Source: Methylomonas koyamae
GTDB taxonomy: Bacteria; Pseudomonadota; Gammaproteobacteria; Methylococcales; Methylomonadaceae
Direction of reading: 5' to 3'
Length of the DNA stretch: 64,000 bases
NCBI RefSeq assembly: GCF_006483455.1
Contig: NZ_PPPU01000006.1
Coordinates: 124,001-188,000 of the forward strand
Shown here: one piece after another, positions 1 to 64,000 of the stretch
Layout: each line of letters begins with the position of its first letter
Position numbering within the stretch: the stretch's first letter is position 1
The notes under the pieces: generated by a model
Told to the model about the DNA's origin: nothing
Databases searched by the model: none
What the model saw: only the letters and a program-made list of their open reading frames with translations
Position numbers and translations under genes: made by a program

Positions 1-371
1 TCGGCCTGGCGGCGAATGTTGGTGATCTGCCGGCTGGACAGGTTGAATTGCCGGGCCTGGCGGTTGATGCTGTCGCGGTGAGCGGTGGCGATAATCGCCG
101 CATTGCGGCTCAGATTGAACAGCTTGTCGGCCTTGGGGCACCAAAATCGGCGGTCGGCATCCAGATGCGGCTCCAGCACGGATGCCATGCGCTGCAATTC
201 CTCCGGAGTCAGCCCCAGCGCCACCGATTTGTATTTGGGGATTTCCACATTGACGCCGCCGTGGTCGCGCAGCCATTCCTGGGCGCGGACGAACCCGAGC
301 GCGCGCACGATCGCCCGCAACACGGGCGGCAGCGTGGCTAACAGTTCGGGGGCGACGTCGGGGAAATCCAT
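1..371 (-). CDS. mor: Mor-family transcriptional activator (partial)
   Basis: Partial gene of at least 123 codons, cut by the left window edge. Mor of phage Mu activates middle/late transcription after the early operon has run. The translation begins MDFPDVAPELLATLPPVL, carries the family-like stretch LGLTPEELQRMASVLEP in the middle, and ends in a helix-turn-helix-like segment (INRQARQFNLSSRQITNIRRQ without its last residue). It is the last visible gene of the leftward early cluster and starts 2 bp beyond the gemA stop, as expected for a Mu-like early operon. The C-terminal end cannot be seen. A C-protein-like activator of the same superfamily is the main alternative. Confidence 0.8.
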   Translation of the reverse strand, partial: MDFPDVAPELLATLPPVLRAIVRALGFVRAQEWLRDHGGVNVEIPKYKSVALGLTPEELQRMASVLEPHLDADRRFWCPKADKLFNLSRNAAIIATAHRDSINRQARQFNLSSRQITNIRRQA

Positions 372-373
372 TT

Positions 374-823
374 CTATCTAGCCATCCAGGCTTTGAGTGC
401 TTCGATAATGGCCTGCCGCTCCGTGTCGGTCAGGCTGTCCAGGTCGGGTACGTTGTGGGCGGTTTGTCTAGCGCAAAAGGCCAGCAGCGCCGGGCGAGAG
501 GCGTTGGCGATTTTGCCCGCCTTGCCCAGATTGCCCCATAGCTTAACGATCAGACCGATCTGCGGCGATACGGCTTTAGTGCTATTGCCGCCGGCATTGT
601 AGGTTTTCCGCCGTGGCCAGCCGCGGGCGGCATAGTCGTCCAGCACGTTAGCCAGTTGCGGCACGTTCAGCGTTTTGGCGCTGATATGGCCATTGTGCTC
701 GGTCGCGCCGTGACGGGCGAGTAAGGTGCGGTGCATGTCGTCGTCCCAACCGGGCAGGTGCTTCTCTGCCCAGCTTTTGGCGATGCCGACCAGCTTGATG
801 TAGTGCGCCAGCAAATCAGCCAT
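374..823 (-). CDS. gemA: GemA/gp16 family phage regulatory protein
   Basis: 149-aa protein of the Mu gp16/GemA (DUF1018) family, a Mu early gene product reported to affect host gene expression and DNA topology. The N-terminus (IKLVGIAKSWAEKHLPGWDDD, with the recognisable WDDDMHRTLL that follows) and the long basic middle with helical C-terminus fit the family in size and layout. It lies between a 57-aa ORF (8-bp overlap upstream) and mor, the classical Mu early order. The start at 823 is the first ATG of the conserved region. Its molecular function in this phage is unknown; the family assignment is from sequence pattern and context. Confidence 0.8.
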   Translation of the reverse strand: MADLLAHYIKLVGIAKSWAEKHLPGWDDDMHRTLLARHGATEHNGHISAKTLNVPQLANVLDDYAARGWPRRKTYNAGGNSTKAVSPQIGLIVKLWGNLGKAGKIANASRPALLAFCARQTAHNVPDLDSLTDTERQAIIEALKAWMAR

Positions 824-989
824 GAGCGGCCTCCCGATCGTAGCGCTGAGCTTCCAGCTCGTCGGCCTCGTCTTCGGCTTTGGCCGATTCGGACATCAAC
901 CGGTTGTAATCGACCATGCTGTCCGCGTTGCGCGCGGCATCGGCCAGATGCCGGGCGCGATCGCGGAGTTGGCGGATACGGGCGTCCAT
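816..989 (-). CDS. 57-aa phage early protein, hypothetical
   Basis: Short gene of 57 codons starting MDARIRQLRDRARHLADAAR and rich in Arg, Ala, Asp and Glu, probably a single long helix or short coiled coil. Its ATG overlaps the TAA stop of the Gam gene (TAATG) and its stop overlaps the start of gemA by 8 bp. That tight coupling on both sides is the best evidence that it is translated. I recognise no family. The bias to charged heptad-like residues suggests a small regulatory or structural helper, but no function can be assigned. Confidence 0.6.
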   Translation of the reverse strand: MDARIRQLRDRARHLADAARNADSMVDYNRLMSESAKAEDEADELEAQRYDREAAHG

Positions 990-1498
990 TACGCAATGTC
1001 CTGTTCGAACGGCACGACGGCAAAATCTTCCACACCGGTATTGATGGTGATCCCGGCAATACCTTGTACGGCCTTCGGTTCGGCCAACACCGCTTCTTTG
1101 TTAAGCTCGTCCTTGGTGCGAATAAAGCGCGACAGGCCAAGATTGCGTAAGGTTTCCAGCACCTTGTCGACAGCCCGCACGCTGACGCTGGGCGGACGCT
1201 GCCGCCAGCTGACTTCGCCGGTGATCAGGTTGGCGGTCTTGCCGCCGTCCTTGCACAATTCAGCGCGGTTGGCTTCACACCAGGTTTGAATACCATTTAA
1301 CAGGGCGTCGATCTTGGTTTTTAACGCCTCGATATGCACTTTGCGGCTGTCAGTAATTTTGGCGATTTCGTCGTTGATCTCGGTTTCGATGCGAGTCAAT
1401 TCGCGCTGTGCCAAACCCAGCTCACAGATGGCGGCCTGGGTTTGTTCTTTGGTTTGGCAGGCATAAGTCGCTGCGGGGGCTTTAATGCGTTTGGCCAT
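989..1498 (-). CDS. gam: Host-nuclease inhibitor Gam family protein
   Basis: 169-aa Gam-like protein. Mu Gam binds the ends of double-stranded DNA as a dimer and protects phage DNA from exonucleases such as RecBCD; it is related to bacterial Ku. The long helical N-terminal half (about residues 20-75, ELGLAQRELTRIETEINDEI and following) is the expected coiled coil. The LITGEVSWRQRPPSV segment near residue 92 is the typical Gam core, and length matches the family (about 170 aa). It starts with ATG and its stop is fused to the next gene (TAATG). It lies in the early leftward operon as in Mu. Confidence 0.87.
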   Translation of the reverse strand: MAKRIKAPAATYACQTKEQTQAAICELGLAQRELTRIETEINDEIAKITDSRKVHIEALKTKIDALLNGIQTWCEANRAELCKDGGKTANLITGEVSWRQRPPSVSVRAVDKVLETLRNLGLSRFIRTKDELNKEAVLAEPKAVQGIAGITINTGVEDFAVVPFEQDIA

Positions 1499-1522
1499 GT
1501 GTGGCTCCTATGTTTCATGATA

Positions 1523-1600
1523 CGTAGGCTGGGTTAAACAACGTGCAACCCAGCGTTGATTGCGTTGTGCTGGGTTTCGCTTTGCTCTACCCAGCCTACG
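1523..1600. repeat. Palindromic dispersed repeat, copy A
   Basis: A 78-bp element with perfect 12-bp inverted ends (CGTAGGCTGGGT / ACCCAGCCTACG) and a second, inner inverted pair (AACCCAGC / GCTGGGTT), so it can form a long imperfect hairpin. It sits in the gap between gam and the next phage gene. The same ends and core recur at 22325-22401, and a short form lies in the uracil-DNA glycosylase gene at 43621-43655. It resembles REP/BIME-like extragenic elements. Its presence inside a prophage shows it is mobile or recombinogenic on the time scale of phage integration. Confidence 0.8.
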
Positions 1601-2159
1601 AGGTGTCATTTGGCGCCACCGGGCCTTTCCAGCCGGCCGGCGGCTTGCTCTTGGTTTTGGTTTGTGCCTGGGCGGCGAGACTGACCACCGACACCGGCGC
1701 ACCGGCCACATTGCTGCGATTGCGCTGTTGCTCGATTTTGTCTTGCTCCAGCTTGGCGGCCGCCCGCTCGCCGCGGCCGGCGATCATGCTCAGCAGATAG
1801 CCGTTGGATTTGAGGGGCAGCACTAACGATTCGGGGCGGTTGACCACCAGCTTCATCATCTCCGCTTCCCAAATCGCTGCCGGCGCCGAATAGGCGATGC
1901 CGTTGCGCTTGATCTGCGCGTCTTTGATCAGCGGCACCAATTCTTTGGTGAGGGCCAAACGCCTGGACCAGCGCAGTTCCTGCTTCAACGGCTTGAACAG
2001 CTCCAGGTAGCGCAGCAGCGCACCGACCAGGCTGATCGGCAGGCCGTTGAGTAAACCGGTCCATTCGTTGCCGGCCGCCACTTCCAGCGCCTGGACGATA
2101 TCGACGTCCTTGCCGCAGTAGGGGCATGGCACGGCGCAGGCGTTGCTCACAGGCGGCAC
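1596..2159 (-). CDS. Phage protein with N-terminal zinc-ribbon-like motif
   Basis: 187-aa protein of the early phage operon. Near residue 12 it has a CPYCGK knuckle, a single CxxC and so only half of a usual zinc ribbon. The middle part is helical and basic (LVGALLRYLELFKPLKQELRW). The C-terminal 50 residues are low-complexity, Gln/Ala/Lys rich. I do not recognise a named family; proteins with a CPYCGxxD start are common in this slot of Mu-like phages. A role in nucleic-acid binding is inference from the cysteine motif and charge. It overlaps the next upstream gene by 13 bp. Confidence 0.65.
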   Translation of the reverse strand: MPPVSNACAVPCPYCGKDVDIVQALEVAAGNEWTGLLNGLPISLVGALLRYLELFKPLKQELRWSRRLALTKELVPLIKDAQIKRNGIAYSAPAAIWEAEMMKLVVNRPESLVLPLKSNGYLLSMIAGRGERAAAKLEQDKIEQQRNRSNVAGAPVSVVSLAAQAQTKTKSKPPAGWKGPVAPNDTS

Positions 2160-2419
2160 TCCAGGCCGGCGACGCCAATCACCGGCGCGGCCAGCCAGTG
2201 ATACAGCACAATGCCGGCGGTGATAGCGGCAATCACCGCCGTGGCGCAGGCGGTAAACAGCTGCCAGTCTCGTTGCCGCAACTCCGCATGCTGTTCATCA
2301 ATAATTTTGTTTAACGCGACGATCTGTTGGCTGGCATCTGATGAGCGCCGTTGTTGATAGGCCGCCATCAGGTCGTTGCGAATCTCGTCGACATTGCGGC
2401 GCTGAGGGTTGCGTTGCAT
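2147..2419 (-). CDS. Small phage membrane protein, hypothetical
   Basis: 90-aa protein with a charged N-terminal half containing a short helical segment (residues about 10-50) and one strong transmembrane segment near residues 55-78 (FTACATAVIAAITAGIVLY). It overlaps the downstream zinc-ribbon gene by 13 bp, which argues for translation in the early operon. No family is recognised. The single C-terminal anchor with a cytoplasmic helical domain is the only structural statement that can be made. Confidence 0.6.
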   Translation of the reverse strand: MQRNPQRRNVDEIRNDLMAAYQQRRSSDASQQIVALNKIIDEQHAELRQRDWQLFTACATAVIAAITAGIVLYHWLAAPVIGVAGLECRL

Positions 2420-2427
2420 GGGGCCTC

Positions 2428-2622
2428 CTAATGCAGATGTTGATTTTTCGGTACCGATTTGCCGTATTGCGGATGGCGCTTCAGGTATTGGTTGACGTTT
2501 TCGAACATGGCCGCGCCCAGGATCTCGGCCGGCGTGTTCACTTCCCCCGGGCCGGAAACGTCCGACCGTTTAATCTCCACGCCGTCGTCGGTGTCGCGGA
2601 GGGTGATGATGACAATGCTCAT
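2428..2622 (-). CDS. 64-aa phage protein, hypothetical
   Basis: Small protein beginning MSIVIITLRDTDDGVEI and followed by a polar region (SDVSGPGEVNTPAEILGAAM). It overlaps the upstream 68-aa gene by 4 bp (ATGA) and is followed closely by the 90-aa membrane protein, so it belongs to the early operon. The first residues look like a beta strand pair. I do not recognise a family and assign no function. Confidence 0.6.
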   Translation of the reverse strand: MSIVIITLRDTDDGVEIKRSDVSGPGEVNTPAEILGAAMFENVNQYLKRHPQYGKSVPKNQHLH

Positions 2623-2825
2623 TGGCTGGTCTCCCGTGCGATGGCGGCGTCAATGGCCGCATCTAATTCATCGCCGCTCAAAACCAAGTTTTCCGGGGTT
2701 TGGCCGGCGAAAATGCCGCCTTGGGCGATGGCGTCCAAGTTGCGTTCTCTTAGGAAGGCGTAGCGCTTGGCATAGACGATCAACTCGGCGACAGAAAAGT
2801 CTTCAACTTTGATTAGTGACGGCAT
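2619..2825 (-). CDS. 68-aa phage protein, hypothetical
   Basis: Start chosen at the ATG at 2825 because a strong ribosome binding site (TAGGAGG) lies 5 bases upstream; the upstream in-frame extension to 2855 has none. The protein begins MPSLIKVEDFSVAELIVYAK and ends in an acidic helix (SGDELDAAIDAAIARETSQ). It lies immediately downstream of the MuB-like ATPase gene. No family recognised. Confidence 0.65.
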   Translation of the reverse strand: MPSLIKVEDFSVAELIVYAKRYAFLRERNLDAIAQGGIFAGQTPENLVLSGDELDAAIDAAIARETSQ

Positions 2826-2833
2826 GGTTCCTC

Positions 2834-3772
2834 CTACGCAACCGATTGCAGGCACAACGCCTGTTTGGCCACCGCATCCACCAGCGCCACGTTCAGCTCG
2901 CGGTTGCCGCGGAATTGCTGGATCGCGGCTACCAAGCCCTCGATCAGCATCCGTGCAGAGCCTTTGCTATAGGCATACAGGCGCTTGACCACCTCGTCGC
3001 TGACGTCCTCGTCGCCGAACGCGGCCTGGGTCAATGCGGCGGCATCGTCGGCGGTGATGCCCTTGACAGTTTCCGGCCAGAAGCCGGTGCGGCTGCGGAT
3101 TTGGTCGAACTGGCCGTGGGCCGGGCGAATCAGGCCGGTAAGGTGTTCGGTGCCGGCTAGCACGATGCCGATGTTGGCCAGGTCGCGCAGCCGGCGCAGG
3201 GTGTGCAGCACGTGCGGTGTCAAGGTGTCGGCTTCATCGACGATCAACAGGCTGTCGGTGTTCTGCAGGCTGCTGATGACGGCCTGAAACTTGTCGTCGA
3301 TGCTGCCTTTGCCCTCGTAGCCGGCCACGGTGCGGGCCAGCAGCTTGATCAGGCTTTGCACGGTCATGGTCGGCGTGGCCTCGATTAAGTAAGTGTTGGG
3401 TGTGGTGCGCTGGTAATGCTTGACGGCAAAGGTCTTGCCGGTGCCGACGAAGGCGCTCAATACTGCGAAGTTGCGGTAGCGACGGGCCATTTGGCAGGCG
3501 GTCAACGCCAGGCGGAACACGCTGGTTTCCACCGGCGCCACGGTATCGCTGGCGGTGTCGTCGGCGTGTTTCATGGCGTTGGCGACGTTGACCAGCATCT
3601 TGCTGGGGCTGGTGGCATAACTGCCACCCAGGATTTGGCTCAGCGTGCTGGCCGAGACGCGGGCCAGCCTGGCCAGGGCCGCTTGTTTGTAGTCGCGCTC
3701 GGATAGCCAGCCTTTGATCTGTTCGATCAGGGCGATATCGTCCGGCGTGTAGTGTTGGGGGTAGTTGCTCAT
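2834..3772 (-). CDS. MuB-like AAA+ ATPase, DNA transposition target protein
   Basis: 312-aa homologue of Mu B, the ATPase that binds target DNA, recruits and activates the transposase and gives target immunity. The N-terminal about 75 residues form a helix-turn-helix domain (KQAALARLARVSASTLSQIL), as in Mu B. The AAA+ core follows with Walker A FVGTGKTFAVK (near residue 110) and Walker B LLIVDEAD (near residue 175). The C-terminal 80 residues fit the Mu B C-terminal helical domain. Its start overlaps the stop of the 113-aa gene by 4 bp, and it follows the transposase as in Mu. Length matches Mu B (312 aa). Confidence 0.9.
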   Translation of the reverse strand: MSNYPQHYTPDDIALIEQIKGWLSERDYKQAALARLARVSASTLSQILGGSYATSPSKMLVNVANAMKHADDTASDTVAPVETSVFRLALTACQMARRYRNFAVLSAFVGTGKTFAVKHYQRTTPNTYLIEATPTMTVQSLIKLLARTVAGYEGKGSIDDKFQAVISSLQNTDSLLIVDEADTLTPHVLHTLRRLRDLANIGIVLAGTEHLTGLIRPAHGQFDQIRSRTGFWPETVKGITADDAAALTQAAFGDEDVSDEVVKRLYAYSKGSARMLIEGLVAAIQQFRGNRELNVALVDAVAKQALCLQSVA

Positions 3773-4110
3773 AGGAACACCCGGCCTTCTGCGTCGCGCA
3801 GGGTGTCCAAAAACAAATCAAACTGACGATTAAAATGCGTGAAATCGATTGGCTGTATTGCCGCCAGAAAGTGTTTGTCCAGGCGATGAATAAACAGCTC
3901 AATCAGTCCTTTAAGAAGTGCAGTTAACTGATATTCATGCGATTGATCGGGAAGGCCTTTGAACGTCAATGCGGTTTCGCATCCAATATCGATTACCTCT
4001 AATGTCCTGACGTCAACATTGAAAACTATCCACAATTCTGAAAGATTCAGCTGCTTCTCAAGGTGCTGTTTACACCTCATCGCATGGGTAAATTTGATGT
4101 CATTGCTCAT
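3769..4110 (-). CDS. 113-aa hypothetical protein inserted between MuA and MuB genes
   Basis: Protein of 113 residues with no family I recognise. It is visibly more AT-rich than the transposase and MuB genes around it. Features: a short basic N-terminus, alternating hydrophobic strands (ELWIVFNVDVRTLEVIDIG) and a helical C-terminal half (LLKGLIELFIHRLDKHFL). It overlaps MuB by 4 bp (ATGA) and starts 9 bp after the transposase stop, so it is translated within the same operon. In Mu itself A and B are adjacent, so this looks like an acquired gene. Confidence 0.65.
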   Translation of the reverse strand: MSNDIKFTHAMRCKQHLEKQLNLSELWIVFNVDVRTLEVIDIGCETALTFKGLPDQSHEYQLTALLKGLIELFIHRLDKHFLAAIQPIDFTHFNRQFDLFLDTLRDAEGRVFL

Positions 4111-4119
4111 TTTTGTTAC

Positions 4120-5784
4120 CTACTCAAAGTTAAAAAGATCAATCTCAATGGTTTCCGGCAGGGCCGGCGTGCTGTCCAACAGGGTTTGCGCCTCGCTGGC
4201 GACGGCGTCGGCGTCGATGACCAGGCCGGCGCGGGCGTTGAGTTCGTCCACCTTGCGCTGCAAGCGTTTGCGCTGGTCTTCCACCCGCTTGTCGTGGCGT
4301 TCTTCCAGGCGGTTTTTGTCCACCGCGTCGACGGCGTTGATCAAATGCGCATCGCAGATCCAGCGACCGTCCTGGGTGCGGATGACAGCGACGCTGTTGT
4401 CCATCAGGTCGTATTCCAGCACTACTTGCAGGTGGTTGTAGGCATGCAGGTCCGGATGGCCGTATTGGCGCTTGTTGTGGGTGATGCTGGCCCGGCGAAC
4501 GGTCAGCACCACCGCCTGGCGCTTCATTTCCAGCAGGTCGGCATGCGGCGGCAGCGGCGACAACTCGCCCCACACCTGGGCGCGGCTGACGTGCTTGTTC
4601 TCCGGGTGCTGACGTTGCACGTAGCGGGCGATCCAGGCGTTAAAGGCGTCTGCGAACTCCATCAATGTGGGAGGTTGCAACTTGCCACTTTTGACGGCTT
4701 TGATGGTTTCGGCGCGGACCTCGTCGCACATGTCGTCGCCGCAGTAAAACGCCGGCCGCCAGGCTTTCAGAAAGTCGCGCTTCACTTCCACAAAGAAACG
4801 TTCGATCCAGCCTTTGCCGTGCGGGTTGCCGGGTATGGCATGAATCACTTCGATGTTGTGGCGGGCGTAAAAGCCGGTCATGTCGTCGCTCATCAGCTTG
4901 TTTTTATGACCAGAACCGTTGTCCACATAGAGAAACAGGGGCACGTGGTTCCAGCGGGCGAAAGTTTCCGCCCACAAGTTCTGCACGGCCGTGGTGCCTT
5001 CGTGCTCGTCGGCCCGCCAGCCCACGATAAAGCGGCTGCGCAGATCCATCGCTACGGTCAGCTCGGGCCGCCAAGGAAACTTGCCGTCGATCGGGTTGAC
5101 CAGGTAAATGTCGGCCATGTAACCGTCGGCAACGTACACGTCGCCCGGCAAAGCGCGCTCGGTGCAGCGGCGGATGTAAGCCTTCTCGGTCAAGCGGTAC
5201 AGCTTGCGACCAATCCGCGCCGGGCTGTGGCGGCCGAGCATGGCTGGGACGCTGTTGAGATAGCCGCGCACCTGGTCGTAGGTGCAGGCAAAGCCTTCCA
5301 CCTCGGCCAGTTGCCGCCAGACCACCGACATTTCTGGCTGGCTGGGCTGGTTGTAATACTCCAGCGCCGGCCCCCACCAGGCCGGTTGTTCGGTGACGAC
5401 GCGGCCCTTGTGTTGTTCCAACAGATCGACTCTACCGCCGCCGGCTTTGACCACCTTCAACCATTCGAACAACACGCTGCGGGTCGGCGCAGCGCGGTTA
5501 GCTTTGGCGGCCGTCTTCATCGCGTTTTGCAGGTACGGATGCAGCGCGCCGGTTTCCGCGCGGGCCAGCAAGGTTTCGATGGCTTTGTTGGCGCTAAACC
5601 CGTTGCGCTCCATGTCCAGATTGGTGTTGACGATATCGAACCGCGCCGTAGCGACCGCGCGCTGGCTGTCGTTGGCCTCTTTCCAAGGGTCGCGCTGGCG
5701 TAGCGCGATGACCTGGGCAGTGGGGCGCACGGCGGGGCTGTTATCGGCCATCTGTTGTACGAGTGGATTGGCGTTGCGGCGCAT
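4120..5784 (-). CDS. MuA-like DDE transposase
   Basis: 554-aa transposase that would cut and join the prophage ends during integration and replicative transposition. The N-terminal region (to about residue 190) is helical and DNA-binding. The integrase core follows with the three acidic residues visible in GDVYVADGYMADIYL (D), FLYVDNGSGHKN (D) and HGKGWIERFFVEVKRDF (E). The C-terminal part matches the Mu transposase beta-barrel and basic tail, which contacts MuB (RLEERHDKRVEDQRKRLQRK). It is somewhat shorter than Mu A (663 aa), as in BcepMu-type phages. All catalytic residues seem present, so the protein could be active. Start at 5784 is the first ATG. Confidence 0.93.
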   Translation of the reverse strand: MRRNANPLVQQMADNSPAVRPTAQVIALRQRDPWKEANDSQRAVATARFDIVNTNLDMERNGFSANKAIETLLARAETGALHPYLQNAMKTAAKANRAAPTRSVLFEWLKVVKAGGGRVDLLEQHKGRVVTEQPAWWGPALEYYNQPSQPEMSVVWRQLAEVEGFACTYDQVRGYLNSVPAMLGRHSPARIGRKLYRLTEKAYIRRCTERALPGDVYVADGYMADIYLVNPIDGKFPWRPELTVAMDLRSRFIVGWRADEHEGTTAVQNLWAETFARWNHVPLFLYVDNGSGHKNKLMSDDMTGFYARHNIEVIHAIPGNPHGKGWIERFFVEVKRDFLKAWRPAFYCGDDMCDEVRAETIKAVKSGKLQPPTLMEFADAFNAWIARYVQRQHPENKHVSRAQVWGELSPLPPHADLLEMKRQAVVLTVRRASITHNKRQYGHPDLHAYNHLQVVLEYDLMDNSVAVIRTQDGRWICDAHLINAVDAVDKNRLEERHDKRVEDQRKRLQRKVDELNARAGLVIDADAVASEAQTLLDSTPALPETIEIDLFNFE

Positions 5785-5796
5785 GGCTCATGCCCT

Positions 5797-6867
5797 CTAT
5801 TTGTCCTTTTTGCTCGGCCGACCTGGGCGGTTGGGGCGTGCATCTTCCCGCTTGGCTTTGGCCGCTTCGTGCTTGCGCTCAATCAACGGGTAATCCAGCA
5901 GCCAGCGCTGCGCCTCGTCGTCGGTCAGCATGTGCTTGCTGGTGATGGTGTGGGGCAAATCAGCATGGTGCACGTGCTGGACAATATGCCCAATTACCGC
6001 AGCCGCGCGGGCGGCGATAACGTTGGCCGTTACCCACAGTTGTTCAATACGAAGGTCTTTTTCAGCCACTTCCATATCGTTCAACTGCTCGTTAAACACC
6101 GCTTGCAGGCTGTTTAACGCCACTTCGCATTCGGCTTGGTACGCCAAGCACTCTTCGCGGACGGTGTGAGTTTTCCAATGGAACTCGTAGTCGCGGTTGT
6201 CGCGCTGCTTGAATTTGTTGATCAGGGCGTCACGGTGCTCGACCTCGGCGTTCAGTTGCTGGTTGCGCCGCTCGGCGGCTTTCAGCAAATCGCGCAGTTG
6301 GTCGTAGGTCATTGTTTCGGCTTCGTCGAGAATGTCCTTACCGCTCTCTGCCGCTTGGTCAATCACTTCCTGCGGCATTTTTGCCAGCAACAACACCGGC
6401 TTTTTGCCGAGTTTCAGCATCTGTGCGCGCTTGGCGTTCGGCAGGCGGCTAAAGAACTTGGCGATGCGGATGGCCTCGTACACCCGCTCTTTCGCGAGGC
6501 CTGCTCCTTCAATCCATTCGATAAAGGTACCGAGTGCGCCGCGGCGCACTACCTCGTCGTCACTATCGTCCTGTGCGCCGGCGGCGGCCTTGATAGACTC
6601 TTGAGCCGCCCAAAATGCGAAGCCGGCGCGGCAGGTATGCAGCACACTGCGATTCAGTTCTTCAATGCCGGCTTGAAACAGCTCTTCAGACGATAAGCCG
6701 TTGATGCCGAATTCGCTCAGACACTCCGCCAACTGACTATCCAACGCTCCAGCGATTGCGCCGTCGACTAAAACGCCGTGTTGGGTTGTCGGCATTTTGA
6801 TGTTTCCAGCGACTACGTCACTAACGCTGGGCAATCCGATACCCAAATCGATTTCTTGCTCAGACAT
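5797..6867 (-). CDS. Phage early protein of 356 aa, hypothetical
   Basis: The start at 6867 is preferred over the in-frame ATG at 6882 because a GAGGAG ribosome binding site lies upstream and the downstream sequence is MSEQEIDLGIG. The middle of the protein is a long charged helix likely to form a coiled coil (about residues 185-225). The C-terminus is very basic (KRKHEAAKAKRED-like, ending RPNRPGRPSKKDK). The central part (residues about 95-180) resembles helical DNA-binding segments of replication/partition proteins, but I cannot name a family. It lies between the Ner-like gene and the transposase, a slot occupied by BcepMu-type phage early proteins. Confidence 0.7.
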   Translation of the reverse strand: MSEQEIDLGIGLPSVSDVVAGNIKMPTTQHGVLVDGAIAGALDSQLAECLSEFGINGLSSEELFQAGIEELNRSVLHTCRAGFAFWAAQESIKAAAGAQDDSDDEVVRRGALGTFIEWIEGAGLAKERVYEAIRIAKFFSRLPNAKRAQMLKLGKKPVLLLAKMPQEVIDQAAESGKDILDEAETMTYDQLRDLLKAAERRNQQLNAEVEHRDALINKFKQRDNRDYEFHWKTHTVREECLAYQAECEVALNSLQAVFNEQLNDMEVAEKDLRIEQLWVTANVIAARAAAVIGHIVQHVHHADLPHTITSKHMLTDDEAQRWLLDYPLIERKHEAAKAKREDARPNRPGRPSKKDK

Positions 6868-7063
6868 TGCCGGTCTCCTCAATCAGCTTGTTCAATTTCT
6901 CCGCAATTTCGCGGCCCTGCCCAAAGTGCGCGCGACTGGTGCCGCGAATGACATTGGAGGCATTGCGGTAGCCGTATCCTTGGTCTTTCGCCCATTGCTT
7001 GAGCGTGCTACCGCGTTTTCGCAGCGCGTGTAGCGCCGCGTCTCTATCGACTGCTGCTGACAT
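6860..7063 (-). CDS. Ner/BcepMu gp16-like DNA-binding early regulator
   Basis: 67-aa helix-turn-helix protein. The segment ALRKRGSTLKQWAKDQGYGYRNASNVIRG-like (written here in parts: STLKQWAKDQGYGYRN, ASNVIRGTSRAHFGQGREIA) is the typical HTH of the BcepMu gp16 / Nlp family. The start at 7063 is chosen because CGGAGC lies 8 bases upstream; earlier in-frame ATGs at 7099 and 7111 would place the start inside the operator. In Mu, Ner is the first early gene and represses the early and repressor promoters, and this gene has the same place: first of the leftward early cluster, divergent from the repressor. Confidence 0.8.
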   Translation of the reverse strand: MSAAVDRDAALHALRKRGSTLKQWAKDQGYGYRNASNVIRGTSRAHFGQGREIAEKLNKLIEETGNV

Positions 7064-7102
7064 GTGATAAGCTCCGTTGTGTAATTCAGTCGCGTACATT
7101 GT

Positions 7103-7120
7103 GGTACTCATTTGAGTACC
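7103..7120. promoter_or_regulatory. Phage switch operator O1 (perfect palindrome)
   Basis: GGTACTCATTTGAGTACC is a perfect 8+2+8 palindrome in the 81-bp gap between the divergent Ner-like and repressor genes. Related sites lie at 7136-7153 (13 of 18 matches, covering the repressor start codon) and 7517-7534 (15 of 18, inside the repressor coding sequence). The position and repeat pattern fit operators of the lysis/lysogeny switch. Which protein binds it is inference. Confidence 0.75.
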
Positions 7121-7135
7121 TGTCAACTCTTTTTT

Positions 7136-7153
7136 GGTATTCGTATGAGTAAT
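7136..7153. promoter_or_regulatory. Phage switch operator O2 (degenerate)
   Basis: GGTATTCGTATGAGTAAT matches the O1 palindrome at 13 of 18 positions and overlaps the ATG of the repressor gene (7145). Binding here would block repressor synthesis, a common arrangement for autoregulation. Weaker evidence than O1. Confidence 0.45.
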
Positions 7154-7576
7154 TTTGGTGATCGATTGAAGGAAGAGCGGGAGCGTCTGCAACTGAGTCA
7201 AAGTGCATTCGGAGACATCGGCGGCGTGCGCAAACAAGCGCAGTTGCATTACGAGAAAGGGGAACGTTTTCCGGATTCGAATTACCTGGCGGCAATCGCT
7301 AACAGCGGGGTGGATGTTGCCTATGTATTGACCGGACAACGCACGCAGAATGCGGCCGTGACGCCAATGGAGGTCGCGCTGCTGGACAATTACCGGCATA
7401 GCGCGCGCGATGTGCAACTGGGTGTCAGCAAACTATTAGCAGAGACCGGCAGAGCGGTCGACCGGGCAAACTCTTTGGCTCAGTACCCGGAGCTCCCGAT
7501 CTCAGGTTTAGGGCTGGGTACTCATTCGAGTGCTGTGCATAGCGAAGGCTTTGCCGGCGAGGGTAATGGAATATGA
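7145..7576 (+). CDS. XRE-family prophage repressor
   Basis: 143-aa repressor with an N-terminal XRE helix-turn-helix: FGDRLKEERERLQLSQSAFG, then GGVRKQAQLHYEKGERFPDS and LAAIANSGVDVAYVLTG, the classic repressor layout. The C-terminal half is short and helical (LLDNYRHSARDVQLGVSKLL) and has no LexA-type S24 peptidase, so induction by RecA cleavage is not expected. The start at 7145 (ATG AGT AAT) is chosen over the TTG at 7112 because it begins exactly at the conserved domain. It is divergent from the Ner-like gene and overlaps the next gene by 4 bp (ATGA), so the cargo downstream is likely expressed in the lysogen. Confidence 0.87.
   Translation: MSNFGDRLKEERERLQLSQSAFGDIGGVRKQAQLHYEKGERFPDSNYLAAIANSGVDVAYVLTGQRTQNAAVTPMEVALLDNYRHSARDVQLGVSKLLAETGRAVDRANSLAQYPELPISGLGLGTHSSAVHSEGFAGEGNGI
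7517..7534. promoter_or_regulatory. Intragenic operator-like site O3
   Basis: GGTACTCATTCGAGTGCT matches O1 at 15 of 18 positions and keeps most of its dyad. It lies near the 3' end of the repressor coding sequence, upstream of the cargo genes. It could be an auxiliary repressor site controlling the cargo or allowing looping to O1. This is inference from sequence similarity only. Confidence 0.5.
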
Positions 7577-8070
7577 ATATCGATCTGAAATGGTACGAAG
7601 TCCTAGGCGGCCTCGTGATTGGTATTGCCGCCATCGGCTATATGGCTACCAAAGAACAAGCCGACTATTTGCCAACATCCGCACCCGCTATTCAACTGGC
7701 ATCCCAATCCGATGCAACTTCTACGCCTGTGCCAGACGGTTACCCTTATGGGGTTGACCAAACCGACCCGGACAATTTCGGTCAAGTTATGCAGTTGGCA
7801 CTGCAAGGCAATTACCAAGCTCAACGCAATATAGCCTACGGCTTCGCCGCACAGCCCTATCACGGCCAACAGAAAAATCCGGTTTTGGCGTGCGCATGGT
7901 ATTTGGTCGTGCTGAACTCAGGCAGCAAACATTTAGGTATCGGCGACGCGAGCAATGCCGAAATCTACTGCGGCAAACTGGAGCCCGATTTACTGGAAAC
8001 TGCGAAACAACATGCCAGCCACTTTGCGGCGGAGATTGCTGAAAATACTAAATTTGGCAAATTGGACTAA
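7573..8070 (+). CDS. Membrane-anchored Sel1-like repeat protein
   Basis: 165-aa protein translated directly behind the repressor (ATGA overlap). One N-terminal transmembrane segment (residues about 10-26, EVLGGLVIGIAAIGYM) is followed by a Pro/Ser/Thr linker. The globular part contains a Sel1/TPR-like helical pair: FGQVMQLALQGNYQAQRNIAYG, split here as FGQVMQLALQGNY and QAQRNIAYGFA, then NPVLACAWYLVVLNSGS. Two cysteines (ACAW, IYCGK) could pair outside the membrane. Coupling to the repressor implies expression in the lysogen. The function is unknown; small Sel1-type proteins often mediate protein contacts. Confidence 0.65.
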   Translation: MNIDLKWYEVLGGLVIGIAAIGYMATKEQADYLPTSAPAIQLASQSDATSTPVPDGYPYGVDQTDPDNFGQVMQLALQGNYQAQRNIAYGFAAQPYHGQQKNPVLACAWYLVVLNSGSKHLGIGDASNAEIYCGKLEPDLLETAKQHASHFAAEIAENTKFGKLD

Positions 8071-8082
8071 AACGGAATTTTT

Positions 8083-8574
8083 ATGAAACAGACTATCCTG
8101 ACTATCGTAACTGTAATTTCTTTCATCATCGGCAGTGCCGACGCTGGCCAAGCCCGAAGCCAAACAGCAATTAGGGATTTTAAACAGGCGCATCCTTGCC
8201 CCACCAATGGCAATACTAAAGGCGCATGCCCCGGTTATGTGATTGATCACATAGAACCATTGGCCTGCGGCGGCGCAGATGCACCAACAAATATGCAATG
8301 GCAAACCACGGCCGACGCAAAAGCCAAAGATAAATGGGAGCGTTCCGATTGTCCTGGGCTTATGGATGTTAGAGGTCGCCGTTCATCATCCGGCTTTTTT
8401 AGCAAGCGGAAATCGACAACAGGCAAGCATTCGACCGGTGGCTCGGGATATGGCGGCAACGCACCCAGCGCACCGAGCGGCAGCGGTAATTATCACATCG
8501 GTCCTCGTGGCGGCTGCTACACGTACAACGGTAGCGGCAAAAAACAATATGTGGACCACTCATATTGCAGTTGA
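8083..8574 (+). CDS. Secreted HNH-type nuclease-like protein
   Basis: 163-aa protein with a signal peptide (MKQTILTIVTVISFIIGSADA, cleavage after ADA). An HNH-type segment follows near residues 50-70: YVIDHIEPLACGGADAPTNM then QWQT, with His, Asn and a second Asn/Gln in place. A Gly/Ser-rich linker (residues about 105-140) leads to a C-terminal motif with Cys residues (GPRGGCYTYNGSGKKQYVD) that resembles the short basic adaptor found on other secreted HNH proteins. It lies in the AT-rich cargo behind the repressor. A periplasmic nuclease acting on incoming DNA is possible, but is inference. The 12-bp gap from the previous gene suggests one operon. Confidence 0.75.
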   Translation: MKQTILTIVTVISFIIGSADAGQARSQTAIRDFKQAHPCPTNGNTKGACPGYVIDHIEPLACGGADAPTNMQWQTTADAKAKDKWERSDCPGLMDVRGRRSSSGFFSKRKSTTGKHSTGGSGYGGNAPSAPSGSGNYHIGPRGGCYTYNGSGKKQYVDHSYCS

Positions 8575-8663
8575 GTAATTTTGGAGGGGTGCGCGTATCA
8601 GCAAATAATTTATGAAAGTCACAAGCCTGTAACTCTTAAAACCAACTAATTAGTGAATCTAAA

Positions 8664-8849
8664 ATGAGTGAAAATAGAAAACCATCCACATCCAACACAA
8701 GCAATGATCGTAGTAATACTAATGACTCTGCTGGCATAACTGAGAGTTTAAATTATGCCGACCTGGTAAAATCAGAAAAAGGCAAAATCTTTGAAGTGCA
8801 GAATAGCATGCCACCACCACCTCCGTTACCGCATGATGAGAGTGACTAA
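8664..8849 (+). CDS. Small Ser/Asn- and Pro-rich protein coupled to the SLATT-like gene
   Basis: 61-aa protein, hydrophilic and probably disordered: Ser/Thr/Asn-rich N-terminus, a middle with the segment NYADLVKSEKGKIFEVQ, and a Pro-rich tail (MPPPPPLPHDESD). Its TAA stop shares a base with the ATG of the next gene (TAATG), so the pair is translationally coupled. The base composition is low in GC compared with the phage core. No family recognised; the tight pairing with a two-TM protein suggests a partner or regulator. Confidence 0.6.
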   Translation: MSENRKPSTSNTSNDRSNTNDSAGITESLNYADLVKSEKGKIFEVQNSMPPPPPLPHDESD

Positions 8850-9406
8850 TGAACAATCCGCAAGACGTACCAAAACTAAAACTGGACGCAAAAAAATGGG
8901 GATTGCTTTTCGATGTTCGCAGATCAGTTAGATACCATGACAGACGACGTGCATTTTTCGAACAATTACACCGTATCACCAGCCTTCTAACGATTGTTAT
9001 GGCAGGGTCTTTCTTATTCGATCTTGGGAAGGATGGTGACGCAGCAGATTGGCTTAAATACCTTAGCGCATTTGCCGCAGCATGTGCCGCAATCGATATG
9101 GTAATTGGGTTTTCTAAACGATCAAATTTACATGCCGATTTGCGCGAAAAATTTGCAATGCTCGAAATTGATATGGTTACCGAAGATAACAGCGATCAGC
9201 ATTTGCAGGGTTACCTGAAACGACGCTTACTCATAGAAAAAGATGAGCCACCAATATACAGGGTACTTGATGGTTTGTGCCGCAATGAATTACTAATTGC
9301 GGAGGGTTATAACAGAAAGGATCATCGTAGTTATTTTTTTAGATGTAATAGATTTCAGCGATTTACATCCCAACTGTTTCGTTGGGACAATGTTTTTTCT
9401 GCTTGA
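8849..9406 (+). CDS. SLATT-like two-transmembrane protein (candidate defence effector)
   Basis: 185-aa protein. An Arg-rich N-terminal helix (FDVRRSVRYHDRRRAFFEQL) precedes two transmembrane segments (residues about 44-60, ITSLLTIVMAGSFLFDL, and 69-88, YLSAFAAACAAIDMVIGFS). A long cytoplasmic helical part follows with EKDEPPIYRVLDGLCRNEL. This layout matches SLATT domains, two-TM effectors predicted to form pores in nucleotide-signal and other conflict systems. No SMODS, SLOG or other sensor gene is adjacent; only the 61-aa protein is coupled to it. As prophage cargo behind the repressor it is a candidate superinfection-exclusion or abortive-infection gene. The SLATT call is from pattern memory. 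Confidence 0.6.
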   Translation: MNNPQDVPKLKLDAKKWGLLFDVRRSVRYHDRRRAFFEQLHRITSLLTIVMAGSFLFDLGKDGDAADWLKYLSAFAAACAAIDMVIGFSKRSNLHADLREKFAMLEIDMVTEDNSDQHLQGYLKRRLLIEKDEPPIYRVLDGLCRNELLIAEGYNRKDHRSYFFRCNRFQRFTSQLFRWDNVFSA

Positions 9407-9540
9407 AACGGCGGAACACGCAGAATTGCGATGTTCTGGGATTAATGAAACGCAGTCGGATTGACAAGAGTTAACTCTAGTTCAGATTGGACACAAAGTA
9501 CCAACGATTAGCTTGCCAAATACGCTTATGGAGGTAGAGC
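9407..9540. other. AT-rich intergenic segment of the prophage cargo
   Basis: 134 bp without a credible gene. It separates the SLATT-like gene from the 128-aa orphan. A weak AGGTAGAGC ribosome binding site lies just before 9541. I see no hairpin terminator with a T run. Confidence 0.4.
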
Positions 9541-9927
9541 ATGAAGAAGTTTGTAGAAGTTCCGCTAAATGATGTTACCTCGAAGATTGAAAATGCTTGG
9601 TTTCAAACTTGTCGCGAAAGAAAAGTGCCATTTATAACCGTCAAGAACAAGACAAAGTATGCAGATGTCCATTGGGACTATATTGCTTACCCAACGGAAG
9701 TAGATGTAATACTGGATAGTCTGGGAAATCAGCTCCGTGATTCAGCGATAGAGATCTTCAAGAAATATGCAAACAATAAATCTGAATACTCCGTGAATGG
9801 GCGACTTATTTGGTACAAAAACCTTGAACTCACAAAAGCCATTTTAGCCGCGGAAGAGCTTTATGACCTCATTGTCAGTTGCATAGACGACGCAACTAGG
9901 TCACAGAACAAAAATGGGATTAGTTGA
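9541..9927 (+). CDS. 128-aa hypothetical protein, AT-rich prophage cargo
   Basis: Begins MKKFVEVPLNDVTSKIENAW behind a GGAGGTAGAGC ribosome binding site. Mixed alpha/beta character, with aromatic and charged residues (KTKYADVHWDYIAYPTEVDV, then a helical C-terminus KNLELTKAILAAEELYDLIV). I see no transmembrane segment or known motif. Its 3' end overlaps the converging phage ORF at 9901-10047 by 27 bp, so it ends exactly at the edge of the cargo. Composition is AT-rich like its neighbours, which suggests recent acquisition. No function assigned. Confidence 0.6.
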   Translation: MKKFVEVPLNDVTSKIENAWFQTCRERKVPFITVKNKTKYADVHWDYIAYPTEVDVILDSLGNQLRDSAIEIFKKYANNKSEYSVNGRLIWYKNLELTKAILAAEELYDLIVSCIDDATRSQNKNGIS

Positions 9928-10047
9928 AGCGCAAAATTCAACCAGCGCGCTGTTGAGCGTGCCGGTCGTTATGATTCGGCAGTGCTGGCCGAAGCGGTCC
10001 GGCAGCCATTTTCGCCAGCGCCAGGTATGTGTCATTTCGGATGGCAT
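9901..10047 (-). CDS. Small phage protein, probably C-terminally truncated
   Basis: 48 codons from the ATG at 10047, or 44 from 10035 (MTHTWRWRKWLPDRFGQHCR). The TWRWRKWLPDRFGQ start is a pattern I associate with short Mu-like phage proteins that continue past VEF with further conserved residues. Here the frame leaves the pattern after LNSALVEF, runs through CASTNPIFVL and stops inside the 3' end of the opposite-strand cargo gene. The cargo insertion may have cut the original C-terminus. The ATG overlaps the previous gene's end. Confidence 0.5.
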   Translation of the reverse strand: MPSEMTHTWRWRKWLPDRFGQHCRIITTGTLNSALVEFCASTNPIFVL

Positions 10048-10190
10048 TCGAACACCTGGCTGCCGACGTAGAATCGGCCGAGAATTTTACATTCGGTAGC
10101 AACCTCGTGATAAGCCAAACCCCAGATACACCAGCCGAATAGCCATACCAGAGCATTCTTTAGCATCAGTTTAAAAAGCTGGTTTTTCAC
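10032..10190 (-). CDS. 52-aa phage membrane protein, hypothetical
   Basis: Starts at GTG 10190, overlapping the TGA of the preceding 45-aa ORF (GTGA). The protein reads MKNQLFKLMLKNALVWLFGW and continues with a hydrophobic segment and Cys-containing tail (ECKILGRFYVGSQVFECHPK). One transmembrane helix is likely near residues 10-28. The chain of overlapping small ORFs from 11037 down to 9901 supports translation as an operon. No family recognised. Confidence 0.5.
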   Translation of the reverse strand: MKNQLFKLMLKNALVWLFGWCIWGLAYHEVATECKILGRFYVGSQVFECHPK

Positions 10191-10324
10191 GGTTTATTCC
10201 CTCCCGGAAACACAATCCAAACAGTCACGCACGGCAGGACGTTGATGCACAGGCGCTTGTTGTTCGGCGACCAATGCGCACCGATCCACACGCTACCCCA
10301 GCGAAACAGCACGCCGGCTTTCAT
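10187..10324 (-). CDS. 45-aa phage protein, hypothetical
   Basis: ATG at 10324 overlaps the TGA of the DUF2786-type gene (ATGA). The short protein reads MKAGVLFRWGSVWIGAHWSP and continues NNKRLCINVLPCVTVWIVFP, then GGNKP. Small beta-rich proteins of this form are common in Mu-like phage regulatory regions, but I cannot name the family. Translation is supported by overlaps at both ends. Confidence 0.5.
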   Translation of the reverse strand: MKAGVLFRWGSVWIGAHWSPNNKRLCINVLPCVTVWIVFPGGNKP

Positions 10325-11037
10325 GGCGATACCCCCAACAACGCGCCGCGCTTAGCCTGCACGGGTTTATGTAGCGAAACATCCTTGGCGGCATCGAACC
10401 CGGCGGCCTCCGACTTCCAGTCGTTGCCATGCTTGGCTTCTGCACCGGATCGTTGGTCCGTTTTTAAATTCTCGCCAAATTTCTGCGCCTTATAGGCTTC
10501 TATAGCCTGTTGCTCCGCCTCGCTGCCGGCGAACTCGCGCACTTGTTGCGCAATGCCAGCCACCCAGGCCTGGCAAAATAAATCGGCTCTACGGATTTTA
10601 GTCGCGCGCTTAAGGTTTTTCCGCAACGACTCGGCATAGTTGGCCCGGTCGCGCGTGATGAGCCGCCTAAGCACATCGAACGTGTATGCCGCCAATTCCG
10701 GCTTTATGCCCAACCCCATGAATCGGATGCGGGTGTTGCGCTTGGCAATCCCAATATCCAGCCCCAGCGTCACTACCGCATGGCATCCAAACGCATCGGC
10801 AATGACATTCGCCAATTGGCATAAATAAACCGGCGGGCGATGCACCGATTTGGTATCGCTGGTTTCTTCATGCACCGTGGCCGCGGCCACGTCGCCGGAC
10901 GTCAGGTTGTACCTTTTCATCAAAGCATCGGCCTGGCGTCTGGCAGCTTCGGCTTCGGCCGGGTTGTCGCTACTCGCCAGGGCCAGACATTTGGCGATTT
11001 TGTTTGCGATTTTTTTCAAGTCGTCAGGCGTCATCAC
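10321..11037 (-). CDS. DUF2786 domain phage protein
   Basis: 238-aa protein. The N-terminus (DLKKIANKIAKCLALASSDN, then PAEAEAARRQADALMKRYNL) is the DUF2786 helical pair, seen in many phage and mobile-element proteins. The middle (residues about 75-180) is an alpha/beta domain with PVYLCQLANVIADAFGCHAV, and the C-terminus is basic and polar. The biochemical role is not known. It is on the minus strand between the cargo and a small membrane protein gene, 3 bp beyond the latter's stop, in a leftward accessory operon of the phage. Confidence 0.75.
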   Translation of the reverse strand: MMTPDDLKKIANKIAKCLALASSDNPAEAEAARRQADALMKRYNLTSGDVAAATVHEETSDTKSVHRPPVYLCQLANVIADAFGCHAVVTLGLDIGIAKRNTRIRFMGLGIKPELAAYTFDVLRRLITRDRANYAESLRKNLKRATKIRRADLFCQAWVAGIAQQVREFAGSEAEQQAIEAYKAQKFGENLKTDQRSGAEAKHGNDWKSEAAGFDAAKDVSLHKPVQAKRGALLGVSP

Positions 11038-11040
11038 GCA

Positions 11041-11550
11041 TTACCCCGGCTTATTGGCTTTGATCCGGATGGTGCAGGTGAACTTACAGCGCGCGCATAG
11101 CGGCCCGAATAACGACCAGCCGACAAACAGATACAGGTATTTGCGGCCGATCCGGATGTAGGCTCTGATCATCCAATAGCCGTCGTCGCGTATCCAGAGA
11201 GCGTCGCGGTCCTGCGTGTCGCCCCAATCAGCGCGAAAGTTCGGATCGTCCGGACAGCCGAGCGTCATGTAGTTAAAGCGGTTGCCGCCGTTGCGCCACA
11301 GCCAGCGGATACGGTTCCAGAGGCTGAGCGGGTCGCTGCCGGGCCGGATATGTTCGGTGCGCCAGCCGTCGTCCCCGGACAGATCGTTGTCGATGGTTTC
11401 CAGCCAGGTGAATGGAAACAGCAAAAAGCGTTTGTCGTTGGTGGTAAAGGACGCCACGGCAATGGGCGCCAGCGGGTAGCGGGCAACGGCGACCAGCAAA
11501 TGCAGCGGCAGGTACAGCAGCCATTGCACGATTCTGAGTGTGAGTTTCAT
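11041..11550 (-). CDS. Phage membrane protein, DUF7338-like
   Basis: 169-aa protein with hydrophobic segments at residues about 8-32 (VQWLLYLPLHLLVAVARYPL) and again near the C-terminus (YLYLFVGWSLFGPLCARC). The middle is rich in Trp, Asn and Asp (LWNRIRWLWRNGGNRFNYM). This pattern recurs in Mu-like and other tailed phages as an unnamed membrane protein. I suggest the DUF7338 label from memory and with moderate certainty. It is the first gene of the leftward unit that continues into the DUF2786 gene, divergent from the late operon. Confidence 0.6.
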   Translation of the reverse strand: MKLTLRIVQWLLYLPLHLLVAVARYPLAPIAVASFTTNDKRFLLFPFTWLETIDNDLSGDDGWRTEHIRPGSDPLSLWNRIRWLWRNGGNRFNYMTLGCPDDPNFRADWGDTQDRDALWIRDDGYWMIRAYIRIGRKYLYLFVGWSLFGPLCARCKFTCTIRIKANKPG

Positions 11551-11612
11551 CGGAGTTTCCTGTGGGGTTAAGACGCGGCGAACGATACGCCGGCGGCCTG
11601 CCGTTGCTTACC

Positions 11613-11628
11613 CTGGAAACGTTTCCAG
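11613..11628. promoter_or_regulatory. 16-bp perfect palindrome between divergent phage units
   Basis: CTGGAAACGTTTCCAG is a perfect 16-bp dyad in the 160-bp gap between the leftward membrane-protein gene and the rightward late operon. A second inverted repeat, GATTC (11673-11677) / GAATC (11684-11688), lies closer to the late genes. Either could be a binding site for a late activator such as Mor/C or for the repressor. Confidence 0.5.
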
Positions 11629-11710
11629 CCTGACCGGCCTTCGCGCGCGCGCGTAAATTTCACCCTGCATTTGATTCGATTTTGAATCGTCATTAACGCA
11701 GGAGACTGAG

Positions 11711-12052
11711 ATGAAATTACCGAGATTGTCTGTGTGGGCGGGCATAAGCCTGCTGCTGTTGGCCGTGATTGCGCTGCTGTATCCGCAGCAGATCGGCGTA
11801 GCGCTATTTAAGGTCGCGCTGGTGACGACGGCCGGCGTGGTGGGTTATTACCTGGACCGGGCGTTGTTTCCGTATGCGCGGCCGGATGGGTATTTGGCCG
11901 AACACCCGCATAACCGTTACAAGCCGCTGGCCAACAAAAATGATGCCGATATCCGTGTCAACGAGGGCTATCACTTGGTGTTTGCCCTGGCGATGCTGCG
12001 CCGGGCGCTGATCGTGGCCGCCGCGATGCTGGCCGTGGGCCTGGGGGCGTAA
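11711..12052 (+). CDS. Putative phage holin
   Basis: 113-aa membrane protein, first gene of the rightward late operon, behind GGAGACTGAG. It has transmembrane segments near residues 8-24 (VWAGISLLLLAVIALLY), 31-48 (ALFKVALVTTAGVVGYYL) and 93-112 (LRRALIVAAAMLAVGLGA). A conserved-looking polar loop (NRYKPLANKNDADIRVNEGY) separates the second and third. Size, three membrane spans and position just before the transglycosylase and spanins fit a holin, which would open the inner membrane at lysis. Its stop overlaps the next start (TAATGG). Confidence 0.7.
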   Translation: MKLPRLSVWAGISLLLLAVIALLYPQQIGVALFKVALVTTAGVVGYYLDRALFPYARPDGYLAEHPHNRYKPLANKNDADIRVNEGYHLVFALAMLRRALIVAAAMLAVGLGA

Positions 12053-12705
12053 TGGCACGCCGCAGCTTACATTTGGCCGACATCGCCCGCGAATTGCTGG
12101 CGTTGTTCGGCGGCATTCTGGTGATATTGATGGGCGTGCATTTGCTGTCCGGTCCGGCCCAGGCCGCACCTATCGTACCGCGCGCTGCCATCGCTTATCG
12201 TTCCGATCTTACCCGCATCGCCCATGCCGAATGGGGACTGGCTGCGCCGGTGGCGGTATTTGCCGGGCAAATCCATCAAGAGAGTGGCTGGCGGCCGGAG
12301 GCGGTGTCCCGCGTCGGCGCCAGGGGCATGGCGCAGTTCATGCCGGCCACGGCGGTGTGGTGGTGCCAGGTGCAGCGCCTACCAGCCGAGGATTGCCAGC
12401 CGGCCAATCCGGTTTGGTCGATGCGTGCCTTGGTGGGGTATGACCGCTGGCTGTATCAACGGGTATCGGGTGATTCTGATTTCGACCGGCATTGGGCAGC
12501 ATTGCGCAGTTACAACGGCGGCCTGGGACATTGGTTGAACGAGGCTAAAAACGCCGGCAGCTATCAGCGCGCGGAGGTGGACCGCGCTTGCGGATCGGCC
12601 AGCCGCGCGGCCGTGCATTGCGCCGAAAACCTGGGTTATCCCCGGCGCATTCTATTTACTCTGCAACCTCTCTACTCCGCTTGGGGCGGGGAGGTTACGC
12701 CATGA
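12052..12705 (+). CDS. Phage lytic transglycosylase (SLT domain endolysin)
   Basis: 217-aa protein that would cleave peptidoglycan glycan strands at lysis. An N-terminal hydrophobic segment (residues about 15-38, LLALFGGILVILMGVHLLSG) acts as a signal-anchor. The SLT domain follows: catalytic Glu in FAGQIHQESGW (near residue 78), GARGMAQFMPATA, and SYNGGLGHW (near residue 155). These are the three recognisable motifs of goose-type/Slt lysozymes. It overlaps the holin by 1 bp and the DUF4406 gene by 4 bp. Confidence 0.87.
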   Translation: MARRSLHLADIARELLALFGGILVILMGVHLLSGPAQAAPIVPRAAIAYRSDLTRIAHAEWGLAAPVAVFAGQIHQESGWRPEAVSRVGARGMAQFMPATAVWWCQVQRLPAEDCQPANPVWSMRALVGYDRWLYQRVSGDSDFDRHWAALRSYNGGLGHWLNEAKNAGSYQRAEVDRACGSASRAAVHCAENLGYPRRILFTLQPLYSAWGGEVTP

Positions 12706-13013
12706 CTCGCATTTATCTCGCCGGCCCGATGTCCGGCATCGCTGACTTCAATTACCCGCTGTTCAACGCAACTGCCGAAAAGCTGCGCGCCAAGGGTTAC
12801 CACGTGGAAAACCCGGCCGAGAATCCGGTACCCGAGGGCAACAGTTGGCGTGAGTATATGCGGCTATCCATTCGGCAGATGTTGACCTGCGACATGGCCG
12901 TGTTTTTACCGAATTGGGAGCAATCGCGCGGCGCCCAGCTGGAGCATGAAGTGGCGACGCAATTATCCATGCCTATCCGTATGGTGGGCGATCTTCTTGC
13001 GGAGGACGCATGA
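12702..13013 (+). CDS. DUF4406 nucleoside deoxyribosyltransferase-like protein
   Basis: 103-aa protein starting MTRIYLAGPMSGIADFNYPL, the DUF4406 signature, related to nucleoside 2-deoxyribosyltransferases. The active-site-like pattern AGPMSG plus CDMAVFLPNWEQSRGAQLE matches the fold. The ATG at 12702 overlaps the transglycosylase stop (ATGA), so the longer in-frame extension to 12588 is rejected. Such small proteins are frequent in phages; the substrate is unknown, possibly a nucleotide or signalling molecule. Confidence 0.8.
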   Translation: MTRIYLAGPMSGIADFNYPLFNATAEKLRAKGYHVENPAENPVPEGNSWREYMRLSIRQMLTCDMAVFLPNWEQSRGAQLEHEVATQLSMPIRMVGDLLAEDA

Positions 13014-13513
13014 ATTCATTAGCGATAGCCGGCTTGGCCGGCCTGATCTGCGGCCTGGGCGGCGGCGTCTATGTGACCGAAGCGGTGATGGGCGAACGGA
13101 TTGCAATCATGGAAGCCAGCCAGGCCAAGGCTGTGGCCGCATCCGCGCAAATTTACCACCGCCGGTTTGTCGACGAGCAATCCCGCGGCGATGCGCTGTC
13201 CAATCGGTTGGCGCACACCGAATCCGATTTAAACCTACGCACCCTGGAGGTGACCCGTGCCGTTTCTAAAGTTACTACTGGCCGCGCTTGTCTTGGCGAT
13301 GCTGCTGTCCGCCTGCTCAACGGCGCCCCGCGTGACGATCCAACCGTGCCCCAAGCCGCCGGCGCATCTGTTGCAGAGAGTGCCGCCATTGCCACCGATA
13401 CCGACGTCGCCGGCTGGATCGGCGCCACCCAGTATCAATACAACATCTGCCGAGCCCGGCTAGATGCATTAATCGATTTTGAAGAAGGACGTCCCGATGA
13501 CCGAGAACAATAA
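13010..13513 (+). CDS. Rz-like inner-membrane spanin
   Basis: 167-aa protein with an N-terminal signal-anchor (AIAGLAGLICGLGGGVYV) and a helical periplasmic part, fitting an i-spanin that joins inner and outer membranes for the last step of lysis. The o-spanin is encoded inside it in another frame (13257-13463), the defining layout of Rz/Rz1 pairs. The C-terminal half contains a Cys (YQYNICRARLDALI). It overlaps the DUF4406 gene by 4 bp. Sequence conservation in spanins is low, so the call rests on architecture and position. Confidence 0.75.
   Translation: MNSLAIAGLAGLICGLGGGVYVTEAVMGERIAIMEASQAKAVAASAQIYHRRFVDEQSRGDALSNRLAHTESDLNLRTLEVTRAVSKVTTGRACLGDAAVRLLNGAPRDDPTVPQAAGASVAESAAIATDTDVAGWIGATQYQYNICRARLDALIDFEEGRPDDREQ
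13257..13463 (+). CDS. Rz1-like outer-membrane lipoprotein spanin, nested gene
   Basis: 68-aa lipoprotein starting at GTG 13257 and encoded wholly within the Rz-like gene in a different frame. It has a lipobox (LVLAMLLSAC, lipidated Cys at about residue 20) followed by a short Pro-rich mature part (PCPKPPAHLLQRVPPLPPIP), exactly the composition of Rz1 proteins. It would pair with the i-spanin across the periplasm. Confidence 0.8.
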   Translation: MPFLKLLLAALVLAMLLSACSTAPRVTIQPCPKPPAHLLQRVPPLPPIPTSPAGSAPPSINTTSAEPG

Positions 13514-13826
13514 CGAAACGGCTGTTGCCCAGGCACTGGGCCAGTTGACTGGCGAACTACGGGTGATGCATCAAAGCCTGACGGCCGCCATCGAAGCGAT
13601 TCGCGCCGATTTGCACCGCAGTGAGGACGCAACGCGCGAGCAAATGGCGCAGATGGAGTCGCGACTGATGAAGCATATCGATGACATGGGCTCCCGAGTC
13701 GGTGCGTTGGAGGCGGCAGATAAAAGCCAAGCCGTCGATATCGCCAAAAACGGTGCATTGGGCGGCTTGGTCAGTGGCGTGATTACCGCTGTGACGATCG
13801 AGCTGATTAAACGCCAAATGCACTAG
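13497..13826 (+). CDS. Small phage protein with coiled coil and C-terminal hydrophobic segment
   Basis: 109-aa protein. The ATG at 13497 is preferred over an upstream TTG because AAGGA lies 8 bases upstream. The helix (residues about 10-80) is rich in Glu, Arg and Met with heptad character (DATREQMAQMESRLMKHIDD), and a weak hydrophobic segment follows (ALGGLVSGVITAVTIELI). Such proteins occur between spanins and small terminase in Mu-like phages. No named family is certain. Confidence 0.6.
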   Translation: MTENNNETAVAQALGQLTGELRVMHQSLTAAIEAIRADLHRSEDATREQMAQMESRLMKHIDDMGSRVGALEAADKSQAVDIAKNGALGGLVSGVITAVTIELIKRQMH

Positions 13827-13834
13827 GGGCACTC

Positions 13835-14329
13835 GTGGCGCATACACAAGAAACGCGGGACAACGTCCGCCGTATCTACATAGAGGGCATGCCGCTGACC
13901 GGCGCCGCCGCGTGTTGCGGCGTGAGTTACGACACGGCACGCGAATGGAAACGCGCTGCCAAGGAACGCGGCGACGATTGGGATACCGCGCGAGCTGCGT
14001 ATCGCGTCAGCGAGCTGGGCGTGGATGAGTTGAACAAGCAGCTGGTTGAGGATTTTGCTCGCCAGGTGATTACCACCACCCGGGAGCTGGAAGGCTCCAG
14101 CCTGCCGGCGTCGGAAAAGGCGTTGTTGTTGGCGCAGCTGGCCGATGCCTATGCCAAGTTCAGCAAGGCGTTCAGTCGCATCAATCCGCAGTTTAGCGGG
14201 CTGAGCGTGGCGCTGGATACGTTGAAGACTGTGGTCGATTTGCTGCAAAAGCGCGATCCGCAGGCGTTGCGGGCTTTGCAGCCGCATATTGATGAGATTG
14301 GGGCGGTGTTGGGGAAGAGGTATGGGTGA
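13835..14329 (+). CDS. DUF1804 protein, putative terminase small subunit
   Basis: 164-aa protein of the DUF1804 family (Mu-like gp27 type). It starts at GTG 13835 and has an N-terminal helix-turn-helix (RRIYIEGMPLTGAAACCGVS, then YDTAREWKRAAKERGDDW). The rest is helical (LLLAQLADAYAKFSKAFSRI). HTH plus position right before the terminase large subunit fits a small terminase that recognises packaging DNA. Mu-like phages package by headful starting near the prophage left end. Confidence 0.8.
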   Translation: MAHTQETRDNVRRIYIEGMPLTGAAACCGVSYDTAREWKRAAKERGDDWDTARAAYRVSELGVDELNKQLVEDFARQVITTTRELEGSSLPASEKALLLAQLADAYAKFSKAFSRINPQFSGLSVALDTLKTVVDLLQKRDPQALRALQPHIDEIGAVLGKRYG

Positions 14330-14519
14330 TTTGCGATTGATTGAGGCGATATCGCCGGCTAAACGAAACCGATTGTTAGTCAGTTTTAAGCTTGTGTGCC
14401 CGTGCGGTTATGAATCTAAACAGTCCGAGCCTATCACTCTCAAAAAAGCGGAAGCGGATATGTTCTTAATGGGTGCGCTGGATGCTGCCAAGTTAACGCA
14501 TGACTGCAAAAATGTCTGA
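14322..14519 (+). CDS. 65-aa phage protein with CPCGY motif
   Basis: The ATG at 14322 overlaps the previous stop (ATGGGTGA), and the reading frame ends inside the start of terL. Sequence: MGDLRLIEAISPAKRNRLLV, then FKLVCPCGYESKQSEP and a final HDCKN. The CPCG pair and the late Cys suggest a small metal-binding fold. No family recognised; translation is supported by overlaps at both ends. Confidence 0.6.
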   Translation: MGDLRLIEAISPAKRNRLLVSFKLVCPCGYESKQSEPITLKKAEADMFLMGALDAAKLTHDCKNV

Positions 14520-16206
14520 ATCCATCGACATCCAGGAAGTCCGCAACTGGCGCGAGTTCGAAAAAGAGCTGGCCGTTCTCGGCGAGCAAATCCGCCAGCA
14601 GATCGAGCTGGAGTGCGAGGCGTTTGCCACCGATCCGGCAGCCAGCAAGGAACGTCGGGAACGCGCCTGGCACGACTACGGCTATTTCTGCAAAACCTAT
14701 TTTCCGCACTACGTCCCCACGCCGCATTTCAGCCAGTTTCACGAGTTCATTTTCCTGCGCTTTCCGCAAGTGATCGACGGCGCTGCCGACGGCCGCGAGG
14801 TGCATCAAGCGCCGCGCGGCGAGGCCAAATCGACTTACGAAACCCAGCTCGGTTCGCTGTGGTGCATCGTCACCGGTCGCAAGCACATGATCGGCATCAT
14901 CATGAACACCGAGGAACAGGCGGCGGAGATGTTGGAAAGTATCAAGGCCGAGCTGGATACCAATCCGCGCTTGGCGATGGACTTTCCGGAAGCCTGCGGC
15001 CGGGGCCGGGTATGGCAAGCGACCACGGCCATCACCGCCAACAATATCAAGGTGCGCATCGGCGGTACCGGAAAAAAAATCCGGGGCATGAAGCACGGCC
15101 CGCACCGGCCGGATTTGATCTTCCTGGACGATTTGGAGAACGACGAAAACGTCAAGGACAAGGGCCAACGCGACAAGGTGCAGAAGTATGTGCTGAGTGC
15201 GGTGCTGGGCTTGGCTGGACCGGGCGGCGGCATGGATGTGTTTTGGGTCGGTACCAGCTTGCATTACGACGCCGCGATCAACCGCGTCAGCCGCGCACCG
15301 GGCTGGCGGCGGAAGGTGTTTCGGTCGATTTTGAAATGGCCGGACCGGATGGACCTTTGGGACCAGTGGGAAGCGCTGTACACCCGCAGCGGCGACGACG
15401 ATGAAAAGGAACGGTTCGAAGCCGAGGCGCTGGCGTTTTACGAAGCCAACAAGGCGGAAATGGATGCCGGCGCGGTGGTCAGTTGGCCGGAGGTACGGCC
15501 GCTGTACCGGTTGATGTGCATGCGGGCGATTAATCACGACGCCTTCAGCCAGGAACAGCAAAACGAGGCCGGCAACGATGAAAACGCGCCGTTTAAGGAT
15601 ATTCAGTTTTGGGTTAACCGGTTGGCGGATTGGGTGTTTTTCGGTTCGATAGACCCGTCATTGGGCAAGAAAGGCACGGTCAAGGGCGACCCGTCGGCGA
15701 TTCTGGTCGGTGGTTTGGACCGTAAGAAGATGACGCTGGACGTGGTGGAAGCCGATATCTGCAAGCGGGTTCCAGAGTTAATCATTACCAGAGCAATTGA
15801 CTATCAGATTGAGTATCAATGCCTGGCGTGGGCGGTAGAAACTGTGCAGTTTCAATTTTTTCTGCATACACAGTTAATAAAAGAGGCGGCGCGCCGTTCT
15901 ATTGCATTTCCGGGAATTCCGGTGCAGCCGGATACTGACAAAGCGCTGCGGATTATCAGTTTGCAGCCATACGTTAATAATGGCCTGATTCGGTTACATC
16001 GGAATCAGTCAACCATGACCGAGCAATTGAAGTTCTGGCCCGAGGCCACTCACGACGACGGCCCGGATGCGCTGGAAATGCTGTGGCAGATCGCCAAACA
16101 GTTTGGCGGCGAATTTGAATACACCCCGGCGGGCGGCGGACGCGGCAAACGCCGGTCTACCAGCCGTCGGAGTGCTGATTATGATGAGGATTGGGATGAT
16201 GACTAG
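14500..16206 (+). CDS. terL: Phage terminase large subunit
   Basis: 568-aa packaging motor. The ATPase domain shows a Walker A-like APRGEAKST (residues about 106-114) and Walker B with catalytic acid DLIFLDDLEND (near residue 208). The nuclease domain shows the RNase H-like acidic residues in FFGSIDPSLGK (near residue 385) and DDGPDALEML (near residue 522). The C-terminus is a basic then acidic tail. Size and motifs fit Mu-like gp28. It overlaps the 65-aa gene by 20 bp. The segment at about 15770-16010 (residues 425-505) is slightly more AT-rich than the rest. Confidence 0.92.
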   Translation: MTAKMSESIDIQEVRNWREFEKELAVLGEQIRQQIELECEAFATDPAASKERRERAWHDYGYFCKTYFPHYVPTPHFSQFHEFIFLRFPQVIDGAADGREVHQAPRGEAKSTYETQLGSLWCIVTGRKHMIGIIMNTEEQAAEMLESIKAELDTNPRLAMDFPEACGRGRVWQATTAITANNIKVRIGGTGKKIRGMKHGPHRPDLIFLDDLENDENVKDKGQRDKVQKYVLSAVLGLAGPGGGMDVFWVGTSLHYDAAINRVSRAPGWRRKVFRSILKWPDRMDLWDQWEALYTRSGDDDEKERFEAEALAFYEANKAEMDAGAVVSWPEVRPLYRLMCMRAINHDAFSQEQQNEAGNDENAPFKDIQFWVNRLADWVFFGSIDPSLGKKGTVKGDPSAILVGGLDRKKMTLDVVEADICKRVPELIITRAIDYQIEYQCLAWAVETVQFQFFLHTQLIKEAARRSIAFPGIPVQPDTDKALRIISLQPYVNNGLIRLHRNQSTMTEQLKFWPEATHDDGPDALEMLWQIAKQFGGEFEYTPAGGGRGKRRSTSRRSADYDEDWDDD

Positions 16207-16345
16207 GTCAGATGCATATTTCGAAGGGCAAGAAGCGGGCGAATTGGGTGCTACTGACGCCGATTGCCCATATCCAATTGGCAGTGATGAGGCTATGGAT
16301 TGGCTGGATGGTTTGATGTCAGTAGGAGATTATGACGATGATTAA
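16199..16345 (+). CDS. Small RMF-like phage protein
   Basis: 48-aa protein overlapping the terL stop and the portal start. It reads MTRSDAYFEGQEAGELGATD, then CPYPIGSDEAMDWLDGLMS. The pattern (A)YxEGxxAgxxG...NPyp...W..G is that of ribosome-modulation-factor-like small proteins found in phages. ATG codons at 16196 and 16199 are both possible; 16199 is used here. Function is inferred only from the pattern. In bacteria RMF dimerises and hibernates 70S ribosomes. Confidence 0.6.
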   Translation: MTRSDAYFEGQEAGELGATDADCPYPIGSDEAMDWLDGLMSVGDYDDD

Positions 16346-17924
16346 ACAAGCCAAAGCCGCCCTGGCCGCGCTGGCGGGCGTCAGCAAGAAAGGCCTGCAA
16401 GTGTTGCAAGCCGGCGCTCGCTCAACGCAAAGCACGCCGATGAATTACAACAGCGTCAATACGCTGGACCCGACCCGGCTGGCGAATGCCTTTGCCCAGG
16501 CCGACCATGGTTATATCACCGATCAGGCCACGCTGTTCGAGCTGGTCGAAGAGCAAGACGCGCATATTTTTTCGGAGCTGGCCAAGCGCCGCCGCGCGGT
16601 GACTGGGTTGAATTGGGACTTGCATCCGAAAGACGATGCCAACCAGGCGGAGATCGATCGGGCCAAAGAGCTGAAAAACATGCTGTGCCAGATCAAAGGC
16701 GTTGACGATTCAGGGCAGCGAAAATACCAAAGCTTTTCCGACGTGCTGTTCGATTTAACGGATGCGATAGGCAAAGGTCTGGCGGCACAAGAGATTCAGT
16801 GGCGCACCGGCGCGGAATGGGTGCCGGCGGCCTTGCATTGGGTGCCGCAGCGGGAGTTTCAAATCGATATCAAAAGCGGCGAGTTGATGTACCGCAAAAA
16901 CGGCATGCCGGAGTCGCTACGCGAGTGGGGCTGGGTGATTCACGAGCACCGGGCGAAGTCGGGCTACATCGAGCAGGCCGCGCTGTTCCGGGTCCTGGCG
17001 TGGACTTATGCCTACAAAGCCTACAACGTGCGCGACATGCAGCGATTCCTGGAAGTGTACGGCATGCCGCTGCGCTTGGGTAAGTATCCGGCCGGCATTG
17101 GCAAGACCGAACGCGACCAGTTATTGCGCGCGGTGCGCAATATTGGCAACGACGGCGCCGGCATCGTGCCCAGCACCATGACCATCGATTTCGTCACCCA
17201 AAGCTCGACCGGCAATGTCACCGATTTTTTAAACGCGATCCAGTATTGGGAGCGCAAGCAATCGATGGCCATCCTGGGCGGGACGTTGACCAGCCAGGCC
17301 GACGGCAAGACCAGTACCAATGCGCTGGGTGCGATTCATGACAAGGTGCGGCGCGAAATCATGCTGCACGACGTGCAGCAGATTCAACCGACCGTCAACC
17401 GCGATATCGTCCGGCCGATTGTGCTGTTGAACGGGATGTTTGCTGAAGATCGCATCCCGGAATTTTGCTACGACACGTCCGACGAAGTGGACCAAAAGGC
17501 GATGGTGGAGGTGTTGGAGAAAGGTGCGGCGTTGGGCATGGAAATCGATGTCGATTGGGCACACCGGGCGTTGCAGATTCCGCGCGCAGGCGATCAGGCA
17601 AAGATTTTGACGACGGCGGGCCGTGCTGCGGCGCCGAGTCCGGCCGGGGCGGCGTTGTCCCGTCTGGCAGCGCTGGCCAGGCAACAACAGGACGGCGATA
17701 TCGTCGGCAATTACAGCCAACAATTGGCCGCGCTATGCATGCCGCACGAAGAGGCGGCAATTCAGCAAATTGCGGCGGTGGTGGCGGCGGCCGGTTCGTT
17801 TGATGAGGCGATTGCCGGCATCGAGGCTCTGAATTTGGATAGTAACGCCTGGGCCGAGTCGTTGCAGCTGGGCATGGCGGCGGCGCATTTGGCCGGGCGC
17901 GGCGATATCGGCGGTGCAAAATGA
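16332..17924 (+). CDS. Portal protein, Mu gp29-like (DUF935)
   Basis: 530-aa portal protein that would form the head vertex ring through which DNA passes. Typical DUF935 segments are visible: ITDQATLFELVEEQDAHIFS, then ELAKRRRAVTGLNWDL (residues 60-97), the WVIHEHRAKSG region (near residue 200), YGMPLRLGKYPAG (near 245) and LGGTLTSQADGKTSTNALG (near 315). Length fits Mu gp29 (512 aa). It overlaps the RMF-like gene by 14 bp and the next gene by 4 bp. Confidence 0.92.
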   Translation: MTMIKQAKAALAALAGVSKKGLQVLQAGARSTQSTPMNYNSVNTLDPTRLANAFAQADHGYITDQATLFELVEEQDAHIFSELAKRRRAVTGLNWDLHPKDDANQAEIDRAKELKNMLCQIKGVDDSGQRKYQSFSDVLFDLTDAIGKGLAAQEIQWRTGAEWVPAALHWVPQREFQIDIKSGELMYRKNGMPESLREWGWVIHEHRAKSGYIEQAALFRVLAWTYAYKAYNVRDMQRFLEVYGMPLRLGKYPAGIGKTERDQLLRAVRNIGNDGAGIVPSTMTIDFVTQSSTGNVTDFLNAIQYWERKQSMAILGGTLTSQADGKTSTNALGAIHDKVRREIMLHDVQQIQPTVNRDIVRPIVLLNGMFAEDRIPEFCYDTSDEVDQKAMVEVLEKGAALGMEIDVDWAHRALQIPRAGDQAKILTTAGRAAAPSPAGAALSRLAALARQQQDGDIVGNYSQQLAALCMPHEEAAIQQIAAVVAAAGSFDEAIAGIEALNLDSNAWAESLQLGMAAAHLAGRGDIGGAK

Positions 17925-18229
17925 GTGTGCATATCGAATGGACGCAGGGCGTGGCGCGGACGTTCGATCCCGGCAAGCGCTTCGAGGATGCGGCGCCGTT
18001 CGTATCCGTCGTGAAATTGGACAAAATCGGGCCGGATACGGTGCTGCTGTCGGCGGATTTGTCGCAACGTAAACTCAGTCGCGGCGATATCGCCGATTTG
18101 AAAGCCGAATTAACCGCGGCCGGGTTTGAGTTGGTGCATTGCTGGCGCAAGATCGGCCGCAAAGTGCCTTACGGCGGCAGAGTGATCCGCACCAAGGGCC
18201 AACTGGCACTGTGGGAGATACCGTTGTGA
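17921..18229 (+). CDS. 102-aa phage protein, hypothetical
   Basis: Lies between portal and gpF genes, overlapping both (ATGA at 17921-17924; TTGTGA at 18225-18229). Mixed alpha/beta protein: MSVHIEWTQGVARTFDPGKR at the start and a basic C-terminus (HCWRKIGRKVPYGGRVIRTK). The length and place suggest a head-assembly helper, but I recognise no family. Confidence 0.65.
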   Translation: MSVHIEWTQGVARTFDPGKRFEDAAPFVSVVKLDKIGPDTVLLSADLSQRKLSRGDIADLKAELTAAGFELVHCWRKIGRKVPYGGRVIRTKGQLALWEIPL

Positions 18230-19509
18230 CCGATTCGCCGGCCAAGCTGCCGTTTAATGAGGCGATTGATTTTTATAAGGCCAAAATCCAGCTGCCAACC
18301 GCCAGTTGGACGGATATTTGGCAGGAGCAGCACAGCCACGCTTTTGTCGTAGCCGGTGCGGCGCACGATGCCTTGGTGGAAGACTTCTATAACGCGATTT
18401 TCGATGCCAAGCAGAACGGCGGCGGTTATGAGGATTTTCGCGGGCAGTTTGATGAGATTGTGGCTAAGCACGGCTGGAGTTATAACGGTTCCGCCGGCTG
18501 GCGGAGCAAAATCATCTACGACACCAATATCAATCAATCGTACAACGCGGGACGGTGGCAGCAAATACAGGCTGTTAAACACTTGCGGCCTTATTTAGAG
18601 TATGACCATACCTCCATTGAGCATCCGCGCCTGGAGCATAAGGCCTGGGATGGTCTGATTTTTTCGGTTGATGATCCAGTAGTTGACGTCATTTCACCGC
18701 AGAACGGTTGGGGCTGCAAATGTCGCTGGAATTCGTTGTCGCAATGGGAGGCGGAGCAGTTGTGGACTGCCAAGGGTATGTCCGGGCCTGATAATTTGGT
18801 ACTCGAATGGGAAGAAAAGACGGTCGGCAGCAAAGGTGCGTCGCCGCGCACTGTACGAGTGCCGAAAGGGATCGACCCCGGCTTTGCGTATAACCCCGGC
18901 AAGGCGTATCTGGAACCGCTGACGGTGCCGCCGTTGACGGGTTACGACGCGGTGTTGAAACAGCGCGATAAGCCATGGCCAACGGATTTTGTAAAGCCGG
19001 GCAAATCAAAGGCGACAAATGTTTCATCCAAGATCATTAATCCTCCGGGCGCCGTTCCGGAAGAAGCCGTAGCTGAATATCTGGATATTTTTGGGGCGAC
19101 GATGGATCAAGGCGTGGCATTTACCGATGCGGCTGGCAGTACCTTGGCGATTACCAAGGCGCTATTTCAAGACGGCAAAGGCGATTTCAAATGGCTGGCC
19201 AGCGAACGCAAAGCCGAACGGTTGCGGTATATCAATTTGATGGCGATGGCCTTGATTGAGCCGGATGAAATCTGGTGGCTATGGGTTAAAGATCATCACG
19301 AAAAAGGTAAATGGCGGCTCAAGCGGCGTTATCTGCGCGCATTCACGGTCGATGGCGAGAAAACCTATGCCGTGACGGTATTTGAGTGGGGCAGCAATGG
19401 CTGGACGGGTTCGACAACGTTTATGACGAATCAGCCGACAGAGGATTTACGCGAGGAGTATTTCGATAAGCAGCGCAACGGCCGCTTGGTGTTCAAGAAG
19501 GGTGATTGA
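18226..19509 (+). CDS. Head morphogenesis protein gpF (MuF) with C-terminal PBECR2-like nuclease domain
   Basis: 427-aa protein started at GTG 18226 (VTDSPAKLPFNEAIDFYKAK), overlapping the previous stop. The N-terminal part to about residue 210 is a Mu gpF/SPP1 gp7 head-minor protein: IIYDTNINQSYNAGRWQQ, YDHTSIEHPRLEHKAWDG, then GWGCKCRWNSLSQWEAEQL. After a Pro-rich linker, residues about 280-427 form a separate domain: EIWWLWVKDHHEKGKWRLKR, FTVDGEKTYAVTVFEW, then GWTGSTTF. This matches the PBECR2 nuclease family fused to phage MuF proteins. The protein could be injected with phage DNA and act in the new host. Confidence 0.82.
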   Translation: MTDSPAKLPFNEAIDFYKAKIQLPTASWTDIWQEQHSHAFVVAGAAHDALVEDFYNAIFDAKQNGGGYEDFRGQFDEIVAKHGWSYNGSAGWRSKIIYDTNINQSYNAGRWQQIQAVKHLRPYLEYDHTSIEHPRLEHKAWDGLIFSVDDPVVDVISPQNGWGCKCRWNSLSQWEAEQLWTAKGMSGPDNLVLEWEEKTVGSKGASPRTVRVPKGIDPGFAYNPGKAYLEPLTVPPLTGYDAVLKQRDKPWPTDFVKPGKSKATNVSSKIINPPGAVPEEAVAEYLDIFGATMDQGVAFTDAAGSTLAITKALFQDGKGDFKWLASERKAERLRYINLMAMALIEPDEIWWLWVKDHHEKGKWRLKRRYLRAFTVDGEKTYAVTVFEWGSNGWTGSTTFMTNQPTEDLREEYFDKQRNGRLVFKKGD

Positions 19510-19610
19510 GCCAAGCTTCTGCACAAACTTGGCAGCAGGATCGGGTTTGAGGGCCATGCAGAACCGCAGCTCCGTCACCATGATACTTATTATATAGGCG
19601 ATGAACGATT
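19510..19610. other. Short gap with a hairpin between gpF and gpG genes
   Basis: 101 bp. GCCAAG/CTTGGC form a 6-bp stem at 19511-19534 with no T run, so it is not a clear terminator. No ORF with a ribosome binding site is seen. Confidence 0.35.
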
Positions 19611-20132
19611 ATGCAATTTGAGATCGAGTTTGATACCAGTCACTTGGATCATATTTTGGAAGCGGCCAGGCGTGAGATTGCAACACCGGAGGAGATGCTG
19701 GGCAGTATCGGCGAGTCGTTGTTACGGGTTAACCGGAAGCGGCATGAAAAAGGCGTAGATCCGGAGGGCAAGGCGTGGAAGCCGCTGTCGGCGATGACGT
19801 TGGCCGAGGGTAAGCGTAAGGGCGGGCCGCTGAAAAAAACCGGGCGGATGTTGGCGAGTCTGAATTATCAGGTGTCGGCGAATACGTTGATTTTGGGGTT
19901 TGACGGTGCGAGGGATGCCAAGTTGGCGGCAATTCACCACGGCGGTACCGATCCCTATGTGATTCGGCCGCGAAATAAGCAAGCGTTGGCGTTTGGGGGA
20001 ATTGTGCGGCGGCGGGTGAATCATCCAGGCTTACCCAAACGGGAGTTGCTGGGCTTTCCGGAGAGCGACAAGAATTTGGTGGAGCATGTGACGATCGATC
20101 ATCTCACCCGGGTTTTAAACCGGGTTCGATGA
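19611..20132 (+). CDS. Phage virion morphogenesis protein gpG
   Basis: 173-aa protein of the Mu gpG/virion morphogenesis family, acting in tail completion. The family signature is visible: HEKGVDPEGKAWKPLSAMTL (residues about 46-65), then GPLKKTGRMLASLNYQVS, AAIHHGGTDPYVIRPRNKQA, and LPKRELLGFPESD. Length and order (after gpF) match Mu. It is the last recognisable phage structural gene in the window; the expected capsid protease and major capsid genes are not present downstream. Confidence 0.9.
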   Translation: MQFEIEFDTSHLDHILEAARREIATPEEMLGSIGESLLRVNRKRHEKGVDPEGKAWKPLSAMTLAEGKRKGGPLKKTGRMLASLNYQVSANTLILGFDGARDAKLAAIHHGGTDPYVIRPRNKQALAFGGIVRRRVNHPGLPKRELLGFPESDKNLVEHVTIDHLTRVLNRVR

Positions 20133-20147
20133 TCGTTTGAAGGGGAT

Positions 20148-20510
20148 TTAATCGGCGTATTCGGCGACTTCGCAGTGGATCACGAAGCCGGTTAGATATG
20201 GCAGGTTTTTCGGTATGCCGTATTCTTTCGAGGTCATTTTGCTGATCTTCCAATTCATCCATTGGTCGACGGCGGCGGCGATCGCATCGGTTAGGTCGGG
20301 ATTTAGTAAAAGATGGTTTAGGACGGTATCGCCAAATTGGCGGCCGTATCGGCTGTCTAAAAAGGGCTGGATGGTTTCGAATGGCTGATGGGTGGCATCG
20401 GCAATTTTTTTAACCGCTATGGGCCATGCGGCGGCCGGGTCGGTATGCCCATCTAAAGTGCCCCAAAAGCCCCATTCGGTATTGTGTGTTTGCGGGATGT
20501 TTTGCGCCAT
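20148..20510 (-). CDS. Conserved hypothetical protein at the prophage right end
   Basis: 120-aa protein on the minus strand, convergent with gpG. Sequence features: NTEWGFWGTLDGHTDPAAAW, a central FLDSRYGRQFGDTV and a Trp-rich VDQWMNWKISKMTSKEYGIP, ending NLPYLTGFV. I associate this family with integrative and conjugative elements and plasmids, not with Mu, but cannot confirm it here. It occupies the place where capsid and tail genes should begin, so it may have arrived with the deletion or recombination that removed them. Confidence 0.65.
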   Translation of the reverse strand: MAQNIPQTHNTEWGFWGTLDGHTDPAAAWPIAVKKIADATHQPFETIQPFLDSRYGRQFGDTVLNHLLLNPDLTDAIAAAVDQWMNWKISKMTSKEYGIPKNLPYLTGFVIHCEVAEYAD

Positions 20511-20751
20511 TGTTTCTCTCCGTCGTTGTGTTGTGTTGACGGTATTGACGCTCTGTTGCGGCAGGTTTTCAAGCGAAAACCGGGGGAAAATACCCGTATT
20601 ACGCGGCTAATTTATGCCGATATTCTCGGGATATTTCCTACAATTGAGCCCGATTTTGTCCGGAATTCAAGATTTTTGACGTTACGGTGAGAATCTAGTG
20701 TTTTCGCGGGTTTCCGGGCGAAATGGGGTTAGTTAACCCGTCCCGTTTTCA
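20511..20751. other. Candidate prophage right end with short repeats and palindrome
   Basis: 241 bp without a gene. GCGAAAACC (near 20571) and an inverted CGCGGGTTT/GGGCGAAAT cluster (20700-20724) recall transposase-binding repeats at Mu ends. GGGTTAGTTAACCC (20726-20739) is a perfect 6+2+6 dyad. Reading inward from 20751 on the minus strand gives TGAAAACGGGACGGG, starting with the TG expected of a Mu-type end, exactly where a host reading frame stops. The exact end is inferred. Confidence 0.45.
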
Positions 20752-21300
20752 CCCCCTCCCTACTACCGGTGTGGTGCTGTCCGGCAGGGTTTCGAACAAT
20801 TGCAGGGTGATCCAGTAGGCGCCGACGCTGCCTCCCAGGGCATTGGAGGCGTTGCGGATGGCCATGTCCAGGTGTTCGTGGATGTCGCCGGTATTGCCGA
20901 ATTGGCCGATCACGCCGGGGCCGTTTTGCACGCCGGATGTGGTGAACGTGGTGACGTTACCCAAGGCATCGGAGACTTCGATATGCTCGCCGTTGGGTGC
21001 CGAGTTCGACCAGATACTGCCGTCCCAGACTTTCAAATTGCCCAGGCCGCTAAACCATAACCAGTTGCCGGCACCGAAGGCGCCCAATGCGGTGTTGGCG
21101 TCGTAGCCCGGATCGTCGGTGCGGTAAAGTCCGCCCGACAAATCGCCGAAATCGGCTTCGAACCAATCGCCGTTGACGAAGATTTGACCGTTAGCTTTCC
21201 ACGGCTGAATGTCGCCGTCGTGTTGGTCGGCTGCCGAAGCGGCGGTTAAATTCAAGCTCAAACCCAGTGCCAAAATTGGTGCTATCCATTGATTACGCAT
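20749..21300 (-). pseudogene. Secreted protein gene truncated by the prophage
   Basis: 183-aa exported protein starting at 21300 (AAGGAGAT ribosome binding site upstream; signal peptide MRNQWIAPILALGLSLNLTA, ending ASA). The mature part (ADQHDGDIQPWKANGQIFVN and later HIEVSDALGNVTTFTTSGV) resembles a family of secreted methanotroph proteins I remember as longer and often ending in a sorting anchor. Here the frame runs PDSTTPVV and then GRG before a TGA that coincides with the proposed prophage end. The stop thus seems supplied by phage DNA. The missing C-terminus should lie beyond the left end of the prophage. Function of the protein is unknown. Confidence 0.6.
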
Positions 21301-21503
21301 GAACGATCTCCTTAAAACAAAAATAAAAACCTGACAAAAAATACGAGGAAGTGTGAGGTGTCTCACGATGCAACAATATAACATTACTGATATGCGATGC
21401 AATCGGGAATTTGCCTCAATTCATCTTGTGCTCTGCCGAGTTCAGTATTAGCAAACCATAAACCGATATGTCTCGGCAGCGGCCATAGCCGTGGTCCTTA
21501 GCG

Positions 21504-22289
21504 CTAAGGATGGGTTAGTCGTTCGATGCGGGCATACGCGGAATGGTTGTGTATCGACTCGAAGTTTTCCGATTCCACTGTGTAGGCGCCGATGCGCGGG
21601 TCGGCGTCCAGCCGGGCGGCGACGTCGCGCACCATGTCCTCGACGAATTTGGGGTGGTCGTAGGCGTATTCGGTGACGTATTTTTCGTCCGGTCGCTTCA
21701 GCAAGCCGTAGATTGGCGACGAGGCTTCGGCTTCGACCAGCGCAATCAGCTCTTCAAGCCAGATAAATTCGCTGGCCGCCACGGTAATCGTCACATGTGA
21801 CCGCTGGTTGTGGGCGCCGCGCTCGGAAATTTCCTTGGAACAGGGGCACAGGCTGGTGACCGGCACTACGATTTTGACTTTGATCCGGCAGCCGTTGCTG
21901 TCGATTTCGCCGATGAAGCTGACCTGATAATCCAACAGACTGCGTACGCCGCTGACCGGCGCGGCTTTTTCGACGAAGTAGGGAAAGCGCATGTCGATAT
22001 AGCCGGATTCGGCTTCCAGTCGCTGTAGCATTTCCTGCAGCATGACCGGAAACGAGGCAATGCTGATCTCCCGGTCGTGGCCATTCAAAATTTCCACGAA
22101 GCGCGACATGTGGGTGCCCTTGAAGTCGTGCGGCAGATTCACGTACATATCAAAACGAGCCACGGTATGTTGTTCGCCGCAGCTACGGTCTTTGACCCGC
22201 ACCGGATGCAGGATGTCTTTGATGCCGACTTTGTCGATGGCGATGCGGCGACTGTCGGCTCGGGCTTGGATGTCTTCGATGGGGATCAT
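21504..22289 (-). CDS. folE2: GTP cyclohydrolase FolE2 (type IB)
   Basis: 261-aa GTP cyclohydrolase IB, which converts GTP to 7,8-dihydroneopterin triphosphate for pterin synthesis. The family signature [20 protein letters not shown] is clear, with the active-site Cys, and [16 protein letters not shown] and [11 protein letters not shown] match the N-terminal half. FolE2 can use Mn or Fe and replaces zinc-dependent FolE1; in many bacteria it belongs to the Zur regulon. It is the last gene of the minus-strand zinc cluster, 123 bp after fhcA, with palindromic repeat B in the gap. The same chemistry (MptA-type) starts methanopterin synthesis, so a C1-cofactor role is also possible. Confidence 0.92.
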
Positions 22290-22324
22290 GGGTTTTAATA
22301 GCTGTTACGGTTCTGTGGCGTTTT

Positions 22325-22401
22325 GCAGGCTGGGTAGAGCGAAGCGAAACCCAGCGGATAGGCTTTCAATGCTGGGTTTCGTTTCACTCTACCCAGCCTG
22401 C
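22325..22401. repeat. Palindromic dispersed repeat, copy B
   Basis: 77-bp element with perfect 15-bp inverted ends (GCAGGCTGGGTAGAG / CTCTACCCAGCCTGC) and inner arms GCGAAACCCAGC / GCTGGGTTTCGT. It lies between fhcA and folE2 within the same transcription unit and shares ends and core with copy A (1523-1600). A hairpin this strong in an operon gap could act as an attenuator or RNA-stability element. Confidence 0.8.
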
Positions 22402-22412
22402 ATTCGATATTG

Positions 22413-24065
22413 TCAGTCATGCACCTTAAACCTGGGCCGCTCGCCGAAGTCGGCGTCGTTGACCGCGTATTGGCCGAGTTTCAGGCTGTAGAAGCGATCG
22501 AAGTGGTGTTTGACGGTGCGGGCGATGCCGGCGTCGTAGACCGGGGCGACGGTTTGCGCCAAGCCGGCCGGGCGGTCGAGAATCTGGCCGTCCTTCACCA
22601 CCAGTCGGCCGTTTTTGAACAGCAAGGCCGCGTCGGCGAAGACGGCCCGGTAGTCGGGGTGAGCGCCAGCGTGCCGGCCCGGATCGTACACGGCAACGTC
22701 GGCCACGGCGCCGGGGGCGAGATGGCCGCGGTCGTTGAGGCCCAACAATTTGGCGGCGGCGGAGCGGGTCATGGTTGCAACTTCGCTCAGGCTCAATTCG
22801 CGTTTCAGGCCCGGCAACAAGGTCAACGCCAAGGCCTCCTGGTTCAAGCGCGCCATACATTGTTGTCGATAATCGGCGTCCATCAGCAAACGCAGCAGTT
22901 CCGGGTAAGCGGTGAACGGTGCGCCGTTGGGATGGTCGGTGGTGAAGAACAGGCGCTCCGGCGCCTCGGCCAGTAAAAACAGTTCCAAACCAATCGCCCA
23001 TTGCAGGGTGTTGACGAAGCTGGCTTCGCGGTAGCGGTAAGGCACCACGCCGCCGGAGCCTTCGGTTTCGGCGTCCCACATGACATATTTGCTCGGGCTG
23101 GCGTCGGCGTGGCGGCTATATTGAGCGATAACGTCGCCGGAGATGGTCACCGTTTGGCCGAACAACACTTGGCCGACGTCCATGGTGATGTTGGGGTGGC
23201 GGTTGAAGGCCTCCAGCAGCTTGGCTGCCGCCGAGGAAAAGCCTTTGGCGCCTTCCGTGCCGTAAGCGTAAAACTGGACGTGGGCCAGATGCATCGGCAG
23301 GCCTTGCGCGGCTTCCATGGTGGCGACGATGGTCTCGACGTTGCCGGGAATGCCCAGGTTGTTGCAGTGAACGTGCGGTGGATGCGGCACGCCGAGCTGA
23401 TGCACGGCCGTTTGCAGGGTTTGCAAAATCTGCCGTGAGCTGACGCCGTAATCCGGCACGATATCGTCCAAACCGAACTGGCGGACGTTGCTTTTAAAGG
23501 CGTTGGCGCCGCCGGCGTTGATGATTTTCAGACCCAGGGCGCGGGTGGCTTTCAAAGTCCAGGCCACGTAATCGTTGATCTGGTTCTGGCCGGCCTTGGC
23601 CCGCATCAAGCGCAGCAGTAAATCGTCATTACCGAGTATCGCCAGCGCGGCGGTGTCCAGAATCGGAATATCGGCCATTTGCAGGTGTACGTCCAAGGCG
23701 CCGACCGGCAGCATCGCCGGCTCGACCACGGTGGTGTAGCCCATGCGGGCGTAGCGATAACCGGTGTCGGTGCTGGACCATTTGGCTGTCGAAAAGGGGT
23801 GATTCAGCCGACGCGCCATATGGGTGCGGTGCTGCTCAGGTAGCAACAGCCGGGCGGTGTTGACGTTACCGCCGGCGATGTGGCTGTGGATGTCGATGGC
23901 TCCGGCCATCACAATCTTGTCTGTCGCGTCGTAAACTGCGTCGAGACGGGCATCCGGGCCGGGATCTTCGACGATCACGCCGTCGCGGATGAACAGGTCG
24001 CCGGCTTGGCCGTGCAGGTTTTGGCTGGGGTCGTAAATCGATCCGTTGTGGAGTTTGATCAGCAT
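22413..24065 (-). CDS. fhcA: Formylmethanofuran dehydrogenase subunit A (FhcA) in the zinc cluster
   Basis: 550-aa amidohydrolase-fold subunit of the formyltransferase/hydrolase complex, which releases formate from formylmethanofuran in methylotroph formaldehyde oxidation. Metal ligands are visible at places close to those of archaeal FwdA: HSH (H60, H62), candidate carboxylated Lys K180, H231/H233, H262 and D377. The sequence begins MLIKLHNGSIYDPSQNLHGQ and length fits the family. The usual partners fhcB, fhcC and fhcD are not next to it. Instead it is flanked by folE2 and a DUF1826 gene in the zinc cluster. It may be the sole copy or a second, zinc-limitation copy; this cannot be decided here. 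The metal site seems intact. Confidence 0.88.
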   Translation of the reverse strand: MLIKLHNGSIYDPSQNLHGQAGDLFIRDGVIVEDPGPDARLDAVYDATDKIVMAGAIDIHSHIAGGNVNTARLLLPEQHRTHMARRLNHPFSTAKWSSTDTGYRYARMGYTTVVEPAMLPVGALDVHLQMADIPILDTAALAILGNDDLLLRLMRAKAGQNQINDYVAWTLKATRALGLKIINAGGANAFKSNVRQFGLDDIVPDYGVSSRQILQTLQTAVHQLGVPHPPHVHCNNLGIPGNVETIVATMEAAQGLPMHLAHVQFYAYGTEGAKGFSSAAAKLLEAFNRHPNITMDVGQVLFGQTVTISGDVIAQYSRHADASPSKYVMWDAETEGSGGVVPYRYREASFVNTLQWAIGLELFLLAEAPERLFFTTDHPNGAPFTAYPELLRLLMDADYRQQCMARLNQEALALTLLPGLKRELSLSEVATMTRSAAAKLLGLNDRGHLAPGAVADVAVYDPGRHAGAHPDYRAVFADAALLFKNGRLVVKDGQILDRPAGLAQTVAPVYDAGIARTVKHHFDRFYSLKLGQYAVNDADFGERPRFKVHD

Positions 24066-24091
24066 GTGGGGGTACGCACCAGTGGCATTAA

Positions 24092-24143
24092 GTTAAGGCT
24101 TAACCAAGCGTCCTTCGACAAACTCGGGATGACCGGTTAAGCC
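24092..24143. repeat. Inverted repeat flanking a REP-like sequence upstream of fhcA
   Basis: GGCTTAACC (24097-24105) and GGTTAAGCC (24135-24143) are perfect inverted arms around GTCCTTCGACAAACTCGGGA, which recalls a common proteobacterial dispersed repeat (CCTTCGACAAGCTC type). GTTAAGGCTTAAC (24092-24104) is itself a palindrome. It lies in the 166-bp gap between the DUF1826 gene and fhcA. Confidence 0.5.
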
Positions 24144-24231
24144 TGGCGACATTGGGGGATACGCATCGCGTAACATGTTCAAGGTTACGGATGAATTGAT
24201 GTTCAAAGGCTACGGACGCATACCCTACGCT

Positions 24232-24948
24232 TTACAACATATCCAAGGTCAACAACAGCCGGCGCGGCTGCACCGCGGTCGGGGCCGGCGAGCGGTGCAC
24301 CAGGCCGTGGCCCTCGTTGCCTTCCCAATGTTCGCCCTTCATCAGGCCCACCGCATAGGCCGGCATTTGCTGAATCGCGGTCGGATCGGCAATCAGGCCG
24401 GAGCAGTCGTCGGGCTGGCCGCAAGCGCCCATGCCCAGCTTGGTGCGGTCAACGGCGTATTCGGGCAGCCATTCGGTGCCGATGCCGCCGTAGCTACAAA
24501 TCAGCCGGGCCGGCACTCTATCGACGTGAAACCGCGGACACATGGCCTTGTCCAGTGTGCGCAGGCGCAGGCCGGCCTCGCGCTGGCCGAACAGTTCGCA
24601 GAAGGCGGCGGTCAGCAGTCGCAGGTCGTCCAGCCAGGCTCGGTAACCGGACAATTGCGCCGCTTGCGGCCAGAGCCGGTCGAAGTCGTAACGTTCGGGA
24701 TCGACCAGGGCACTGAGCTCCACGCCGACCTTACCGGTCAGCGCAGCATATACGAAGGTCTCGATGTCGCGCGGCAGCGGCCGCTCGATCAGACACAGGT
24801 TGACGTCGTCCTCGTAAATCCGCGCCAAATCTGCGAAGCGATTGGAAATCACGGTTTTGGTGGCGGGACGTATCGCCAGCGACCGGAATGGGCCGGAAAA
24901 TAGCGCCGGCGCGGCGGCAGGCTGGGCAAGAGGCACGCGAGAAAACAT
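24232..24948 (-). CDS. DUF1826 protein, zinc-regulon associated
   Basis: 238-aa DUF1826 protein. Characteristic features are the early ISNRFADLARIYEDDVNLCL segment, the HVDRVPARLICSYGGIGTEW motif (near residue 153) with KAMCPRFH just before it, and GDGHG-like HWEGNEGHGLVHRSPAPT near the C-terminus with conserved His residues. The family recurs beside COG0523 GTPases, ZIP transporters and FolE2 in Zur-controlled clusters; its chemistry is not known, though the HxD-like pattern recalls cupin-type oxygenases. It lies 9 bp after the ZIP gene. Confidence 0.85.
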   Translation of the reverse strand: MFSRVPLAQPAAAPALFSGPFRSLAIRPATKTVISNRFADLARIYEDDVNLCLIERPLPRDIETFVYAALTGKVGVELSALVDPERYDFDRLWPQAAQLSGYRAWLDDLRLLTAAFCELFGQREAGLRLRTLDKAMCPRFHVDRVPARLICSYGGIGTEWLPEYAVDRTKLGMGACGQPDDCSGLIADPTAIQQMPAYAVGLMKGEHWEGNEGHGLVHRSPAPTAVQPRRLLLTLDML

Positions 24949-24957
24949 GGGAGCTCC

Positions 24958-25728
24958 TTAAGGGGTTAACAGGGATTGTTCGAACAGGACGATGCCTTGC
25001 ATGAAGGCAATGCCGAGCGCGAACGAGGCGCTTTGGCCGCCGAGATGGCGGAAGCTGGAACGCTCGTGCAACACCGGGATCAGATCCGAAGCGGCGATGT
25101 AGATAAAGCCGCCGGCGGCCACCGGTAGCAACACCAGCAAGGACGATTCGGCGACTTGGCTGAGCAGCAGTGTGAACAAGGCACCCGGCAGTACGCTCAG
25201 CGAGCAGTAGAAGTTGTACAGCACCGCTTGCCGGGGCCGGTAGCCGCCGCGCAGCAAGGCGCCGACATCGCCGAGTTCCTGCGGCACTTCGTGGGCGACG
25301 ATGGCCAGCGTGGTGGTCCATCCCAATATCGGGTCAGCCAGAAAGCTGCCGGCGATCAAAATGCCGTCCACGAAGTTGTGGATGGCGTCGCCGATCAGGT
25401 TCATTTTCGCCAGCGGTAAAATCTCGGCGCCGGGCCGGGTATCGACGTTGTGGTCGTGGCGCCAGCGCACCAGTTTTTCCAGCACGAAAAAGCCGAACAC
25501 GCCGACCAGCACGGTCAAACACACGTCGCTGACGGAGCCGTGGCGGGCGACCGCATCCGGAATCAGATGAATGAAGGCGTCGCCGAGCAACACGCCGACC
25601 GCCAGCGCCACCAGAAACGGAACGATGCGTTTTAAGGTTTCCGCGGGCAGCCATAGCGCGAAGGCGCTGGACAACGAGCACAAGCTGACGGCGAGACTGG
25701 CGGCGATGGTTGGCAACATAACGTTCAT
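24958..25728 (-). CDS. ZIP-family zinc transporter
   Basis: 256-aa inner-membrane ZIP permease that imports zinc or a similar divalent metal. About eight transmembrane segments are visible. Metal-site helices show LGDAFIHLIPDAVARH, NLIGDAIHNFVDGILI (TM4) and LAIVAHEVPQELGDVGALL (TM5), the paired motifs of the family. A His-containing loop (WRHDHNVDTRPG) lies before TM4. It sits 4 bp after the small membrane-protein gene and before the DUF1826 gene, within the zinc operon. Confidence 0.9.
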   Translation of the reverse strand: MNVMLPTIAASLAVSLCSLSSAFALWLPAETLKRIVPFLVALAVGVLLGDAFIHLIPDAVARHGSVSDVCLTVLVGVFGFFVLEKLVRWRHDHNVDTRPGAEILPLAKMNLIGDAIHNFVDGILIAGSFLADPILGWTTTLAIVAHEVPQELGDVGALLRGGYRPRQAVLYNFYCSLSVLPGALFTLLLSQVAESSLLVLLPVAAGGFIYIAASDLIPVLHERSSFRHLGGQSASFALGIAFMQGIVLFEQSLLTP

Positions 25729-25732
25729 GCGG

Positions 25733-25966
25733 CTAGCCTCGTTGTTTGAGAAAATGGTATTGGTGGTGCGAGCTGTAGATGAAATTGGCTAAGCGTTCGG
25801 GCAGTACGTGCGATACGAGATGGGCAGTCATGGCGCCGAGTATCAGCAAGCAGGTGGCGGCGAGCCGGCGCCGACGCGCCGGATCATCCTGCAAGCGCGT
25901 GACGATCCAAAGAATTAGTAGGACCTCGCCGCCGATTAAGTGCAGATAGCTATCCGCGCTCGCCAT
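25733..25966 (-). CDS. Small His-containing membrane protein of the zinc operon
   Basis: 77-aa protein with two predicted membrane helices (residues about 7-24, [19 protein letters not shown], and 37-55, [19 protein letters not shown]). It has several His residues, including a C-terminal [13 protein letters not shown]. Its start overlaps the GTPase stop by 17 bp and the ZIP gene starts 4 bp later. No family recognised. Position suggests a ZIP partner or metal relay subunit; this is inference. Confidence 0.65.
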
Positions 25967-27176
25967 CGCTAAACCATTGGGGAAAGTTATCGCGGTAGCT
26001 GCGCCAGGCGAGTGGGCCGGCGGCCAGCTCTGCGTCGGTCAGCAGGCAGGCATCGAGTTCGCGACAGACTTGTTCGGCATCGACGTTTTGGCCGATGAAC
26101 ACCAGTTCTTGGCGGCAATCGCCGTAGGGTTCTTGCCAATGTTCGCGAATGTCTTCCAGGTACTCTTCCGGCCATTGATCCTCCGGCACCGACGCCCACC
26201 AACGTCCGGCCAGACCGTGGCGCATGATGCCGCCAGCTTGCGACCAGTTGCCGGCGTGCTCGGGTCTGGAAGCCAGCCAAAAAAAGCCTTTGGAGCGCAG
26301 TAGGGTGCCGTTTTCCCACTCGCCTTCGTGCAAATGCCGGTAGAAGCGTGTTGGATGGAAAGGGCGGCGGGCAGAGTACACAAAGCTGCTGATGCCGTAT
26401 TCTTCCGTCTCGGGAACATGCTCGCCGCGCAATTCCTTGAGCCAGCCGGGTGCCTGTTCGGCTTTTTCAAAATCGAATAGCCCGGTATTCAATACTTTGC
26501 CGAGGTCGACTTGACCCATGACTATCGGCACGATTTCGGCGTCGGGATTCAGGCTGTGCAAGATGGCCTTGAGGTTGACGATTTCGTCACTGCTGATCAG
26601 ATCGATCTTGGAAATCAGGATCACGTTGGCGAATTCGATTTGATCGACCAGCAGGTCGGCGACATTGCGCTCGTCGTCTTCGCCCAAAGCCTCGCCGGCT
26701 TCCTTCAGACTCAGGGCTTCCTGGTAGTTGCGCATGAAGTTGACCGCGTCTACCACGGTTACCATGGTATCCAGTCGGGCGATGTCGGCCAGGCTGGCGC
26801 CGGTTTCGTCGCGAAAGGTGAAGGTTTCGGCGATCGGTAGTGGCTCGGCGATGCCGGTGGATTCGATCACCAGATAATCAAAGTGGCCGTCCCTAGCCAG
26901 ATTGCCGACCTCGATCAGCAAGTCCTCTCGCAGGGTGCAGCAAATACACCCGTTGCTCATTTCGACCAGTTTTTCCTGGCCACGATTCAGTTGCACCTCG
27001 TTTTTGACCAGAGCGGCGTCGATGTTGACTTCGCTCATGTCGTTGACGATCACCGCCACCCGCCGGTTTTCGCGGTTATTGAGAATATGATTTAGCAGCG
27101 TGGTTTTGCCGGCGCCGAGAAAGCCGGACAACACGGTGACAGGTAATTTGGATGCGGCGGATGGATTCGGTGTCAT
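25950..27176 (-). CDS. COG0523 zinc metallochaperone GTPase
   Basis: 408-aa COG0523 GTPase of the ZigA/YciC/ZNG type, which delivers zinc to client proteins using GTP. Motifs: P-loop [13 protein letters not shown] (residues 18-30), the metal-binding CICC (C77, C79, C80 in NGCICC), [12 protein letters not shown] (Walker B region) and SKID (base recognition near residue 193). A C-terminal domain of about 180 residues with [12 protein letters not shown] follows. It starts 9 bp downstream of a Zur box and overlaps the small membrane-protein gene. It is the first gene of the zinc operon proper. Confidence 0.93.
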
Positions 27177-27184
27177 GGGTGTAG

Positions 27185-27201
27185 ATGTTATATTATAACA
27201 A
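27185..27201 (-). promoter_or_regulatory. Zur box overlapping a -10 element
   Basis: ATGTTATATTATAACA matches the gammaproteobacterial Zur consensus (ATGTTATANTATAACAT) at almost every position; the core GTTATATTATAAC (27187-27199) is a perfect dyad. On the minus strand TATAAT lies within it, about 15 bases from the GTPase ATG. Zur binding would therefore cover the -10 element. No zur gene is in the window. Confidence 0.88.
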
Positions 27202-27211
27202 TTGGAATTTC

Positions 27212-27241
27212 AAAAAAAGGCGCGTTTTCCGGCGCGCCTTT
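27212..27241 (-). terminator. Rho-independent terminator after the TonB receptor gene
   Basis: On the minus strand AAAGGCGCG pairs with CGCGCCTTT (27233-27241 with 27216-27224) across an 8-base loop, followed by a T run to 27212. It lies 16 bp beyond the receptor stop and separates the receptor from the GTPase operon, so the latter needs its own promoter. Confidence 0.85.
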
Positions 27242-27257
27242 GTTAACGGGCTTGGGT

Positions 27258-29330
27258 TTAATAGCTCAACCGAAACCCAACTTCGGCGCCGCGTCCCGCT
27301 TCCGGCGCGAAATTGCGCAGGTACGAAGTGGCGTTGCGGATGTTTTGGTCCAGCAGGTTGTTGCCTTTGGCGAACACCATCAGTTTGGCGTCGCTGGCGG
27401 CTTTGATCTGGTAATTGACGCCGACATTGAGCAGATAGTAACCGGCAGTCGAGGTCTCGAACTCGCCGACATGGGGTTGGTCGTCGGCCCGAGTCAGGCG
27501 CAGGTAGCTGGACAGTTTGTCCCGGTTGTAGTCCAGTTGCAGGCCGTAACGCAGTGGCGGCATGCGCGGCACGTCGCCGCCATTCACGAATTGGCCGCGG
27601 GTGTAATCGCTGAACAAAGTCAGCTCCAGCAGGCCGAAATGGTTTTCCAGCATCGGGAAAATCAGCTTGGCTTCGTAGCCTTTGAAAATGGCGTCCTGTT
27701 GGCTGCTTTGCAGGACCGGTACGCAATGTTCGGTACCGCAGTGGTCGCTGTCGCCCTCTTCGTCGAGGAATTCGCCGGTGCGGCGCTGGTAGATGTAATC
27801 GCTGGCCCAGTTGTGGAACAAATCCAACTCCGCTCGCATCCAGTCTGCCTTGAAGCGATAGCCCAAGTCCAGGTTATACGAAGTTTCCTCTTTCAAGGCG
27901 GTGCTGCCGCGCTCCCAGCTTCGGGTGGCGTGGTGGAAGCCGTCGGAAAGCAATTCCTGCACTTGCGGTGCCCGGGAGGATCGGGTCACGGCCAGATTGA
28001 AACTGTTGTGCGGGTCTAATTTCCAGAGTGCCGACGCCGAGGCACTGACTGGCGTGTAGCTGAAGCTGTCCATGCTGTCCGGGCGAATGTCGGTTTGTTC
28101 GACCCGTGTGCCCAACTGGTAAGTGACCGGGCCGGCATCGAAGGATTCCACGGCAAATACGCCGTAACTCTGGATGTTCGAGCGGGGGACGATGGCTTCG
28201 ATTTCCGGCTCGCCGCCGGTGTGTTCGTGGCCGTGCATGTGCAGGCCGAGAAAGTCGCTGGACTGGGCTTGAAAACCGACCACGCCGCGCAACGGCCCAA
28301 TATCTTCGTGGGCCAGTTCCAGTCGGCCTTCGTAGCTTTGGTTGCTGAAATGGGCGCCGACCTCGCCGTTGGCGATTTCATAGTGTTCGTAGTCGGTATA
28401 ACCCAGCCGGGTACGCAAGGCTTTGGCAAAGGCGAACGGCTTAACAATCTCGCTTTTGAAGTCGTACTTATTCTGCCGCATCGCAATCCGCACGATTTCC
28501 TCGCCGGTACCGTCCGGGGCGATACCGTAGTTGTTGTTCAGATTGTTGATCGATACCCCGGCGAAGCCGAAGTCGTCGATCCAGGACAAGCCGGCCGAAC
28601 CGCTGATGGCTTCGGCTCCGGTGTTGTTTAAATAGCCGCGCGGGTTGTCGACGATTTCCTCGGCCAGCTCCGCATCGTTGAGGGCGATTTTGGCGGTATC
28701 GATGGCTTGGCCGCCAATGTCCATGTTGTTGCGGTGGCGATAAAAGCCGTCCACGTGGTAGGCGATGTGATCCTTGCTGCCTTCGACCTTCATCGTGGTG
28801 CTGGTTTCGTCGCTGGTCGAGTCGAAGCGTTGCTCAAGTGCCGCGTTCAAAGCTTTATCGAACGCTCTGCCCGGAATCCGGTTGTCGATGACGTTGACCA
28901 CGCCGCCGATGGCGCCACTGCCATACAGCAAGGTCGCCGGACCGCGTAACACTTCGATGCGTTCCGCCAGCAGCGGTTCGACGCTGGTGGCGTGGTCCGG
29001 GCTGATGGCCGAGACGTCGTTGGCGCCAATGCCGTTACTCAATACCCGCACCCGCGGGCCGGCCTGGCCGCGGATGACCGGTGTGCCGACGCCGGGGCCG
29101 AAGGATTGGCTGGAAATGCCCAACTCGTTTTTCAATGTATCGCCGATGCTGTGACCGGTTTTCAGACGCAATTCGTCGTCGCTCAACACGGTGACCGGAG
29201 AACCGGCATCGGCTTTGCTGACCGGCAGCGGTGCCGTGACGATGATTTCGTCCAGCTTGTTGTCCGTTTGGGTTTCCGCGTGCAGCAGGCTGGCGGGTAG
29301 CAGCAACAGAAAGGGCGACAATTTATTCAT
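27258..29330 (-). CDS. znuD: TonB-dependent zinc receptor, ZnuD-like
   Basis: 690-aa outer-membrane receptor. Signal peptide MNKLSPFLLLLPASLLHA, then a plug domain (KLDEIIVTAPLPVSKADAGS, later RVLSNGIGANDVSAISPDHA, VLRGPATLLYGSGAIGGVVN) and a 22-strand barrel ending in the aromatic F-type terminal strand (GRGAEVGFRLSY). An extracellular loop is His-rich: LGLHMHGHEHTGGEPEIE, similar to the zinc-capturing loop of ZnuD. A Cys/His loop (DSDHCGTEHC) may also bind metal. Start at 29330 is chosen because the signal peptide begins there. A Zur-like inverted repeat lies upstream and a terminator downstream. Confidence 0.9.
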   Translation of the reverse strand: MNKLSPFLLLLPASLLHAETQTDNKLDEIIVTAPLPVSKADAGSPVTVLSDDELRLKTGHSIGDTLKNELGISSQSFGPGVGTPVIRGQAGPRVRVLSNGIGANDVSAISPDHATSVEPLLAERIEVLRGPATLLYGSGAIGGVVNVIDNRIPGRAFDKALNAALEQRFDSTSDETSTTMKVEGSKDHIAYHVDGFYRHRNNMDIGGQAIDTAKIALNDAELAEEIVDNPRGYLNNTGAEAISGSAGLSWIDDFGFAGVSINNLNNNYGIAPDGTGEEIVRIAMRQNKYDFKSEIVKPFAFAKALRTRLGYTDYEHYEIANGEVGAHFSNQSYEGRLELAHEDIGPLRGVVGFQAQSSDFLGLHMHGHEHTGGEPEIEAIVPRSNIQSYGVFAVESFDAGPVTYQLGTRVEQTDIRPDSMDSFSYTPVSASASALWKLDPHNSFNLAVTRSSRAPQVQELLSDGFHHATRSWERGSTALKEETSYNLDLGYRFKADWMRAELDLFHNWASDYIYQRRTGEFLDEEGDSDHCGTEHCVPVLQSSQQDAIFKGYEAKLIFPMLENHFGLLELTLFSDYTRGQFVNGGDVPRMPPLRYGLQLDYNRDKLSSYLRLTRADDQPHVGEFETSTAGYYLLNVGVNYQIKAASDAKLMVFAKGNNLLDQNIRNATSYLRNFAPEAGRGAEVGFRLSY

Positions 29331-29364
29331 AACCAGAGTTGGACCAGGAAAGCGGGTCAAAAAT

Positions 29365-29400
29365 GTTATATTGTTGCCATTGATTTTGCAACACTATAAC
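29365..29400. promoter_or_regulatory. Inverted pair of Zur-like sites upstream of the zinc receptor
   Basis: GTTATATTGTTGC (29365-29377) and GCAACACTATAAC (29388-29400) are inverted copies with one mismatch, separated by 10 bases. Each resembles half to three-quarters of a Zur box. On the minus strand TTGCAA and TATAAC spaced by 15 bases could be the -35 and -10. Binding by Zur or cooperative Zur dimers is inference. Confidence 0.6.
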
Positions 29401-29491
29401 AAAGCCACTTGCTGCGAAGCTTGAGTCTGTATGCTGCCGGCGCTTCAGGCAGATCAGGTCGGCGCTGTCTACGCAGTCCGGCTATGCAATT

Positions 29492-30739
29492 TCATTCTGT
29501 TATCGGCGCCGCGGAGGCTGGCGATTGAACGGCCACGGCCGGGGTATTGGCTGATTTCGCCACACACTCCGCGGTTTGCAAGGCGATTTCCAGCTCTTCG
29601 TTGGTCGCGATCACCATGACCGCAATCTCGGAGTCCGGTGGACTGACGATTGCGGCGGGTTTGGCCGGCGCGGCGTTGAGCGCCGGGTCGACGGCGATGC
29701 CTAGGGCCGTCAGGCCGGCGCAGCAGGTCTGGCGCAGCCAGACGTCGTTCTCGCCGATGCCGCCGGTGAATACCAGCGCATCGACCCGGCCCAGCACTGC
29801 ACAATAGGCGCCAATGTATTTCTTGATGCGGTAGGCGTACATCGCCAATGCCAGCTTGGCCGAGTCGTCGCCCGCTTCGGCGTTGGCATGGATCGCCCGC
29901 ATGTCGTTTTCGCCGCAAACGCCGAGGCAACCACTGGCCTTGTTGTAAAGCTGGTCGATCGCATCCAGTTCCATGCCCAGCGTGCGCGCCAGATAAAAGG
30001 CGATGGCCGGGTCGATGTCGCCGCAGCGGCTGCCCATCATCAAGCCTTCCAACGGCGTCATGCCCATCGAGGTATCGACGCTGATGCCGCCGGCAATTGC
30101 GGCAACGCTGGCGCCGTTGCCCAGGTGCAAGGTAATCAGCTGGGTCTCCGACAACGGTTTGCCCAGGTAATTGGCCGCCTGTTTGGCAATGTAGGCGTGC
30201 GAGGTGCCGTGGAAGCCGTAGCGGCGCACGCCGTACTCGGTGTACAAACGGCCGGGTAAGGGGTAGCGGTAGGCGTAGTCCGGCAGCGTCTGGTGAAAGG
30301 CGGTATCGAACACCGCAACTTGCGGCACCGTGTTCAATAGCTGCAAGGTTGCTTCGATTCCCAGCAGGTTGGCGGGATTGTGCAGCGGTGCCAACGGACT
30401 GGCCGCTGTGATGTGGGCGATGACCTGACGGTCGATCAATGCCGGTTCGCGGAAAAATTCGCCGCCGTGGACGACGCGGTGGCCGACGGCGGCCAGTTCC
30501 CTCAAGTCCGGCAGTACCGTTTCGGTTAACAGGGCGAACAAGGTCTGCAGCGCGTCGCGGTGGTGCTCGCAGTTCAATGACTGTTGCTGCGGATCGGATG
30601 CGCCGATGCGGAAGCGGTGGCTGGCGCCGGCTTCGCCGATGCGCTCGATCAAGCCGCTTAGCAATGCGGTTTGCCCGGCCATGTCGAACAGGCTGTATTT
30701 CAGCGACGAACTGCCGGCGTTTAGAACCAGAATTTTCAT
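29492..30739 (-). CDS. ackA: Acetate kinase
   Basis: 415-aa acetate kinase, interconverting acetyl phosphate and ADP with acetate and ATP. Signature parts: MKILVLNAGSSSLKYSLFDM at the N-terminus (phosphate-binding), AVFDTAFHQTLPDYAYRYPL, RRYGFHGTSHAYIA, LHLGNGASVAAI, DTSMGMTPLEGLMMGSR and TGGIGEND. Length fits (about 400 aa) with a slightly extended low-complexity C-terminus (AVQSPASAAPITE). Its ATG overlaps the stop of the DUF2380 gene. With pta upstream it forms the acetate overflow pathway, which aerobic methanotrophs use under oxygen limitation. Confidence 0.96.
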   Translation of the reverse strand: MKILVLNAGSSSLKYSLFDMAGQTALLSGLIERIGEAGASHRFRIGASDPQQQSLNCEHHRDALQTLFALLTETVLPDLRELAAVGHRVVHGGEFFREPALIDRQVIAHITAASPLAPLHNPANLLGIEATLQLLNTVPQVAVFDTAFHQTLPDYAYRYPLPGRLYTEYGVRRYGFHGTSHAYIAKQAANYLGKPLSETQLITLHLGNGASVAAIAGGISVDTSMGMTPLEGLMMGSRCGDIDPAIAFYLARTLGMELDAIDQLYNKASGCLGVCGENDMRAIHANAEAGDDSAKLALAMYAYRIKKYIGAYCAVLGRVDALVFTGGIGENDVWLRQTCCAGLTALGIAVDPALNAAPAKPAAIVSPPDSEIAVMVIATNEELEIALQTAECVAKSANTPAVAVQSPASAAPITE

Positions 30740-31272
30740 TTGGAGTCGATCACCCGTTTTTGCGGCGGAGGCGGCGAGTAGCGCCTATCCAAATCCCGGT
30801 CGATTTTCAAGGTCAAGCTCTCTACCGCTTTGCCGGTCAGACCGACATTCGGGCCTTTGGATTCGGTGATGTAATCGCCGATCAAACGGCCATCGCTTAC
30901 CCGTATCAGATGCGCCATCAGGTAGGCGAACAGAAAGCTGGGCTTATGCAGGCGACCGACCACAATGTAATCGGCATCGAAGCCCTTGCCCAGGTTCGCC
31001 GCGGCGTCGGCGTGGTCGAACAAGTAACCGACGCCGCTGTCGGCCGCTTTCCTCGATTCAGCCGGAATCTCGACGATTTGGTAACCGGCCGATTGTAACT
31101 CCTTGGCCAGTAGCGGCTTGATCGAGGCGGTGCGGGCGATTTCGGCCGGGATGCCGGGCGCCAGCGTCAGGTCTTTTAACTCGAAATCGAGCACGGCGAC
31201 TCGGGTTTCCGCTTCGGCCAGGGGGGCGGCCAACGCCAGCAACAGGGCAAAACAGCTGCGAATTATGGACAT
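30736..31272 (-). CDS. DUF2380 secreted protein between ackA and pta
   Basis: 178-aa protein with a signal peptide (MSIIRSCFALLLALAAPLAE, cleavage after AEA). The mature part starts TRVAVLDFELKDLTLAPGIP, the DUF2380 signature, continues with DADYIVVGRLHKPSFLFAYL and ends with a Pro-rich tail (RRYSPPPPQKR). It overlaps the pta stop by 10 bp and the ackA start by 4 bp, so it is co-translated with both. Function unknown; location in the periplasm is predicted from the signal peptide. Confidence 0.8.
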   Translation of the reverse strand: MSIIRSCFALLLALAAPLAEAETRVAVLDFELKDLTLAPGIPAEIARTASIKPLLAKELQSAGYQIVEIPAESRKAADSGVGYLFDHADAAANLGKGFDADYIVVGRLHKPSFLFAYLMAHLIRVSDGRLIGDYITESKGPNVGLTGKAVESLTLKIDRDLDRRYSPPPPQKRVIDSK

Positions 31273-33386
31273 GATTTACCGCCCTCCTGAGCCTGAATTG
31301 CCGTGATAATCACGGTGTTGACGATGTCGGTGACGGTGCAGCCCCGGCTCAGGTCATTGACCGGCTTGTTCAGGCCTTGCAGAATCGGGCCGACCGCAAT
31401 CGCGCCGGACGAGCGCTGCACCGCTTTGTAGGTATTGTTGCCGGTATTCAAGTCCGGGAAGATGAATACCGTGGCGCGGCCGGCGACCTGGCTGTCCGGC
31501 AATTTGGTTTTGGCGACGCTGGCGTCCACGGCGGCGTCGTATTGCATCGGGCCTTCCAGCAGCAAATCCGGGCGTAACGCCTTGGCGATTTTCACCGCTT
31601 CGCGCACCTTGTCCACCGCTTCGCCCTTACCGGATTCGCCGGTCGAGTAGGACAGCATCGCGATGCGCGGTTCGATATTGAATATGCGCGCGGTTTCGGC
31701 GGCGTTGATCGCGATGTCCGCCAGTTGGGCGGCGTCCGGATTGGGAATCACCGCGCAGTCGCCGTAGACCAGTACCCGGTCCTCCAGACACATGAAAAAG
31801 ATGCTGGAGACGATGGACGCACCGGGTTTGGTTTTAATAATCTCGAAGGCCGGCCGGATCGTGTGTTGGGTGGAATGCACCGCGCCGGAGACCATGCCGT
31901 CGGCGTAACCCAGATGAATCATCAAGGTGCCGAAATAGCTGGGGTCGGCCATCAAGTCGTAAGCGGTGTCGTACAAGATGCATTTGTGTTTGCGCGCCTG
32001 GTAATAGGTTTCGGCAAACAACGGCCGCAGTTCGGAGCTGACCGGGTCGATGATGTTGACCGCATCCAGCTTTAACGCCATGCTCTGGATTTTTTGCCGA
32101 ATCTCGCTCTCGTTGCCCAGCAGCGTGATTTTAGCCACGTCACGTAACAGCAGAATTTCGGCGGCTAATAGAATCCGCTCCTCGTTGCCTTCCGGCAGCA
32201 CGATGTGTTGCTTGCGGGCTTTGGCCCGTTGCAGCATGTCGTACTCGAACATCAGCGGCGTGGTTTTGTGGCCAACTTTGCTGCACAACCGCAGCCGCAG
32301 CTCCACCATGTTGATGTTGCTTTCGATCAGGCCCAAGGCCGCGGCGATCTTGCGGTCGTCATGCCAGTGCAGGCTGGCCGGTACCTGGCTGACTTGCATC
32401 GCCGTGGTAAAGGTATCGGAATCGACTGCCAGCACCGCGAACGGGGTGCCGCCCAGGCCGTCGATCAGTTTTTGCACTTGCGGCGGCGGTTGTTGGTGGC
32501 CGGTCAAAATCAGGCCGGCGATCTGCGGATAACTGGCGGAACTGTAGGCCATGATGCTGGCCAGCAGGATGTCGGAACGATCGCCCGGCGTGATGATCAG
32601 GTCGCCGGTTTCGACATAATCCAGAAAATCCGGGATCAACATCGCCGCAACCTTGTAGTGGTAGACTTCGCGGCTCATCGTCGCGGCCTCGCCGCACAGC
32701 ACTTTGGCGCCCAGGGCTTTGGCAATGTTGCCGACGCTGGGTTTTTCCAACGAGGCTTCGGCGGGGACCAGGTAAATCGGGAAATCCTTGGCAGAGTTCA
32801 GGTCGTGGCGCAGGCCGGCCAATTGGTTGCCGGCAACGCCCATCACGACGCTGGCCAGCAACTCGCAATCGTTCTCGTGCAGCGAGTGTTTCAAACTGGC
32901 GATGCTGCTCAGCAGTTGTTCGTTACTGCGGTTTTCGCCCTGGATCACCGGCATGATCAAGCAGCCCAAGTTGTTGGCGACGTCGGCGTTGAAGTCGAAT
33001 TCGAACACCGCGTTACCGTGGCTGTAGTCGGAGCCCACGCACAGCACGTGCAGGCATTGTTGTTTCAGCGCCCGGAATTTGCTGAGGATGGTTTTGACCA
33101 GCTCGTCGTATTGTTCGGCGGCCAGCAACTCGCGGGCTTCGGCGCTGGTACAGCCGTACATCGCGGTTTGCGGTACGTTGACCGGGTAGCGGTGGCTGAT
33201 GAACTGGATTAAATCGTCTTTATCCGGCGTGCTGTGGATAATCGGCCGGAAGAAGCCGATATTGTCGGCCAGGCCGGACAGCATTTCCATCATCGCCAGC
33301 ATCACCAGCGCTTTGCCGTTACCTTCGTCGAGGCTGGCGATGTAAATGTCTTGGGCAAAACAGGCGGCGTCGGTCGTGGAATTCAT
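31263..33386 (-). CDS. pta: Phosphate acetyltransferase
   Basis: 707-aa long-form phosphate acetyltransferase, making acetyl phosphate from acetyl-CoA. The N-terminal half has the BioD-like and DRTGG domains (NIAKALGAKVLCGEAATMS, TPGDRSDILLASI). The C-terminal catalytic domain (from about residue 380) shows QHIVLPEGNEERILLAAEIL, then GMVSGAVHSTQHTIRPAFEI and MLSYSTGESGKGEAVDKVRE. Size matches the E. coli enzyme (714 aa). It is the first gene of the pta-DUF2380-ackA operon on the minus strand. Confidence 0.95.
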   Translation of the reverse strand: MNSTTDAACFAQDIYIASLDEGNGKALVMLAMMEMLSGLADNIGFFRPIIHSTPDKDDLIQFISHRYPVNVPQTAMYGCTSAEARELLAAEQYDELVKTILSKFRALKQQCLHVLCVGSDYSHGNAVFEFDFNADVANNLGCLIMPVIQGENRSNEQLLSSIASLKHSLHENDCELLASVVMGVAGNQLAGLRHDLNSAKDFPIYLVPAEASLEKPSVGNIAKALGAKVLCGEAATMSREVYHYKVAAMLIPDFLDYVETGDLIITPGDRSDILLASIMAYSSASYPQIAGLILTGHQQPPPQVQKLIDGLGGTPFAVLAVDSDTFTTAMQVSQVPASLHWHDDRKIAAALGLIESNINMVELRLRLCSKVGHKTTPLMFEYDMLQRAKARKQHIVLPEGNEERILLAAEILLLRDVAKITLLGNESEIRQKIQSMALKLDAVNIIDPVSSELRPLFAETYYQARKHKCILYDTAYDLMADPSYFGTLMIHLGYADGMVSGAVHSTQHTIRPAFEIIKTKPGASIVSSIFFMCLEDRVLVYGDCAVIPNPDAAQLADIAINAAETARIFNIEPRIAMLSYSTGESGKGEAVDKVREAVKIAKALRPDLLLEGPMQYDAAVDASVAKTKLPDSQVAGRATVFIFPDLNTGNNTYKAVQRSSGAIAVGPILQGLNKPVNDLSRGCTVTDIVNTVIITAIQAQEGGKSCP

Positions 33387-33597
33387 GGTCGTTGCGGATG
33401 GCTGTTTACGCTAAAGTCTAAACCAGTACGGCGATGGCGTCAGAAACTTTACCCGCTTACTCGATTGCAGGCATTGTAGTAATTTCCGCGAGCGGGCGCG
33501 GTTTGGTCGATACTTGAAATTAATCTCGATTAATCTGCAAGCTTGGCTTTAGTGGCTATACTACTAGCCGGGCGCAGGGAATTACCAACCAACAGCG
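33387..33597. other. Divergent promoter region between pta and FHA genes
   Basis: 211 bp between divergent genes. TATACT at 33557-33562 could serve as a -10 for the FHA gene but I see no clear -35 at the usual distance. No terminator or ORF. Nothing else stands out. Confidence 0.35.
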
Positions 33598-34242
33598 ATG
33601 GCGAAATTTACCGTTTACTTCAAAGATAAAGCAATCCACACAGGCGTTTTTGATTCCGGCATCGTCCGTATCGGCCGTGACGAAACCAACGATTTGGTGG
33701 TGGATAGCTTGGCGGTGGCGCCGGCGCATGCCGTGGTCGTGATCAAAAACGGCAGTTGCGTGATGAAGCAAATGAACGAGAAGTTTCCGCTGGTGGTGAA
33801 CAATCAGCCGACCAAGGAATGTCATTTGCAAAACAACGACATCATCAACATCGGCAAACACTACATCGTTTACCACACGATAGACGAGTTTCCGGAAACA
33901 GTGCTGGTCAGTTCGTTGGGGAATTCGACCGATGCCGATCTGCAGGCCTTGAACGAAAAACTCGAGGAAACGGTAAAAACGCCCGACGCCAGCCTGCAAG
34001 TTCTGAACGGAGTCCATATCGGCCGTATCTTGCCTTTAAAAAAAGCCATGACCCGGCTCGGTCACGAGGGGGCTGGCATTGTCGTCATCGCCCGGCGCAA
34101 GGACGGCTACTATTTGTCGGCCTTGCAGGGTCACGACGGGCTTGCGGTGAACAATGAGCCTTTGGGCGATCGTACCGTGCATTTGCAAAACAACGACGTG
34201 GTCGTGGTCGACCATACTTCCATGCAATTTTTCCTGGATTAA
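33598..34242 (+). CDS. Two-FHA-domain protein
   Basis: 214-aa cytoplasmic protein with two forkhead-associated domains, which bind phospho-Thr peptides. First domain (about 1-100): VRIGRDETNDLVVDSLAVAP then AHAVVVI, and LQNNDIINIGKHYIVY. Second (about 118-214): GVHIGRILPLKKAMTRLG, RKDGYYLSALQ, LQNNDVVVVDHTSMQFFL. Both keep the Gly-Arg and Asn-containing loops in part. The PilZ gene starts 4 bp later, so the two form one unit. No Ser/Thr kinase is in the window; the partner is unknown. Confidence 0.85.
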   Translation: MAKFTVYFKDKAIHTGVFDSGIVRIGRDETNDLVVDSLAVAPAHAVVVIKNGSCVMKQMNEKFPLVVNNQPTKECHLQNNDIINIGKHYIVYHTIDEFPETVLVSSLGNSTDADLQALNEKLEETVKTPDASLQVLNGVHIGRILPLKKAMTRLGHEGAGIVVIARRKDGYYLSALQGHDGLAVNNEPLGDRTVHLQNNDVVVVDHTSMQFFLD

Positions 34243-34246
34243 GCGC

Positions 34247-34621
34247 ATGAGCGAAAAAACCGAAGAAAAACGCCGCTTTCACCGAATTTTCTATCATGCC
34301 GACGCCCAAGTGGCAGCGACCGGCGGCCAGTCTCAGAGCTGCAAGATTGTCGATTTGTCTTTGCGCGGCTGTTTACTGGAACTGTCTGCGCCGCTGGCCG
34401 AGATCAGCGACCAGTCTTATGAACTGACATTCGAATTGTCGCCGGAAGCCTTGATTCGGATGGAAATCGTGGCAACGCATACGGAAGGCAATCTGGCCGG
34501 ATTCCGCTGTGCGCATATCGATATCGACAGCATTTCCTTATTGCGGCGTCTGGTGGAGTTGAATCTGGGCGACAGCGAACTGCTGGAGCGCGAGCTGTCG
34601 GCGCTCGGTAATTTTTCCTAA
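34247..34621 (+). CDS. PilZ-domain c-di-GMP receptor protein
   Basis: 124-aa single PilZ domain. The N-terminal RRFHRIFYHADAQVA holds the RxxxR element and IVDLSLRGCLLEL stands for the DxSxxG element, the two c-di-GMP contact motifs. It starts at 34247 (MSEKTEEKRRFHRI), 4 bp after the FHA gene; the longer frame reading back to 34154 is an overlap artefact. Coupled with an FHA protein, it may link phosphorylation and c-di-GMP signalling. Confidence 0.9.
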   Translation: MSEKTEEKRRFHRIFYHADAQVAATGGQSQSCKIVDLSLRGCLLELSAPLAEISDQSYELTFELSPEALIRMEIVATHTEGNLAGFRCAHIDIDSISLLRRLVELNLGDSELLERELSALGNFS

Positions 34622-34637
34622 GGTCTGCGGTTACGGC

Positions 34638-35120
34638 TTAGAACAGTCCCGCCAGCCACAAACGGGCTCTGATACCCCATTCCGAGGTATAACCGGCCGT
34701 GGCGAATACGATGCTGCCGTTCCGGTCGGTGAAAAACAGGGCCGGCACGGCTTTGACGCCGTAACGCTGGCCAATTTCGCCGCCGTTGTCGTTGACGACC
34801 GGCCAATTCAAGTGCTTGTCCTGCAGATAGCTTTGCAGTTTGGCGTCGTCGCCGGACCGTATCGCGACGGTCGCCAGCGGATGATCTTTGCCGACCTGCG
34901 TCACCGAATTTTGCATGCTACGGCAGACCCCGCACCATTCCGCCCAGAAATAAATCAAGGCCGGCCGCTTGCCGAGCGCCTGCAAGGCGGCTTCGCCGTT
35001 CAGCGCGGTTTGCGTAATCGACGGTGGCGTGCCGGTGACTAAATCCCGATGCGCCAGAAATTGGCCGCCGAAAATAAACAGCGCGGCAAACAGGTAAAAC
35101 GCCCATTCCTTTTTCGGCAT
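34638..35120 (-). CDS. Membrane-anchored thioredoxin-like protein (ScsD/TlpA type)
   Basis: 160-aa protein with an N-terminal membrane anchor (EWAFYLFAALFIFGGQFLA) and a periplasmic thioredoxin fold. The active site is WCGVC in YFWAEWCGVCRSMQNSV, and the cis-Pro is in GVKAVPALFFTDRNG. The start at 35120 (MPKKEWAF) is set by the anchor; a longer in-frame extension to 35519 overlaps the YgjP-type gene and is not coding-like. The WCGVC motif and layout fit ScsD-like or TlpA-like thiol-disulfide oxidoreductases. Confidence 0.88.
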   Translation of the reverse strand: MPKKEWAFYLFAALFIFGGQFLAHRDLVTGTPPSITQTALNGEAALQALGKRPALIYFWAEWCGVCRSMQNSVTQVGKDHPLATVAIRSGDDAKLQSYLQDKHLNWPVVNDNGGEIGQRYGVKAVPALFFTDRNGSIVFATAGYTSEWGIRARLWLAGLF

Positions 35121-35839
35121 CACAAACCCCGCATCAAGCTGGCGCCGTGCTGCTTCAACCACAAGCGGCGCTGGCGGTAATCCGGCACATGTTCGGCCAC
35201 CAACTCCCAAAACGCGGCGGAGTGGTTTCTGTGGCGGATATGGCACAACTCGTGAACCACCACGTATTCCAAAGCCGCCGGCGGTGCCAGCAGCAACAGC
35301 CAATTCAGGTTGATGTCGTTGTCCGGGCCGCAACTGCCCCAGCGGCTTTTCTGGGTTTTGATGCGGATGCTGCGCGGGTACAAGCCGTGGCGCGGCGCGT
35401 GTAAGTCTATGAAGTGCTGCGCCTGCTGGCGGGCCTGGCTTTTCATCCAGCGGATCAAGGCTTGGCGGACCAGTTCGGAATGCTGGTCGGGTGTGATGCC
35501 GGCCGGCAATTTGGCGCAAAACCAGGCGTCGTCGTGCAAATCAAAACGCGGGGTTTTGTTGTGGCTGGTTTCGATGCGGAGCGGCAGCTGCCGGCCGAAA
35601 TAGGGAATGGCGACGCCGTCGCGGTAACTGGCCGGCGCCAGGGTCGGCACTTCCCGGGTTTTGGCGGCGACCCGGCGCAACGCCGACTCGATCCAGTCCT
35701 GTTGCGCCAGCACGAAGCTGTGAATGTTGCGTTCCGAAACCTTGGGCGGGGCTACCACTTCGATTTGGCCGGCTTTGACGACGATACGGGTATGTTTGGC
35801 GCGGCTACTGCGGCGCAGGGTATAACTTGGGGCGTTCAA
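35120..35839 (-). CDS. YgjP-type (SprT-like) metal-dependent peptidase
   Basis: 239-aa protein of the YgjP/DUF45 family with the zinc motif VVHELCHIRHRNHSAAFWEL (HExxH plus a third His 7 residues on). The preceding KTQKSRWGSCGPDNDINLNW is the typical family segment. The N-terminal half is a beta-rich domain (YTLRRSSRAKHTRIVVKAGQ). It is cytoplasmic; the substrate is unknown. The gene overlaps neighbours: its stop touches the thioredoxin-like start and its start overlaps the lapG stop by 4 bp. Confidence 0.9.
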   Translation of the reverse strand: MNAPSYTLRRSSRAKHTRIVVKAGQIEVVAPPKVSERNIHSFVLAQQDWIESALRRVAAKTREVPTLAPASYRDGVAIPYFGRQLPLRIETSHNKTPRFDLHDDAWFCAKLPAGITPDQHSELVRQALIRWMKSQARQQAQHFIDLHAPRHGLYPRSIRIKTQKSRWGSCGPDNDINLNWLLLLAPPAALEYVVVHELCHIRHRNHSAAFWELVAEHVPDYRQRRLWLKQHGASLMRGL

Positions 35840-36507
35840 AAAGGCGATTCCAACATTCTAGACTTGAGTTCGGTCCACAGGCTTAATCGGTCCGAACCGC
35901 CGACATGTTGCCCGGAACCCCGGCTTTTGGCAAGCCATAAACCGGTACCGTTGAAGCTGTAGACCGGCTGCAGATCGCTGCGTTGCGTGGCCGGCAGAAT
36001 CGCCGGTTTCAGATTGTCCAGCACCAGCGGCGGCGAGCGCATCGATTCGAAATAGGTCAGCACCATGTGGGCCTGGTTCAGTTCCAAGGCCTTGACGTAA
36101 GTGATGCGCAGTTTGCTCTCGTCGACGCCCATTTCCACCAGCGTGAAATATTTGGCGATCGAGTAATCCTCGCAATCGCCGGCGCCCTTGGCCAGAAACT
36201 CGGTCGGCGTTGCCCAATAATCGATTTTGTTCCACAGCATAATGTCGTCGACAAACTCGACATTGCGATTGAAGAAATCGTTGACCCGGCGCAATTTCTC
36301 GGTATCCGGCCAATCTTTGCTGGTTTCGATCAGGTTTTGCCAATCGACGAAGCGCTGCCGGGCTGCAGCGCCGTATTTGTTGCCGACTTTGTCCAGCAAT
36401 TCTTCATCGAAAAACAGACTGCCGGCCAGGGCGATGCCGCAGCATAGGCTGACGGCAAAAACGGCGAGAGCGGCGAGGTGAGAGCGGCCGGTGTTAACGG
36501 CTGGCAC
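35836..36507 (-). CDS. lapG: LapG-like periplasmic cysteine protease
   Basis: 223-aa transglutaminase-like cysteine peptidase (BTLCP). After a signal sequence (LAALAVFAVSLCCGIALAGS) the catalytic Cys is in GAGDCEDYSIAKYF, His in ELNQAHMVLTYF, and Asp in PLVLDNLKPAI. LapG cuts the N-terminal retention module of LapA-type adhesins and so releases biofilm cells. It lies next to lapD, which sequesters it when c-di-GMP is high; the genes overlap by 14 bp. The adhesin substrate is not in the window. Confidence 0.92.
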   Translation of the reverse strand: MPAVNTGRSHLAALAVFAVSLCCGIALAGSLFFDEELLDKVGNKYGAAARQRFVDWQNLIETSKDWPDTEKLRRVNDFFNRNVEFVDDIMLWNKIDYWATPTEFLAKGAGDCEDYSIAKYFTLVEMGVDESKLRITYVKALELNQAHMVLTYFESMRSPPLVLDNLKPAILPATQRSDLQPVYSFNGTGLWLAKSRGSGQHVGGSDRLSLWTELKSRMLESPF

Positions 36508-38398
36508 CGGCGATGCCTATGCCGCGCAGGGCGGCAAAATCGGAATCGGCTTGCACGTTTTCGGCCAGCACCGAAATATCCAGCAAAGCCGCCATTTCGG
36601 CAATGGTTTGCACGAAAGCGTGGGTTTGCTGCGAGTCGGCGATGCCGTTGCCGATATCCCGCGCCAGCCGGATGTAGTCCGGTTTCAGTTGTTTGATCAA
36701 CTCGGCCGACATCGATTGGGTTTCGAAGCGTTTGATCATGACTCTGGCGCCGCATTGGTGTACCACCTCGATAAAGGCCTTGTAAGCCTCGATGTCCTTG
36801 ACTACTGCGTAGGCCGACAAGCTGAACACCAGATATTTGGCCGCGCCGGCATTGCGCTGAATCAAGCGTTCCAGCCAGACCCGGAAGTCGCTGTTCTTGA
36901 TGGTGCGGGTCGAGACGTTGACGGCAATCGCGTGTTCGACGTGGTTATGCAGAATATGGTCGATCACCATGCCGATCACGCCTTTGTCCAGATCGACGAT
37001 TTTGGCGAACTTTTCGGCAATCGAAATGAACGGGCCGATCGCCACCAGTTCGCCTTGCTGGTCGTGGATCTGAATGAAGGCTTCCTCCATCATCAGCTCG
37101 CCGTGCTTCATGCCGTGGATCGGGCCGATGTACCAGATCGAATAAGCGGTGTTGTCCACGCAATCGAACACCAGTTCCTTCCAGGTGGCGATGTCGCGGG
37201 CGAAATTGTCGCTGCTGCGGATGAAATAACTGTTGGCGCCGATCAAATGGGCTTGTTCGTAGGCTTCGTGGGCAGCTTCCAACATGCTTTCGCTGGTAGT
37301 CAGCGGATTGAACGCTACCACGCCGATATGGGCCAGATCGGCCTTTTGGTATTGCTCGCCCAGTTCGCCCAGGCGGTTGCTCAGCGTTTTAGCCAGCAAT
37401 TCGATTTGCGGCCGGTCTGCGGTTTTGACCAATAGAGCGAATTCGGCGCCGTAGAAACGGTAGGCCTTGCCGGCGTCGCTACCAGCTGTCGCGGCGACGT
37501 GTTCCAGGGTGGCGGCGACGGCTTTGATGAAGCGGTCGACGGCATCGCTATCGAGTTCTTTGACCAATTCCAGTAAACCGTCGATTTTAACCAGCACGAT
37601 AAACGCTTCGGCTTCTTCCAGGGCCAGGTGCTTGATGTCGGTCTCGAACACCGACTTTTTGTAGAGGCCGGTCAGGTCGTCGCGCAACAGGCTGGCGCCC
37701 ATGCTGTCCAGCTTGCCGTGCAGCCCGGCGATGGTGGTTTTGATTTTTTGCGACATCGTGTTCATCGACATCGCCACGTTACGCACCTCGCGGGTCCAGG
37801 GCAGTTCGGCAATGCTCTCGAACTGGCCGTCGCTGATCTGCCGGGCCAGTTGATCGATCCGCGACAGCGACGCTAACGTAAAGCGCAAGGTCAGCGCCAG
37901 CAGGCCGATCGAAACGATGAACGCCGCCAGCGAATAATAAAAGCCGGATTTGGCTTGTTCGTACAGTTTTAAATAGCCGTAGCCGGAATTGACGGTGACG
38001 TAGATCACGCCGCTCAGATTCCAGCCGGAGCTGATCTCGCTTTCGGCGGTCGCGGAAGTCATCGGCAGCAGTTCCATGAACCAGTCCGGCACGCCTGCCA
38101 CCGCCTTGTCGCTGACCAGCGCCACCAATTCCTTATTCTCGGCGTCGACTAAACGGATTTCCTTGTAATAACCCATGTCGAAAATCGCCTTCATCATGGT
38201 CTCGATGACCGGGTCCTTGTCGTTGGCCATGTAGGGGCTCAACGACAGGCCCAGCGAGGTCGCGGTATCCTGGGCGTGGTTCTTGGATTCGCCTTCCAGA
38301 TAATCCTTGATGTTATTGACGCTGAGCGCGAAATTGACGCTGAAAATCATCAGGAACAGCGCTGAAATCAGAATTAACAGTTGTTTGGATAACGACAT
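36494..38398 (-). CDS. lapD: LapD-like c-di-GMP receptor
   Basis: 634-aa inner-membrane protein. TM1 at about 8-26 (LILISALFLMIFSVNFALS), a periplasmic LapG-binding domain with GMPDWF-like AVAGVPDWFMELLPM and GWNLSGVIYVTVNSGYGYL, TM2 near 155-178 and a HAMP linker. A degenerate GGDEF domain (YRFYGAEFALLVK in place of GGDEF) and a degenerate EAL domain (GMKHGELMMEEAFIQI in place of EALLR) follow. Degenerate catalytic motifs fit a receptor rather than an enzyme. The start at 38398 is chosen by TM1; the track-length extension to 38530 overlaps the globin gene. Confidence 0.92.
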   Translation of the reverse strand: MSLSKQLLILISALFLMIFSVNFALSVNNIKDYLEGESKNHAQDTATSLGLSLSPYMANDKDPVIETMMKAIFDMGYYKEIRLVDAENKELVALVSDKAVAGVPDWFMELLPMTSATAESEISSGWNLSGVIYVTVNSGYGYLKLYEQAKSGFYYSLAAFIVSIGLLALTLRFTLASLSRIDQLARQISDGQFESIAELPWTREVRNVAMSMNTMSQKIKTTIAGLHGKLDSMGASLLRDDLTGLYKKSVFETDIKHLALEEAEAFIVLVKIDGLLELVKELDSDAVDRFIKAVAATLEHVAATAGSDAGKAYRFYGAEFALLVKTADRPQIELLAKTLSNRLGELGEQYQKADLAHIGVVAFNPLTTSESMLEAAHEAYEQAHLIGANSYFIRSSDNFARDIATWKELVFDCVDNTAYSIWYIGPIHGMKHGELMMEEAFIQIHDQQGELVAIGPFISIAEKFAKIVDLDKGVIGMVIDHILHNHVEHAIAVNVSTRTIKNSDFRVWLERLIQRNAGAAKYLVFSLSAYAVVKDIEAYKAFIEVVHQCGARVMIKRFETQSMSAELIKQLKPDYIRLARDIGNGIADSQQTHAFVQTIAEMAALLDISVLAENVQADSDFAALRGIGIAGASR

Positions 38399-38403
38399 GG
38401 CGT

Positions 38404-38796
38404 TCAGTTTTCCGTGGTTTCTTGGTTGATCATGTGCGTGGCCAGTTGCTGCAAGGCGGTGCGGATGTTTTCGCGCAGCCGGGAATCCATCGTGATTTCG
38501 TCCAAGGCCTTGTTCATGCACAGCATCCATTGATCGCGTTCTGATTCGCCGATCGCAAATGGAAAATGGCGGGCGCGCAGCATCGGATGGCCGAATTCCT
38601 CGATAAACAGATTGGGGCCGCCCAGCCAGCCCGACATGAATTTGAATAGCTTGTCTTTCGCGGAAGCCAGATTGGGCGAGTGCATTGCCCGGATGCCCTT
38701 GGCCTGCGGCAGGATATCCATATAAAAGTAAAATTTGTCCACCAGCCGTCTGATGCCGGTTTCGCCGCCGATCAAGTCGTAAGGCGTCGTGCTCAT
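38404..38796 (-). CDS. Group II truncated haemoglobin
   Basis: 130-aa truncated haemoglobin of group II. LIGGETGIRRLVDKFYFYMD at the N-terminus and FMSGWLGGPNLFIEEFGHPM with RARHFPFAIGE (proximal His region) and the final RDQWMLCMNKALDEI are the class features. Such globins bind oxygen or NO with high affinity. It starts with ATG and its stop is 5 bp from the lapD start, so globin, lapD and lapG appear to be one operon, a link between oxygen/NO and biofilm release by position only. Confidence 0.93.
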   Translation of the reverse strand: MSTTPYDLIGGETGIRRLVDKFYFYMDILPQAKGIRAMHSPNLASAKDKLFKFMSGWLGGPNLFIEEFGHPMLRARHFPFAIGESERDQWMLCMNKALDEITMDSRLRENIRTALQQLATHMINQETTEN

Positions 38797-38922
38797 GCTT
38801 GAATTAACCTCGTAGCTGCATTTTGTTTAGGTATACTAGCAGACGGCGCCGACAATGGCGGGAAACTCCGGCCCATTTGCGCGGTCACAGTTTCGTTCGT
38901 AACTTTCAAAGGACAATTGACC

Positions 38923-39591
38923 ATGAGATTATCAACTGCAACCACCCGATCGGAAGCCGGTGTACTGGCGACCAACAAGGTCTTGAGAAACACTTACATG
39001 TTGTTGGCGATGACGCTGTTGTTCAGCGCGGCGACGGCCGGCTTGTCCATGGCATTGAATCTGCCGCATCCGGGCATGATCGTCAGCATGGTGGGCTATT
39101 TCGGTTTGCTGTTTTTGACCACCCGGTTCAGCAACAGCGCCTGGGGCTTGGTGTGGGTATTCGCCCTGACCGGCTTTATGGGCATGACCCTGGGTCCGAT
39201 TTTGAACATGTACGTCAACGCTTTCAGCAACGGCCACCAATTGATCATGACCGCGTTGGGCGGTACCGGCGTGATCTTTTTGGGCTTGTCCGGCTACGCC
39301 TTGACCACCCGTAAGGATTTCAGCTTTATGGCCGGATTCCTGATGGTTGGCGTGCTGGTCGCGTTTTTCACCGGTTTGGCCGCGGTCCTGTTCTCGGTAC
39401 CGGCCTTGTCGTTGGCGGTTTCGGCGATGTTCATCCTGTTGATGTCAGGCATGATTTTGTTCCAAACCAGTGAAATCATCCACGGCGGCGAAACCAACTA
39501 CATTTTGGCGACGGTATCGTTGTACGTCTCGATCTACAATTTGTTCGTCAGCTTGCTGCAATTGTTGGGCGTATTCGGCGGCGACGATTGA
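38923..39591 (+). CDS. BI-1/YccA family membrane protein
   Basis: 222-aa inner-membrane protein of the Bax inhibitor-1 family, related to YccA, a modulator of FtsH in E. coli. About seven transmembrane segments are visible, starting with YMLLAMTLLFSAATAGLSMA and ending LYVSIYNLFVSLLQLLGVFG. The family signature MFILLMSGMILFQTSEIIHG and GGETNYILATV lies near residues 175-200. The ATG at 38923 is behind AAAGGAC. The gene diverges from the globin operon. Confidence 0.92.
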   Translation: MRLSTATTRSEAGVLATNKVLRNTYMLLAMTLLFSAATAGLSMALNLPHPGMIVSMVGYFGLLFLTTRFSNSAWGLVWVFALTGFMGMTLGPILNMYVNAFSNGHQLIMTALGGTGVIFLGLSGYALTTRKDFSFMAGFLMVGVLVAFFTGLAAVLFSVPALSLAVSAMFILLMSGMILFQTSEIIHGGETNYILATVSLYVSIYNLFVSLLQLLGVFGGDD

Positions 39592-39639
39592 TGCGCTAGC
39601 ACCGGACCTGCCCAGGCGGCATAGCTTGGCATAATCGGC

Positions 39640-39672
39640 AAAAGCCTCCGCCAACCGGCGGGGGCTTTTTTG
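39640..39672 (+). terminator. Rho-independent terminator after the BI-1 gene
   Basis: AAAAGCCTCCGCC (39640-39652) and GGCGGGGGCTTTT (39657-39669) form a stem of about 13 bp with an AACC loop, followed by TTTT. It lies 48 bp after the BI-1 stop. Confidence 0.88.
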
Positions 39673-39693
39673 TTTCTGCGGAGGGTAAACACG

Positions 39694-40314
39694 ATGGGAT
39701 TCGAAGATCGGGATTATTACCGGGAGCAACTGAGCAAACGGGCGGGCCGGCCGCTCGATGGCGAACCGCGCCTGCAGACCATCGCATCCGGGCGGCGCAG
39801 TTCGGCCGGTACTTTGCGTTACCTGCTGATGCCGCTGGCAGCTCTGGCCGGACTTTGGTACGGCGCGGATGCGTTGTTGGCAAAGCAGGCCGCGGCCCGC
39901 CACCCGTTACCGGAAATTGTGCTGCCGGCTACGGCGGACGGCGAGGTCGGCGGTACAGGCGCAGTTCGCATCAAGGCCGACAGCCAAGGCCATTTTCGCG
40001 GCACCTTGTTGATCAATAACGTGCCGATGCCGTTCATGATCGATACCGGCGCCACCAAAACCTCGATTCCTGAAAAATACGCGCGTGCCGCCGGTTTGCC
40101 CGTCGGCGGCGCAGTGCAAGCCGAAACCGCCGGCGGCCGGGTAACGGATTACCAAACCCGCATCCCCAGCCTGAAACTCGGCAATCTGGAATTGCGCAAC
40201 CTGGACGCCCATATTAACCGCTATCTGGACGAAGTGCTGGTTGGTATGAATACGTTGAAATATTTCCGGATCGAGCAGAACGGGGATTCTTTGGTGTTGG
40301 TGGCGGGGGCGTAG
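39694..40314 (+). CDS. Membrane-anchored retropepsin-like aspartic protease
   Basis: 206-aa single-lobed aspartic protease (clan AA, TIGR02281 type). A hydrophobic anchor near residues 41-60 (TLRYLLMPLAALAGLWYGAD) precedes the periplasmic protease domain. The active site is PFMIDTGATKTSIPE (DTGA, near residue 119), and the second hydrophobic-Gly motif LDEVLVGMNTLKYF lies near the C-terminus. The start at 39694 has GGAGGG upstream; the upstream in-frame Met at 39670 lies in the terminator. Confidence 0.88.
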   Translation: MGFEDRDYYREQLSKRAGRPLDGEPRLQTIASGRRSSAGTLRYLLMPLAALAGLWYGADALLAKQAAARHPLPEIVLPATADGEVGGTGAVRIKADSQGHFRGTLLINNVPMPFMIDTGATKTSIPEKYARAAGLPVGGAVQAETAGGRVTDYQTRIPSLKLGNLELRNLDAHINRYLDEVLVGMNTLKYFRIEQNGDSLVLVAGA

Positions 40315-40357
40315 TAAGGCGTGGTCAGAACCTTCGGTTGGAACACGTAGTGCCACG

Positions 40358-40657
<300 letters not shown>

Positions 40658-40768
40658 CTAAAGCTCAATATAGGCGACAACTGATGTTTCAAAATTCCTC
40701 GCACCTGTCGTATGGCTACAGTGGCCGTTTTTATAATTACCTAGTGGGTGGAGGCACGAGTTGCCGGT

Positions 40769-41413
40769 TCAATTCAATCGGGACACAGGATTTTCGTCTT
40801 CGCCAAACAATACCCCCTCAACCAGCGCCAAGGCCTCGCGCATGTGTTCGAAGCCGTGCGAGCCGCCCTCGAAGCAAACCACGCGGGCCTTGGTGTGGTA
40901 CAGGTCGCGGGTGGCGGCCGAGTCCAGCAGTTCGTCGTCTAGGTCCAGCAGTAGCGTCAAATCCAGTTTTTGCCGGTTCGCCGCCAGTTCTTGCTCGAAT
41001 TTCGGGTACTGGTCGCAGTGGCTTCGCTGCCAGTCGTAAGGTTCGCCGGTTTCGAAATTGGCGGTGACGCCGATGAACTGCGGCAGCAATGTGCTGGGGC
41101 TGACGGCGGGGTTGATCATGATCGCTCTGGCGCCGGTCTTATAAGCCAGGTATTCGCTGCTGAAACCGCCCATCGACGAGCCCATGAACACCACGTCGTA
41201 ACCTTGGTCCAGCAGTTGGTTCCATTCGAACAGCAGGTCTTCGATCAGGCCTTGGAAGTCGCGGTAATCCAGGTTCGGCGCGTACAGCATTACGTCGCGT
41301 TCGTTACAGAAGGCTTGCAGCACGGCCAGCTTTTCTTTGGCGGTCAAGAGATTGCCGTGCAAATCCAGCGACGCCGAGTTGAAACCGTGCAGGTAGACGA
41401 TGGCCCGCTTCAT
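40769..41413 (-). CDS. YqiA-like alpha/beta hydrolase
   Basis: 214-aa esterase-like protein. MKRAIVYLHGFNSASLDLHG at the N-terminus (oxyanion HG), the nucleophile elbow FMGSSMGGFSSEYLAY (Ser in GSSMGG), Asp in LLLDLDDELLD, and His in GGSHGFEHM form the triad. The family (UPF0227/YqiA-YcfP) includes small esterases on acyl-CoA or short esters. The start at 41413 overlaps the end of the epimerase gene by a few bases; the longer 455-aa reading into 42136 is an artefact. Confidence 0.88.
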   Translation of the reverse strand: MKRAIVYLHGFNSASLDLHGNLLTAKEKLAVLQAFCNERDVMLYAPNLDYRDFQGLIEDLLFEWNQLLDQGYDVVFMGSSMGGFSSEYLAYKTGARAIMINPAVSPSTLLPQFIGVTANFETGEPYDWQRSHCDQYPKFEQELAANRQKLDLTLLLDLDDELLDSAATRDLYHTKARVVCFEGGSHGFEHMREALALVEGVLFGEDENPVSRLN

Positions 41414-41415
41414 GG

Positions 41416-42276
41416 CTAATAGCGCTGCTTGATGAAGTCCAAGGCTTTGCCGGCCAGGTCGTCGGAGTCGTGCCACAGGTTGCGCCAGACGCAGAGGGTG
41501 TTGGACAGTTTGGGATCGACGATTTCCGACGAAAACGATTCGAAGGTGATCGGGCCGCGGTAATCGATTTGTTTCAAGGCGTTGAAGAAACTGGCGAAAT
41601 CGACATTGCCGGTACCCAGGTAGCCGCGGTGGCTTTCGCCGATATGGACATAACCCAGCCGGTCGCCGGCCGCCAATACCGATTTGGCCATGCCGTCTTC
41701 CTCGATGTTCATATGGTAGGTGTCCAGGTGCAGGAAGGCGTTCGGCCGGTCGACTTCGTCCAGAAACGCCAGGCCTTCCAGGCCGGTGTTCATGATGTTG
41801 GTTTCGTAGCGGTTTACCACTTCCAGATCGATATTGATGCCTTTGTCGGCGGCATAGTCGGCCAGACGCTGCATCGCCGCCACCGAATTGGCGCGGTTTT
41901 CCCTGGATGCCGGGCCGGGATATTTGCCCAGCGCGCAATAGATCACGCCACACAATTCGCTGCCGCCCAATGCGTACAGCACGTCGGTGGCCTTGCGCAA
42001 CAGTTCGTCGCCTTTGGCGACGATGGCCGGGTCGGTGCTGGTGACGTCGGTGGTAGCCGACAAACCCAACGAGGCGTGGGCGCGCAGATTGTATTCCTGC
42101 AACAAATCTTTGGTCAGGGCGACGTCGATTTGCCACGGGTCGAGCAGGGCGATTTCGATGTAGTCGTAACCGGCTCGGGCGGCGCCGGCGATGGCTTTGC
42201 GGGCGCCGGCTTCGGACCAGTCGCCGGACCAGACCAATGCGTGGCCGCCGTATTCCAAACGTTTGGGAAATGCCAT
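41416..42276 (-). CDS. Sugar phosphate isomerase/epimerase (TIM barrel)
   Basis: 286-aa xylose isomerase-like TIM-barrel protein related to D-tagatose/D-psicose 3-epimerases. Metal and catalytic residues are visible: IDLEVVNRYETN (Glu), FLHLDTYHMNIEE (Asp, His), YVHIGESHRGYLG (His, Arg) and GPITFESFSSEI (Glu). The expected substrate is a ketose; in a methanotroph it could act beside the ribulose monophosphate pathway, but that is inference. It lies 2 bp from the YqiA-like gene. Confidence 0.85.
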   Translation of the reverse strand: MAFPKRLEYGGHALVWSGDWSEAGARKAIAGAARAGYDYIEIALLDPWQIDVALTKDLLQEYNLRAHASLGLSATTDVTSTDPAIVAKGDELLRKATDVLYALGGSELCGVIYCALGKYPGPASRENRANSVAAMQRLADYAADKGINIDLEVVNRYETNIMNTGLEGLAFLDEVDRPNAFLHLDTYHMNIEEDGMAKSVLAAGDRLGYVHIGESHRGYLGTGNVDFASFFNALKQIDYRGPITFESFSSEIVDPKLSNTLCVWRNLWHDSDDLAGKALDFIKQRY

Positions 42277-42323
42277 AGCGGGTCTCCTGTGGTTATCGTT
42301 TTATGTTAGCGACGCTCGCGCAC

Positions 42324-42878
42324 TCAAAGCATCGGCACCAGATCCAACGCAAACATGATGGCGTCTTCTTTGCCGTTCTTGGCCGGATAGTAATTTTTGC
42401 GGATGCCGATTTCGCGGAAGCCGCTGCTGCGGTACAGATGAATCGCGCCGGGGTTGCTGGGGCGGACTTCCAGATAGAGGGTTTCGGCGCGGGGGCGGGC
42501 GTATTCGATCAAATGCTCCAGCATCTTGCGGCCGACGCCCTGGCGTTGAAACGCCGGGTTGACGCTGATGTTCATGATGTGGGCTTCGCCGGCGGCGACC
42601 GAAATGATGGCGTAGCCGGCGATGGTCTCGTCGGGCGCTTCGCAAATCCAGTTGGTGTAATTCATGGCCCGGAAGCAATCCTTGAACACGCCTTCCGACC
42701 AGGGAAATTCGTAGTTGACGGTTTCGATCGCCATCACGCCGGGCAGGTCGGCGTGGTCCATTTTGCGTAAGCGCAGCAGGTCGCGCGCCTCCACCGAGTC
42801 CGGAAACACTTTGGCGTAAAACTCGCGGTCGGCGTCGTAGACCACGGCTGATTTCAGTTTATGTAACAGTTTCCACAT
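42324..42878 (-). CDS. rimI: Ribosomal protein S18 alanine N-acetyltransferase
   Basis: 184-aa GNAT acetyltransferase. The motif A region HIMNISVNPAFQRQGVGRKM then LEHLIEYARPR and NPGAIHLYRSSGFREIGIRK are typical of RimI, which acetylates the N-terminus of S18. An extra N-terminal 30 residues (KLKSAVVYDADREFYAKVFP) precede the domain. It is 5 bp after the glycosylase gene, and RimI/UDG pairing is common in gammaproteobacteria. Confidence 0.9.
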   Translation of the reverse strand: MWKLLHKLKSAVVYDADREFYAKVFPDSVEARDLLRLRKMDHADLPGVMAIETVNYEFPWSEGVFKDCFRAMNYTNWICEAPDETIAGYAIISVAAGEAHIMNISVNPAFQRQGVGRKMLEHLIEYARPRAETLYLEVRPSNPGAIHLYRSSGFREIGIRKNYYPAKNGKEDAIMFALDLVPML

Positions 42879-42883
42879 CGTTG

Positions 42884-43867
42884 TTATTGTTCTAGGGATT
42901 GGTAAACGGAGAGCGCGAATTGCAGGTCTTCCCAGGCTTTGGCTTTTTCGGGCAGCGAGCGTAACAGATAAGCCGGGTGGTGCACCACCGTCAGCGGAAT
43001 GCCTTCCAGTTCATGGCGCATGCCGCGCAGCCGCGACAGCGGTTGCTGGGTATGCAGCAGGTTTTGTGCGGCGATGCGGCCCACGGCCAGAATCAACTTG
43101 GGCTGGATCAGTTCGATCTGGCGTTTCAAAAAGCCGTGGCAGGCAGCGACCTCATCGGCCTGCGGATCGCGGTTGTTGGGCGGCCGGCATTTCAGCATGT
43201 TGGCGATATAGACTTGCTCGCGGCGCAGACCGATGGCGCGGATCATTTCGTTCAACAACTGGCCGGCGCGACCAACGAAGGGTTCGCCTTGCAGGTCTTC
43301 GTCGCGGCCGGGCGCTTCGCCGATCAGCAGCCAATCCGCGTGTTTGTTGCCGACGCCGAACACGGTCTGGGTGCGGGTCTCGCACAACGAACAAGCGCGG
43401 CAGATCGAGACCTGGTGTTGCAGGTCTTTCCAGGCGTGGTCGTCGGTATGGGGTTTGGGGTGGTGCGGTGGCGATGAAACTAGAGCGGGTCCGGTCGTCA
43501 ACTCCAGGCTTATACGAGTTGGCGGCGGAGTGGCAATGGTCTCGCCGCCGGCCGTTGCAGATACGGTGGTTGCTTTAGAGATTGCGGGCGAACCCGGTTG
43601 GCTGGATTCGTCAGCGGCCGGATGCTGGGTATCGCGATGCTCAACCCAGCCTACGTTCTGGTGATTGACGGTAGTTTCGTCTTTGGCCGGATGTTCCGCT
43701 GTTGGCGCAGCTTTGTTGGCGGGGGAGCCGACGCGGTCGGCTTCGCTTGGCGATGTCCACTCTACAGGGGGGGCAACCGCTTGCTCGGCGACGACGGGCG
43801 GATGCCGGGGAACCCAGACATCGATGCCCATCGCCTCCAAATATTGCAAGCGGACCGATTCTTCCAT
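42884..43867 (-). CDS. Type-4 uracil-DNA glycosylase with extended N-terminus
   Basis: 327-aa iron-sulfur uracil-DNA glycosylase, removing uracil from DNA. The catalytic domain (from about residue 140) has the cluster Cys pair [39 protein letters not shown] and the C-terminal [10 protein letters not shown]. The first 130 residues are low-complexity linker. Within it [14 protein letters not shown] is encoded by a short copy of the palindromic repeat (43621-43655) inserted in frame, an uncommon case of a repeat in coding sequence. It is followed by rimI. Confidence 0.9.
43621..43655. repeat. Palindromic repeat, short copy C, inside the glycosylase gene
   Basis: 35-bp element with GCTGGGT and ACCCAGC as inverted arms and the CCTACG end of copies A and B. 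It lies wholly within coding sequence and keeps the frame, encoding [11 protein letters not shown] in the N-terminal linker of the glycosylase. Compared with A and B it lacks part of the outer arm. Confidence 0.75.
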
Positions 43868-43876
43868 CGTTAGCGG

Positions 43877-45421
43877 CTAGACATCGCCTTTCTGCGGATG
43901 CTGGCGCTGCTCGGGACTTTGCAGCTTGTTGACCGCGTTGATGTAAGCCTTGGCCGAGGCAATGACGATGTCGGTGTCGGCGCCGGAGCCGTTGACGATG
44001 CGGCCGGCGTTCTCCAGCCGGATCGTTACTTCGCCCTGCGAATCGGTGCCGGTGGTGATGTTGTTCACCGAGTACAAAGCCAGCGTCGCGCCGGTTTTCA
44101 CCAGGCTTTCGATAGCTTTCAGGCTGGCATCGACCGCGCCGCCGCCGCTGGCGCTGCCGGTCATTTCCTTGCCGTCCACCAGGATGGTCACGGTGGCGTT
44201 CGGCACTTCGCCGGTTTCGGAGCAGACTTTCAGTGCCACCAGTTTGATGTGTTCGTCTTCGGCCTCGAAGCTTTGTTCGGAGATCAAGGCCTGCAGATCT
44301 TCGTCGAAAATCTCGTGTTTCTTGTCGGCCAGTTGTTTGAAACGGTAAAAAGCGTCGTTTAAATCGGCTTCGCCGGCGAACTCCACGCCCAATTCGGCCA
44401 TCCGGGTCTTGAAGGCGTTGCGGCCGGAATGCTTGCCCAGCACCATACGATTGGTGGTCCAACCCACATCTTCGGCGCGCATGATTTCGTAGGTCTCGCG
44501 GTTTTTCAGCACGCCGTCCTGATGAATGCCGGACTCGTGGGCGAAGGCGTTGGCGCCGACAATCGCTTTGTTAGGCTGCACCGGGAAGCCGGTGATCGAC
44601 GACACCAGTTTCGAGCAGGTGACGATCTCGCGGGTATCCAGGCGGGTGTCGCATTTAAAGAAGTCCTGGCGGGTGCGGATCGCCATCACCACTTCTTCCA
44701 GCGAGGCGTTGCCGGCGCGCTCGCCCAAACCGTTGATGGTGCATTCGACCTGGCGGGCGCCGTTCATCACCGCCGCCAGCGAGTTGGCCACGGCCAAACC
44801 CAAGTCGTTATGGCAATGCACCGAGAAGATGGCCTTGTCCGAGTTGGGTATCCGCTGAATCAAATTGGCGATGGTGGCGCCGAACTGTTGCGGCATGCTG
44901 TAACCGACCGTGTCCGGGATGTTCAGAGTAGTGGCGCCGGCGTCGATCACCGCTTCCAAGATCCGGCACAGGAAATCCTCTTCCGAGCGGCCGGCGTCTT
45001 CCGGCGAAAACTCGACGTTGTCGGTGTACTGGCGGGCGCGTTTGACCGCGCGGACCGCGTATTCGATGACTTGGTCGGGCTGCATGTTGAGTTTCTTCGC
45101 CATGTGGATCGGCGAAGTGGCGATGAAGGTGTGAATCCGCGAACTTTTCGCGCCTTTCAAGGCTTCGCCGGCGCGGTCGATGTCCTTGTCCAGCGCCCGC
45201 GCCAAGCCGCAGACCGTGCTGTCTTTAATCGCATCGGCGACGGCTTGGACCGCCTCGAAATCGCCCTGGCTGGCGGCCGGAAAACCGGCCTCGATGACGT
45301 CGACTTTCATTCGCTCCAGCGCCCGCGCGATGCGGACTTTTTCGTCGCGGGTCATCGACGCGCCGGGGCTTTGTTCGCCGTCGCGCAAGGTGGTATCGAA
45401 AATAATCAATTGGTCTTTCAT
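43877..45421 (-). CDS. leuA: 2-isopropylmalate synthase
   Basis: 514-aa first enzyme of leucine synthesis, condensing acetyl-CoA with 2-oxoisovalerate. N-terminus [20 protein letters not shown] and ASM, with GVEAGFP-like [34 protein letters not shown] (metal His pair), [20 protein letters not shown], and GIHQDGVLK. The C-terminal regulatory domain starts near residue 390. The start at 45421 is chosen over 45436 because GGAGCCC precedes it and the family begins MKDQ. The upstream 630 bp is a long gap (see 45437-46064). Confidence 0.95.
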
Positions 45422-45436
45422 GAGGGCTCCGTTCAT

Positions 45437-46064
45437 GAAATGTTCGGCCTCGAGCCGAGAATATGGAAAAGGGTGATTTTACTTGATAAAGAAAGATTGC
45501 ACGCCCCTCAGGGCAGCAGTCTTAGAGGCAGCCCGGACGGCAAGCGGGTGGCAGCCGGCGCGCGGCTTGCTGTGGGTGCGGTAAACATCGGCCGAATCTT
45601 CATGCCGCGGCACTATACTGCATTGCCCGGTGGCGCTCAACTGCGGCGGTATCTAAATATCCCCGGTCTTGGATATCGCCGGACCACGGGCGCTGGCGCC
45701 CGCCGTTTTGGCCCGGTCACTGTGAAAAAAGTCACCGCCGGACAGTGGTGCGCGCCACCGACAAACATCACTGCCACCATTACCCTTGATCCAAGCCTCA
45801 ATTCCCGGCACATGCCAGGCCTGCCAAACCGACCCGGATCGATACCTGGATTTTCGGTGCGAACAAGGGTGGCGGATGACGCCGGAGTGAAGCGAAAACT
45901 GCGCCGGTACGAAATGCCGTACGCCATGACGGCAGGTCGTCACCGAATGGGCCGCCGATAATACCGACCAGAATTTATGATTCTGATTTTTATAGGGGTT
46001 TTTCTGCTGGCGCAACTAATGCATTTACTTGATCGAATTCGATCAACAGCCTCGGGAGAGTGTC
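45437..46064. other. 628-bp gap upstream of leuA
   Basis: No credible gene on either strand. Open frames at 45637-45927 (minus) and 45653-46015 exist but have low-complexity, Arg/Pro-rich translations without start signals. GGCGCTGGCGCC near 45690 can form a small hairpin. The section resembles a dispersed noncoding repeat, by memory only. It holds the leuA promoter and an 18-bp palindrome before the 69-aa gene. No leader peptide with Leu codons was seen. Confidence 0.45.
46029..46046. promoter_or_regulatory. 18-bp perfect palindrome upstream of the 69-aa gene
   Basis: TTGATCGAATTCGATCAA, a perfect dyad, ends 18 bp before the ATG of the 69-aa gene. Its half-sites TTGAT/ATCAA recall FNR-type sites but the spacing of 8 bp, rather than 4, does not fit FNR. 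It is likely an operator for an unknown regulator. Confidence 0.55.
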
Positions 46065-46274
46065 ATGGAAACTATGCATCAAACTAACGAAATCAACAAT
46101 TTGCGGATTGTGTTCATCGAAACCTTGAGCCGGCAATTCATTGCCATAACCGGCTGCGGCATTTATGCCTTTTTGAATCCGGTTACGATCAATGAATTGT
46201 TTAATCACTATCTGGACAGTAACGTGCCCATCAATGCCTACGCCCGGCAATGCGTCCGTAACGTGGTGGCCTGA
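46065..46274 (+). CDS. 69-aa hypothetical protein
   Basis: Start at 46065 (METMHQTNEINNLRIVFIET) with GGGAGAG upstream and an 18-bp palindrome before it; the longer frame to 46029 reads through the palindrome. The protein is mixed, with a hydrophobic centre (AITGCGIYAFLNPVTI) and a helical C-terminus. No family recognised. It is AT-richer than its neighbours and convergent with efpL. Confidence 0.6.
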   Translation: METMHQTNEINNLRIVFIETLSRQFIAITGCGIYAFLNPVTINELFNHYLDSNVPINAYARQCVRNVVA

Positions 46275-46288
46275 TTAGCATCAAGCAC

Positions 46289-46855
46289 TTAGGCGCGCGA
46301 GGAGAACTCGCCGGTTTCGCTGTTGATCTTGATCAGTTCGCCGGACTCGATGTACTCCGGAATCTGCACTTCCAGGCCGGTGGTAAGTTTGGCGGTCTTG
46401 GTCCGCTTGGTGGCGCTGGAGCCTTTCATGGCCGGTGGGGTTTCGACGATTTGCAGCGTTACCGTGGTCGGTAACTGGATGCCCAGCGGCGCGTCGTCCA
46501 TCAGCAACATGATGATGCCGTCCAGACCGTCGGTCAGGTATAAGGTTTGACCTTCCAAATCCTCGGCCGACAGCGCGTATTGGTCGTAGGTCTCGCTGTT
46601 CATGAAGTAGTAGGTGTCGCCGTCCTGGTAGGAAAACTGCACGTTGCAGCGCGAACAATCGGCGGCTTTCAGCATGTCGTCGCTTTTAAAGGTTTCGTCC
46701 AGCTTCTGCTTGGTTTTCATGTGGTTGAAGCGGACTTTATACAGCGTCGTCGCGCCGCGCGAGGTCGGGTTGCGCACGTCGATGTGTTTGACCACATACG
46801 GTTCGCCGTTGATTTCGATCGCGGTTCCCAGTTTCAGTTCGTTGGCTTTCGGCAC
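46289..46855 (-). CDS. efpL: Elongation factor P-like protein EfpL (YeiP)
   Basis: 188-aa EF-P paralogue with three OB-like domains: MPKANELKLGTAIEINGEPY, then YKVRFNHMKTKQKLDETFKS, DGDTYYFMNSETYDQYALSA, and the C-terminal KLTTGLEVQIPEYIESGELI. The domain I loop DVRNPTSRGATTLYK has Arg at the tip where EF-P carries its modified Lys; this is the EfpL (YeiP) mark. EfpL helps ribosomes through proline-rich and related stalling sites. It lies just downstream of bpt. Confidence 0.92.
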   Translation of the reverse strand: MPKANELKLGTAIEINGEPYVVKHIDVRNPTSRGATTLYKVRFNHMKTKQKLDETFKSDDMLKAADCSRCNVQFSYQDGDTYYFMNSETYDQYALSAEDLEGQTLYLTDGLDGIIMLLMDDAPLGIQLPTTVTLQIVETPPAMKGSSATKRTKTAKLTTGLEVQIPEYIESGELIKINSETGEFSSRA

Positions 46856-46858
46856 TGC

Positions 46859-47578
46859 TTATTCCTCGTTGATTGTATGATTTGAAAGGGGTTGCCACCG
46901 GTCGCGGATCAAGCCCTGCAGCGGCTGATATTCGATTTTGTAGCGCATTTTACGACAGTCTTCGATCCAAAAGCCCAGATAAACGTAAGGTAAGCCCCAT
47001 TGCGCGGCGGTTTCGATTTGCCATAACACGGCATAGACGCCTGGGCTGTAGTCGGCGAACTCGGGATCGAAGAAGGTATAGACCGCCGATAAGCCGTCGT
47101 CGACGATGTCCACCACGGCAACGGCAGCCAGACGTCCGCCAATCAGAAATTCGACGAAGCGGGTATCGCACCAACGGCTGCCGAGAAAGCTCAAATAATC
47201 GTCCGCCGACACCGGCTCTTTCTGCGGATCGTCGTGGCGGGCCGCCAGGTAACGCCGGTATAAGTCGAAATGGCGGGGGTCGAACTCGGCCGGCTTGATG
47301 ACGCTACGGGTATCGGCGTTACGCTTGCGGCAACGTTTCTGCCGGCGGTCGGGCGCGAACGAGGCGACCGGCAGCCGGGTCGGCACGCAAGCTTTACAGG
47401 ACCGGCAGTAAGGTTTGTAAACGTAGTCGCCGCTGCGGCGGAAGCCGAGCGCGATCAGTTGCGAGTATAGTTGCGGCGTCATTGTTACCGACGGATGCAC
47501 GAAGCCGGAGCGGGCCTGCCGGTCGGACAGGTAGCCGCACGCGCGTTCGTCGTCCAGCCAAATCGGCAAGTTGCCCAT
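46859..47578 (-). CDS. bpt: Aspartate/glutamate leucyltransferase Bpt
   Basis: 239-aa N-end-rule enzyme adding Leu to proteins that start with Asp or Glu. The signature is CGYLSDRQARSGFVHPS near residue 15, then YKPYCRSCKACVPTRLPV with the Cys cluster, QKRCRKRNAD and YLGFWIEDCRKMRYK near the C-terminus. The start at 47578 overlaps the aat stop by 1 bp, so aat and bpt are one unit; the frame extending to 47614 is inside aat. Confidence 0.93.
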   Translation of the reverse strand: MGNLPIWLDDERACGYLSDRQARSGFVHPSVTMTPQLYSQLIALGFRRSGDYVYKPYCRSCKACVPTRLPVASFAPDRRQKRCRKRNADTRSVIKPAEFDPRHFDLYRRYLAARHDDPQKEPVSADDYLSFLGSRWCDTRFVEFLIGGRLAAVAVVDIVDDGLSAVYTFFDPEFADYSPGVYAVLWQIETAAQWGLPYVYLGFWIEDCRKMRYKIEYQPLQGLIRDRWQPLSNHTINEE

Positions 47579-48267
47579 CAGCGCCAGGCCTCGGCTGCGG
47601 GGGCTTGCCGACAAAGCTGTTCCAGCAATTCGGCGAAACGTTGGCGCGGAATTTCCTCGGCACCCAGGCTGAGCAGATGTTCGCTACGCACTTGGCAATC
47701 GATCAAACGGTAACCCCAGCCGCTCAGGCGTTCGACCAGATTGACGAATGCCACTTTCGAGGCGTCGGTTTCGCGGTGGAACATCGATTCGCCGAAGAAG
47801 ACTTGGCCGATGGCCAGACCGTAGAGCCCGCCGGCCAGCTTACCGTCCAGCCAGGCTTCGCAGCTGTGGGCAATACCGAGATGGTGCAAGGTCAGGTAAG
47901 CCCGGCGCATGTCGTCGGTGATCCAGGTGCCGCCGCTGTCGCTACGCGGCGCGGCGCAGGCAGCAATTACTTCTTTGAACGCCGTGTCGTACCGGATCTC
48001 GAACCGGCCTTTGCGCAGGGTTTTGGTCAGGCTGCGCGAGACTTGCAAATGCTCCGGAAACAGCACCAGGCGTGGGTCCGGCGACCACCACAGGATGGGC
48101 TCGCCGGGGTTGAACCAGGGAAACGCGCCGTGCCGGTAGGCATTGACGATCCGTTTCGGCGACAGGCAGCCGCCGAAGGCGAGCAGGCCGTTGGGTTCTT
48201 TCAGTGCCTTATGTAAAGGCGGAAAAGCCTGTTCGGGTTGGTCGGAGTCGAGTAAGGTGAGTTGCAT
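47578..48267 (-). CDS. aat: Leucyl/phenylalanyl-tRNA-protein transferase
   Basis: 229-aa N-end-rule enzyme adding Leu or Phe to N-terminal Arg or Lys. Family signatures: [20 protein letters not shown], then [37 protein letters not shown], and [35 protein letters not shown]. It sits upstream of bpt, which is convergent in role: together they mark proteins for ClpAP. Confidence 0.96.
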
Positions 48268-48349
48268 GCGATAAGCCGCGGCTGTCAGGTACGCGGATTA
48301 TAGACAATTCGGCCCGGCCGGTCTGCGCCCGGCCGGCTTGAGGCAGGAC

Positions 48350-49078
48350 TTAGGGCGCTTCCAGTTTGTAGCCGAAACCGCGTACCGTTTTCAGCAGTTT
48401 TTGTTCGTAGTCGTCGTCGATTTTGCGGCGCAACTGGCGGATGTAAACATCGACCACATTGGTCAGCGGGTCGGCGCTGTAGCCCCAAACCTGCTCCAGT
48501 ATCCGGGTACGGCTCAAGACCTTGCCGGGCATGCGCATGAAGCATTCCAATAGGGCGAATTCCTTCGGCGTCAGCTCGATCGCGGTATTGCCGCGGCGTA
48601 CTTCGTGGGTTTCGCCATTCAATACCAGATCGGCGATACGCAGTTCTTTGGCTTCCGATTTAATGTCGCCACCGCGGCGGCGCAACAGTACTTCGATCCG
48701 CGCCAGCAATTCCTCGAAAGCAAACGGCTTGGTCATGTAATCGTCGGCGCCGGCGCGCAGACCCGAAACTTTATCCTGCACGGTGTCGCGCGCAGTCAGC
48801 ATCAATACCGGCGTATCGACGCCGTTACCACGCAGGCGTTCGCAAATCTGGCGACCGTTCATGTCCGGCAGCCCCAGGTCCAGCACGATCACCTGGAACG
48901 AACCTTCGCCGCCGAGGGCAATCGCCTCTTGGCCGGTACGAGCCACTTCCACGGAATAGCCTTCCGCCTTCAGGCCGCGCTGGACGAAATCGACGATGCG
49001 TTCGTCGTCTTCCACCAGCAGCACGCGCATGTAGCCCATGCCGCTCAAATTACCGGATGATGTGTATTTATCGCTCAT
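48350..49078 (-). CDS. OmpR/PhoB-family response regulator
   Basis: 242-aa response regulator. Receiver domain: MRVLLVEDDERIVDFVQRGL, phosphoacceptor Asp in QVIVLDLGLPDMNGRQICE, then LMLTARDTVQDKVSGLRAGA and DDYMTKPF. The winged-helix DNA-binding domain follows (ELTPKEFALLECFMRMPGKV, LTNVVDVYIRQLRRKID, VRGFGYKLEAP). Start choice between 49078 (MSDKYTSSG) and 49030 (MRVLLVEDD) is uncertain. It lies 12 bp after the second sensor kinase gene, with which it likely works. Confidence 0.92.
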   Translation of the reverse strand: MSDKYTSSGNLSGMGYMRVLLVEDDERIVDFVQRGLKAEGYSVEVARTGQEAIALGGEGSFQVIVLDLGLPDMNGRQICERLRGNGVDTPVLMLTARDTVQDKVSGLRAGADDYMTKPFAFEELLARIEVLLRRRGGDIKSEAKELRIADLVLNGETHEVRRGNTAIELTPKEFALLECFMRMPGKVLSRTRILEQVWGYSADPLTNVVDVYIRQLRRKIDDDYEQKLLKTVRGFGYKLEAP

Positions 49079-49090
49079 GTGTGCTTATTC

Positions 49091-50671
49091 CTATGTACTG
49101 GGTAGCAACGGCAAAGTTACGGTAAAGGTCGAGCCGAGGTTCTCCCGGCTGTCCACCGCAACGCGCCCGCCGTGCGCTTTTGTAATCGATTTTGCCATCG
49201 GCAGGCCCAGGCCGGAGCCTTCGTCGCGCGAACTTTGCGCGTTATCGCTACGGAAGTGTCGCTCGAAAATGCGTTCCAAATCTCCGCTGGGAATACCGAT
49301 CCCCTGGTCGGTAAGGCTGAAACTCGCTTCCTTACCCTGCACCCATAAGGCTACCGAAATATGCCCCCCGGGATTTGAGTAGCGGCACGCATTTTCTCCC
49401 AAAATAAATAGCACCTGTCTTAAGCGCTGCTTATCGCCGCGTACCCAGACCGGGTGCTCCGGACCCGAGAACGATACGCTGAGCGAACGCTCCTCGGCCA
49501 TGACCTGAAAGTCCTCGACCGCATTGCCGACCAGCTCGGCCAGATCGACCTTGCCCCACTCGAATTGGAGATGGGCGGTTTCGGCACGGGCCAGAAACAG
49601 CAAATCGTTGACGTATTTGCCAAGCTGCATCGCCAGCTCGACGATGCGTTGTAATGCATCCTTGTATTCTTCGGTATGGCGATCTTCGCCGCGTAAGGTG
49701 ACTTCGGCCTCGCCGCGGATCACCGTGATCGGCGTCCGCAATTCGTGGCTGATGTCGGCCAAAAACTCGCGGCGGGCTTTATCCATCCGCTTCAATTCCT
49801 CGTTCAGCAGATTCAATTCCAAGGTCCGTTCCGCTACCCGCTGCTCCAGTACCGCCCGGCTTTCGCGCAACTTGTTTTGTTGAACTTCAAGCTCTTGCGC
49901 CATTTGATTAAAGTGGCTGGCCAGATAAGCGAATTCGTCGCGGGTATCGAGTTTGATCCGGTATTCCAGATTGCCGCTGGCGATTTCGTCGGTACCTTTC
50001 ATCAGAGCCTGGATCGGCCGGCGGAAGCGGCGCATCAACAGGATGCCGGACATCAGGCTGAACAGCGCGGCCGTCACGGACGCCAGGATAGCGGTCAGTC
50101 GCGACTGGCGGACCAGGCTTTCCAATTCGCGCTTGGCTTGCTTGGCCTTTTCGCGTTCGGCGTCGATCGCGGCATCGATCAAGGGCTGAAATTTGCCGTC
50201 GATTTCCTCTTCGGTAAATTTGGTCAAGGCCTGCACGGCGTTCGCCAGTTTGCCTTGCAGGCGCAAGCGCTCCACCTCTTCGAAGCGGTATTCGCTGGCT
50301 TCCAAAAACGCCGTCAAATGGGCGACGCGTTCCAGCTCGGCCGGCTTGTCGACCCAAGTCTCGCCGCCGATCACCGGTTCCTTGACCGCGGTGTCCCTCA
50401 GCGCCTGGATCGCTGCTTGCAGCCGCCGCTTGGACGATTCGACGCCGGTTTCCGAATTCGGATTCGCGGTAATCAGCCTATCCATCCGCTGTTTGAAATG
50501 GCGGTAGGCTTCCTGCGACAACTGTTCGTAATCGTCGAAGGTTTCGTAAGCAGTCTGGCTGTGCTGGAAGTGCAGGGCCATTTCGTCGGCGCCCAGATAC
50601 AGGGCCACGCCCAGGCTGAGGACGAAGCCGAACGAAATGAACATGACGATGGCCAGCCGAAACCGAAACAT
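49091..50671 (-). CDS. Membrane sensor histidine kinase with HAMP domain
   Basis: 526-aa kinase. TM1 at about 5-26, a long helical periplasmic sensor (about residues 28-195), TM2 near 198-215, then HAMP (RRFRRPIQALMKGTDEIASG) and a coiled coil. The HisKA motif is FLADISHELRTPITVIRGEA, with the phospho-His. The HATPase domain has the N box FILGENACRYSNPGGHIS, G1 LTDQGIGIP and G2 DEGSGLGLPM. It lies between the QseG-like lipoprotein gene and the response regulator gene in one operon. Confidence 0.92.
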   Translation of the reverse strand: MFRFRLAIVMFISFGFVLSLGVALYLGADEMALHFQHSQTAYETFDDYEQLSQEAYRHFKQRMDRLITANPNSETGVESSKRRLQAAIQALRDTAVKEPVIGGETWVDKPAELERVAHLTAFLEASEYRFEEVERLRLQGKLANAVQALTKFTEEEIDGKFQPLIDAAIDAEREKAKQAKRELESLVRQSRLTAILASVTAALFSLMSGILLMRRFRRPIQALMKGTDEIASGNLEYRIKLDTRDEFAYLASHFNQMAQELEVQQNKLRESRAVLEQRVAERTLELNLLNEELKRMDKARREFLADISHELRTPITVIRGEAEVTLRGEDRHTEEYKDALQRIVELAMQLGKYVNDLLFLARAETAHLQFEWGKVDLAELVGNAVEDFQVMAEERSLSVSFSGPEHPVWVRGDKQRLRQVLFILGENACRYSNPGGHISVALWVQGKEASFSLTDQGIGIPSGDLERIFERHFRSDNAQSSRDEGSGLGLPMAKSITKAHGGRVAVDSRENLGSTFTVTLPLLPST

Positions 50672-50676
50672 GGCTG

Positions 50677-51252
50677 CTATTTGGCGTCGCCGGTTTCGTC
50701 CAACTGTTTTTCCATGGAACGGATGGCTTCCAGTTTTTCCCGCAGCAGGTGCGATTGGGTTTTTTTCGAACCGGCGGTTTCCTTGGCATCCAGCACGTTC
50801 TGCACCGATTTTTGCTTGCGTTCCAATGATCCGACTTTCTTGTTGGTGCTGTTGATCCGCTTCAAGGCTTCGGTATGGATCGCCACCAGTCGGCGGGTGC
50901 GGTCATCGGCGTAGCTTTCCGGCGGGATGTCGGCCAATTCGTCCAGGATTTTCGGGATGTCGCCGCAGGCGTCCGACAACAGGCGGCCGGTCATCAATTG
51001 CAGGGTTATGGTCTTGTCCGGGTTTTCCTTATGCCGTTTCGCCAGGCCGCGGCAGGTTTCGCTTCGGCCTTGGCTGTTCATCGCCGCCAGGTTGGCGCCG
51101 AAATCCAGCAAATCCTCGAAGTCGGAATGGACGGTCGGTGCGGCGGCGGCCACCGGCGGCCCCTGCCGCACGTTGGAATCGACTTCGGCGCAGCCGGCGA
51201 ATAATAGAATCAGCGGCGCCGGTAGTAACAGGCGCGGGTTGAAAAACGTCAT
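50677..51252 (-). CDS. QseG-like lipoprotein
   Basis: 191-aa lipoprotein with signal PAPLILLFAGCAEVDS (lipidated Cys near residue 21). The mature part is helical, with AKRHKENPDKTITLQLMTGR and a C-terminal coiled coil (LERKQKSVQNVLDAKETAGS, then LREKLEAIRSMEKQLDE). In enterobacteria QseG lies between qseE and its regulator and modulates the kinase. The order here (kinase, lipoprotein, second kinase) keeps the pairing with the upstream kinase. Family assignment by position and coiled-coil form. Confidence 0.65.
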   Translation of the reverse strand: MTFFNPRLLLPAPLILLFAGCAEVDSNVRQGPPVAAAAPTVHSDFEDLLDFGANLAAMNSQGRSETCRGLAKRHKENPDKTITLQLMTGRLLSDACGDIPKILDELADIPPESYADDRTRRLVAIHTEALKRINSTNKKVGSLERKQKSVQNVLDAKETAGSKKTQSHLLREKLEAIRSMEKQLDETGDAK

Positions 51253-51259
51253 GGTTGGT

Positions 51260-52720
51260 TTAGAACTCCCCGTTTAGCGGCAATTGCACCCGGATACGGG
51301 CGCCGTGTTGGTCTTGTCGGGCGTCGATGATTTCGACATTGCCCTGGTGGTTGGCGACGTATTCCTTGACGATGGCCAGCCCCAGGCCCGGACCTTCCGG
51401 AATGTCCTCGGCCTGCGCCGCCTTGCCGCGGTAGAACGGTTCGAAGGCGTGGGCCCGTTCGTCCAGTGGAATTCCCGGGCCTTCGTCTTCGACTTCCAGC
51501 TCCATCTGAGTGCCGGTATCGCGCAGCATGATGCGGATTTCGCCTTTCGGCGGCGAAAATTTCACCGCATTGTCCAGCAGTTGCTCAATGATGCCGCGCA
51601 GCTGTGGGGCGTTGCCGGAAATATGCACCGGCCGCAACAACATGCGCATTTCGATCGATTTGGTTGCCAGCGCCGGTTGAAACTCGGCGACCACCGTTTC
51701 CAGCAACTCCTTCATATTCAAAGTTTGTTTGCGTTTGGCTTCGCTTTGCGCGCTCAATTTGCTGTAAAGCAGCAAGTCGTCCGAAACGGCTTGCAGTTTG
51801 TCGATGTTGGCGCCCAGCTTGCGGACGATGTCCTGTTGGCGCAGATTGCCATCCAGTTCGGCCTCGTCGGCCATTTGTTCGGCGCCATAGCGGATGCCGG
51901 CCAGCGGCGCCTCGATTTCGTGGGCGACGTTGTGTATGAATTGCTGCTTCGACGATTCCAGCTCCATCAGCCGGGTGCGCAACCATTCCAGGCGGTTGCC
52001 GAGAAAGGCCAAATCGGACGGACCGCTGACGGCTACCGGCTCCTTCAGTTCCCCGGCACCCAAACGTCGGATCGAGGAATCCAACTGCCGCATCGAGCGC
52101 GAAATCACCAGCAACAGCAGCGCAATTGCGGCTGACGACAAGGCCAACAGCGCGGCGCCTCTGATTAACAAGCCTTGCTCCAGCGATTCCGACATTTGCC
52201 GGAGCTCGTTGAATTCATGATCGACGTGGCTTTCGAACTCGCGCGACAGCGTGTATGACGATTCGCGCAGCCCTTGAAAGGCCTCGTCCAGCGGCAGTTT
52301 CAGGTTGTTGTCGCCCTCTGAACCGATGATTTGCTGGTAAATCAGGTTTTCCTTTTCCGACAATTCGTTGACCAGCAACGCGATGCGGTTGTCGACCTGC
52401 AGTTTCAACAGATCGCTCAATGCCTGTTTGAACGAAGCGCGGACGGTTTCGTAGGACTGGCGTTCGTAAGGTTGGCGCAATTCGGGGTCGGATAGCAGCA
52501 CGAACAACTTGGCTTTGCGCTCGATATCGGAGGCTCGTTGCAATACCAAGCGGATGGTTTTGGTTTGTTCGAATACTTGCGAATTGACGGTTCGGCCCAA
52601 AGCCGAAGTCTGGCGCATGCCGAATGCAGCGTACATCACGGCCAGGAACAGCGGGATCACGGCAATGACAAATCCCAGCACAATCAGGGATTTCAGAGAC
52701 AGCAGGTTTTTGAATTTCAT
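51260..52720 (-). CDS. QseE/GlrK-like sensor histidine kinase
   Basis: 486-aa kinase. TM1 about 10-32 (SLIVLGFVIAVIPLFLAVMY), periplasmic helical domain to about 180, TM2 (ALLALSSAAIALLLLVIS), then HAMP-like and HisKA segment QQFIHNVAHEIEAPLAGIRY with the phospho-His. HATPase motifs: QLLDNAVKFSPPKGEIRI, EVEDEGPGIPLDERAHAFE, EGPGLGLAIVKEYV. It resembles QseE, which usually pairs with the NtrC-type QseF; no such regulator is present here. It heads the operon with the QseG-like lipoprotein. Confidence 0.85.
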   Translation of the reverse strand: MKFKNLLSLKSLIVLGFVIAVIPLFLAVMYAAFGMRQTSALGRTVNSQVFEQTKTIRLVLQRASDIERKAKLFVLLSDPELRQPYERQSYETVRASFKQALSDLLKLQVDNRIALLVNELSEKENLIYQQIIGSEGDNNLKLPLDEAFQGLRESSYTLSREFESHVDHEFNELRQMSESLEQGLLIRGAALLALSSAAIALLLLVISRSMRQLDSSIRRLGAGELKEPVAVSGPSDLAFLGNRLEWLRTRLMELESSKQQFIHNVAHEIEAPLAGIRYGAEQMADEAELDGNLRQQDIVRKLGANIDKLQAVSDDLLLYSKLSAQSEAKRKQTLNMKELLETVVAEFQPALATKSIEMRMLLRPVHISGNAPQLRGIIEQLLDNAVKFSPPKGEIRIMLRDTGTQMELEVEDEGPGIPLDERAHAFEPFYRGKAAQAEDIPEGPGLGLAIVKEYVANHQGNVEIIDARQDQHGARIRVQLPLNGEF

Positions 52721-52939
52721 CCTTGGCGACAGCGTCTGTAAATCCGCAATAGTATAGCTTGGCTGATGAAATTCGTGACGGGGCCTGCAAAAAATCGTAT
52801 TTGCGCTGCCAGCGCTATTGCGTCGGCCTTGGCGTTTCCCGGTTGTCGGAAAACGATGCGGATTGTCATATGATGCAGTTTACAGGGATGTTTACGATTC
52901 CGGGGCTGCCCGGAGTGTTGCTAATCGACAAGGACTCGC
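52721..52939. other. Divergent promoter region
   Basis: 219 bp between the kinase operon and the glycosidase gene. An AAGGACTCGC ribosome binding site precedes 52940. I see no clear promoter pair, terminator or ORF. Confidence 0.35.
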
Positions 52940-55900
52940 ATGCTGATTTTTTCATTGGCCGTTCTACGGCAATTCGCCGCCGAGATTTCGCATTATCTGG
53001 TGTCTTGGCGAACATTCCCATCCCCCCGTATTCGGGGGAGGCGCGCGGCCATACTGGTTGTCGCATGGTTGGCAATCGCCGGTGCGCGACCGGCGATTGC
53101 CGATGGAGGCGAGGCGGCAGGGATACCGGTTTCGGCGCTAACCGGTCAGCCGGTCGTGTTACTCGAACTTGGCAGCGCGGCAAGCGCTCCATCCCGCTTA
53201 GTGGCGAATGTACTAGCTGTTTCCGGCCAACTGTTGCCAGATTTTCAGCACGGGGTTGCTTGGCAAGTCGAGCCGGAGGCGGTCAACGTATTGCATGCGG
53301 GCTTTGGTCAATGGCGGGCGGCGTTTCGCTTCCAATTGACTCGGGCCGTCTCCGGCGATTTTCGGTTTTGGGCGCGCTGGCGTCAGGGCGGCGATCCGGC
53401 GGTGTGCCGGCAAACTTTCGAATTGTGGTCCGGGCCGGATGTTAACCATCTGCAACAACGCGGCAGCGTACAACTGACGCCGAAAGGCTGGGAGTACGCC
53501 TGGTTGAGCGGTCCGGAGCTGATCGAATTGCAAGCAGAAGACCGGGTTGTAGAAGTGCGCAACAGCGGCGCCGGCCACGATGCCAAGGTGTTCGATGCGT
53601 TTTTGCTGGCATCGCCGTGGGCGGAGTTGCCGGTGACCGCGACCGCCGACCAGCCGGTGTTGCTGTTGGAATTAGGCAAGGCGCCGGCTTTGCTGGATTT
53701 GCCGAAACCGGACCATTTGACGGTGGTGCAGGGCACGGCCGAGGCCGGCACCAATACCGGTGCGTTGGCGATTGAACAAGACGAAGCCTTGTTGTTCCAT
53801 TCCGGTTTCGGCGACTGGAGCGGCAGCTTCCGTTTTCCGTTGCCTCCAGACAGCAAGCCCGGCCAATACCGGCTGTGGGCGCGCTACAAAAGCGGCGGCG
53901 AGGTCTCGCAAGTCGAGCAGCGCTTTAGTGTCAAGGCCGGTGCCAAGCCGGAGGAGTTGGCGAGCCGCGGCGAATTTGCCCTGACCAACACCACGCCGTG
54001 GGAGTACCAATGGCTGCCCGCCGCCGAGACAGTGACTTTGTTGCCCGGCGATCGCTGGCTGACTCTGGAAAACAGCGGCAAGGCCGACGGCGCCAAGGTG
54101 TTCGACGCCTTTGTGCTGCAACTGCAACAGCCGCTGGCCGCGGCGATGACCGGCGAGCAGGCGCAACTGCGCAACCGGTTTTTGGCTTTGACCAGACCTG
54201 ATGCCAAAGGCCCGCGGCGTTTGTTGGTGCTGGACGGTAGCGGCGCACACGGCGAGCCTTTGTTTCGCGGTTTGGCCGCCGATGCGGCACGAGCGCATTA
54301 TCAAACCATGCCGGTGACTTATTTGATCGACCAAGCCGCCGAGACGATGGCCCGCAATTTGAATCTGCCGACATTGCCGGCGGCCATCGTCACCGACGAT
54401 CATCACACCGTGCTGGGCGTTTTGACGCAGCCGGACGACGCAGCAAGCGTGGCAAAATTTCTAGCCGAGCCGGACCAAATCGGCTGGATGCCGCAACCTG
54501 TCGCAATCCCGGCGCCAACGCCAGCGCTGTTAAAAAACGGCATCCCGGCCGCCTGGCTGGTCGGCGGTTTGCAGGATGGCCAAGCCGGTCTGTCGGTATT
54601 TGGTTTGGACACCGAAACGATATCGAGGCCCAATCCCGATCAGCCCTTCCTGAGCCTGGCAATGATGGGCGGTAAACTACGCAAATGGCGGGTGGCGGCG
54701 ACCGATGCCAACGGTGAAACCACGATTCTGGACAGCACCGAACACGCCTACGGCTGGTCGCGCGGCACCGGCTACGCACAACTTTATCTGCACGCCGACC
54801 GTCCTCTGCAGGCGCAATTGCATCTGCCCCAGTCCGGCATTAAAGCGGCAGCCTGGCTGGACGGCCGCCCCTTGATCTTGGCGGACGACGGACTACCGCC
54901 AGCGGGCTTCAAGGCCTCGCTGGGCGCTCAAGCTCAAGCCCTGCTGCACGGCTTGACCACAGAAGGTTTGCTGGCCACCGCCCACGCCGAGCGGCTGCAA
55001 GCGCCGCAAGTGGCCGCGTTAAATCTGGCACCGGGTTGGCATAGCTTGCTGTTAAAACTGGTGATGCAACACGATCAGGGGCAGCGCTTTTACTTTGCCG
55101 GGCTGTTCACCGACGCCGGCGGCAAGCCTCTCGAAGGCTTGCGGACGCAAACCGCCGATCCTGATGCCGATCTGGCCCTGAACCAGATCGCCGCCAAACT
55201 CAGGCCGGTGATTTTCAATACTGCCCCGGCCAATCTGCCGCATCCCGGTGCGCCGATCAAGCTGAGTATCGATCTGCGCTGGCAGCCGATTTTGGAGGAA
55301 GCCAAACTGGAGACGCCGCTGCCGCGCTTCCCGGCCAAATTGCGTCTGCGGTTGCTCGATTACAGCGGTCGGCAAATCGCCGAGCGGGAGATTCGCAGCC
55401 GCTTCCCCGGCCAGGTCGAAGCCGATTTCGGCAAACTCGACCAGCCCGGCTATTACGCCATATATCCGTCTTTGTACACCGAAGACGGCCGGCCGATCAT
55501 GCACTATCCGGCCGACGGTTTTAGCGTCGTCGCCGGCAACAACGCCCAAAAGCAACGGCTGGTGCAAAAGAAAGTCTGGAACAACGATTACTATGCCTTG
55601 GCTGACGGCGACAAAAGTTTCCGCCAAACCGGCGCTTACTTCGATTGGCTGGAGCGGATGGGCATTTTCAGAAGCCTGGCTAGTTATCCGGGCTTCGATC
55701 CGCAATACCGGCTATTGTGGGAGCAAGCCAAACAGCGCGGTCTGGACCTGTTTGCCGACTCGGCCGGCGACAGCCACTGGCTGAACGACAAACCTGAAGA
55801 CGGCCGCCGTTTTGTCGATGCTGTCGCCGGTTTTACCCGCTTCTTCAAAGCCAGCAACGAGATTGACATTCGCCACGAGCCGGAATGGCAAAAACTGCGC

Positions 55901-56680
55901 GAACCTACGCATTGGCTGGAACGAGCTAAATCGGAATACCAAATGGTCCATCAAGCCCGCAACGATGCCCATTACCTGGGCGGCAGCCTGGTGCGGCCGG
56001 GCGAGGGCGGCTGGTTTAAACAAGTGTTGCAACTGGGTTTGGATAATCACCAGGATGCCTGGGACGTGCACGCCTATCCGCAACGGCCGCCGCGCTTCGG
56101 CGGGCCGATCGGCAACGGCGAGTTGGAAGACGAGCGCGGAGTGCTGGCGGCTTATGCTAGTTTAGGTAAAACCAATAAATTGCCGTTCTGGCTGGGCGAA
56201 ACCGGCGCCAAGGCCATGCACGGCTTTAGTGGTCGGCGCTGGCAGGCGGAGCAGGTGGCAAAAATCGTGGCTTGGGTGAATAGCCGCCCTGATTATCTGG
56301 GCGTGGCGTTTTGCATCGCCCATGAATACGACCTGGCTTACGGCCGAATCTGGGATTATTCGCTCGGTCACAAACCCGGCGAAGCGGCGCTGTACACCGC
56401 CAGCGCGCTGATCGACGGTCTGCCGTACCGGCCGGTCGATACTCACGACGCCAACGTCCAGGCCGGCTATTTCGGCGAAACCCTGATGCTTTGGCGCGAG
56501 CAAGGCGAGGGTGTGTGGTCGGTACAACTCGACTCTGAGCGGCAATGGGTTTTGGTGGATGTGGTCGGGAAGATGCGGAAATTGGCGACCGATGCGTCAG
56601 GTATCGTCGGCGTGTCGATCTCGGCTAGCCCGGTGTATGTCCTACCCGAGGCCGTTTACCGTCTTTTAACTGCGGGCTAA
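52940..56680 (+). CDS. Large exported clan GH-A-like glycosidase
   Basis: 1246-aa protein with a signal-like segment at about residues 35-55 (AAILVVAWLAIAGARPAIA) after a 34-residue extension. Two tandem beta-domains follow (about 65-235 and 240-400), each opening QPVVLLELG/QPVLLLELG and with QRGSVQLTPKGWEYAWL / RGEFALTNTTPWEYQWL. The C-terminal third looks like a (beta/alpha)8 barrel of clan GH-A: acid/base Glu in FFKASNEIDIRHEPEW (residue 974) and nucleophile Glu in PFWLGETGAKAM (residue 1087). It lies beside an exopolysaccharide locus, so a polysaccharide lyase/hydrolase role is plausible. The specific GH family is not known to me. Confidence 0.72.
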   Translation: MLIFSLAVLRQFAAEISHYLVSWRTFPSPRIRGRRAAILVVAWLAIAGARPAIADGGEAAGIPVSALTGQPVVLLELGSAASAPSRLVANVLAVSGQLLPDFQHGVAWQVEPEAVNVLHAGFGQWRAAFRFQLTRAVSGDFRFWARWRQGGDPAVCRQTFELWSGPDVNHLQQRGSVQLTPKGWEYAWLSGPELIELQAEDRVVEVRNSGAGHDAKVFDAFLLASPWAELPVTATADQPVLLLELGKAPALLDLPKPDHLTVVQGTAEAGTNTGALAIEQDEALLFHSGFGDWSGSFRFPLPPDSKPGQYRLWARYKSGGEVSQVEQRFSVKAGAKPEELASRGEFALTNTTPWEYQWLPAAETVTLLPGDRWLTLENSGKADGAKVFDAFVLQLQQPLAAAMTGEQAQLRNRFLALTRPDAKGPRRLLVLDGSGAHGEPLFRGLAADAARAHYQTMPVTYLIDQAAETMARNLNLPTLPAAIVTDDHHTVLGVLTQPDDAASVAKFLAEPDQIGWMPQPVAIPAPTPALLKNGIPAAWLVGGLQDGQAGLSVFGLDTETISRPNPDQPFLSLAMMGGKLRKWRVAATDANGETTILDSTEHAYGWSRGTGYAQLYLHADRPLQAQLHLPQSGIKAAAWLDGRPLILADDGLPPAGFKASLGAQAQALLHGLTTEGLLATAHAERLQAPQVAALNLAPGWHSLLLKLVMQHDQGQRFYFAGLFTDAGGKPLEGLRTQTADPDADLALNQIAAKLRPVIFNTAPANLPHPGAPIKLSIDLRWQPILEEAKLETPLPRFPAKLRLRLLDYSGRQIAEREIRSRFPGQVEADFGKLDQPGYYAIYPSLYTEDGRPIMHYPADGFSVVAGNNAQKQRLVQKKVWNNDYYALADGDKSFRQTGAYFDWLERMGIFRSLASYPGFDPQYRLLWEQAKQRGLDLFADSAGDSHWLNDKPEDGRRFVDAVAGFTRFFKASNEIDIRHEPEWQKLREPTHWLERAKSEYQMVHQARNDAHYLGGSLVRPGEGGWFKQVLQLGLDNHQDAWDVHAYPQRPPRFGGPIGNGELEDERGVLAAYASLGKTNKLPFWLGETGAKAMHGFSGRRWQAEQVAKIVAWVNSRPDYLGVAFCIAHEYDLAYGRIWDYSLGHKPGEAALYTASALIDGLPYRPVDTHDANVQAGYFGETLMLWREQGEGVWSVQLDSERQWVLVDVVGKMRKLATDASGIVGVSISASPVYVLPEAVYRLLTAG

Positions 56681-56713
56681 GGGGATGTGCCGTTGAGTCC
56701 GGAATGTTGGAGG

Positions 56714-56743
56714 CCAACGGGTATCTGTTTGGATACCCGTTGG
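56714..56743. terminator. Bidirectional terminator hairpin
   Basis: CCAACGGGTATC (56714-56725) and GATACCCGTTGG (56732-56743) form a perfect 12-bp stem with a TGTTTG loop, in the 125-bp gap between the convergent glycosidase and metalloprotease genes. There is no long T run on either side, so it may act as a pause or as a boundary rather than a classical terminator. Confidence 0.6.
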
Positions 56744-56805
56744 CGGCGAGTGGAATCGCAAATTAGGCGCGGCGTTAACCGCGCCCGTTGCATACTGCTG
56801 GCGCC

Positions 56806-59130
56806 TTACCAGGAAAAGCTGCCAGCAACTTGACCGCTACCGTCGTAATTGAAACCGGATTTGACGACGTTGGTGACCGCGAACGCGCAGGTACCCGAGG
56901 TGCTGCTCGGCAAAGTCGAACTGCTGATGCTGACGCTGCCGTTGGTAGCCGTGGTTCCGGACGTTTTGCCCGTTACCGCAGTGGAGCCCGAAGTTGTGGC
57001 GACCGAACCGCTCCAGTTTCCATATACCGTCGCGCTGGCGACGCCGGACGTGTCGTAGTTGACCGTGACACTGGCCACGCACTGCGACTTGCCCCTGCTC
57101 AATAATTTACGCGAGATCTTTGTGCTGCCTACCGTCATGTTCGCCGCGACCGGTGTTTGCGTCACGTTAACCGTTTGCGTGGTGCTGTTTTTCAAGCCGC
57201 TATTGTCGGTTACGGTCAAAGTTGCCGTGTAGTTGCCCGGTGTGTTGTAGACGTGGCTTGCGCTGCTGCTACTGCCGCTGCTGCTGCCGTCGCCGTAGTT
57301 CCAGTCGTAGCTGACGATGCTGCCGTCCTGGTCGCTGGAGCCGGAGCCGTTGAAGGTGGTGGTCAGCGGCGCATCGCCGCTGGTCGGCAATGCGGAAATT
57401 ACCGCGGTGGGCGAAACCAGCGTGGTCGAGCTTTTCGGGTAGTTGCCGGTGATTTGATATTGCCCAACGCTGCCGTAGTCGGAGTAGCCGGTCGTCAAAT
57501 CGCCGAATCCGACGCCTTCCACTTGCAGAAAATATTGGCCGGCAGGCAAGGTCGCGGTTACTGCCGCGGACAGGCTATCCGCCGGATTTGCCGCGCTCAC
57601 GGTATTGCCGGCACTGTCGACCAGTTTCAGCGAAATATCCAGATTCGGAGCCACAGAACCGGAACCGACGTTGAACTGCACGTTGCCGCCGTCGGTAAAG
57701 AAGGTAAACACGTCGACATCGGTATTGCGCTCGATCACGCCGGTTTGCGATACGGCAGCGGCATCGCCCGACAGCGGCGCGGCGCTTGCGGTTGTGCTCG
57801 GATAGTCGTCTGCGCGGATCGGAGCGCCGGCCGCGCTGATGACCGCGATATCGTCCTGCAGATTATTGGCGTCGGGATACTCGCCTTTGCTCCACTGCGA
57901 CACCGGTTTGTAATAACCGACCCCCATAATCGACGCCCAACCGGTGGCACCGCTGCCATGGCCGGAGTAATAGCCGACGGTCGATGTGCCATCGTGATTC
58001 AGGTTCAGGTTATGCCCGACTTCGTGCGATACCGCTTCGGCAACATATTTCGGAAAACCGTTGCCTAATTTATCGAAGAACGCCCAGGCCGGTTGGTAAC
58101 GGTCCGGCGTGGTGGAGGAATAGTATGAGAAAACATTGACATAAGCCACGCCACCGCAGGACTGGCTGCAAAGTTCCGGCATGGAGCGGGTGATCACGGC
58201 TCGGGTGCCGTACTGGGTATCGCTGCTGCTGGTGCGCTGCAGCGCGTCCGCCGTCGGTTCTTGGGTAGTGACGTCCACATCGAACGGCGCATAATCTTCA
58301 GCGACGCGTTGCCAAATTTCGCGGATATTACTCAACTCCGCGCTACTGAAGGCGCCCGGATTGCCGTCGGTATCGTAGGCCTGCGCAGTCAACGTGCCGC
58401 TGTTCCAGGCCGTGTTGCTGGCGACGTGGCCGTTGAAATCCAGATAAATGACCCGGTTCGAGCTGGGTTTACTGTGCAATGCAAACGGATCTGCCGTCGA
58501 GGTTGCCAACGACGAAAAGGTCGAAGATTCGGCCGCGGTTGCGTAGGCTTCGTTAGCGGCGCTGTTTCCGTCTTGGGGCGCGGGTACCGGTTTGGTATCG
58601 GATTCGACGTAAAGCAAGCGGCCGCCTTGGTCTATCCACGCGGTTTGATCGGTTTTAAGAATGTTTTCCAGGCGTTCGGCGGACATGTCGTAAGCCTGAG
58701 CCACCAGCGGCAAGTTACTGCCCAATGCGTCGATGGCGGCTTGGCCGTTCACATTGCCGGGCAGGGTAATCGTCGGAAACGGGGTTTCGGATTCCGCAGC
58801 TTGCGTAGCTTGGGTAGATTTGGACAAGGATTTTTGGGCAGTGTCCTTGATATCCGATAACGGATTGGACTGACCGGAACCGTTCAGCCCGGAGACAAAG
58901 GCCTGTACCCGACCGTCAGCGAGCATGGTGAGGCCGTAGTTATAGCCGACCAACGCCTTTTCTGCGTCTTCGCGCGACGCAAAGTAAATAGTCTCGGTCG
59001 GAATGCCGGCTGCGGTGGCCGGTAAGCTTTGGCTGGGGTCGGCGTCTATCGACGCCGTCGGTTCGGACGTTGCGGCGCAACCCAACAGCGAGCTGAGTAG
59101 CGCGGAAGCGATGAAGGTTTGGTTGTTCAT
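56806..59130 (-). CDS. Metzincin lipoprotein with PPC and PKD domains
   Basis: 774-aa secreted lipoprotein (signal with lipobox SALLSSLLGCAATS; start at 59130 behind GGGGGAT, the longer frame to 59325 being untranslated). The metzincin motif AVSHEVGHNLNLNHDGTSTV (HExxHxxxxxH) lies near residue 405. Also visible: a prepeptidase-type C-terminal domain (GNVQFNVGSGSVAPNLDISL), a PKD domain (TFNGSGSSDQDGSIVSYDWN, YTATLTVTDNSGL) and a C-terminal domain with a Cys pair (SQCVASVTV, SGTCAFAVT). Probably an extracellular protease. Confidence 0.85.
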   Translation of the reverse strand: MNNQTFIASALLSSLLGCAATSEPTASIDADPSQSLPATAAGIPTETIYFASREDAEKALVGYNYGLTMLADGRVQAFVSGLNGSGQSNPLSDIKDTAQKSLSKSTQATQAAESETPFPTITLPGNVNGQAAIDALGSNLPLVAQAYDMSAERLENILKTDQTAWIDQGGRLLYVESDTKPVPAPQDGNSAANEAYATAAESSTFSSLATSTADPFALHSKPSSNRVIYLDFNGHVASNTAWNSGTLTAQAYDTDGNPGAFSSAELSNIREIWQRVAEDYAPFDVDVTTQEPTADALQRTSSSDTQYGTRAVITRSMPELCSQSCGGVAYVNVFSYYSSTTPDRYQPAWAFFDKLGNGFPKYVAEAVSHEVGHNLNLNHDGTSTVGYYSGHGSGATGWASIMGVGYYKPVSQWSKGEYPDANNLQDDIAVISAAGAPIRADDYPSTTASAAPLSGDAAAVSQTGVIERNTDVDVFTFFTDGGNVQFNVGSGSVAPNLDISLKLVDSAGNTVSAANPADSLSAAVTATLPAGQYFLQVEGVGFGDLTTGYSDYGSVGQYQITGNYPKSSTTLVSPTAVISALPTSGDAPLTTTFNGSGSSDQDGSIVSYDWNYGDGSSSGSSSSASHVYNTPGNYTATLTVTDNSGLKNSTTQTVNVTQTPVAANMTVGSTKISRKLLSRGKSQCVASVTVNYDTSGVASATVYGNWSGSVATTSGSTAVTGKTSGTTATNGSVSISSSTLPSSTSGTCAFAVTNVVKSGFNYDGSGQVAGSFSW

Positions 59131-59615
59131 TGATGTATCCCCCTGAAAATTGCTGCGCCGGAATCGGCCTGCAGCTTTGGCGAAGTTGCTGTTCGGGAGA
59201 TATTTAAGAAAATTAAGTCTCAATTTATTGAGAGTTGTGTCCGGCTTTTGGGCATCCCGCAAAACCGAGATTCGGCAATGTGACGCTGCACAAAATAACG
59301 CCGAATTCGAGGGGCGCTCCCGCAACTGCCCATTTCAATGCATGTTTGGCTGTCCGTTCGCTGAGCGGGAGCGGTTCATTTCCGGGCCTGCGATTGGGTT
59401 GAGCTCGATGACGCTGAACCGTTCAGCGCGCTTATCCAACTCTAATTTCCCTCTCATCTGCTCTTAATTAAACCCCCAGGTTTTCTCTCATTTTGCGCCG
59501 GTAAGCTTTGTACCCAAGCCGGCACTGCTGAATCGCAAACCCGGCAACAGGTTGAGGATGCCAAGGATGGCGTCCTTAAGTCTTCGGAACTAGACGCAAC
59601 AGGGGGAACGCCGCT
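59131..59615. other. 485-bp divergent region between protease and exopolysaccharide genes
   Basis: No gene on either strand. It holds the promoters of both genes. Imperfect inverted repeats occur near 59553-59580 (GGATGCC / GGCGTCC, and AAGGA-TGGCG-TCCTT), just upstream of the polyprenyl-phosphate transferase gene, which could be an RNA leader. I compared it mentally with the GEMM c-di-GMP riboswitch and found no match. Confidence 0.4.
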
Positions 59616-61037
59616 ATGCCACTCGGCTTCGGAAATATCTTCAACGGACTCTTTCGCCAATACGGTCATACCGTGATTCTGCTGTTACGGATCATCGACG
59701 TGGCCATGCTGTTAGCCGCTGCCTGGGCAGCGCACTATTTCTGGTTGCGCGAATATGCGGTTGACCAGCATTACCGGATCGTAACTGCGTTGGGCGTACT
59801 CGGCGCGATCATTTTCTTCGAGATCGGCCAAGTCTACCGGCCCTGGCGCAACGACGCGATGCGCGGCGAGATCGCCCGCATCGTTAGAGCCTGGCTGCTG
59901 GCGCTGCTGGCGGTGGTTTCCATCGTATTTCTAGTGCGCTTGCATGTCTGGTTCGGTTCCAGTTACCGCTGGATTGCCTCCTGGGGCGTGCTGGGTTTGG
60001 TCTGCGTATTGGCTGCGCGCTCGGTGATGTCGCAGGTTTTGCGTTGGCTGCGGTCACGGGGTTGGTCGCAGGGCAAAATCATCATGGTTGGCCTGAATCA
60101 AATGGCCGTGGCGGTGGCGCGGCAGTTGAACCATTCGCCCTGGGCCGGTTTGCAGGCGGTGGGTTATGTTGACGACCGCGGCGCTGGCCGGCAGCCGCTG
60201 AACGACCATGACCTGCCGTGCCTGGGCAGATTGGCTGACTTGCAGGCCCTGATCGACCGGCACGCTATCGACGAGGTCTGGGTGGCTTATCAAGGCGAAT
60301 CCCTGACCGAGCGGGCGCAATACCAATTGCGGCATTTGCCGGTCAGCATCCGGCTGGTGATCGATTGCTTTGCCTTCAAACAAAGCAAGTTTCTCAGCCT
60401 GAACACCGTGGCCGGCATTCCGACTCTGGATTTTTCGGTGTCGCCGTTGCACGGCGTCAACCGCTACATCAAAGAAGTCGAAGACCGTTTGCTGGCTTTG
60501 ATTTTACTGGTGCTGATCAGCCCGCTGATGCTGCTGATCGCTGTCGGCGTCAAGCTGAGTTCGCCCGGCCCGGTGTTTTACCGCCAGGTCAGGGTGGGCT
60601 GGAACAACCGCAAATTTACCATGCTGAAATTCCGCTCGATGCCGGTGGATGTCGAGTCCAAAACCGGCGCGGTCTGGGCCAAGCCCGGCGAAAATCGGGC
60701 TACTCCGTTCGGCAGCTTCCTGCGCAAAACCAGCCTGGACGAATTGCCGCAATTGATCAACGTTTTGCGCGGCGACATGTCCCTGGTCGGCCCGCGCCCG
60801 GAACGTCCGGACTTCGTCGAAGTGTTCAAGGAACAAGTGCCCAACTACATGAAAAAACACATGGTCAAGGCCGGTATCACCGGCTGGGCCCAAGTCAACG
60901 GCTGGCGCGGCGACACCGATTTGAACCGGCGCATCGAGCACGATTTGTATTACATCCAGAACTGGTCGTTGTGGTTCGATATCGAGATCGCTTTCCGCAC
61001 CGTGCTGACCGGTTTTGTCAACAAAAACGCCTATTAA
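59616..61037 (+). CDS. Polyprenyl-phosphate glycosyl-1-phosphate transferase (WcaJ/PssZ type)
   Basis: 473-aa initiating glycosyltransferase of exopolysaccharide synthesis, putting the first sugar phosphate on undecaprenyl phosphate. Four to five N-terminal transmembrane helices, a nucleotide-binding-like middle domain ([20 protein letters not shown]), a further TM helix ([20 protein letters not shown]) and the catalytic domain: [54 protein letters not shown], and [18 protein letters not shown]. This is the TIGR03023 layout. Confidence 0.94.
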
Positions 61038-61049
61038 GGAAACCTGAGC

Positions 61050-62153
61050 ATGTACAGACTGCTTCCCATCCTGTTGACGTTAGCGCTACCGGGCTGTTTT
61101 TTGGCGCCGGGCATGGACATGAACACCGACAGTAACGGCTTGACCGAAATCGAGTTGCCGGCCCGAAAGGACGGCCAGTTGGTAAAGGAGAAAGTCCGCG
61201 TCATGCCGATCACCGCCGACCTGATCATCGAGAAGGAAGTGGCCCGGCAACAGGCGGTCGGCCAGTTGCTGCCGGTGGACAATACCAAGACCAGTTACCG
61301 GATCGGACCGCAGGACCGGTTGCAGATTACGGTGTGGGAGCACCCGGAATTGAACGATCCCGGCGGTGAAAAAATTCTGCCGGAGATGGCAGGTAAGGTG
61401 GTCGACGACAACGGCGATCTGTATTACCCCTATGTCGGCAATCTTCATGTCGGCGGCAAGACCATTCCGGAAGTGCGCGAAGAGCTGACCCGCGAATTGT
61501 CGCGTTTTTTCAAGAAGGTCAAACTCGACATTCGGGTGTTGTCGTTTCAGGCTCACCGGATGGCGGTGGTCGGGGAGGTCAAGCAACCGGGGGTATTGGC
61601 GATGAACGAAACCCCGCTGACCGTGGCCGAGGCCATCAGCCGCGCCGGCGGCGCCACCAAGGATTCGGACATGAACAATGTTGCCCTGGCTCGCGACGGC
61701 AAACTATACAAACTGGATGTGCAAGCCCTGTATGAAAAGGGGTTGACCACGCAGAACGTGCTATTGAAAGACGGCGATGTGCTCAATGTCGGCGACCAGA
61801 AGGACAGCAAAGTCTACGTGATGGGCGAGGTCGGCCGGCAACAGGCGGTGCAGATCAACAAAGGCCGGATGAGTCTGGCCCAGGCATTGGCCGAGGCCTA
61901 CGGCGTCGATTTCAACACCTCGCGTCCGGGCGACATTTATGTGGTGCGCGCCGGCGACATGAAACCGGAAATCTTCCAGCTCAATGCCGAATCGCCCGAC
62001 GCGATGATCCTGGCCGAGCAATTTCCGCTGCAAGCCCACGATACCTTGTTTGTCGGTACTGCCGGCGTTACCCAGTGGTCGCGGGTGTTGAACCAGATTC
62101 TGCCCGGATCGTTTACCGCGATCATGTCGCAAGCGGCACTGATGGGAATGTAG
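61050..62153 (+). CDS. Wza-like outer-membrane polysaccharide export lipoprotein
   Basis: 367-aa lipoprotein (MYRLLPILLTLALPGCFLAP, lipobox LPGC). The poly-export domain shows TSYRIGPQDRLQITVWEHPE and the SLBB repeats QAHRMAVVGEVKQPGVLAMN and KVYVMGEVGRQQAVQINKGR. A C-terminal amphipathic helix (SFTAIMSQAALMGM) fits the outer-membrane pore of Wza. It starts 12 bp after the initiating transferase gene. Confidence 0.93.
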   Translation: MYRLLPILLTLALPGCFLAPGMDMNTDSNGLTEIELPARKDGQLVKEKVRVMPITADLIIEKEVARQQAVGQLLPVDNTKTSYRIGPQDRLQITVWEHPELNDPGGEKILPEMAGKVVDDNGDLYYPYVGNLHVGGKTIPEVREELTRELSRFFKKVKLDIRVLSFQAHRMAVVGEVKQPGVLAMNETPLTVAEAISRAGGATKDSDMNNVALARDGKLYKLDVQALYEKGLTTQNVLLKDGDVLNVGDQKDSKVYVMGEVGRQQAVQINKGRMSLAQALAEAYGVDFNTSRPGDIYVVRAGDMKPEIFQLNAESPDAMILAEQFPLQAHDTLFVGTAGVTQWSRVLNQILPGSFTAIMSQAALMGM

Positions 62154-62197
62154 TTAAAAATCGCCCCCGGCTGCTGGTGTGCGTAGAGGGGAATCGA

Positions 62198-64000
62198 ATG
62201 TTTTCAAGCGAAAAGGTTGTGAAAAGTATGTATCCACCCAATGAAGCCGTTCCGGTGTTACCGTTGCCGAATCCAAACCGCCTGCAAGAGCAGAGCGTCA
62301 GCATTCGCGACTACGTGGATTTGCTGATCGAAGGCCGTAAAACCCTCTTGATCGCTCTCGCCGCGGTGTTGACCGTGACGCTGGTCTACCTGGTTTTGGC
62401 GCCGCGGACCTACAAAGCCGATGCCTTACTGCGCATCGACAAGAACAAAGCCCTGCTGGCCGCCAATCTGCACGGCGACAACAATCAGACTCCGGCCGAA
62501 GCCGAGAGTCCGCGGGCGCAGCGCGAAGTCGAGATTCTGCGTTCGCGTTCGGTGCTGGGTAAGGTGGTCGACAATCTGAATCTGGCGATTGAAATCGAGC
62601 CCAGTTATTTTCCGCTGATCGGCGAAACCCTGGCCCGTAAACACGATCGCCACGATGGCGTCGCCGGTGCTTGGTGGGGCTTCGGCCGTTGGGCCTGGGG
62701 CGGCGAGAAGGCCAAGGTGGCCGCGTTCGAGGTTCCGGACCGTTACCTGGAACAGGAATTTACGCTGATCGCACTGGAACACGGCCGCTACCAGATCCTG
62801 GCACCGAACGGCGCCGAGTTGTTAAGCGGCGAAGTCGGCCAGGTCGTCACGGCCGAAATCGGCGAGAAAACCCCGGTGGCGATTAAAATCGAAGTCCTGG
62901 ACGCCCATCCCGGCACCCATTTCGAGCTGGTGCGGCGCACGGCGTTATCGGCGATAGAAACCCTGCAGAAAGCCTTTGCCGTCAAGGAAGTGTCGAAAGA
63001 TACCGACATTTTGAGTGTGGAACTGAAAGGCCGCGATCCCGAGCAATTGGCCAAATCGGTCAACGACATCGCCGCGATTTACGTCAACGCCACGGTGAAT
63101 TGGGAATCGGCCGAAGCCTCGCAAAAATTGGCTTTTCTGGAAAGCCAACTGCCGATCGTCAAAGAGCGCCTGGAAAAAGCCGAGCAGGGTTTGAGCGCCT
63201 ACCGGCAACAGCACGGCGCGGTGGACATTTCCGCCGAGGCCGAGATTCTGTTGAAGCAGGCTTCGGACATGGAAACCCTGAGCATCCAGCTCAAGCAAAA
63301 ATACGACGAACAAAGCCAGCGGCTGGAGTCCGAGCATCCGGACATGATGGCTACCAACGCCCAGATCAAGCGAGTGAATGGCAAGTTGGCGGCCCTGGAA
63401 AAACGCATCAAGGATTTGCCCAAAACCCAGCAAAACATGGTGAGCCTGTCGCGCGATGTGCAGGTTAATACCGAACTGTATACCTCGTTACTGAACAGCG
63501 CCCAGGAGCAACGCATCGCCGCCGCCGGCTCGTTGGGCAACTCGCGGATCGTCGATTTCGCGGTGACGCCGGAAAAACCGTATTGGCCGAAGCCGGGCCT
63601 GCTGTTGGCGATCGCCACTCTGTTGGGTCTGAGCCTGGGATCGGCATGGGTGTTTCTGCGCCACTCGCTGCAGCGCCACGACAATTATCCGGCCTTGCTG
63701 GAATACCAGGTCGGGCTGCCGATGTTCGCTGCCATCCCGCATAGCAAGAAACAACGCAAATTGGCTGGTCTGCTCGGCCGCGACAAAGACGGCGGCATTC
63801 TGGTCAACGAAGATCCGCTGGATATCTCGGTCGAATCGCTGCGCGGCCTGCGCACCACGCTGGAGGCGACGCTGGCCAACCATGAAAGCAAGGTCATCAT
63901 GGTCAGCAGTCCGGCGCCGGCGATGGGCAAGTCGTTTGTCAGCTCCAACCTGGCGGCACTGCTGGCCAGCATCAAGAAGCGGGTGCTGGTGATCGACGCC
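62198..64000 (+). CDS. Wzc-like polysaccharide co-polymerase / tyrosine autokinase (partial)
   Basis: 601 codons visible, cut by the right window edge. N-terminal TM near residue 45 (LLIALAAVLTVTLVYLVL), a long periplasmic Wzz-like domain with coiled coil (LAFLESQLPIVKERLEKAEQ), a second TM near residue 465-485 (LLLAIATLLGLSLGSAWVFL) and a cytoplasmic BY-kinase domain: SSPAPAMGKSFVSSNLA (Walker A) then RVLVIDA (Walker A'). The start at 62198 has GAGGGG upstream. It controls chain length and export together with the Wza-like protein. Confidence 0.92.
   Translation, partial: MFSSEKVVKSMYPPNEAVPVLPLPNPNRLQEQSVSIRDYVDLLIEGRKTLLIALAAVLTVTLVYLVLAPRTYKADALLRIDKNKALLAANLHGDNNQTPAEAESPRAQREVEILRSRSVLGKVVDNLNLAIEIEPSYFPLIGETLARKHDRHDGVAGAWWGFGRWAWGGEKAKVAAFEVPDRYLEQEFTLIALEHGRYQILAPNGAELLSGEVGQVVTAEIGEKTPVAIKIEVLDAHPGTHFELVRRTALSAIETLQKAFAVKEVSKDTDILSVELKGRDPEQLAKSVNDIAAIYVNATVNWESAEASQKLAFLESQLPIVKERLEKAEQGLSAYRQQHGAVDISAEAEILLKQASDMETLSIQLKQKYDEQSQRLESEHPDMMATNAQIKRVNGKLAALEKRIKDLPKTQQNMVSLSRDVQVNTELYTSLLNSAQEQRIAAAGSLGNSRIVDFAVTPEKPYWPKPGLLLAIATLLGLSLGSAWVFLRHSLQRHDNYPALLEYQVGLPMFAAIPHSKKQRKLAGLLGRDKDGGILVNEDPLDISVESLRGLRTTLEATLANHESKVIMVSSPAPAMGKSFVSSNLAALLASIKKRVLVIDA

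Follow-up and report, generated by a model that had tools for sequence, protein, structure and literature searches.

In the window (the whole stretch of 64,000 nucleotides from Methylomonas koyamae that was analysed), an open and intact reading frame with an ATG start encodes a protein of 1246 residues, to which the organism's own genome contains one match. A sensor kinase gene (51260-52720) is divergent from it, and a single unrelated ORF on the minus strand (56806-59325) separates it from the WcaJ-type gene of an exopolysaccharide (EPS) locus (Table 1). Beyond the window, the locus goes on to Wzy-like, flippase-like, methyltransferase, and glycosyltransferase genes, the flippase-like gene giving a weak Polysacc_synt match that falls below the cut-off. 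The original prediction had placed the gene beside exopolysaccharide genes, and the WcaJ-type, Wza, and Wzc genes at 59616-64000 bear this out.

Table 1. Features of the predicted enzyme gene and of the adjoining EPS locus, in window coordinates.
Feature	Coordinates	Strand	Basis
Whole gene, 1246 aa, predicted exported multidomain clan GH-A enzyme	52940..56680	+	ORF call, homologues
N-terminus, signal-peptide-like hydrophobic stretch, residues 1-54	52940..53101	+	Homologue N-termini, by eye
Beta-domain copy 1, residues 66-232	53135..53635	+	Duplication; model nearly all strands
Beta-domain copy 2, residues 233-397	53636..54130	+	Duplication; model nearly all strands
Cys-free domain, probable thioredoxin fold, residues 405-512	54152..54475	+	Helix/strand order in model; marginal sequence support
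Beta-rich middle region, residues 524-752	54509..55195	+	Predicted model
Beta-rich region before barrel, residues 753-867	55196..55540	+	Predicted model; 5jvk alignment start
Predicted catalytic (beta/alpha)8 barrel, residues 868-1160	55541..56419	+	Predicted model, fold matches
E974 codon, proposed acid/base, in invariant N973-E974	55859..55861	+	53/53; follows strand
E1087 codon, proposed nucleophile	56198..56200	+	53/53; aligns with PslG-type nucleophile Glu
Beta-sandwich C-terminal to barrel, residues 1161-1246	56420..56677	+	Predicted model
WcaJ-type undecaprenyl-phosphate sugar transferase, EPS locus	59616..61037	+	Sequence match
Wza-type export protein, EPS locus	61050..62153	+	Sequence match
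Wzc-type kinase/chain-length protein, EPS locus, continuing past the window; then Wzy-like gene	62075..64000	+	Sequence match

The protein appears to be exported, as had been proposed: its hydrophobic stretch terminates in AIA at residue 54, and Sec-type signal peptides start many of the homologues, both by-eye readings. Homologues show no conservation over roughly the first 30 residues, so the annotated start may not be the true one. Cysteine occurs only at residues 156 and 1125. The mature N-terminus would open with two tandem beta-domains, whose supposed duplication is now firmly supported, since residues 70-232 and 234-397 share 37% identity (BLASTP E 6e-30), the family profiles of the two copies align with an hhalign probability of 100 (E 1.5e-46), and nearly all of both copies is modeled as strands. 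The repeated motifs on which the duplication had been argued are present where claimed, with QPVVLLELG at residue 70 and QPVLLLELG at 238 starting the copies and WEYAWL at 184 and WEYQWL at 354 further along. The best Pfam signal in these domains, fn3_3, was found in 14 of 45 members with a best E of 6.7e-4, and this identity was not adopted.

The next module, at residues 405-512, is probably a thioredoxin fold, an assignment drawn chiefly from the predicted model, in which elements follow the order alpha-beta-alpha-beta-alpha-beta-beta-alpha with a proline preceding the fourth strand; this residue, P480, is invariant across 27 rows. All 27 rows are free of cysteine in this domain, and the CxxC redox motif is thus absent. 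At the sequence level, the thioredoxin hhalign score of 17.5 was marginal against a null maximum of 16.7 (40 shuffles), thioredoxins appeared among the PDB comparisons as weak matches (E 1.3-2.2, ranks 8-10 of 10), and Pfam gave no thioredoxin match for these residues. To our knowledge, no clan GH-A enzyme carries a thioredoxin-fold module. Neither this probable domain nor the further beta-rich regions had been mentioned in the original prediction.

Catalysis, if it occurs, would be the work of the C-terminal part, whose 379-residue model (pLDDT 85.6, pTM 0.89) is a clan GH-A (beta/alpha)8 barrel with a beta-sandwich behind it, in keeping with the GH-A-like fold first suggested. Six residues (N973, E974, D976, H1044, Y1046, and E1087) are invariant in all 53 aligned homologues, among them both members of the Glu pair, 974 and 1087, that had been singled out as plausible. 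N973-E974 follows the strand at 968-970 (model residues 101-103) and E1087 lies inside the strand at 1083-1088; the model thus shows the clan GH-A signature of an Asn-preceded acid/base Glu after strand 4 and a nucleophile Glu at the end of strand 7, the strand numbers being our own assignment on a predicted structure. Profile alignment sets E1087 against the PslG-type nucleophile Glu; for the acid/base, it matches the PslG-type residue to E980, a position that is Glu in 46 of 53 homologues. E974 is proposed as acid/base instead, from strand order and invariance. It is quite unlikely, in our estimation, that the protein is instead catalytically inactive or non-hydrolytic, binding EPS as a scaffold or matrix component, or that it acts as a transglycosylase, rearranging EPS without cutting it; the big N-terminal array of beta-domains would suit such roles and catalysis has been lost in some GH-like proteins, but the invariance of the six residues suggests that catalysis has been kept and argues against a scaffold. 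A transglycosylase would likewise keep all six.

Structure prediction and comparison with clan GH-A, the check proposed at the outset, returned 5jvk and PslG as the best matches of the barrel. In Foldseek, the barrel model matched 5jvk (GH39) at E 1.8e-15 and PslG (5bx9, 9g17, and 4zn2) at E 4.8e-14 to 4.5e-13, and VIA gave Z 27.6 for 5jvk (340 aligned residues, rmsd 4.0) and Z 24.9-25.2 for PslG (330-340 aligned residues, rmsd 3.8-4.1), such that these four entries come first in both programs. The GH39 beta-xylosidases were next in Foldseek and ranked low in VIA, the best one listed (4m29, Z 19.4) standing below the rows for GH79 and GH51 (Z about 19.5-23); for this enzyme, "GH39" therefore denotes the PslG/5jvk side of that family. 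Foldseek with the whole model ranked GH2 entries highest; these matches, spread over several domains, had TM-scores of 0.09-0.18 when normalised to the query length and rmsd values of 20-25, and this affinity was set aside in favour of the barrel alone.

At the sequence level, neither the full-length protein nor its fragments or the family profiles had a significant match in Pfam, NCBIfam, or the PDB, and PF01229 (GH39) found nothing at E 1 either in the organism's own genome or among 53 family members. By hhalign, the family profile nevertheless scored 50-51 (E 4e-6 to 8e-6) against five PslG-like/GH39 proteins and 43-57 over five row sets, vs nulls of at most 22.7 (100 column shuffles), 27.9 (best-scoring row set, shuffled 60 times), and 19.5 (reversed). 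The GH39 profile comprised five of six PslG-like loci, the weakest match (L094) being left out; two of the five members were compared with the PDB, one of which (L089) had GH39 beta-xylosidases as its best matches and PslG later. Homology of the family to PslG-like proteins is thus supported at the profile level. The original prediction could name no GH family, which still holds for significant sequence matches, but GH39 (PslG, 5jvk) can now be named as the nearest family; its suggestion of a new group is likely correct at the sequence level.

PslG of Pseudomonas aeruginosa is classified in CAZy GH39 as a retaining endo-beta-glucosidase with the catalytic pair Glu165/Glu276, 111 residues apart vs 113 for E974 and E1087 (PMC11912335). 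The two proteins further resemble each other in having a barrel followed by a beta-sandwich (330-340 residues aligned at Z about 25) and in their tie to an EPS locus, the Psl locus in the case of PslG. They differ in that the solved PslG chains span 412-416 residues and lack the extra N-terminal domains seen here, in that identity is 14-16% without a sequence-level match, and in that the gene described here is divergent from a kinase, has opposite-strand neighbours, and is often unlinked from the EPS locus. The GH39 protein 5jvk, from Bacteroides cellulosilyticus WH2, is the best structural match, and with the full model its alignment begins at model residue 700 (query 755), upstream of the barrel, and takes in the pre-barrel beta-rich region (424 aligned, Z 23.1); unlike our enzyme, it is a 490-residue chain of gut symbiont origin, again at 14-16% identity. 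The GH79 heparanase/beta-glucuronidase and GH51 arabinofuranosidase entries likewise have a clan GH-A barrel with a C-terminal beta-sandwich, but their Z-scores lie below those of 5jvk and PslG, and PDB sequence searches gave no match to them. AlgL and PelA, the EPS-locus lyase/hydrolase enzymes of P. aeruginosa, differ from this enzyme in fold and family. In role, they are comparable, since both process a polymer and are linked to an EPS locus (PMC9075953).

Among 200 relatives (own genome included), the enzyme gene and the Wzy gene of the EPS locus occur together in 40, the enzyme alone in 2, an enzyme remnant alone in 2, Wzy alone in 5, and neither in 151; within the genus, the corresponding figures, with remnants counted as absent, are 19 (both), 1 (enzyme only), 1 (Wzy only), and 15 (neither). 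Wzy orthologues were counted at >=60% identity, and four genomes with weaker matches only (G022, G059, G075, and G084) were scored as lacking Wzy. The two genomes with the enzyme and without this Wzy are G022, whose copy is interrupted by a contig end, and G190. The enzyme is absent from 5 of the 45 genomes with Wzy, including G026 and G185, where the rest of the EPS locus is in place but no enzyme gene stands between it and the kinase, and hence the enzyme is not required for keeping the locus; in P. aeruginosa, PslG is similarly dispensable for the polymer (PMC9075953). A tree-corrected test of co-loss was weak (two independent supported pairs, of which on average 1.8 went the same way, with a median p of 0.5 in the sign test), with G938, of the window's species, assumed to carry both genes and G001 and G030 left out.

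Gene neighbourhood offers two other readings. The kinase adjoins the enzyme gene in 32 of 43 loci, vs 15 of 43 with WcaJ in reach (the loci being cut at various lengths, with some genomes represented twice), a count that excludes one locus with the kinase about 7 kb off (L051) and one with a 32% match to another kinase (L078) and would be 34 with both. This would fit a protein that works in the periplasm with the divergent kinase, as its sensor or effector, rather than with the EPS locus, an idea we regard as very improbable: G008 and G015 retain the kinase set at full or near-full length beside an enzyme gene reduced to a decayed remnant, which adjoins a full-length HK2 match, and in four of six genomes without enzyme and Wzy, a relative of the kinase persists at full length with 44-49% identity. 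It is also unlikely that the protein, as a secreted clan GH-A hydrolase, attacks a glycan from outside or from the cell wall for scavenging or wall remodelling, its proximity to the EPS genes being incidental. Such a role would accord with the multidomain build common among secreted polysaccharide degraders and with the location of the gene away from the EPS locus in many relatives, in some of them upstream of apparent glycine-cleavage genes (by eye); however, the enzyme tracks the Wzy gene even when unlinked, the two sharing a contig at distances of 150 kb to 3.3 Mb in 8 of the 40 double-positive genomes, and G008 and G015, which hold the remnants, have no Wzy match.

The family was found only in Methylococcales in the genome samples searched. 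When sampling went beyond the order, matches were confined to the organism's own genome: the C-terminal 526 residues were run against 369 genomes of the class and the barrel profile against 274, the full-length protein against 398 genomes of the phylum and the N-domain profile against 239. Two further weak matches (E 0.1 and 0.3) were taken as chance, searches of plasmid and viral contigs gave no homologue, and among the papers listed in literature searches, no title or abstract start concerned this protein or locus.

Taken together, the protein is best explained, with a probability of about 0.7, as a clan GH-A enzyme distantly related to PslG/GH39 that is exported and, as a retaining beta-glycosidase, acts on the EPS of the adjoining Wzx/Wzy-type locus. 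Because it is kept and lost across relatives nearly in step with the EPS gene cluster, the enzyme probably trims the EPS made by that cluster; the earlier suggestion that it acts on its neighbours' polysaccharide thereby gains indirect support from co-occurrence, unlinked retention, and the remnants in two Wzy-less genomes, while cleavage itself is a prediction. The tandem N-terminal beta-domains may tether the enzyme to the glycan or the export assembly, a role perhaps shared by the thioredoxin-like and middle beta-domains. E974 would protonate the glycosidic oxygen and E1087 form a covalent glycosyl-enzyme, to be resolved by water or another sugar, and EPS chains, presumably cut in endo mode, would be trimmed, released, or cleared, either periplasmically or extracellularly, in the way put forward for PslG and Psl. 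More tentatively, and at somewhat less than even odds, it may found a clan GH-A family of its own that is restricted to Methylococcales. The enzyme would then be dedicated to processing one conserved methanotroph EPS and be transcribed separately, and its N-terminus would bind the target and include a thioredoxin-fold domain devoid of redox function.

The presence in EPS clusters of genes for enzymes that degrade the very polymer made there still lacks a settled explanation, a matter taken up for PslG, AlgL, and PelA (PMC9075953). A second, far-diverged GH39-like lineage, tied to one EPS locus though often distant from it, would allow the question to be tested independently in methanotrophs, a group with several cultured members. 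If the reading is true, the enzyme would be a specific tool to cut methanotroph EPS, useful where the slime of methane bioprocessing is a nuisance or a product.

The exported, clan GH-A-like enzyme occurs as a single match within its own 4.5 Mb genome (G000, contig C65), and its closest named homologues, all from Methylomonas, are 88, 80, and 70% identical to it. The original prediction had set it beside exopolysaccharide (EPS) genes; a Wzx/Wzy-type EPS locus indeed starts downstream of the enzyme, after the adjoining minus-strand ORF, with a WcaJ-type transferase, Wza, and Wzc, and continues past the end of the window with Wzy-like, flippase-like, methyltransferase, and glycosyltransferase genes. 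The locus carries at its far end (L084 8791-9540, beyond the window) an acetyltransferase/autoinducer-synthase-like gene that scores above the cut-off for PF13444 and just below it for PF00765. The upstream set of two sensor kinases, regulator, and 191-aa protein is divergent to the enzyme gene in many relatives.

Features surrounding the enzyme gene
Feature	Coordinates	Strand	Remarks
Two sensor kinases, OmpR-type regulator, and 191-aa protein (set)	48350-52720	minus	
Second kinase and OmpR-type regulator		minus	upstream of enzyme
191-aa protein		minus	upstream of enzyme; no Pfam match
Sensor kinase	51260-52720	minus	upstream of enzyme, opposite strand
Enzyme	52940-56680	plus	1246 aa
PKD/metallopeptidase-like ORF	56806-59325	minus	839 aa; between enzyme and WcaJ; unrelated to enzyme

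Structure prediction, one of the checks initially proposed, places the putative catalytic domain near PslG, the hydrolase of the Pseudomonas aeruginosa Psl locus. A model of residues 868-1246 alone (53-sequence alignment; pLDDT 85.6, pTM 0.89) forms a barrel for which both Foldseek and VIA rank 5jvk, a GH39 structure from Bacteroides cellulosilyticus WH2, first (Z 27.6), followed by three PslG entries (Z 24.9-25.2), and then by rows for GH79 and GH51 that score about 19.5-23. The GH39 beta-xylosidases come directly after PslG in Foldseek, but since the best one listed in VIA (4m29) reaches only Z 19.4, it is the PslG/5jvk side of GH39 that the barrel resembles. The proposed Glu pair holds up, E974 and E1087 each being identical in 53/53 sequences, as are K970, N973, D976, H1044, and Y1046. 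By our strand assignment, N973-E974 falls just after the fourth strand of the model and E1087 at the end of the seventh; the two Glu residues are 113 positions apart, compared with 111 for Glu165/Glu276 as numbered for PslG in text from PMC11912335.

Single-sequence and profile searches of Pfam, NCBIfam, and PDB sequences returned no significant relative of the enzyme. A remote link was nonetheless detected by hhalign against five gammaproteobacterial proteins found with the GH39 model PF01229 (five of six loci), two of which were compared with the PDB and match PslG: PslG is the best match of L090 (E 8.1e-8), and for L089 it stands at E 8.4e-5, behind beta-xylosidases at 7.7e-10. The enzyme family scores 50-51 against these proteins (E 4e-6 to 8e-6) and 43.3 to 56.6 across five row sets, the full set among them, compared with maxima of 22.7 for column-shuffled nulls (100 draws), 27.9 for shuffles of the best row set (60 draws), and 19.5 for reversed profiles. 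The nucleophile Glu of the PF01229-found proteins aligns with E1087; their acid/base aligns with E980, six residues from E974, which counts against E974 in that role; E980 is Glu in only 46/53 sequences. E974 is preferred as the putative acid/base for its invariance, for the Asn immediately before it, and for its position after strand 4. Judged by these profile alignments, the enzyme is a remote relative of PslG-like/GH39 proteins; because PF01229 gives no match to it, in its own genome or among family members, it is not filed as a GH39 member.

The duplication of beta-domains that had been noticed in the sequence is real: residues 70-232 recur as residues 234-397 with 37% identity (E 6e-30, or E 1.5e-46 between the two profiles). 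In a model of residues 56-1246 (50-sequence alignment; pLDDT 82.9, pTM 0.76), these are followed by an alpha/beta domain (405-512), beta-rich regions (524-752 and 753-867), the barrel, and a final beta-sandwich. Residues 405-512 are probably a thioredoxin fold, as suggested by the modeled order of helix, strand, broken helix, strand, helix, strand, strand, helix, with marginal support from sequence; Pro480 is invariant and Cys occurs in 0/27 rows.

Among the 200 nearest genomes, the enzyme is matched in 44, its own included, two of these (G008 and G015) holding short remnants; in wider class and phylum samples, it was found only in its own genome. On GTDB species contigs, 30/32 enzyme loci bear names of Methylococcales methanotrophs, the others being titled 'uncultured proteobacterium' and Methyloversatilis. 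The latter match equals in length and score that of G178, a genome of the same order as the window, and the metagenome-assembled genome titled Methyloversatilis universalis (L055) is probably mislabelled. One genome of the order (G191; L065, L064) carries several divergent copies, including a 1476-aa frame (41-43% identical) with a second, partial one adjoining.

A synteny scan covered 43 loci of more than 7 kb holding the enzyme gene; its counts are lower bounds because many loci are truncated, and some genomes are represented twice. The sensor kinase was assigned in 34/43 loci and WcaJ in at least 15/43; the kinase adjoins the enzyme in at least 32/43, leaving out L051 (kinase about 7 kb away) and L078 (a 32% match to another kinase). 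No relative of the intervening 839-aa protein, whose PKD domain is strong and reprolysin-like metallopeptidase match weak, was assigned in any of the 43.

Whether the enzyme tracks Wzy, taken as the most locus-specific gene, is a stronger test than synteny. Wzy has an orthologue (at least 60% identity) in 45 of the 200 relatives: 40 have both genes, two the enzyme only (G190 and G022, intact or contig-cut), two a remnant only, five Wzy only, and 151 neither. With remnants scored as absent, the counts (both/enzyme only/Wzy only/neither) are 19/1/1/15 within the genus and 21/1/4/138 outside it; none of these figures is corrected for kinship. A tree built on leuA from 35 members of the genus, assuming both genes present in G938, implies seven changes for each trait and only two independent supported pairs, Wzy going the same way as the enzyme in 1.8 of two on average, from which no significance can be claimed.

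Where both genes occur, they lie within 50 kb in 18 of 40 genomes, share a contig at a distance of 150 kb to 3.3 Mb in eight, and are on different contigs in 14, a figure that says little in fragmented assemblies. G008 and G015 hold only a broken remnant of the enzyme at its usual position and give no match to Wzy; both kinases, the 191-aa protein, and the regulator remain at full or near-full length. The distant pairs and these remnants argue for a link beyond neighborhood and, given the retained kinase set, the enzyme appears to be kept or lost with the EPS locus rather than with the kinase; a full-length kinase relative (44-49% identity) also occurs in 4/6 genomes lacking both enzyme and Wzy. 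Against the enzyme being necessary, the EPS locus adjoins the kinase in G026 and G185, where the enzyme is missing.

The enzyme most likely acts as a secreted retaining beta-glycosidase processing the EPS chain, which it would trim, release, or clear, as proposed for PslG; its catalysis, linkage, and endo mode are inferred. PslG is described in PMC9075953 as hydrolysing Psl, whose synthesis is possible without it, and as altering Psl location and signalling; more recently it was shown to be a retaining endo-beta-glucosidase (PMC11912335). The finding is of moderate interest: EPS-locus polysaccharide hydrolases are a known kind of system, of which this enzyme is a far-diverged, unusually modular new form.
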